Shown: piece after piece, positions 1 through 16,734 of the stretch | Layout: each line of letters begins with the position of its first letter | Position numbering within the stretch: position 1 is the first letter of the stretch | Assembly: GCA_003157445.1 (NCBI GenBank) | Contig: PMJN01000407.1 | Span: forward strand, 1 to 16,734 | Source of the DNA: Micrococcales bacterium | GTDB lineage: Bacteria > Actinomycetota > Actinomycetes > Actinomycetales > Dermatophilaceae | DNA length: 16,734 nt | Reading direction: 5' to 3' | Position numbers and translations under genes: made by a program | The notes under the pieces: generated by a model | What the model was told of the DNA's origin: nothing | The model's input: the letters and a program-made list of their open reading frames with translations, nothing else | Databases searched by the model: none

Positions 1-366
1 ACCTACCACGACCCCTGCTACCTCGGGCGCCACAACGGCGTCTACGCCCCGCCACGCGAGCTACTGGGCGCCCTGCCCGGTGTCGAGCTACGCGAGATGC
101 CACGATCGGGCAACAAGTCGTTCTGCTGTGGCGCGGGCGGCGCGCAGATGTGGATGGAGGAGAAGCTCGGCACTCGCGTGAACAACAACCGCACCGAAGA
201 GGCCCTTGCCACCGGTGCAAGTCGTATCGCGGTCGGCTGCCCCTTCTGCAACGTCATGCTCGCCGACGGACTCACCGAGAAAAAGGCAGGGACCGGTGCC
301 CACGAGGATGTCGAGGTCGTGGACGTGGCGCAGATGCTTCTGGCCGCCGTTCGCCGCACCCCCTAG
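1..366 (+). CDS. (Fe-S)-binding oxidoreductase, C-terminal cysteine-rich (CCG) domain, partial
   Basis: The reading frame is open from base 1 to the TAG at 364-366, so only the last 121 codons are present. It ends with a cysteine-rich CCG domain: Cys6 in DPCYLGRHN, Cys42-Cys43 in FCCGAGGAQMWMEE, and Cys80/Cys83 in GCPFC. The spacing is C-X35-CC-X36-C-X2-C. This arrangement is typical of the heterodisulfide reductase HdrD/GlpC/GlcF-type cysteine-rich domain, which binds an iron-sulfur centre and takes part in electron transfer. A large membrane-associated Fe-S reductase of this kind is common in actinobacteria. The substrate cannot be told from this fragment; glycolate, lactate and glycerol-3-phosphate oxidoreductase subunits share the domain. 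The gene converges on the transporter operon, with a hairpin between them. Confidence 0.88.
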   Translation, partial: TYHDPCYLGRHNGVYAPPRELLGALPGVELREMPRSGNKSFCCGAGGAQMWMEEKLGTRVNNNRTEEALATGASRIAVGCPFCNVMLADGLTEKKAGTGAHEDVEVVDVAQMLLAAVRRTP

Positions 367-484
367 CTCTTGGAGCGCCAAGCTCGCCAGGGCGGCGCAC
401 CAACTCAGCTGCCAAACCCAGGGCCGGCGCGCCTCGCACCCCCAACCACAGGATGGTAGAACGCGCCACGGGGCAAGCTCGGTT

Positions 485-518
485 AGAAGGGCCCGAACGC
501 ACTCGTGCGGGCCCTTCT
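485..518. terminator. Perfect 11-bp hairpin between convergent genes, probable bidirectional terminator
   Basis: AGAAGGGCCCG at 485-495 pairs exactly with CGGGCCCTTCT at 508-518 around a 12-nt loop. The loop contains a smaller CAC/GTG pairing. It lies 16 bp past the stop of the minus-strand binding-protein gene and 119 bp past the stop of the plus-strand Fe-S gene, so it could end both transcripts. The T-tract is poor on both sides, as is common in actinobacterial terminators. Confidence 0.75.
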
Positions 519-533
519 CTTGGAGTGCGAAGC

Positions 534-1460
534 TCAGCTGAGCCCGTTCTTGGCGAGGAACTCCTTGGCGACCACGGAGGCATCCTTCTTGTCGACCACA
601 ACCTCCTTGACCAGCTCGCCCAGAGTCGCAGTGTCGAGCTTGACCGAGATCGCGTTCAGCGTGGTCGAGATCGTGGGGGTGAGCTTGGACTTGGTGATCA
701 ACGGCACGACGTTCTGCGCCGCGAACAAGCTCTTTGGGTCATTCAGGATGACGAAACCGTTGGCGGCGATGGACGGGTCAGTGGTAAAGATGTCAACCGC
801 GTCAACCTGACCGTTCTTGAGTGCCTGGACCGACAACGGGCCGCCGGTGTCCAAGGGCATGAAAGCCTTGAAGTCAAGGTTGTAGAGCTTCTTCAGGCCG
901 GGAACACCGGTCGGGCGGGTCTTCCACTCGGGAGGACCGCCAAGAGTCATGTCCTTGGCGACAGGCTCCAGATCACCAATGGACCTCAGATTCAGCTTGG
1001 TTGCCGTGTTCTTGGTGACGACCACGGCGTCCTTGTCCTGGGCGGAGGACTTGTTCAGGATCGTCAGTGTCGAAGGAAGCGCCGCTTTGAGCTCGGCGTA
1101 CACAGCGCCCGCAGTGGTGGCCTTGGCATTCTTGTTGAAGTACTGGTCCAGGACGCCGGTGTATTCGGGGATGAGGTCAATGGAACCGTCCTTCAGCGCC
1201 GGGATGTACGTCTCCCGGCTGCCGATGTTGAGCTTCTTGTCGACCTTGACGCCCTTGGCGCTCAAAGCACCGGCGTAGATTTCGGCCAGCAGCGCGCTCT
1301 CGGGGAAGTTGGCCGAACCCACCACTATGGTGCCGGTCCCTGCCTTGGCGGCAGAGGTGCCCGCTGCAAGAGGATCACCTGAGCCCGAGCCACACGCTGT
1401 CACGCCGATCATTGCTGCCACAGCAGTCACAGCGAGGGCGATTCTGGTGCGTTTCATCAT
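534..1460 (-). CDS. Osmoprotectant / quaternary-amine ABC transporter substrate-binding lipoprotein
   Basis: This 308-residue protein has a signal peptide (MMKRTRIALAVTAVAAMIGV) followed by the lipobox V-T-A-C with lipidated Cys23, so it should be anchored on the outer face of the membrane. The mature part begins IVVGSANFPESALLAEIYAGAL and continues with SRETYIPALKDGSIDLIPEYTGVL, the pattern of the OpuBC/OpuCC/ProX-type (OpuAC, PF04069) binding proteins that capture glycine betaine, choline or related compounds. It is the last gene of the minus-strand operon, 38 bp after the second permease, and is followed by a hairpin terminator. Two ATGs, at 1460 and 1457, are possible starts; the AGAAAGA upstream is only a weak ribosome site. 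The ligand is not predictable by eye. The call is firm at family level. Confidence 0.92.
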   Translation of the reverse strand: MMKRTRIALAVTAVAAMIGVTACGSGSGDPLAAGTSAAKAGTGTIVVGSANFPESALLAEIYAGALSAKGVKVDKKLNIGSRETYIPALKDGSIDLIPEYTGVLDQYFNKNAKATTAGAVYAELKAALPSTLTILNKSSAQDKDAVVVTKNTATKLNLRSIGDLEPVAKDMTLGGPPEWKTRPTGVPGLKKLYNLDFKAFMPLDTGGPLSVQALKNGQVDAVDIFTTDPSIAANGFVILNDPKSLFAAQNVVPLITKSKLTPTISTTLNAISVKLDTATLGELVKEVVVDKKDASVVAKEFLAKNGLS

Positions 1461-1498
1461 GATTTCTTTCTGTTGGGGTCTGGGCGTTCTGGTTGGTT

Positions 1499-2251
1499 CT
1501 AGGCGACGTGCTGCAAAGCGGGTGCCGGGGGTGTCACCCCGGCGTCAGGGTCGAACGTCTTTACCCTCTTGTACCTTCCCGTCAGGCCCCGCGACACGAT
1601 CAAGGCCTGGACCATCGCCAGGACCATGTCCACGCTCAGGGCCAACAGGGCCACGAGTATTGCCCCAGAGGCTGTCTGGGGGGTGTCACGCACCGCTAGA
1701 CCGTCGATCAGGAACCTACCGAGGCCGCCGAGCCCAACGACCGCAGCGATCGTGGCGGTGGCAATGACCTGCATCGTTCCCGCACGGATCCCGGACATGA
1801 TCAGCGGCAGGGCACAAGGCAACTCAACGTGTCGCAGCACTTGGCTGCCCCCCATACCCATTCCCTTGGCGGCATCGCGGGCGTCGGGGTCGACCCCTTC
1901 GACGCCCGCATATGCGCCAGACAGGATCGGCGGGATGGCCAGGACAACCAGAACCAAGCCCGCAGGCAGCAGGAACGCAATGTCGCCGTTGAACCTAGGT
2001 CCTAGCCACAGGACTGCAAGGAGCAGCAGACCCAGCGACGGGATAGCCCGGGCGGCACCAGCGAGATTGACCACCAGGAAACGTCCGTGACCCGTGTGCC
2101 CGATATAGAGGCCCAGGGGAATGGCGATCAGAGCCGCGACAAGCACCGCGATCAGCGAGTACCCCAGGTGTTCGATGAGCCTGGCCGCGATGCCGTCGTA
2201 CCCCTGCCAGTGGGCGCCATCGGTCAGCCAGGCGAAGATGCGGTTGATCAT
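1499..2251 (-). CDS. Osmoprotectant ABC transporter permease (second permease of the operon)
   Basis: A 250-residue membrane protein beginning MINRIFAWLTDG. I chose the ATG at 2249-2251 over an in-frame upstream start because it overlaps the stop of the preceding permease (ATGA) and sits six bases after a GGAGGG ribosome site. Several hydrophobic segments are visible (LIAVLVAALIAIPLGLYIG, FLLPAGLVLVVLAIPPILSG, AILVALLALSVDMVLAMVQAL). A cytoplasmic EAA loop (DAAKGMGMGGSQVLRHVELPCALPL) is where the ATPase docks. This is the BPD_transp_1 fold of OpuBB/OpuCB-like permeases. It should pair with the neighbouring permease and the ATPase to import glycine-betaine-like solutes during osmotic stress. 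Confidence 0.92.
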   Translation of the reverse strand: MINRIFAWLTDGAHWQGYDGIAARLIEHLGYSLIAVLVAALIAIPLGLYIGHTGHGRFLVVNLAGAARAIPSLGLLLLAVLWLGPRFNGDIAFLLPAGLVLVVLAIPPILSGAYAGVEGVDPDARDAAKGMGMGGSQVLRHVELPCALPLIMSGIRAGTMQVIATATIAAVVGLGGLGRFLIDGLAVRDTPQTASGAILVALLALSVDMVLAMVQALIVSRGLTGRYKRVKTFDPDAGVTPPAPALQHVA

Positions 2252-2895
2252 GAGGAGCCCTCCCCGGCGCGTTGCCATGGCGTCGCCAGGCGGGTCAGAC
2301 CCAGAATCGCCCCGTCAAAGAGCAGCGCCAGCGCCACGCATGAGATGACACCCACGATGATCGGCTCCAGGAAAGCCCGGTCGAATCCATCGGTGAACAA
2401 GGATCCGAGTTGCTCGACGCCGATGAGCGCAGCCACGCTGACGATGCTCACGTTGCTCACCGCTGCAACGCGCAGACCAGCTGAGATGACGGGCACAGCC
2501 AATGGCAGCTCCACCGACATGAACCGGCGAACTCGTTGGTAGCCCATGGCTGTGGCTGACTGGTTAACCTCTTCGGGCACCGACCCGAGTCCGTCTGCGA
2601 CCGTTCGCACCAGGAGCGCGACGGTGTAGATCGTCATGGCGATGATGACGTTGATGGGGTCAAGGATCTTGGTGCCGAGCAGAAACGGCAACATGATGAA
2701 CAGCGCGAGGGAGGGGATCGTGTACAGCAGGCCGGTTCCGATGATCAGAACCGGGTAGAGCCCCTTGTACCGACGAGCCAGCCAGCCCAGGGGCAGGGCA
2801 ATGAACAGGCCCAGGATCAGCGGCACCCCCGCCAGGTAGATGTGTCGAACTGTCAGGCCCAAGATGTCGCCAAGGTGATCACCAAGCCAGGTCAT
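2248..2895 (-). CDS. Osmoprotectant ABC transporter permease (first permease of the operon)
   Basis: A 215-residue integral membrane protein starting MTWLGDHLGDILGLTVRHIYLAG. Hydrophobic stretches include VPLILGLFIALPLGWLA, YPVLIIGTGLLYTIPSLALFIM and VIIAMTIYTVALLVRTV. The EAA loop (EEVNQSATAMGYQRVRRFMSVELPLAVPV) is the ATPase contact site of importer permeases. The length and the opening HLGDILGLTVRHIYL match the short permeases of OpuC/OsmU-type systems. The start codon overlaps the stop of the ATPase gene (ATGA at 2892-2895), and the stop overlaps the start of the second permease, so the three genes are translationally coupled. Confidence 0.92.
   Translation of the reverse strand: MTWLGDHLGDILGLTVRHIYLAGVPLILGLFIALPLGWLARRYKGLYPVLIIGTGLLYTIPSLALFIMLPFLLGTKILDPINVIIAMTIYTVALLVRTVADGLGSVPEEVNQSATAMGYQRVRRFMSVELPLAVPVISAGLRVAAVSNVSIVSVAALIGVEQLGSLFTDGFDRAFLEPIIVGVISCVALALLFDGAILGLTRLATPWQRAGEGSS
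2258..2263 (-). promoter_or_regulatory. Ribosome binding site that fixes the start of the second permease
   Basis: GGAGGG on the minus strand, followed by a six-base spacer and the ATG at 2251. It supports the shorter start for the second permease, with the coding overlap of four bases, over the nine-residue upstream extension. Confidence 0.75.
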
Positions 2896-4010
2896 GCTCG
2901 TGCTTCTTGGTCCTCAAGCTCGGGTCGCGCTCGCTCTTCGATCTCGGCAAGAACCTCATGCGCACGGATCGTTCCCACAAACGCGCCCTCATCGTCAACC
3001 ATGACCCCGCGTCGACTTGGTGAGGACAGCGCAGCGTCAAGGACGTTGCGAAGGGGACCTCCCACCGTCGCAACCGTGCCACCACGGTGCAGCATCTCAG
3101 GTTTGATCGGGGATTTGACCCGGCCAGACTCAATCCAGCCGAGGGGTCGCCGGCTGGCATCGACCACGAGGACCCAACCATCACGCGCGGCGCCGGCTGC
3201 CTGGGCGGGAGTCGCCCCGAGCGGCACGGTCTGCTCCTGAGTGAGTGAGAATGCGGGTGACCCTTGGAAGCTCAAGGCACGGTAGCCACGGTCCTTTCCA
3301 AGAAAATCAGCCACAAAGTCATCTACCGGATGTGCCAGCAGGTATGCCGGGTCGGCCAGTTGGGCGAGGTGGCCGCCGGCCCGCAAGACGGCCACCCTGT
3401 CCCCCAGCTTTATGGCCTCGTCGATGTCATGGGTGACGAAGACGATGGTCTTGCCCAGATCGCCCTGTAGCCGCAGGAACTCATCTTGCAACTGTTCGCG
3501 CACCACGGGATCCACGGCACTGAACGGCTCGTCCATGAGCATCACCGGCGGGTCAGCCGCCAGGGCTCTTGCCACTCCAACGCGTTGTTGCTCGCCTCCG
3601 GAGAGCTGCGCCGGGTAACGCCTGGCGAAGCCGGCCGGCAGACCCACCCGCTCAAGCAACTCCAGGGCCCGGGCTTCGGCCCGGGCCCTGTTCCATCCAA
3701 GCAGCCTGGGGACTGTGGCTATGTTGGCCACGATGGTGCGGTGGGGGAAGAGACCCGCGTGCTGGATCACGTAGCCGATGCCCCGCCGGAGCTCGGTCTC
3801 GTCCATCGTCGAGGTGTCTTGGTCGTCGATCCAGATCCGTCCGCCGCTGGGCTCGATCATCCGGTTGATCATCCTCAGCGACGTCGTCTTGCCGCATCCC
3901 GACGGTCCGACAAGCACCGTGATCTGGCCGGTCGGAGCCTCAAAGGTCAGCTCGTCGACGGCTTTGGTGCCATCCGGATAGTGCTTCGACACAGAGTCAA
4001 ACCGGATCAT
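2892..4010 (-). CDS. Osmoprotectant ABC transporter ATP-binding protein with C-terminal CBS region
   Basis: I start this 372-residue protein at MIRFDSVSKHYPDG (ATG 4008-4010), because the 21 residues upstream do not resemble ABC proteins. Visible ATPase elements are Walker A GPSGCGKT (35-42), Q-loop Gln83, signature LSGGEQ (136-141), Walker B VMLMDEP (156-162) and the switch histidine His194. After about residue 240 comes a CBS-like region (GWVLVVDASRRPLGWI, RRGVMVDDEGAFVGTI). In OpuA/OpuC-type transporters such domains sense ionic strength or cyclic-di-AMP; that role is inferred here. It is the first gene of a four-gene operon and probably drives import of glycine betaine or related solutes. 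The ribosome site is weak and no clear promoter was found in the 360 bp upstream. Confidence 0.92.
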   Translation of the reverse strand: MIRFDSVSKHYPDGTKAVDELTFEAPTGQITVLVGPSGCGKTTSLRMINRMIEPSGGRIWIDDQDTSTMDETELRRGIGYVIQHAGLFPHRTIVANIATVPRLLGWNRARAEARALELLERVGLPAGFARRYPAQLSGGEQQRVGVARALAADPPVMLMDEPFSAVDPVVREQLQDEFLRLQGDLGKTIVFVTHDIDEAIKLGDRVAVLRAGGHLAQLADPAYLLAHPVDDFVADFLGKDRGYRALSFQGSPAFSLTQEQTVPLGATPAQAAGAARDGWVLVVDASRRPLGWIESGRVKSPIKPEMLHRGGTVATVGGPLRNVLDAALSSPSRRGVMVDDEGAFVGTIRAHEVLAEIEERARPELEDQEARA

Positions 4011-4370
4011 GTCTACAAACCTATGGTGCAACTGCAGATGCGGCGACCGATTGATCGATAGATAACGCGACACGCATCACTGCACACCTCATCACAGAAG
4101 AGGACCTGGCGGTGCTTCTGGCGCAGGTGCCAGCACTGTCCTGACCTTGACATCCTCCCGGCTATGAATGACCAAGATTGCCTGGGTCGGATGCTCGAAC
4201 TGGGGCGATGCTGTTTGTGGTTCACCCATGCAGAAGCAACACGACTGCCTCGGGTTCGGCGCCATCGCCGGTAAAGTGCACGCGGAAGCACTGTCCACGT
4301 TGGCCATACTGCCTAGGCACAAGGCCCGTGAACTGGTTGAAGACGGTAGACGTCCCCGCAGACGGAGCTC
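4011..4370. other. Intergenic region between dcd and the transporter operon; no convincing gene
   Basis: These 360 bp follow the dcd stop and precede the ATPase start, both on the minus strand, so they should hold the promoter of the transporter operon. I could not find a -35/-10 pair I would defend. Short open frames cross it, but none has a ribosome site or a recognisable product. The stretch at 4147-4170 (TTGACATCCTCCCGGCTATG and following bases) resembles the conserved right end of IS200/IS605-type elements, but the expected closing stem is broken. It may be a relic or a coincidence. Confidence 0.5.
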
Positions 4371-4946
4371 CTAAACGTCGCTGCGGTGGAAGTTCTGGAA
4401 CGAACGACTCGCCGTTGGGCCGCGCTGCCCCTGATAACGCGAACCGTATTTTGCGCTGCCGTATGGATTCTCGGCGGGGCTGGACAACCTGAAGAAGCAG
4501 AGCTGGCCAACCTTCATGCCCGGCCAGAGCTTGATCGGCAAGGTGGCCGCGTTCGACAGCTCGAGCGTCACATGACCGCTGAACCCAGGGTCGACGAAGC
4601 CAGCCGTAGAGTGCGTGACAAGGCCCAGCCGACCAAGGGAAGACTTGCCCTCCAGCCGCGCGGCAAGATGGTCGGGCAGCGTCACGATCTCGAAGCTTGA
4701 GCCCAGGACGAACTCACCCGGGTGCAGGATGAACGACTCGCCACGGGCGACCTCGATCAGTCTCGTGAGGTCAGGCTGGTCCTCGGCCGGGTCGATGAAG
4801 GGGTACTTGTGGTTGTCGAACAGCCGAAAGTACTTGTCCAGGCGCACATCGATACTCGACGGTTGCACCATGGCCTGGTCATACGGCTCAAGGCGCACCC
4901 GTCCGCCATCGATCTCGGCCTTGATGTCACGGTCTGAAAGCAGCAC
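4371..4946 (-). CDS. dcd: dCTP deaminase, probably bifunctional (dCTP deaminase/dUTPase type)
   Basis: This 191-residue protein belongs to the Dcd/Dut trimeric family and produces dUTP or dUMP from dCTP for thymidylate synthesis. From the GTG at 4944-4946 it reads [15 protein letters not shown], the standard Dcd N-terminus, so I prefer that start although a TTG 39 bases upstream is in frame and neither has a strong ribosome site. Key motifs are [11 protein letters not shown] (27-37), [11 protein letters not shown] (99-109), [21 protein letters not shown] (112-132) with the catalytic glutamate at about 129, and the C-terminal lid [16 protein letters not shown]. The [13 protein letters not shown] block matches the mycobacterial enzymes, which are described as bifunctional and release dUMP. 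The gene stands back to back with the tRNA-Gly gene, an arrangement I recall from Mycobacterium. Confidence 0.96.
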
Positions 4947-5048
4947 GCGGACACGGTACCCGGTTGTCACCGAAGGTGGGCTCAAGCGCTCCGCCCGCGT
5001 CGGTTAGACTGCCGACCGCGCCTTCACCCGATGGTGGTCCGCGCGCTC

Positions 5049-5122
5049 GCGGGTGTAGTTCAATGGTAGAACATCAGCTTCCCAAGCTGACAGTGCGGGT
5101 TCGATTCCCGTCACCCGCTCCA
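5049..5122 (+). tRNA. tRNA-Gly (anticodon CCC), island integration site
   Basis: The acceptor arm GCGGGTG (5049-5055) pairs with CACCCGC (5112-5118), followed by discriminator T and an encoded CCA (5120-5122). The anticodon stem TCAGC/GCTGA encloses the loop TTCCCAA with anticodon CCC at 5081-5083, reading GGG. The T arm contains GGGTTCGATTCCC. The gene is intact although an island starts inside it: the sequence from the anticodon loop onward (5079-5122) is supplied again at 15698-15741. This is the classic tRNA attachment site of tyrosine recombinases that exchange strands in the anticodon loop. Confidence 0.97.
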
Positions 5123-5304
5123 AACGCGAAAAACGTTGCCATACATACGAATTGGGCACCATCTCCCATGTGAAATAGCGCCTGTCGGCATCAGAAATCA
5201 GCACTCATGCCATTACCGCGTGCCATTAGCCATGCGGGCGAGACTGTCAGCTCATCGGTGTATGTGGCCCGACACGCTGAACTACCGCTTGGCTCGAACG
5301 GGTC
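5079..5304. repeat. Left copy of the 226-bp terminal direct repeat (att core plus island end)
   Basis: The repeat matches 15698-15923 without gaps at a constant offset of 10,619 bp. The first 44 bp, the tRNA-Gly 3' half with CCA, are identical. The remaining 182 bp differ at about 29 positions by hand count. The repeat covers the tRNA 3' half, the 68-bp spacer and the last 37 codons plus stop of jetD. Similarity stops abruptly at 5304. The exact core is the likely recombination site; the diverged part is best read as the island end next to the core. Confidence 0.9.
5137..5228 (+). promoter_or_regulatory. Candidate integrase arm-type sites, left island end
   Basis: TGCCATTA occurs at 5208-5215 and again at 5221-5228, 13 bp apart start to start, and a shorter TGCCAT lies nearer the core at 5137-5142. 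The same three positions are kept in the right repeat copy. Paired short repeats at a fixed distance from the att core are what arm-binding domains of tyrosine integrases recognise. This assignment is inferred from position and repetition only. Confidence 0.5.
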
Positions 5305-6462
5305 ACATGGCATGGCCATGTCGGCCGTGACGGCTGCCAACGCGACCATGAGAGGGATCCGTTCTTGCTCAACGCGCCGGACACGAGCCCAGTCGGGGTC
5401 GGTCAGCTGCTTGTAGAGGGCTCGTTCTGGCCCAGTTAGCCACCCCAGGTTCTTGCGGGCGGAAACAGCCAGTGGGTTGCCTCGGGCGTCAGTGGAGGAG
5501 CCGAATCGTTCGTAGGTATGGAAGGCGTCGAGGTCCATAAGGATGGTGGACACGGGGACACCCGATCGGCGGAAGAGGTCCACGATCTCGAGCCCGGACG
5601 CGTCCATGTCGCCCCAGTAGATGAGGTGTGGGCATGTGGTGATCCAGCCGAAGGATGCGCAGGCTCCTGCCCCGCCGAAGCCTGCACCTTCCACGGAGAT
5701 GGCGTTGCGCAATGGTGGGAAGTGAATTGCAGTGTCCTTGTTCTCGGAGATGATGACCATCTCGGGACGGTAGGCCGGGGCCATGGGGTCTCCGACTGTG
5801 GCTGAGTCGTGGGTCCTGCCTCCTGCAGCCCGGTGCTCGGGATCCAGGTAGGTGAAGTGCAGCCGTTGGGGGTGCCGGGGTAGGAGCCCCAGGTTGTCAG
5901 TGCCTGCAAGGATCTGCAGCAGCGGCTGGTGACTGTCGAGCCATTTGGCATGAAGTCCTTCAATTGGGACCTGTCGGGGGGTGAGCCCACTGGCAGTGTT
6001 GTGCATGAACCATTCGGCGCTCGAGCACAGCAGGTCGAAGTCGGTGTCGGAGTACCCGTCCACGGCTCTCAGGATCTTTCCGAGGTCGGCAACTTGAGGG
6101 AACCTTGCGGCCAGCTGCTTGGCCTGGGCACGGCCCCGCTGGATGCGGTGCTTCCACCGGATGTCGAGCAGACTCACGGCGGTGTCGAGGTCGGGCACGG
6201 TCAGGTGGGTGGGAATTGACTGGACGGTCCCGCAGACATGCCGGGACGCGAAGGTGAGGTCAAGCCCCTTGTCATCGGCCCAGTCGCGCCACCGGAACAC
6301 CTGCTGTTGGAAGGAGCCGAAGTTGTTTTCCAGGTCGGGCTTGGCGGCCGCGCCCAGAGGGAAGTTGTGCGGCCACGTCGCAGCTTGGGAGGTGATGTCG
6401 TTGTGCCAGGTTCCGGTCACCCTCCGGCGAACGTCCGATAGGACCTGCTCGGGGGTCTTCAC
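5191..6462 (-). CDS. jetD: Wadjet JetD, Toprim-fold nuclease subunit (DUF3322 + DUF2220)
   Basis: This 423-residue protein is the nuclease of the Wadjet system, which cleaves small circular DNA once the SMC-like JetABC complex has extruded it. The N-terminal part ([15 protein letters not shown] to about residue 210) fits DUF3322. The C-terminal part is the Toprim-like DUF2220 with Glu240 in IISENKDT and Asp285/Asp287 in YWGDMDASGLEIVDLF, the expected metal-binding residues, and the family signature RRVEQERIP at 362-370. The start is GTG at 6460-6462, overlapping the jetC stop as GTGA. The last 37 residues (387-423) are encoded by the island's terminal repeat and are probably an accidental extension. 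The gene is last in the jet operon and ends 68 bp from the tRNA. Confidence 0.93.
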   Translation of the reverse strand: MKTPEQVLSDVRRRVTGTWHNDITSQAATWPHNFPLGAAAKPDLENNFGSFQQQVFRWRDWADDKGLDLTFASRHVCGTVQSIPTHLTVPDLDTAVSLLDIRWKHRIQRGRAQAKQLAARFPQVADLGKILRAVDGYSDTDFDLLCSSAEWFMHNTASGLTPRQVPIEGLHAKWLDSHQPLLQILAGTDNLGLLPRHPQRLHFTYLDPEHRAAGGRTHDSATVGDPMAPAYRPEMVIISENKDTAIHFPPLRNAISVEGAGFGGAGACASFGWITTCPHLIYWGDMDASGLEIVDLFRRSGVPVSTILMDLDAFHTYERFGSSTDARGNPLAVSARKNLGWLTGPERALYKQLTDPDWARVRRVEQERIPLMVALAAVTADMAMPCDPFEPSGSSACRATYTDELTVSPAWLMARGNGMSADF

Positions 6463-9400
6463 GACCCCGCACCGTCGCGGGTAGCCAGCTCAGTGATGTA
6501 GGAGTAGCCGGTCTTGGGGTCTTTGGTCATGGACAGGACGAGGTCCATGTGCGGCTCCAACGCGGTGACTTTGTCCAGGGGCGCCCCGACGATGAGCTGG
6601 AAGCCCAGTCCCTGCCAGGCTGCGACCGAACGGCCCGCGAACTCCGAGTCGGACTTCACAAACCCTTCGTCGAGGAAGACGGGGGCGAAACGAGGCCGGG
6701 TGAGGCTGTCGTCACCCAGCTGGAAACGCAGGGCGGCACCGACGATGAATGCGATCAGCTCTTGGGTCTCGCCTCCACTCTTCCCGCCCAGAGATGAGTA
6801 GGAGCTCAGCTCGGTGCCTTCGAGGTCGGTCCGGATGGCGGTGATCTCAACGTGCTTACGGACGTCGAGCAGGTTGTCGCGCACGGCGGTCCCCTTCGCG
6901 CCGTCTTCGGGTTTGCGGATCGAGTTCATGAAGTCACGCAGGCGTGCGAAGTGAGTCTCGGTCTGCTCGTCGGTTAGGTTCTCCGTCGTCCCAGAAGACA
7001 AGGCTTTCAGTTCGGCCCGAAGAGTCGAAACGTCCTCGGTTGGATGCCGGCGCAGGTGTATTCGCAGCCGGTCTCGTCCGGCGCCGAACGGTAACGTCGA
7101 CAGGATCTCGTTTACCGGGTCAAGGCGGCCGATGATCTCGGTGATGGCCGTTTCGAACGCACCGTTCAGAGGCACCAGGTCCTCTCCGCTCCACTCCGAA
7201 AGCCGGCGTCTCCATTCGTGGCGACGCCTGTGCAACCCGGTCGTGAGGATGTTGTTCAGGATCTCCCAGTAGGCCAAGTAGGAGTCAAGGGCAACGCCGA
7301 GGTTCGGGTCGGGCCAGCGGCTCTGAAACTCATTGAAGGCGTGGACGAGGGATTCGGCGGCTTTCCGTGCTTCTTCACGCGCCTGTCGAAATTGGTCCAG
7401 GAGCAGGTCCGTCAGGCGCTTGACCCCGTCAGTGAACCCCGACAGGTCATCGGTCCTGCTTACAGCCGCGAACCCGACATCAAGGCGGGCGGAGTGTTCC
7501 TCGGACAGGGTGACACTCTGGGCCCGGCTGATGCGGTCAGCTTCGTCGCCCACCCCATCCTTGCGGTCCACAAGGTTCTCATATTGAACGTCCAGGGAGT
7601 CACGCTCATCCTCCGCTAGAACCATCACCTTCTGGGTGGCCTTCAGCTCGGGTGTCAGCAGCGCCTCTTCTTCCTTGAGTGCGCGCAGCCGGCTGCTGCC
7701 GGCGAGAATCCGACCGCGGGCAGCGTTCTTGGCCTCAATCTCGCTGTCAACCCCGGCCACGTCGATCGCCGTCCACAAGGTGTCAAGGAGATACTGGTGG
7801 GCTTCCTTGTGCTGGCGCAGGACGGCGATCTTGTTACCGATGCCAGCTTCGCGCACAGCCAGCAGGCCCAGCTCACGGTCCGCCTCCTCGATCTCGGCGG
7901 TAATCTCGCGCAGCCGTGCCTTGTTGGAGAACCCGATGATGTTTGGGGTGTTCATGTCGCCATGAGCGCCGCGTTTACCGTTGCGGGTCTGGCCGGCGAC
8001 CGTTACGCGAGGGCCTCCGCCACCAAGTTCGGACGGCTGTTCCACACACAACGCGTCGGCGTAGTCGGCCTGGACGCGTCCCTGAACCCAGCTACTGAAC
8101 GACGAGTCTTTGAAGATCAGTTTGCCTGAGATGCGGTCCGGGTCGCCGCGAAGGTTCTGGTGCGGCTCAAGGGTCACGCCCTGGAAGTTGATCCGCACCG
8201 GAAGGCGGAGCGGGTCGATGGTCCGGCTGAGGTGGTCAAGCTTTGTTTGGTCCACGAGCATGATGCGTGCCACCGAGGACAGGGTCACCTCGGCTGCTTT
8301 GCGCCACCGTTCCTCCCCTGGGGCAATATCGAGGAGTTCGGCCACGAAGGGCAGGTCTTCGGCCTTGACGCCGGTGGCCTCGGCGATCTTAAGGCGCACT
8401 TCATGCAGGCCTCTGGGGACCAAACCGTCCCGCCCTGACAGTGAATCCCTTTCCTTCTTAAGCCCGCTCACCGAGGAAAGGATCGGGTATTGGGCATCGT
8501 GGATCGTCTTTCGCTGCCCCTCCAAATCCTTCTCAGTGGCGTCAAAGGTCTTCAGGAAGTGCTCGGCGGTGGTCTTCGCCGCCGATAGCGCCTCCGCAGA
8601 ATGGATCGGTATCGAAAGTGGTTCGACGCGCTGGTCGAACATGTCGCGCGCCCGAAGTGTCACCTCGCGCTGGTGATCGAGGGCGTCCAGGTCATCCTGA
8701 ATACTGGCTAGGGCGTCGCCACCTTCTGCCCGCTGCTGGTCCTGCACCTCGTGGATCCGCTTGTTCAGCTTGAGTTCCTGGGCCGCAGCGGCGTCGAACT
8801 TGTCGGTGGCGTCGCGCTGCTTGGCGCGGTTCTCGTCGGAGGCGCGATCGAGCAGCAAGCACTCGGTGCGTAGCCGCCATAGGAGAAACGGGGTATCCCC
8901 ATCGCGGTTTACGCCGAACGTGTCAAGGGTGTTGGCGTTCTCTGTGGCCGTGTCGAAGCGTTCGCGAAGGTCGGGGATCTGCTCGAGCACCTTGGCCTTC
9001 TGGTCTTCAGTGACCATGGCCTCGTAGGACTTCTCCAAGTCGCCAAAGTGGGCGGTAGCCTTATCGGCGGCCGCGTAAGTGGCTGGCACCTCGAGCACCA
9101 TCGACTTGTACAGACCGTCCACCGACCGGACCTGCTGGCCGGCCTGGATGCGGGCCAACAGCCGCAGGGCCTTACTCCCGTCACCGTTGGCGCCAATGCC
9201 GAGCCGGGTGTGCAGGTGCTGCTCGAACGACGCGTAGGTGTCAAACACGTGGAGCTCGGGAAAGCGGGCCTTCAACGTTCGCTTGTCGAACTTAGCGACG
9301 GCGATGCTTTCGAGCTCGCGAAGGTCAAGGAACCCGTCCTTGGTGGCCAACTTCATGCTGATTTCAGCGAACCGCGTGGCTGCACGTGGCACGAAGTAGA

Positions 9401-9833
9401 CCCGTAGGGCGGTGAACCGGCGCTCGTTATCGTCCACGAACGTCATGGCTACCGCACCCCAGGTTGGACAGTCCGCCCCGCGAAGCACAGTATCCTGCAG
9501 GTCCCCGGTACCGGCCGTCCGGCTCGTGTCGGTCTTCCCCCTCAGGTAGCTGAGCACGCTGCGCTGGTCGTCCCCTCGGGCACGTCCGGTCGCGTCCGTG
9601 GAGGCACCATTGAAGGGCGTGTCTGAGGGCATCATCAGGGCGAGGTACGCGTCCATCAAGGTGCTCTTGCCGGTACCTGACGCACCGGACAGCAGTGTGC
9701 CCATCCGAGCCCAGGCCACTGCGTGGTGACCTTGGAAACCGCCCCAGTTGACTACCTGAAGGGTTTCGGCCTTCCACTGCGTGGTTCCCTCGGTCGCACC
9801 CTGGATGTGCAGGAGTGGTTGGTCGATCAACAT
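6459..9833 (-). CDS. jetC: Wadjet JetC, SMC-like ATPase
   Basis: This 1124-residue SMC-type ATPase is the motor of the Wadjet complex. Walker [10 protein letters not shown] is at about residues 50-58. Long charged, heptad-like segments follow either side of a hinge-like middle region (about 490-635, containing [20 protein letters not shown]). The C-terminal head has the ABC signature KSGGETQ (about 1018-1024) and Walker B PVFLDEGF with the catalytic glutamate near 1056. I take the ATG at 9831-9833 ([16 protein letters not shown]) because a GGAGG lies seven bases upstream; the longer open frame adds 28 arginine-rich residues with no support. It begins just before the jetB stop and overlaps jetD. 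It matches the COG4913-type JetC proteins of type I systems. All ATPase motifs look intact. Confidence 0.94.
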
Positions 9834-10531
9834 GTGGTCGCCTCCGAGTTGAGCTCGTCCGTACCGTGTGCGTCGTCGTTGGTGCTGACAGCCTCGCCGT
9901 TCTCTGTAGCCAGCCACTCCGCTAGCTCACTCAAACGTTCAATGGGCAGAAGGACTTCAATGACGGGTGAGATCCGGAACCGGTCATCGCCTGCCTTCGC
10001 CAAGATGCCGGCCTTGAGAAGGGCGTCCACCGCGTTGTCAGCCTTGCGTGCGTCCCCCGAACGGTCCGTGGCGTGGGCGGGACGGAACCGCTCAACGTTG
10101 GACACCATGTCCTCGCGGTCCACCAGGACCATGTCGTGACCCTCTGCGCGGACGCTGCGGAACCGTCCGCGTAGGAAGACCAGCAGGATCGTCTCCTCAC
10201 GGGAGTACGCCACGTCGTGAAGGAGCGTCGGGAAACGTCCGCCAACCTCCGGCTGAGCCTGGCGCTTGAACGCAACCTCGTAGTTGCGGTCCACGTGCAG
10301 ATCCAAGAACAGGTCGTTGAGCCTGGATGTGATCAGGCGTTCTGACACCAGGAGCGTCTGCCACTCGGCCGGCTGCTGGGAAGCACTGATGTACCGGTTT
10401 CTTATCAGCGCCACCAACGCCTTGCGCTGCTCCAGTGTCAGACGGCCGCCATCTTCGGCGAACAAGGACAGACTGTACTGCTCAACCTCGCCATCCAGGT
10501 CGGGGTCTTCGTTCCATTTGTCAGTCATCAC
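9827..10531 (-). CDS. jetB: Wadjet JetB, kleisin-associated winged-helix subunit (DUF4194)
   Basis: This 234-residue protein fits DUF4194: an acidic N-terminus ([20 protein letters not shown]), then [29 protein letters not shown], followed by the conserved [26 protein letters not shown] and [18 protein letters not shown]. In Wadjet, JetB acts as the KITE-like partner that binds the kleisin JetA and helps load DNA. Two starts are possible. The GTG at 10529-10531 overlaps the jetA stop and lies nine bases after AAGGA. An ATG three bases further in would leave one residue less. It overlaps the start of jetC by seven bases, so translation of the operon is coupled. The acidic last 25 residues look disordered. 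Confidence 0.92.
9841..9845 (-). promoter_or_regulatory. Ribosome binding site that fixes the jetC start
   Basis: GGAGG on the minus strand, seven bases before the ATG at 9833. It lies inside the end of jetB and decides for the 1124-residue form of JetC over the longer open frame. Confidence 0.75.
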
Positions 10532-12024
10532 GATGTTCGGTCCTTAAGGTCGACGAGCGACGCGGTGTCGTCTTCGTTCAGGGTGATTCGCGGCACGGTG
10601 AAAGTTCGGCGGGTGTCATCGGGCCGGATGGCTTGAAAGGACTCCGTGTCGGTGATCTGGTCCAGCACCCCAATTTCGCGTGCCATGTCCAGCAGGCCGA
10701 GAATCTCAACCGGACGGCGCAGGCCCTCCTCCAGGTGGTTGAACGCGCCGCCGACTGTAACCGCGCCGCCGACCGTGAACGCGTCAAGAACTGCTTGGCG
10801 CATGTCGTCCAGCAGCGGCCCGCCTTGCTTGCGGATGTCAGCGAGGCTGAGCGGCGCCGGGGCATCTCCGGACACGTCATCCAGTGGCGGCGGAGGGGTG
10901 TCGGACTTCGGATCGTAGAAACGTTCCCGAAGATGCTTGACCGCCGGCGGGTCCGGCATGAGCTTGACCGGAACGGCCGATCGCGGCCCAGCCGTCTGCA
11001 TCCAGGTGGCCAGGCCCTTGCCGATCTGACGAAGGAGCTTCTCCAGCTCTCGGTCTTTGACCACATCATGGTTCTCGATGTGCTCACGCAACGTGGCGTT
11101 CGCCCGGCGGCGCCGGTTCAGCACCCTGTCTAGGCCTTGGCTCAGGACCAACACAGTGCCACGAAACTCTCGCTGCTCGCCGGGGGTGAGACCGGCCGCG
11201 AACGGGTGTTCCAGGATGGCCTCCAGATCGTTCTTCAGGTCCAACATCAAGGCGTCGTCACGCAACAACGTGAATGCCCCGCCGAACGCCCGGCCCTCAG
11301 CGGTACCTGACATCAGCGTGTCAGTCTTGGCCAGGTACTCATCCAAGACTTCTCCAATAGGGCGCTCCTCCTCACGGAAATCGCTGATGATCCGGCGATG
11401 CATCGCCTCGACCGACTCCTCGACCCGTTTGAAGTCGCTCGGGAGCTGGGCGATGAGGTCGATCAGGTTGGCGTAGCCGTCGATCATCCGGTCGTCGGAG
11501 GCGGCAACAATCTCACCCCCAGCGTTTAGCCGCTCACGTTCGCTGGTTTTCTCGGCAATCTCCTCTTCAAGGCGTCGGATGCGGACCTCGCGGTCAGGGT
11601 TTGCCTCCGTCGCCCACTTACGGACAGTCGACAAGATGGTCGCCAGTCGGGACTCGCTGATCAGCGCCCGGTCCTTGCTCATGCTGTCCACCAGGGACTT
11701 CGCCTCCAACGCATGCGACGTCAGCGAATACTGTTCCTCGCCGTTCTCGGCTGTCGCCCGATACAACCATTGGTCGTTCATCCATTGCAGACACAGCGCA
11801 CGGCCGCCGAATCCGGGAACATCCACCCCGACCGCGCGCAGCTCATCCATGTAGGTGTCCACTTGGGCGTGCAACCGGTCAGCCTGGATACTCTGCTGAT
11901 CACGGCTGAACGAAGACTTGAACACCGCCAGTACGAAGGGCGCCCACTTCCGGTCCAACAACCGCAACGTGGGCTTGTCGAAGGCTCCGCGCACCCGCGC
12001 GAGTTCCCCCTCGATGTCGCTCAT
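10528..12024 (-). CDS. jetA: Wadjet JetA, kleisin-like subunit (DUF3375)
   Basis: This 498-residue protein matches the DUF3375 family of type I Wadjet kleisins. The opening [32 protein letters not shown] (9-40) is the characteristic N-terminus, followed by [59 protein letters not shown] (a coiled segment) and [25 protein letters not shown]. The C-terminal quarter looks like a winged-helix domain. JetA closes the ring formed with the JetC dimer and carries JetB. I start at the ATG at 12022-12024, with GGAAGG about nine bases upstream; an in-frame GTG 42 bases earlier would run through an inverted repeat and lacks a ribosome site. It is the first gene of the jet operon. Confidence 0.93.
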
Positions 12025-12048
12025 TCCCGGCCGCCTTCCACTTAGTCT

Positions 12049-12065
12049 TGCCGACTCCGTCGGCA
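12049..12065. promoter_or_regulatory. Perfect 7-bp inverted repeat just upstream of jetA
   Basis: TGCCGAC and GTCGGCA are separated by TCC, 25 bp before the jetA ATG. A dyad this tight and this close to the start could be an operator or an mRNA hairpin over the leader of the jet transcript. No binding protein is known. Confidence 0.5.
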
Positions 12066-12197
12066 CAGTCCGCCGGCCCCATGGAGAGTATCGTCCGGCT
12101 CTGACACCACCCCCGACAAATCAGCCCAGGCCGATTCCCGTCCGGACTTCTCGGGCCGAGACCCAACGCGCGACTGCCACCACCGCCGGGGAGACAT

Positions 12198-12271
12198 GTT
12201 GTCACCGGCGACACGTGCTAACACTCATCCACAGGTTCTTGCCGCCTTCCGGCAACGTTCTTGGTGACAAC
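12198..12271. promoter_or_regulatory. Nested inverted repeats in the divergent promoter region
   Basis: GTTGTCACC (12198-12206) and GGTGACAAC (12263-12271) are perfect inverted 9-mers 56 bp apart. Inside them lies a second dyad, TTGCCG (12239-12244) and CGGCAA (12250-12255), with a five-base loop. A two-site operator for a looping repressor, or a structured transcript, would look like this. Function is inferred from geometry only. Confidence 0.4.
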
Positions 12272-12625
12272 TAGTGACGCTTCAACATGGACGGGTACTT
12301 GTCGCTTCTTAGCAGATGAAGAACCAGACGGCCGGACTGCCGCGGAGACACCATCCAAGGCGTTCAAACGCAGGACCCGACCAAGAAGAGCGCGGCATGT
12401 TTCGCGGAGACCGTGGGGCCGCTCTGATGACCGGTGTCCCTGTCGCCGGCGAGCAAGTGATCCTGGGTCGAGGGCTCGCAGTTGGCGTGCGTGTGCCGTC
12501 GTTCGGCCCGGCCGGGTGAAGCCGCACGCCCGTGGCCAACCCTTGCAGCGTGGCTGTCGGTGCACCGCGATAGAACTATCTCGGAATCGATCGACAGGTG
12601 TCTTCGTGCGCTTGCACCCACTAGA

Positions 12626-12644
12626 CTGCTACTTTTCTGCTACT
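12626..12644 (+). repeat. CTGCTACT direct repeat, 11-bp period, before the three-gene operon
   Basis: CTGCTACT occurs at 12626-12633 and 12637-12644, one helical turn apart, just upstream of the ribosome site. It could be a regulator binding site, possibly for the helix-turn-helix protein of the same operon, or it may overlap the promoter. Confidence 0.4.
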
Positions 12645-12649
12645 CAGTT

Positions 12650-12656
12650 AGGAGGG
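12650..12656 (+). promoter_or_regulatory. Ribosome binding site that fixes the start of the TIGR04255-family gene
   Basis: AGGAGGG is followed four bases later by the ATG at 12660. The open frame extends about 130 codons further upstream, but those codons do not look coding and this is the only strong site. Confidence 0.75.
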
Positions 12657-12659
12657 ATC

Positions 12660-13514
12660 ATGACCGAGCGGACTACTCCCGGCGCCACGGACGGCGACGA
12701 ATGGGACATCCCTCTGGGAGGTCTGGCGGGGCTTAGCCGAGTTCAGCTCGAGCGAACCCACCTTGAGGCGGCCGTGGCCGAGGTCCGTTTCCTCAGCGTG
12801 CGGTCGGAGCTCCCCGAAGACGAGGCGGTCTCCATTTGGAAGCAGCTCGGTCAGGACACGTTCCCCGTGTTCGAGACGCACGTGCAGAACATCCTCAATG
12901 TCACGGTGGGGCCTCGAGGCGCGACGCAGTCGACAGACGCGCAGCGGGGATGGGTCCTGGCGAACGCAGACCGCACCTCTTTAATCACCCTGTTGCCGTC
13001 GACGGTCGTCGTGCAGACGAATTCCTACAGTCGCTACAGCACCAGCCTTGGCGACCCGCTTCGCAAGGTCCTCGCGCTCTTTACCGAAGTGACCGGTGCT
13101 TCGGTCGTCCAGCGGCTGGGGCTGCGGTTCATCAATAAGGTTGCCGACCCAGCCGCCAAGTCGCCACTGTTTTGGCGCGACCACATTCGCAAGGACTTCG
13201 TAGGCCCACTCTCGGGGGAACTCGGCGGTCTAGTGTCCAATCTGCATCAGCAGGTGCAACTTCAACTCGACGCTACCGCGACAGCACGGATCCAGAGCGG
13301 AGTGTTTCTCGAACAAGGTGCCCCGCAGCGCTACAGCTTCCTGATCGACCTGGATGTCTTCCGGGATCGTTCTCTTACCTATGACGACACGGTATGCGCG
13401 AACTTGGTCCGCCAACTCAACAGAACCGCCTTGGCGCTGTTCGCGCACGTACTCTCCGAGAAATACCTTGCCGACCTTGGGCCCGTCGATCTGGATAGGA
13501 GGAAGACGCAATGA
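12660..13514 (+). CDS. TIGR04255-family protein, first gene of the three-gene operon
   Basis: A 284-residue soluble protein with the layout I know from TIGR04255, a sporadically distributed family of unknown function. A short N-terminal region leads to LERTHLEAAVAEVRF (30-44), then WVLANADRTSLITLLPSTVVVQTNSYSRYSTS (98-129) and the family hallmark VQRLGLRFINKV (150-161), followed by a longer beta-rich half. No catalytic motif, membrane segment or signal peptide is visible. It starts at ATG 12660 after AGGAGGG, and its stop overlaps the next start as ATGA. Its place in a tightly coupled operon beside a Wadjet system on an island suggests defence or a conflict function, but this is context, not proof. 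The family assignment comes from memory of its motifs. Confidence 0.78.
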   Translation: MTERTTPGATDGDEWDIPLGGLAGLSRVQLERTHLEAAVAEVRFLSVRSELPEDEAVSIWKQLGQDTFPVFETHVQNILNVTVGPRGATQSTDAQRGWVLANADRTSLITLLPSTVVVQTNSYSRYSTSLGDPLRKVLALFTEVTGASVVQRLGLRFINKVADPAAKSPLFWRDHIRKDFVGPLSGELGGLVSNLHQQVQLQLDATATARIQSGVFLEQGAPQRYSFLIDLDVFRDRSLTYDDTVCANLVRQLNRTALALFAHVLSEKYLADLGPVDLDRRKTQ

Positions 13515-14203
13515 GCACCATGACGCCGACCGCTACGGCTGACATCTTCGGCATCGCCCAGGACATCGCCAATCGGTTCCGACGGTTCTCCCAGACCACC
13601 CTCATCGTCGGCAACGTCTCCAACGAAGTCGGGAGAGTCATCCGCGGGTGGGATGAATCGGTTTACGCCGACCTTCAAACGATCCCCCTCCACGAACCGG
13701 TGAAGCGGGACGCCGGTCCTTCGTTACTAACCATGCCGAATGAACCCGCCGACGCAGTCGACCATATCGCCGAACTCCTCGGCGTTCCTCATGAGCGAGC
13801 TGTCGAGGCCGCCCAGGTGGCAACACGCACCTATTATGGCTGGAGGAGCGGCCGTCGAGCCCGTCCGCAGAGCCTCGGCCGGCTCTGGCCGATGACTGAA
13901 GCGATCCACTACATGGCGCGCGCTAACGACAACCTCACCGCTTGGTTCCACAGCACTCCCGCAGCCCAACGGGCCTTCGATGCTGGCGACGTCGACACAC
14001 TGATTCAGCTCGAGTTGGACTGGGCCATGCGCAGCTATCCCCGGCATGATCCTGTAGCCCCAGATTTCGGCGACGGTCCATCGCTGCCAGATGGAGATAC
14101 AGCCCCTGTTGAGCCTGAGCCTGCGCCGAGGGGGCGGCGCCTGCTGAAATCGGGCAATGTCGCCAAGGTGACGTTGACTCCGCGTACCGCTCGCGAGTCA
14201 TGA
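13511..14203 (+). CDS. Helix-turn-helix protein resembling Xre/MbcA/ParS-type antitoxins
   Basis: A 230-residue soluble protein. Residues 81-122 (DAVDHIAELLGVPHERAVEAAQVATRTYYGWRSGRRARPQS) read as a helix-turn-helix unit. The following 123-170 (LGRLWPMTEAIHYMARANDNLTAWFHSTPAAQRAFDAGDVDTLIQ) resembles the C-terminal domain of Xre/MbcA/ParS antitoxins (DUF2384-like), including the W-(F)-x-x-x-P and small-helix pattern. The N-terminal 75 residues are unfamiliar, and the tail is proline- and arginine-rich. An AGGAGG lies eight bases before the ATG, and both ends overlap neighbours by four bases. The usual RES-domain toxin partner is not here, so this may instead be a DNA-binding or regulatory subunit of the trio. 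It might bind the repeats in the divergent promoter region. Confidence 0.6.
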   Translation: MSTMTPTATADIFGIAQDIANRFRRFSQTTLIVGNVSNEVGRVIRGWDESVYADLQTIPLHEPVKRDAGPSLLTMPNEPADAVDHIAELLGVPHERAVEAAQVATRTYYGWRSGRRARPQSLGRLWPMTEAIHYMARANDNLTAWFHSTPAAQRAFDAGDVDTLIQLELDWAMRSYPRHDPVAPDFGDGPSLPDGDTAPVEPEPAPRGRRLLKSGNVAKVTLTPRTARES

Positions 14204-15261
14204 CCGAGCCGGAAAAGTCGACTGACCAAAACGGGGAGGCTACCGCGTCGGCCGAGGTCCCACCGGCCAACGATGCTGAATCGTCCGCGAAGCCAGTGAC
14301 TGAGGGCGGAGTCGGTCCCGAGCGGTGGTCGATCTATGACGCAGTTCCGGACGACTGGACGGAGTTCCGGGAGTCGCTTGGACGGTGGAAGCAGGGCGAC
14401 CTTGTCGCGGACGTTCCCCCGACATGGCTTACGGGACCTGGCGAGGACGTCATCACCGGGGCGAGTAACGACAGGCCCGAAATCCTTCCTCTTATCGACC
14501 CGGACGTCCGTGTGACAGCCGTTATCTGCACGCAAACCTGTGACCTTGGAGGCACACCACCGGGGAGCGCTCAGCCGTTCGTCCTCCTGGCTCCGCTCGT
14601 TCACGAGTCGTGCATCCCCACTCGTGCGGACAGGACGCTTGCGCGACAAGGCAAGATCGGACACCTGGTGAGAACCCACTCACCCGCGGGCGAAAAAGTT
14701 GTGGCCACCGATGACACCCAAGCGGCTGAGACGATCGCTGATCAGATCGCTGAGGCGGAAGAGTTCTGGTACGCCGACCTTCGATTGATCTTTCCCGCGT
14801 CGAAGGCGCTGCTGCTCGATCGTGACCCCGCGCAAGGCTTCGACGGCGAGGCCGACAGCCTCGCGTTCGGCGAGATCTTGGCGCAGAAATTCCGTCGCGC
14901 CGCGCTCAACGAGGTACTTTCCGAAGATTTACCCAAGGAACTTCGCAAGTTTGTAAAGGATAACGGTCATCGCAAACCCTGCTTCGCCAGCGTGGAGCAG
15001 GTGCGGCTCATCACGCATGAGGGGACGCGACTCCTCCCAGCCCGAGCCACCCTCCTCGTGCTTACGGACGGTCTCGCACTAACCGACGACGAACGCGCCG
15101 TCTGGACACGGTTCCAAAAGGGTGCCGAGAGACTCTTCACAAGACACAACATCCGACTTGGGCCGATGCTTCACGCCGACGTCAACAAGCTCTCGGCCGC
15201 GAGGTACAGGGAATCCGTGCCTGTGCGGTGCGACCTCCTTGGCTCCGTCAACTGGCCATAG
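14200..15261 (+). CDS. Uncharacterised 353-residue protein with CTQTCDL motif, third gene of the operon
   Basis: I do not recognise a named family. The first 40 residues are low-complexity and probably disordered. A folded region begins at WSIYDAVPDDWTEF and contains WKQGDLVADVPPTWLT, then VRVTAVICTQTCDLGG (103-118) and PFVLLAPLV (126-134). A helical second half includes EEFWYADLRLIFPASKALLLDRDP and FGEILAQKFRRAALNEVL. I have the impression of a wider group of bacterial proteins with an (S/T)Q(S/T)CD(I/L) motif, an aliphatic VLAP strand and an ALARKFGR-like helix, but cannot name it. Two conserved-looking residues, Cys110/Cys114 or Asp115, might be functional. It is translationally coupled to the gene before (ATGA) with no separate ribosome site and is the last gene of the trio. 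Confidence 0.7.
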   Translation: MTEPEKSTDQNGEATASAEVPPANDAESSAKPVTEGGVGPERWSIYDAVPDDWTEFRESLGRWKQGDLVADVPPTWLTGPGEDVITGASNDRPEILPLIDPDVRVTAVICTQTCDLGGTPPGSAQPFVLLAPLVHESCIPTRADRTLARQGKIGHLVRTHSPAGEKVVATDDTQAAETIADQIAEAEEFWYADLRLIFPASKALLLDRDPAQGFDGEADSLAFGEILAQKFRRAALNEVLSEDLPKELRKFVKDNGHRKPCFASVEQVRLITHEGTRLLPARATLLVLTDGLALTDDERAVWTRFQKGAERLFTRHNIRLGPMLHADVNKLSAARYRESVPVRCDLLGSVNWP

Positions 15262-15697
15262 GCGGTCAAGCCTGCTCCGAGTCTCGCTCACACCCCAGTG
15301 TGGGAAGGTCCGAACCGCGGGACAACGTCCGGTAGCCACGATGCAGGCGACAGGTGTCAAACATCTACCGATGCTGGACTTCCAAGGATCAACCAGAGAA
15401 AAGGTCGCAGGGTCCGCGACTCAGCGTCTGTGGGTCGATTCGGTGCCCCTGCTTTCGGGCGAGCACACTCGTGCGCCGTCCGGCCGTGCTTCGCCGTCCG
15501 CGAGATGCCACCGACCTCGCCAAGAAGGTTCGCACCCAGGACTGCGAAAGCTGGGCGACTCGTTCTATCAGTCGACTCGAATCTCCGGCTCCGTGCCATT
15601 AACGTGCCATTACGGCAGGCATCCGCGGGACACTCCAGGCCGCTCGTGACCGCGAAACTCGCAGGGGACCAGGCACAAACCCTATGAGTTCAAACAG
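15262..15697. other. Non-coding right end of the island; no gene seen
   Basis: These 436 bp run from the stop of the third gene to the att core. Open frames here have no ribosome site and lack protein-like composition, and I found no integrase remnant. It contains a weak CACAC/GTGTG hairpin at 15289-15302, the palindrome GACAGGTGTC at 15349-15358 and paired TGCCATTA motifs at 15594-15612, about 90 bp before the att core. Confidence 0.55.
15594..15612 (+). promoter_or_regulatory. Candidate integrase arm-type sites, right end of the Wadjet island
   Basis: TGCCATTA at 15594-15601 and 15605-15612, each preceded by CG(T), sits 86-104 bp left of the internal att core. Together with the pair on the core's other side it gives an arm-core-arm arrangement, as in an attP or a tandem-island junction. 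Confidence 0.5.
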
Positions 15698-15923
15698 TTC
15701 CCAAGCTGACAGTGCGGGTTCGATTCCCGTCACCCGCTCCACACGCGAAAAGTATTGCCATACATACGAATTGGGCGCCATCTTTCATCTGGGGCGGCGC
15801 CCGGTGGCATCAGGAATCAGCACTCGTGCCATGACTGCGTGCCATTACCCATGCGGGCGGGACTGTCAGCTCATCGGTGTAAATGGCCCGACATGCTGAG
15901 CTACGGCTTGGCTCGAGGGGGTC
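15698..15923. repeat. Right copy of the 226-bp terminal repeat; att site with tRNA-Gly 3' half only
   Basis: Positions 15698-15741 repeat the tRNA-Gly sequence from the anticodon loop to CCA exactly. The tRNA 5' half is absent, so no tRNA is made here. The following 182 bp match the DNA beside the tRNA with about 29 substitutions and no gaps, including a diverged copy of the last 37 codons of jetD (SSACRAIYTDELTVPPAWV) ending at the equivalent stop at 15810-15812. Similarity ends at 15923. Confidence 0.9.
15756..15847 (+). promoter_or_regulatory. Candidate integrase arm-type sites right of the internal att core
   Basis: TGCCAT at 15756-15761, TGCCATGA at 15827-15834 (one mismatch) and TGCCATTA at 15840-15847 occupy the same positions relative to the core as the three motifs beside the tRNA. 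Their retention inside an otherwise diverged repeat suggests selection. Confidence 0.45.
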
Positions 15924-15948
15924 GACATAACCGAGAAACGGTTGGACG

Positions 15949-16412
15949 TCAGTCCAAGCCCTCCAGACATTCGATGCCCGCCGGGTTGGAGGTTTGGGAC
16001 TGAATCGCCGCAACCAGGCCGGGGAAGCCCAGAGCTAGACGGGCACGGTCCTCGGGGCCAGCGCAGATGATGGCAGTGATGAGGTTGCGTTTGAAATCGC
16101 CGCACTCGCATTCACCATCGTGTTTGAGATAGCCGCAAGCGTCGCGGACGTCGCTGGGATTGACATGCATGTGGTCCATGGTTTCCGTTCGGCGCTGGGG
16201 TAGGGGCGACTGGCGAAGGGCGGCCACGAGGAACAGCACCCGCGACATCCCCGGCAGGACGTCCAGGGGGTCCGCTCAGGGTCGTCGTGGCGGGTAACCG
16301 GCTGGCGCATCAAGACCATAAGGTCCCAGTCGTCACGGTCTTGAGAGGGGTGACGCCGGCCAGTCAACTGTGTGCGGGCGTCAGCCACGGCGTCGAAAAC
16401 GAGATCCCGCAC
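15949..16412 (-). pseudogene. Frameshifted small hypothetical gene right of the internal att site
   Basis: Two overlapping minus-strand frames join into one plausible product if a single C is added to the C5 run at 16266-16270 (G5 on the plus strand). The first part reads VRDLVFDAVADARTQLTG...DDWDLMVLMRQPVTRHDDPERTP. The second reads LDVLPGMSRVLFLVAALRQSPLPQRRTETMDHMHVNP and then GYLKHDGECECGDFKRNLITAIICAGPEDRARLALGFPGLVAAIQ. Both parts have GC-rich third positions. Alternatively only the second part is translated, from ATG 16179 (76 residues). The product has a CxC pair and resembles small hypothetical proteins of actinobacterial mobile elements; I cannot assign a function. The proposed GTG start at 16412 has a GGAGG only two bases away, so the true 5' end is uncertain. 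Confidence 0.5.
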
Positions 16413-16734
16413 CGCCTCCAGTGCCCGGTCGCCGTTCCGTTACCAACGAACCCTAATTGACTCTCGACGCCGCCATCTGCAGGCACGTGGCATCGCGCGG
16501 AACGAGTTACACCGGCCCGGGGCTGCGGATGGCGTGCCTGGTGACTCATGACAGCCACAGCAGGATGGGTACGAGGACGACCCCCCGACAAGCCAGTGCG
16601 TGTTTGTCGTGCCGCGACGCTGTACCCGCACCAGGTCTTGAGGTGGTTGAAGGCGCGTTAGACAAACGCGTCGCTTCTCGGAGCGTGCGCCCTTAGGAGA
16701 ACTGTGATGGGTAGGCGCATCGTCGACGTGTAAG
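16413..16734. other. Window end; no convincing gene
   Basis: No open frame here has both a ribosome site and protein-like composition, apart from an eight-codon frame at 16707-16733 (MGRRIVDV) that follows AGGAGA at 16695-16700. CGCGTT at 16654-16659 and AACGCG at 16665-16670 form a hairpin just upstream. The region may be the leader of a gene beyond the window. Confidence 0.4.

Follow-up and report, generated by a model that had tools for sequence, protein, structure and literature searches.

Integration at the anticodon loop of tRNA genes is known, and the described systems closest to the locus presented here include the actinomycete integrative and conjugative elements (AICEs), which are pSAM2-like, and the cis-mobilisable elements (CIMEs), which possess attL and attR and undergo tandem accretion. 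Integrons gather gene cassettes, which are small and exchangeable, in a stack at a single site. The Wadjet system cuts small circular DNA. The window analysed in this study (the whole stretch of 16,734 nucleotides) contains a unit of 10,619 bp (5079-15697), composed of jetABCD and three cargo genes (Table 1), that resembles each of these systems in part. As in AICEs, a tRNA 3'-half core adjoins paired repeats, and an AICE with a homologous left end occurs in a sister genome (G001:C55), whereas Pfam gives no integrase, replication or transfer gene, and no RepSA, FtsK or GntR family match, among the seven ORFs of the unit. As in integrase-less islands and CIMEs, attachment copies (attL and attR) flank the unit, no recombination gene was found in its ORFs and further elements with the same core adjoin it; the differences lie in its AICE-type ends and in a right-end module that is common to units with different cargo. 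The likeness to integron cassettes is one of analogy only, both kinds of unit being small, exchangeable and stacked at a single site, although here with tRNA-half cores and flanking repeat pairs. The four type I Wadjet subunits are present in one operon with their domains and motifs, but the jetD frame ends in the left-end stretch of the element and the operon is carried by an element with relatives that are expected to go through a circular stage. With moderate confidence, we favour the reading that 5079-15697 is a non-autonomous AICE derivative, which would have been inserted by the integrase of another element acting in trans or as a composite with a neighbour.

The initial annotation had placed a Wadjet island between copies of the tRNA-Gly(CCC) attachment site at 5079-15741, and these limits proved right, with the core identical at both edges (44/44 nt) and the whole tRNA on the left side. 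The anatomy of an integration site within the 3' portion of a tRNA gene is present (44-nt core, whole tRNA on the left, half on the right); it is the anatomy that is seen and not the event. The direct repeat (5079-5304 and 15698-15923, spaced by 10,619 bp) extends over 226 nt without a gap at 87% identity, and the chance expectation for exact 44-mer repeats in DNA of the size of the window is 4.5e-19 with equal base use. The 182-bp extension beyond the core, which had been noted as a match without gaps, is indeed ungapped but agrees at only 153 of 182 bases (84%). It does not delimit the Wadjet unit but forms the left end of another element of this type. Identity begins at tRNA base 31, two bases 5' of the anticodon, and right ends of differing type match the tRNA from base 31-33 or so onward and not before (judged by eye), which fits the earlier suggestion of a crossover in or near the anticodon loop.

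Table 1. Features of the Wadjet unit and its flanks in the window.
Feature	Position	Strand	Evidence and remarks
dcd (dCTP deaminase)	4371..4985	-	Pfam DCD; left flank (chromosome), divergent orientation relative to the tRNA
tRNA-Gly(CCC), whole	5049..5122	+	ARAGORN; bases 31-74 form the left attachment core
Left attachment core, 44 nt	5079..5122	+	Repeat alignment; anticodon loop to 3' end
Left-end module	5123..5238	+	Alignment and shuffle test against four genus left ends
jetD, 423 aa	5191..6462	-	Pfam JetD_C, DUF3322; PADLOC; motifs SENKD, GDMDA
Left direct-repeat pair ATGCCATTA / GTGCCATTA	5207..5228	+	Second copy at 5220-5228; overlaps 3' end of the jetD frame
jetC, SMC-like	6459..9833	-	Pfam SbcC-like/MukB-like; PADLOC; Walker A, signature and Walker B motifs
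jetB	9827..10531	-	Pfam DUF4194; PADLOC
jetA	10528..12066	-	Pfam DUF3375; PADLOC
Cargo gene 1, TIGR04255 family	12261..13514	+	NCBIfam, 9.1e-26; match from residue 167
Cargo gene 2, 230 aa	13511..14203	+	No family above cut-off; 4-nt overlap with each neighbour
Cargo gene 3, 353 aa	14200..15261	+	No family match
Right-end module R1	15579..15697	+	Aligned with six other places
Right pair GTGCCATTA-AC-GTGCCATTA	15593..15612	+	Pattern search
Right attachment core	15698..15741	+	Repeat alignment; tRNA 3' half without 5' half
Left-end module of further element	15742..15923	+	GTGCCATTA at 15839

Judged by its domains and motifs, jetABCD is a complete-looking type I Wadjet operon with a predicted role in plasmid defence. 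JetA, JetB, JetC and JetD were found together, both as PADLOC JetA1, JetB1, JetC1 and JetD1 and by their Pfam domains, and the motifs which we take to be those of the ATPase (Walker A, GGKSGGE and FLDEG in JetC) and of TOPRIM (SENKD and GDMDA in JetD) are kept. The jetC start at 9833 is our choice, the open frame extending to 9917. The last 30-40 codons or so of jetD fall inside the left-end stretch that is common to other elements. JetD has 423 residues compared with 395 in its nearest relative, in which a gap is observed where the tail of the window protein lies, and in five other relatives the alignment ends at residue 370-387, with 13-22 residues to the stop compared with 36-53 in the window. 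Such an extended frame would favour the view that the unit is the dead remnant of an AICE that lost int, xis, rep and tra, received jet and cargo genes through homologous recombination and has been inherited vertically. The agreement of the 44-nt cores and the intact repeat pairs at both ends speak against this view, as does the JetC count in three sister drafts (0/3; 79-96% complete), and we consider it somewhat unlikely. As for the cargo, the true start of the first gene is probably an internal ATG, and its product gave no match in Pfam or PADLOC. The third gene is present in two of 186 family genomes, the source genome counted. The PHROGs run covered the three cargo ORFs only.

At both ends of the Wadjet unit, 85-106 bp separate the repeat pair from the core, and the layout of the GTGCCATTA pairs matches that of integrase-bearing elements at tRNA-Gly(CCC) in the family; by analogy, they may be regarded as putative integrase arm sites. 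When the left-end module was compared with four left ends of the genus, scores of 77-105.5 were obtained against maxima of 52-63 in 500 shuffles (z 5.9-10.8). All four lead into a whole or partial integrase gene, namely a full-length integrase in G001:C55, the second half of one in G001:C182, approximately the last 80 residues in G002:C230 and the last 21 aligned residues, followed by the contig end, in G002:C108, so that three of the four genes are partial or cut by a contig end. The left end of the Wadjet unit is homologous to these four left ends that lead into integrase sequence, one of it full length, but the repeat motifs differ, and the weakest score (z 5.9) belongs to G001:C55, which alone in the genus carries a full-length integrase at this site. 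On the right, the R1 module was aligned at seven places and the sequences diverge 5' of the repeat pair, with the exception of contig C206, which matches the surroundings of R1 about 180 bp farther upstream of the pair. The exact pair pattern has five matches in two of 186 family genomes, all in R1-type end modules (in one of which no core is visible owing to Ns), and the reversed control has none. R1 modules with the same pair adjoin differing cargo, an arrangement that the single loss assumed for a dead remnant does not yield.

The island does not stand alone at the tRNA as initially described. The source draft is 68.6% complete in 551 contigs, and no joins link the contigs that carry cores. 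It contains the tRNA 3' half ten times, distributed over five contigs, and only one of these copies is part of a whole tRNA. The cores on C281, C206, C400 and C296 are arranged head to tail in the same orientation at spacings of 0.86-12.8 kb, and a single core is found on C12. Several blocks of this sort appear to be stacked at tRNA-Gly(CCC), the Wadjet unit among them, and the core-bearing contigs together may represent one array. The smallest block, of 0.86 kb, contains a PemK/MazF-type toxin and an RHH partner. Decayed members also occur (a 32-nt core at position 49586 of C400 and a coreless fragment of R1 in C296), and these, together with the cut integrases of G001:C182 and G002:C230, are consistent with the remnant view. 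Several end types exist among the head-to-tail cores of one contig, and sister species carry integrase elements at tRNA-Gly(CCC). Both observations would suit a unit that moves only in cis, within a composite with an adjoining integrase element, which overlaps with the explanation that we favour. However, adjoining ends carry different repeats and, among the source-draft integrases seen, none lies beside a tRNA-Gly(CCC) core; movement restricted to such composites is unlikely in our judgement.

The site itself was compared among relatives. A dcd gene and tRNA-Gly(CCC) lie at most 1.5 kb apart in 44 of 80 named loci, and the dcd/tRNA flank is kept in three sister genomes, where the sequence past the tRNA differs as far as it is visible; a conserved flank with a differing occupant argues for insertion. 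In G001 the site holds an integrase element, in G002 the last integrase codons follow the tRNA and the contig ends 241 bp beyond it, and in G003 only 3 bp of contig remain after the tRNA; an empty tRNA-Gly(CCC) next to dcd was not seen in these three genomes of the genus. The occupant of the site in G001 (C55), with matches to Phage_integrase, HTH_17, RepSA (1.2e-149), WhiB, FtsK, GntR-UTRA and NUDIX, is pSAM2-like, an AICE. Six family genomes, chosen by eye for two core matches near each other, all have a whole tRNA-Gly(CCC) and, 6-33 kb further along, a copy of its 3' half; in all six the tRNA has an integrase match no more than about 150 bp away (a partial one in G030). The ends of two of these islands (G009 and G019) show no common exact motif at the repeat positions. 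A 551-contig draft in which such short repeats are numerous could raise the suspicion of an assembly artefact through repeat-induced joining, or of a simple tandem duplication through unequal recombination between modules. Either is very improbable, given that the right junction is found again in C206 (15402-16544, 95.9% identity over 1,145 bp), that 29 of 182 bases distinguish the two modules and that three of the six genomes with the same anatomy are assembled in 1-9 contigs.

The source draft gave 21 PF00589 matches, all of them off the window contig, and no RepSA match. An exact GTGCCATTA pair was absent from the integrase ends of four genus genomes (34 rows, 30 loci, two cut at the end of the gene), and an integrase element with an R1 right end was not found among the 30 genus integrase loci. 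Integrases at tRNA-Gly(CCC) are accompanied by GTGCAA- or TAACGAT-type pairs, and it is integrases at tRNA-Ala(TGC) that have the pairs closest to the GTGCCATTA pair (17-18 of 20 bases). The C449 integrase was rejected as the matching enzyme, as it ends at another tRNA half (CAT anticodon, by eye) and has GTGCCACAA repeats. The failure to find a matching integrase is again in line with a dead remnant. Since no integrase was found in the Wadjet unit, it should not travel by itself; from the travelling island of the initial annotation we retain an att-bounded Wadjet unit and drop its self-travel.

Under the explanation that we favour, the non-autonomous derivative would descend from elements of AICE type with tRNA-Gly(CCC) beside dcd as their target site and would retain the cis targets of an AICE-type tyrosine integrase, namely the tRNA-half core and the paired repeats, with the anticodon loop as the likely point of crossover. 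The jetABCD operon and the three cargo genes would occupy the place of int, xis, rep and tra. This explanation draws on the homology of the left end to left ends that lead into integrase sequence, the layout of the repeats, the head-to-tail cores and the AICE occupant in a sister genome, and it is weakened by the lack of an integrase with matching repeats, the low z of G001:C55, the lack of RepSA in the draft, the ends in G009 and G019 and the fragmented draft. From this evidence we infer movement by an AICE-type integrase, and the unit may still be able to move.

A general link between Wadjet and tRNA-Gly(CCC) was rejected, as none of 20 other JetC loci in the family (stretches of 6.7-20 kb, covering 21 of the 30 rows other than the unit's own, with the nine weakest left out) shows the core or matches the query integrases. 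Jet genes lying elsewhere than at this tRNA, named in the initial annotation as a refuting condition, do therefore occur for other Wadjets. Wadjet is hence not bound to this site, which does not mean that the present unit failed to insert here. A phage or plasmid origin was rejected too: the R1 pattern has no match in viral_contigs, JetC matches were found in 15 of 72,556 plasmid records, all below 60% identity, and cargo protein 3 has no match among the plasmid records.

The locus shows in concrete anatomical terms how a plasmid-killing system could spread while lacking its own recombinase, by borrowing the ends of conjugative elements at one tRNA. As Wadjet cuts small circular DNA and sits here among elements that move as circles, a testable puzzle arises, namely how the unit survives its own transfer and whether it excludes AICEs competing for the tRNA site. 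A wider scheme, quite unlikely to hold in all its parts, is that tRNA-Gly(CCC) of this genus stacks integrase-less conflict cassettes of 0.86 to 12.8 kb with common AICE-type ends, which would be moved in trans by the integrases of resident AICEs, and that Wadjet would travel without int, xis and rep because an autonomous circle would be the target of its own nuclease, barring it from a circular life style. If this scheme is true, a Wadjet carrier may turn against AICEs at the same site.

Some further observations concern the surroundings of the unit. A suspicion that 5239-5309 and 15858-15956 (and a copy in C449) are IS256-type ends was dismissed, as the only Transposase_mut locus of the source draft (two match rows, one locus) is dissimilar. 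With at most three mismatches, the 5239-5309 motif occurs six times in four genus genomes, four copies lying in left-end modules (C281 twice, C206 and G003:C35) and two elsewhere (C449 and G001:C82); the ORFs adjoining the G001:C82 copy are not transposase-like by eye. For the right chromosomal flank of the array, no tRNA-side neighbour common to C206, C296, C400 and C12 and to 95 compared loci (80 dcd loci and 15 others) was found. Five Microbacterium-type loci (L094, L127, L134, L151 and L153) do have homologues of the sulphate-assimilation genes of C400 close to dcd, but on the opposite side of dcd from the tRNA.

The only tRNA gene in the window is tRNA-Gly(CCC) (ARAGORN), and bases 31-74 of it were found again, without a mismatch, at the far edge of the Wadjet unit (jetABCD and three cargo genes), which bears out the exact 44-bp repeat of the initial annotation. 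The unit measures 10,619 bp from core to core, and seven reading frames cover 93% of it. The further match of 182 bp past the tRNA is likewise without a gap (153 of 182 bases identical). It had been counted as part of the unit, whereas in our reading the right-hand copy forms the left end of another element, since the core copies share one orientation within each of the four contigs that carry several.

Features of the window and of related loci, with coordinates
Feature	Sequence	Position	Strand	Remark
tRNA-Gly(CCC)	window	5049-5122		
Left core	window	5079-5122		
Right core	window	15698-15741		
Extension past right core	window	15742-15923		read as left end of further element
jetD, jetC, jetB, jetA	window	within unit	minus	frames overlapping
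Three cargo genes	window	12261-15261	plus	overlapping, beside Wadjet
GGACTGTCAGCT... stretch	window	5239-5309; 15858-15956		just beyond pair
GGACTGTCAGCT... stretch	G000:C449	3849-3947		apart from any tRNA-Gly core
864-bp block	G000:C400 (L010)	49586-50450		core to core
Toxin/RHH pair	G002:C25 (L071)	3332-3942		5' of core
Cargo of 12.8-kb block	G000:C206 (L009)	6694-11290		
Nitrogenase genes	G000:C296 (L011, L042)	19448-24760		
Integrase at tRNA-Ala(TGC)	G000:C66 (L187)	18701-19882		
jetD, aligned part	L171	6433-7604		57 bp from tRNA-Ala(GGC)
jetD, aligned part	L182	11021-11461		113 bp from tRNA-Ser(TGA)

The window is one entire contig (C281) of a draft of 3.8 Mb in 551 contigs, 68.6% complete. 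Ten copies of the tRNA 3' half were found in this draft: two each on C281, C206 and C296, three on C400 (one shortened to 32 nt) and one on C12. Only the window holds a whole tRNA around the core. The core spacings are 10,619 (C281), 12,775 (C206), 2,941 and 864 (C400) and 3,103 bp (C296), and window positions 15402-16544 match C206 with 95.9% identity. We infer that all core-bearing contigs lie at one locus.

The right end of the unit is a module, R1, of about 107 bp that runs from a pair of direct repeats, GTGCCATTA-AC-GTGCCATTA, to the core. It was aligned in seven places, on the five core-bearing contigs and in two sister genomes (G002:C293 and G001:C182), although the C296 copy is without the core and that of G001:C182 runs into N. 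The sequences upstream of the pair are unlike each other, with the exception of C206, whose match to the window continues for another ~180 bp. The end modules are separate from the cargo. By eye, the core is preceded elsewhere in the genus by at least four further kinds of right end, several of which have short repeats of their own. The four occurrences of GTGCCATTA in the window are all on the plus strand and within end modules, and the exact pair pattern occurs five times in two of 186 family genomes, always in an end module; the reversed pattern gave no match in the same genomes. By analogy, the pairs are called putative integrase arm sites. The GGACTGTCAGCT... stretch, which is conserved, is perhaps an IS end.

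Alignment of the Wadjet left end, core through pair, to four left ends found in the genus scored 77-105.5; the highest scores in 500 shuffles were 52-63 (z 5.9-10.8). Of the integrase genes behind these ends, that of G001:C55 (the lowest-scoring end) is full-length, that of G001:C182 retains the second half and that of G002:C230 the final ~80 residues, and in G002:C108 just the final 21 aligned residues are visible before the contig end. The integrase frames of C55 and C182 stop at the pair or a few bases from it. The integrase of C66 (L028), itself located at tRNA-Ala(TGC), has relatives adjoining tRNA-Gly(CCC) or the core in G001 (two contigs), G002, G004, G009, G019, G027 and G028, and a partial one in G030. 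All six genomes outside the genus, picked by eye, carry a complete tRNA-Gly(CCC) gene, with a copy of its 3' half 6-33 kb further along. In four of them (G004, G027, G028, G030) a motif of 9-19 nt is common to both ends at the pair positions; no such common motif was found in G009 and G019, each of which has pair-like repeats (by eye). Judged by sequence, the unit ends resemble those of integrase-bearing elements. Among the repeats found, those most similar to the Wadjet pair are the GTGCCATC(T/A)ACGTGCCACTA pairs of integrases at tRNA-Ala(TGC) (L187, L188, L190), with 17-18 of 20 bases in common.

The left flank of the window matches sister contigs G002:C108 and G003:C273 across most of 5 kb and G001:C55 across 0.9 kb, with 76-89% identity. 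An integrase end follows the tRNA in G002, the G003 contig stops 3 bp on, and G001 carries an actinomycete integrative and conjugative element (AICE); none of these three drafts gave a JetC match. On C55, dcd and the tRNA (partly Ns) are followed by Phage_integrase, HTH_17, RepSA (1.2e-149), WhiB, FtsK_SpoIIIE, GntR-UTRA and NUDIX proteins, the gene set of pSAM2-like AICEs. The integrase, HTH, WhiB and FtsK proteins are matched in G004, G009, G019 and G027, and RepSA in G004 but not in the other three. The autonomous form of the element is probably an AICE. The unit itself is possibly a dead remnant, because the genus yielded no integrase that bears the exact pair, and the own draft no RepSA match. 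If it moves, it would do so on borrowed enzymes; its cargo, Wadjet, cuts small circular DNA, while relatives of the unit presumably live as excising circles.

The survey of dcd loci kept 80 named loci of 581, and tRNA-Gly(CCC) lies within 1.5 kb of dcd in 44 of them. A second 44-nt core was found in one of the 44, within the 10 kb viewed, and an integrase match in three, all Streptomyces; neither was seen in the remaining 40, with an early contig end in five of the 44. Partial copies of the tRNA 3' end (18-21 nt), possible scars, were observed 128-441 bp past the gene in five of these 44 loci, from four Microbacterium drafts and one other Micrococcales draft (L098, L101, L132, L134, L151).

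Only two genes were called in the 864-bp block of C400; one encodes a PemK/MazF-like toxin, the other an RHH protein. Both recur in front of a core in a sister species (98% and 90% amino acid identity), and the stack at tRNA-Gly(CCC) may therefore serve as a general reservoir for conflict genes. The C206 cargo includes a gene for a protein of 465 aa that gave weak alpha/beta-hydrolase matches; a small gene follows it in four diverged copies, and our guess is a toxin accompanied by repeated immunity genes. SseB and Ank/TPR proteins are encoded further on. Contig C296, with its two cores, also bears genes for NifH, two Oxidored_nitro proteins and one HMGL-like protein, possibly NifV.

The Wadjet motifs were found in the jet proteins of the window. 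The first cargo gene belongs to family TIGR04255, and family scans assigned none to the second and third (230 and 353 aa), the last being present in only two of 186 family genomes, its own among them. The three are possibly a further conflict system. JetD has 423 aa versus 395 aa in its closest relative; its frame overlaps the left repeat pair, and its final 30-40 codons fall inside the left-end stretch common to other elements. Close proximity of jetD to a tRNA gene was also observed at two further Wadjet loci in the family (L171 and L182).
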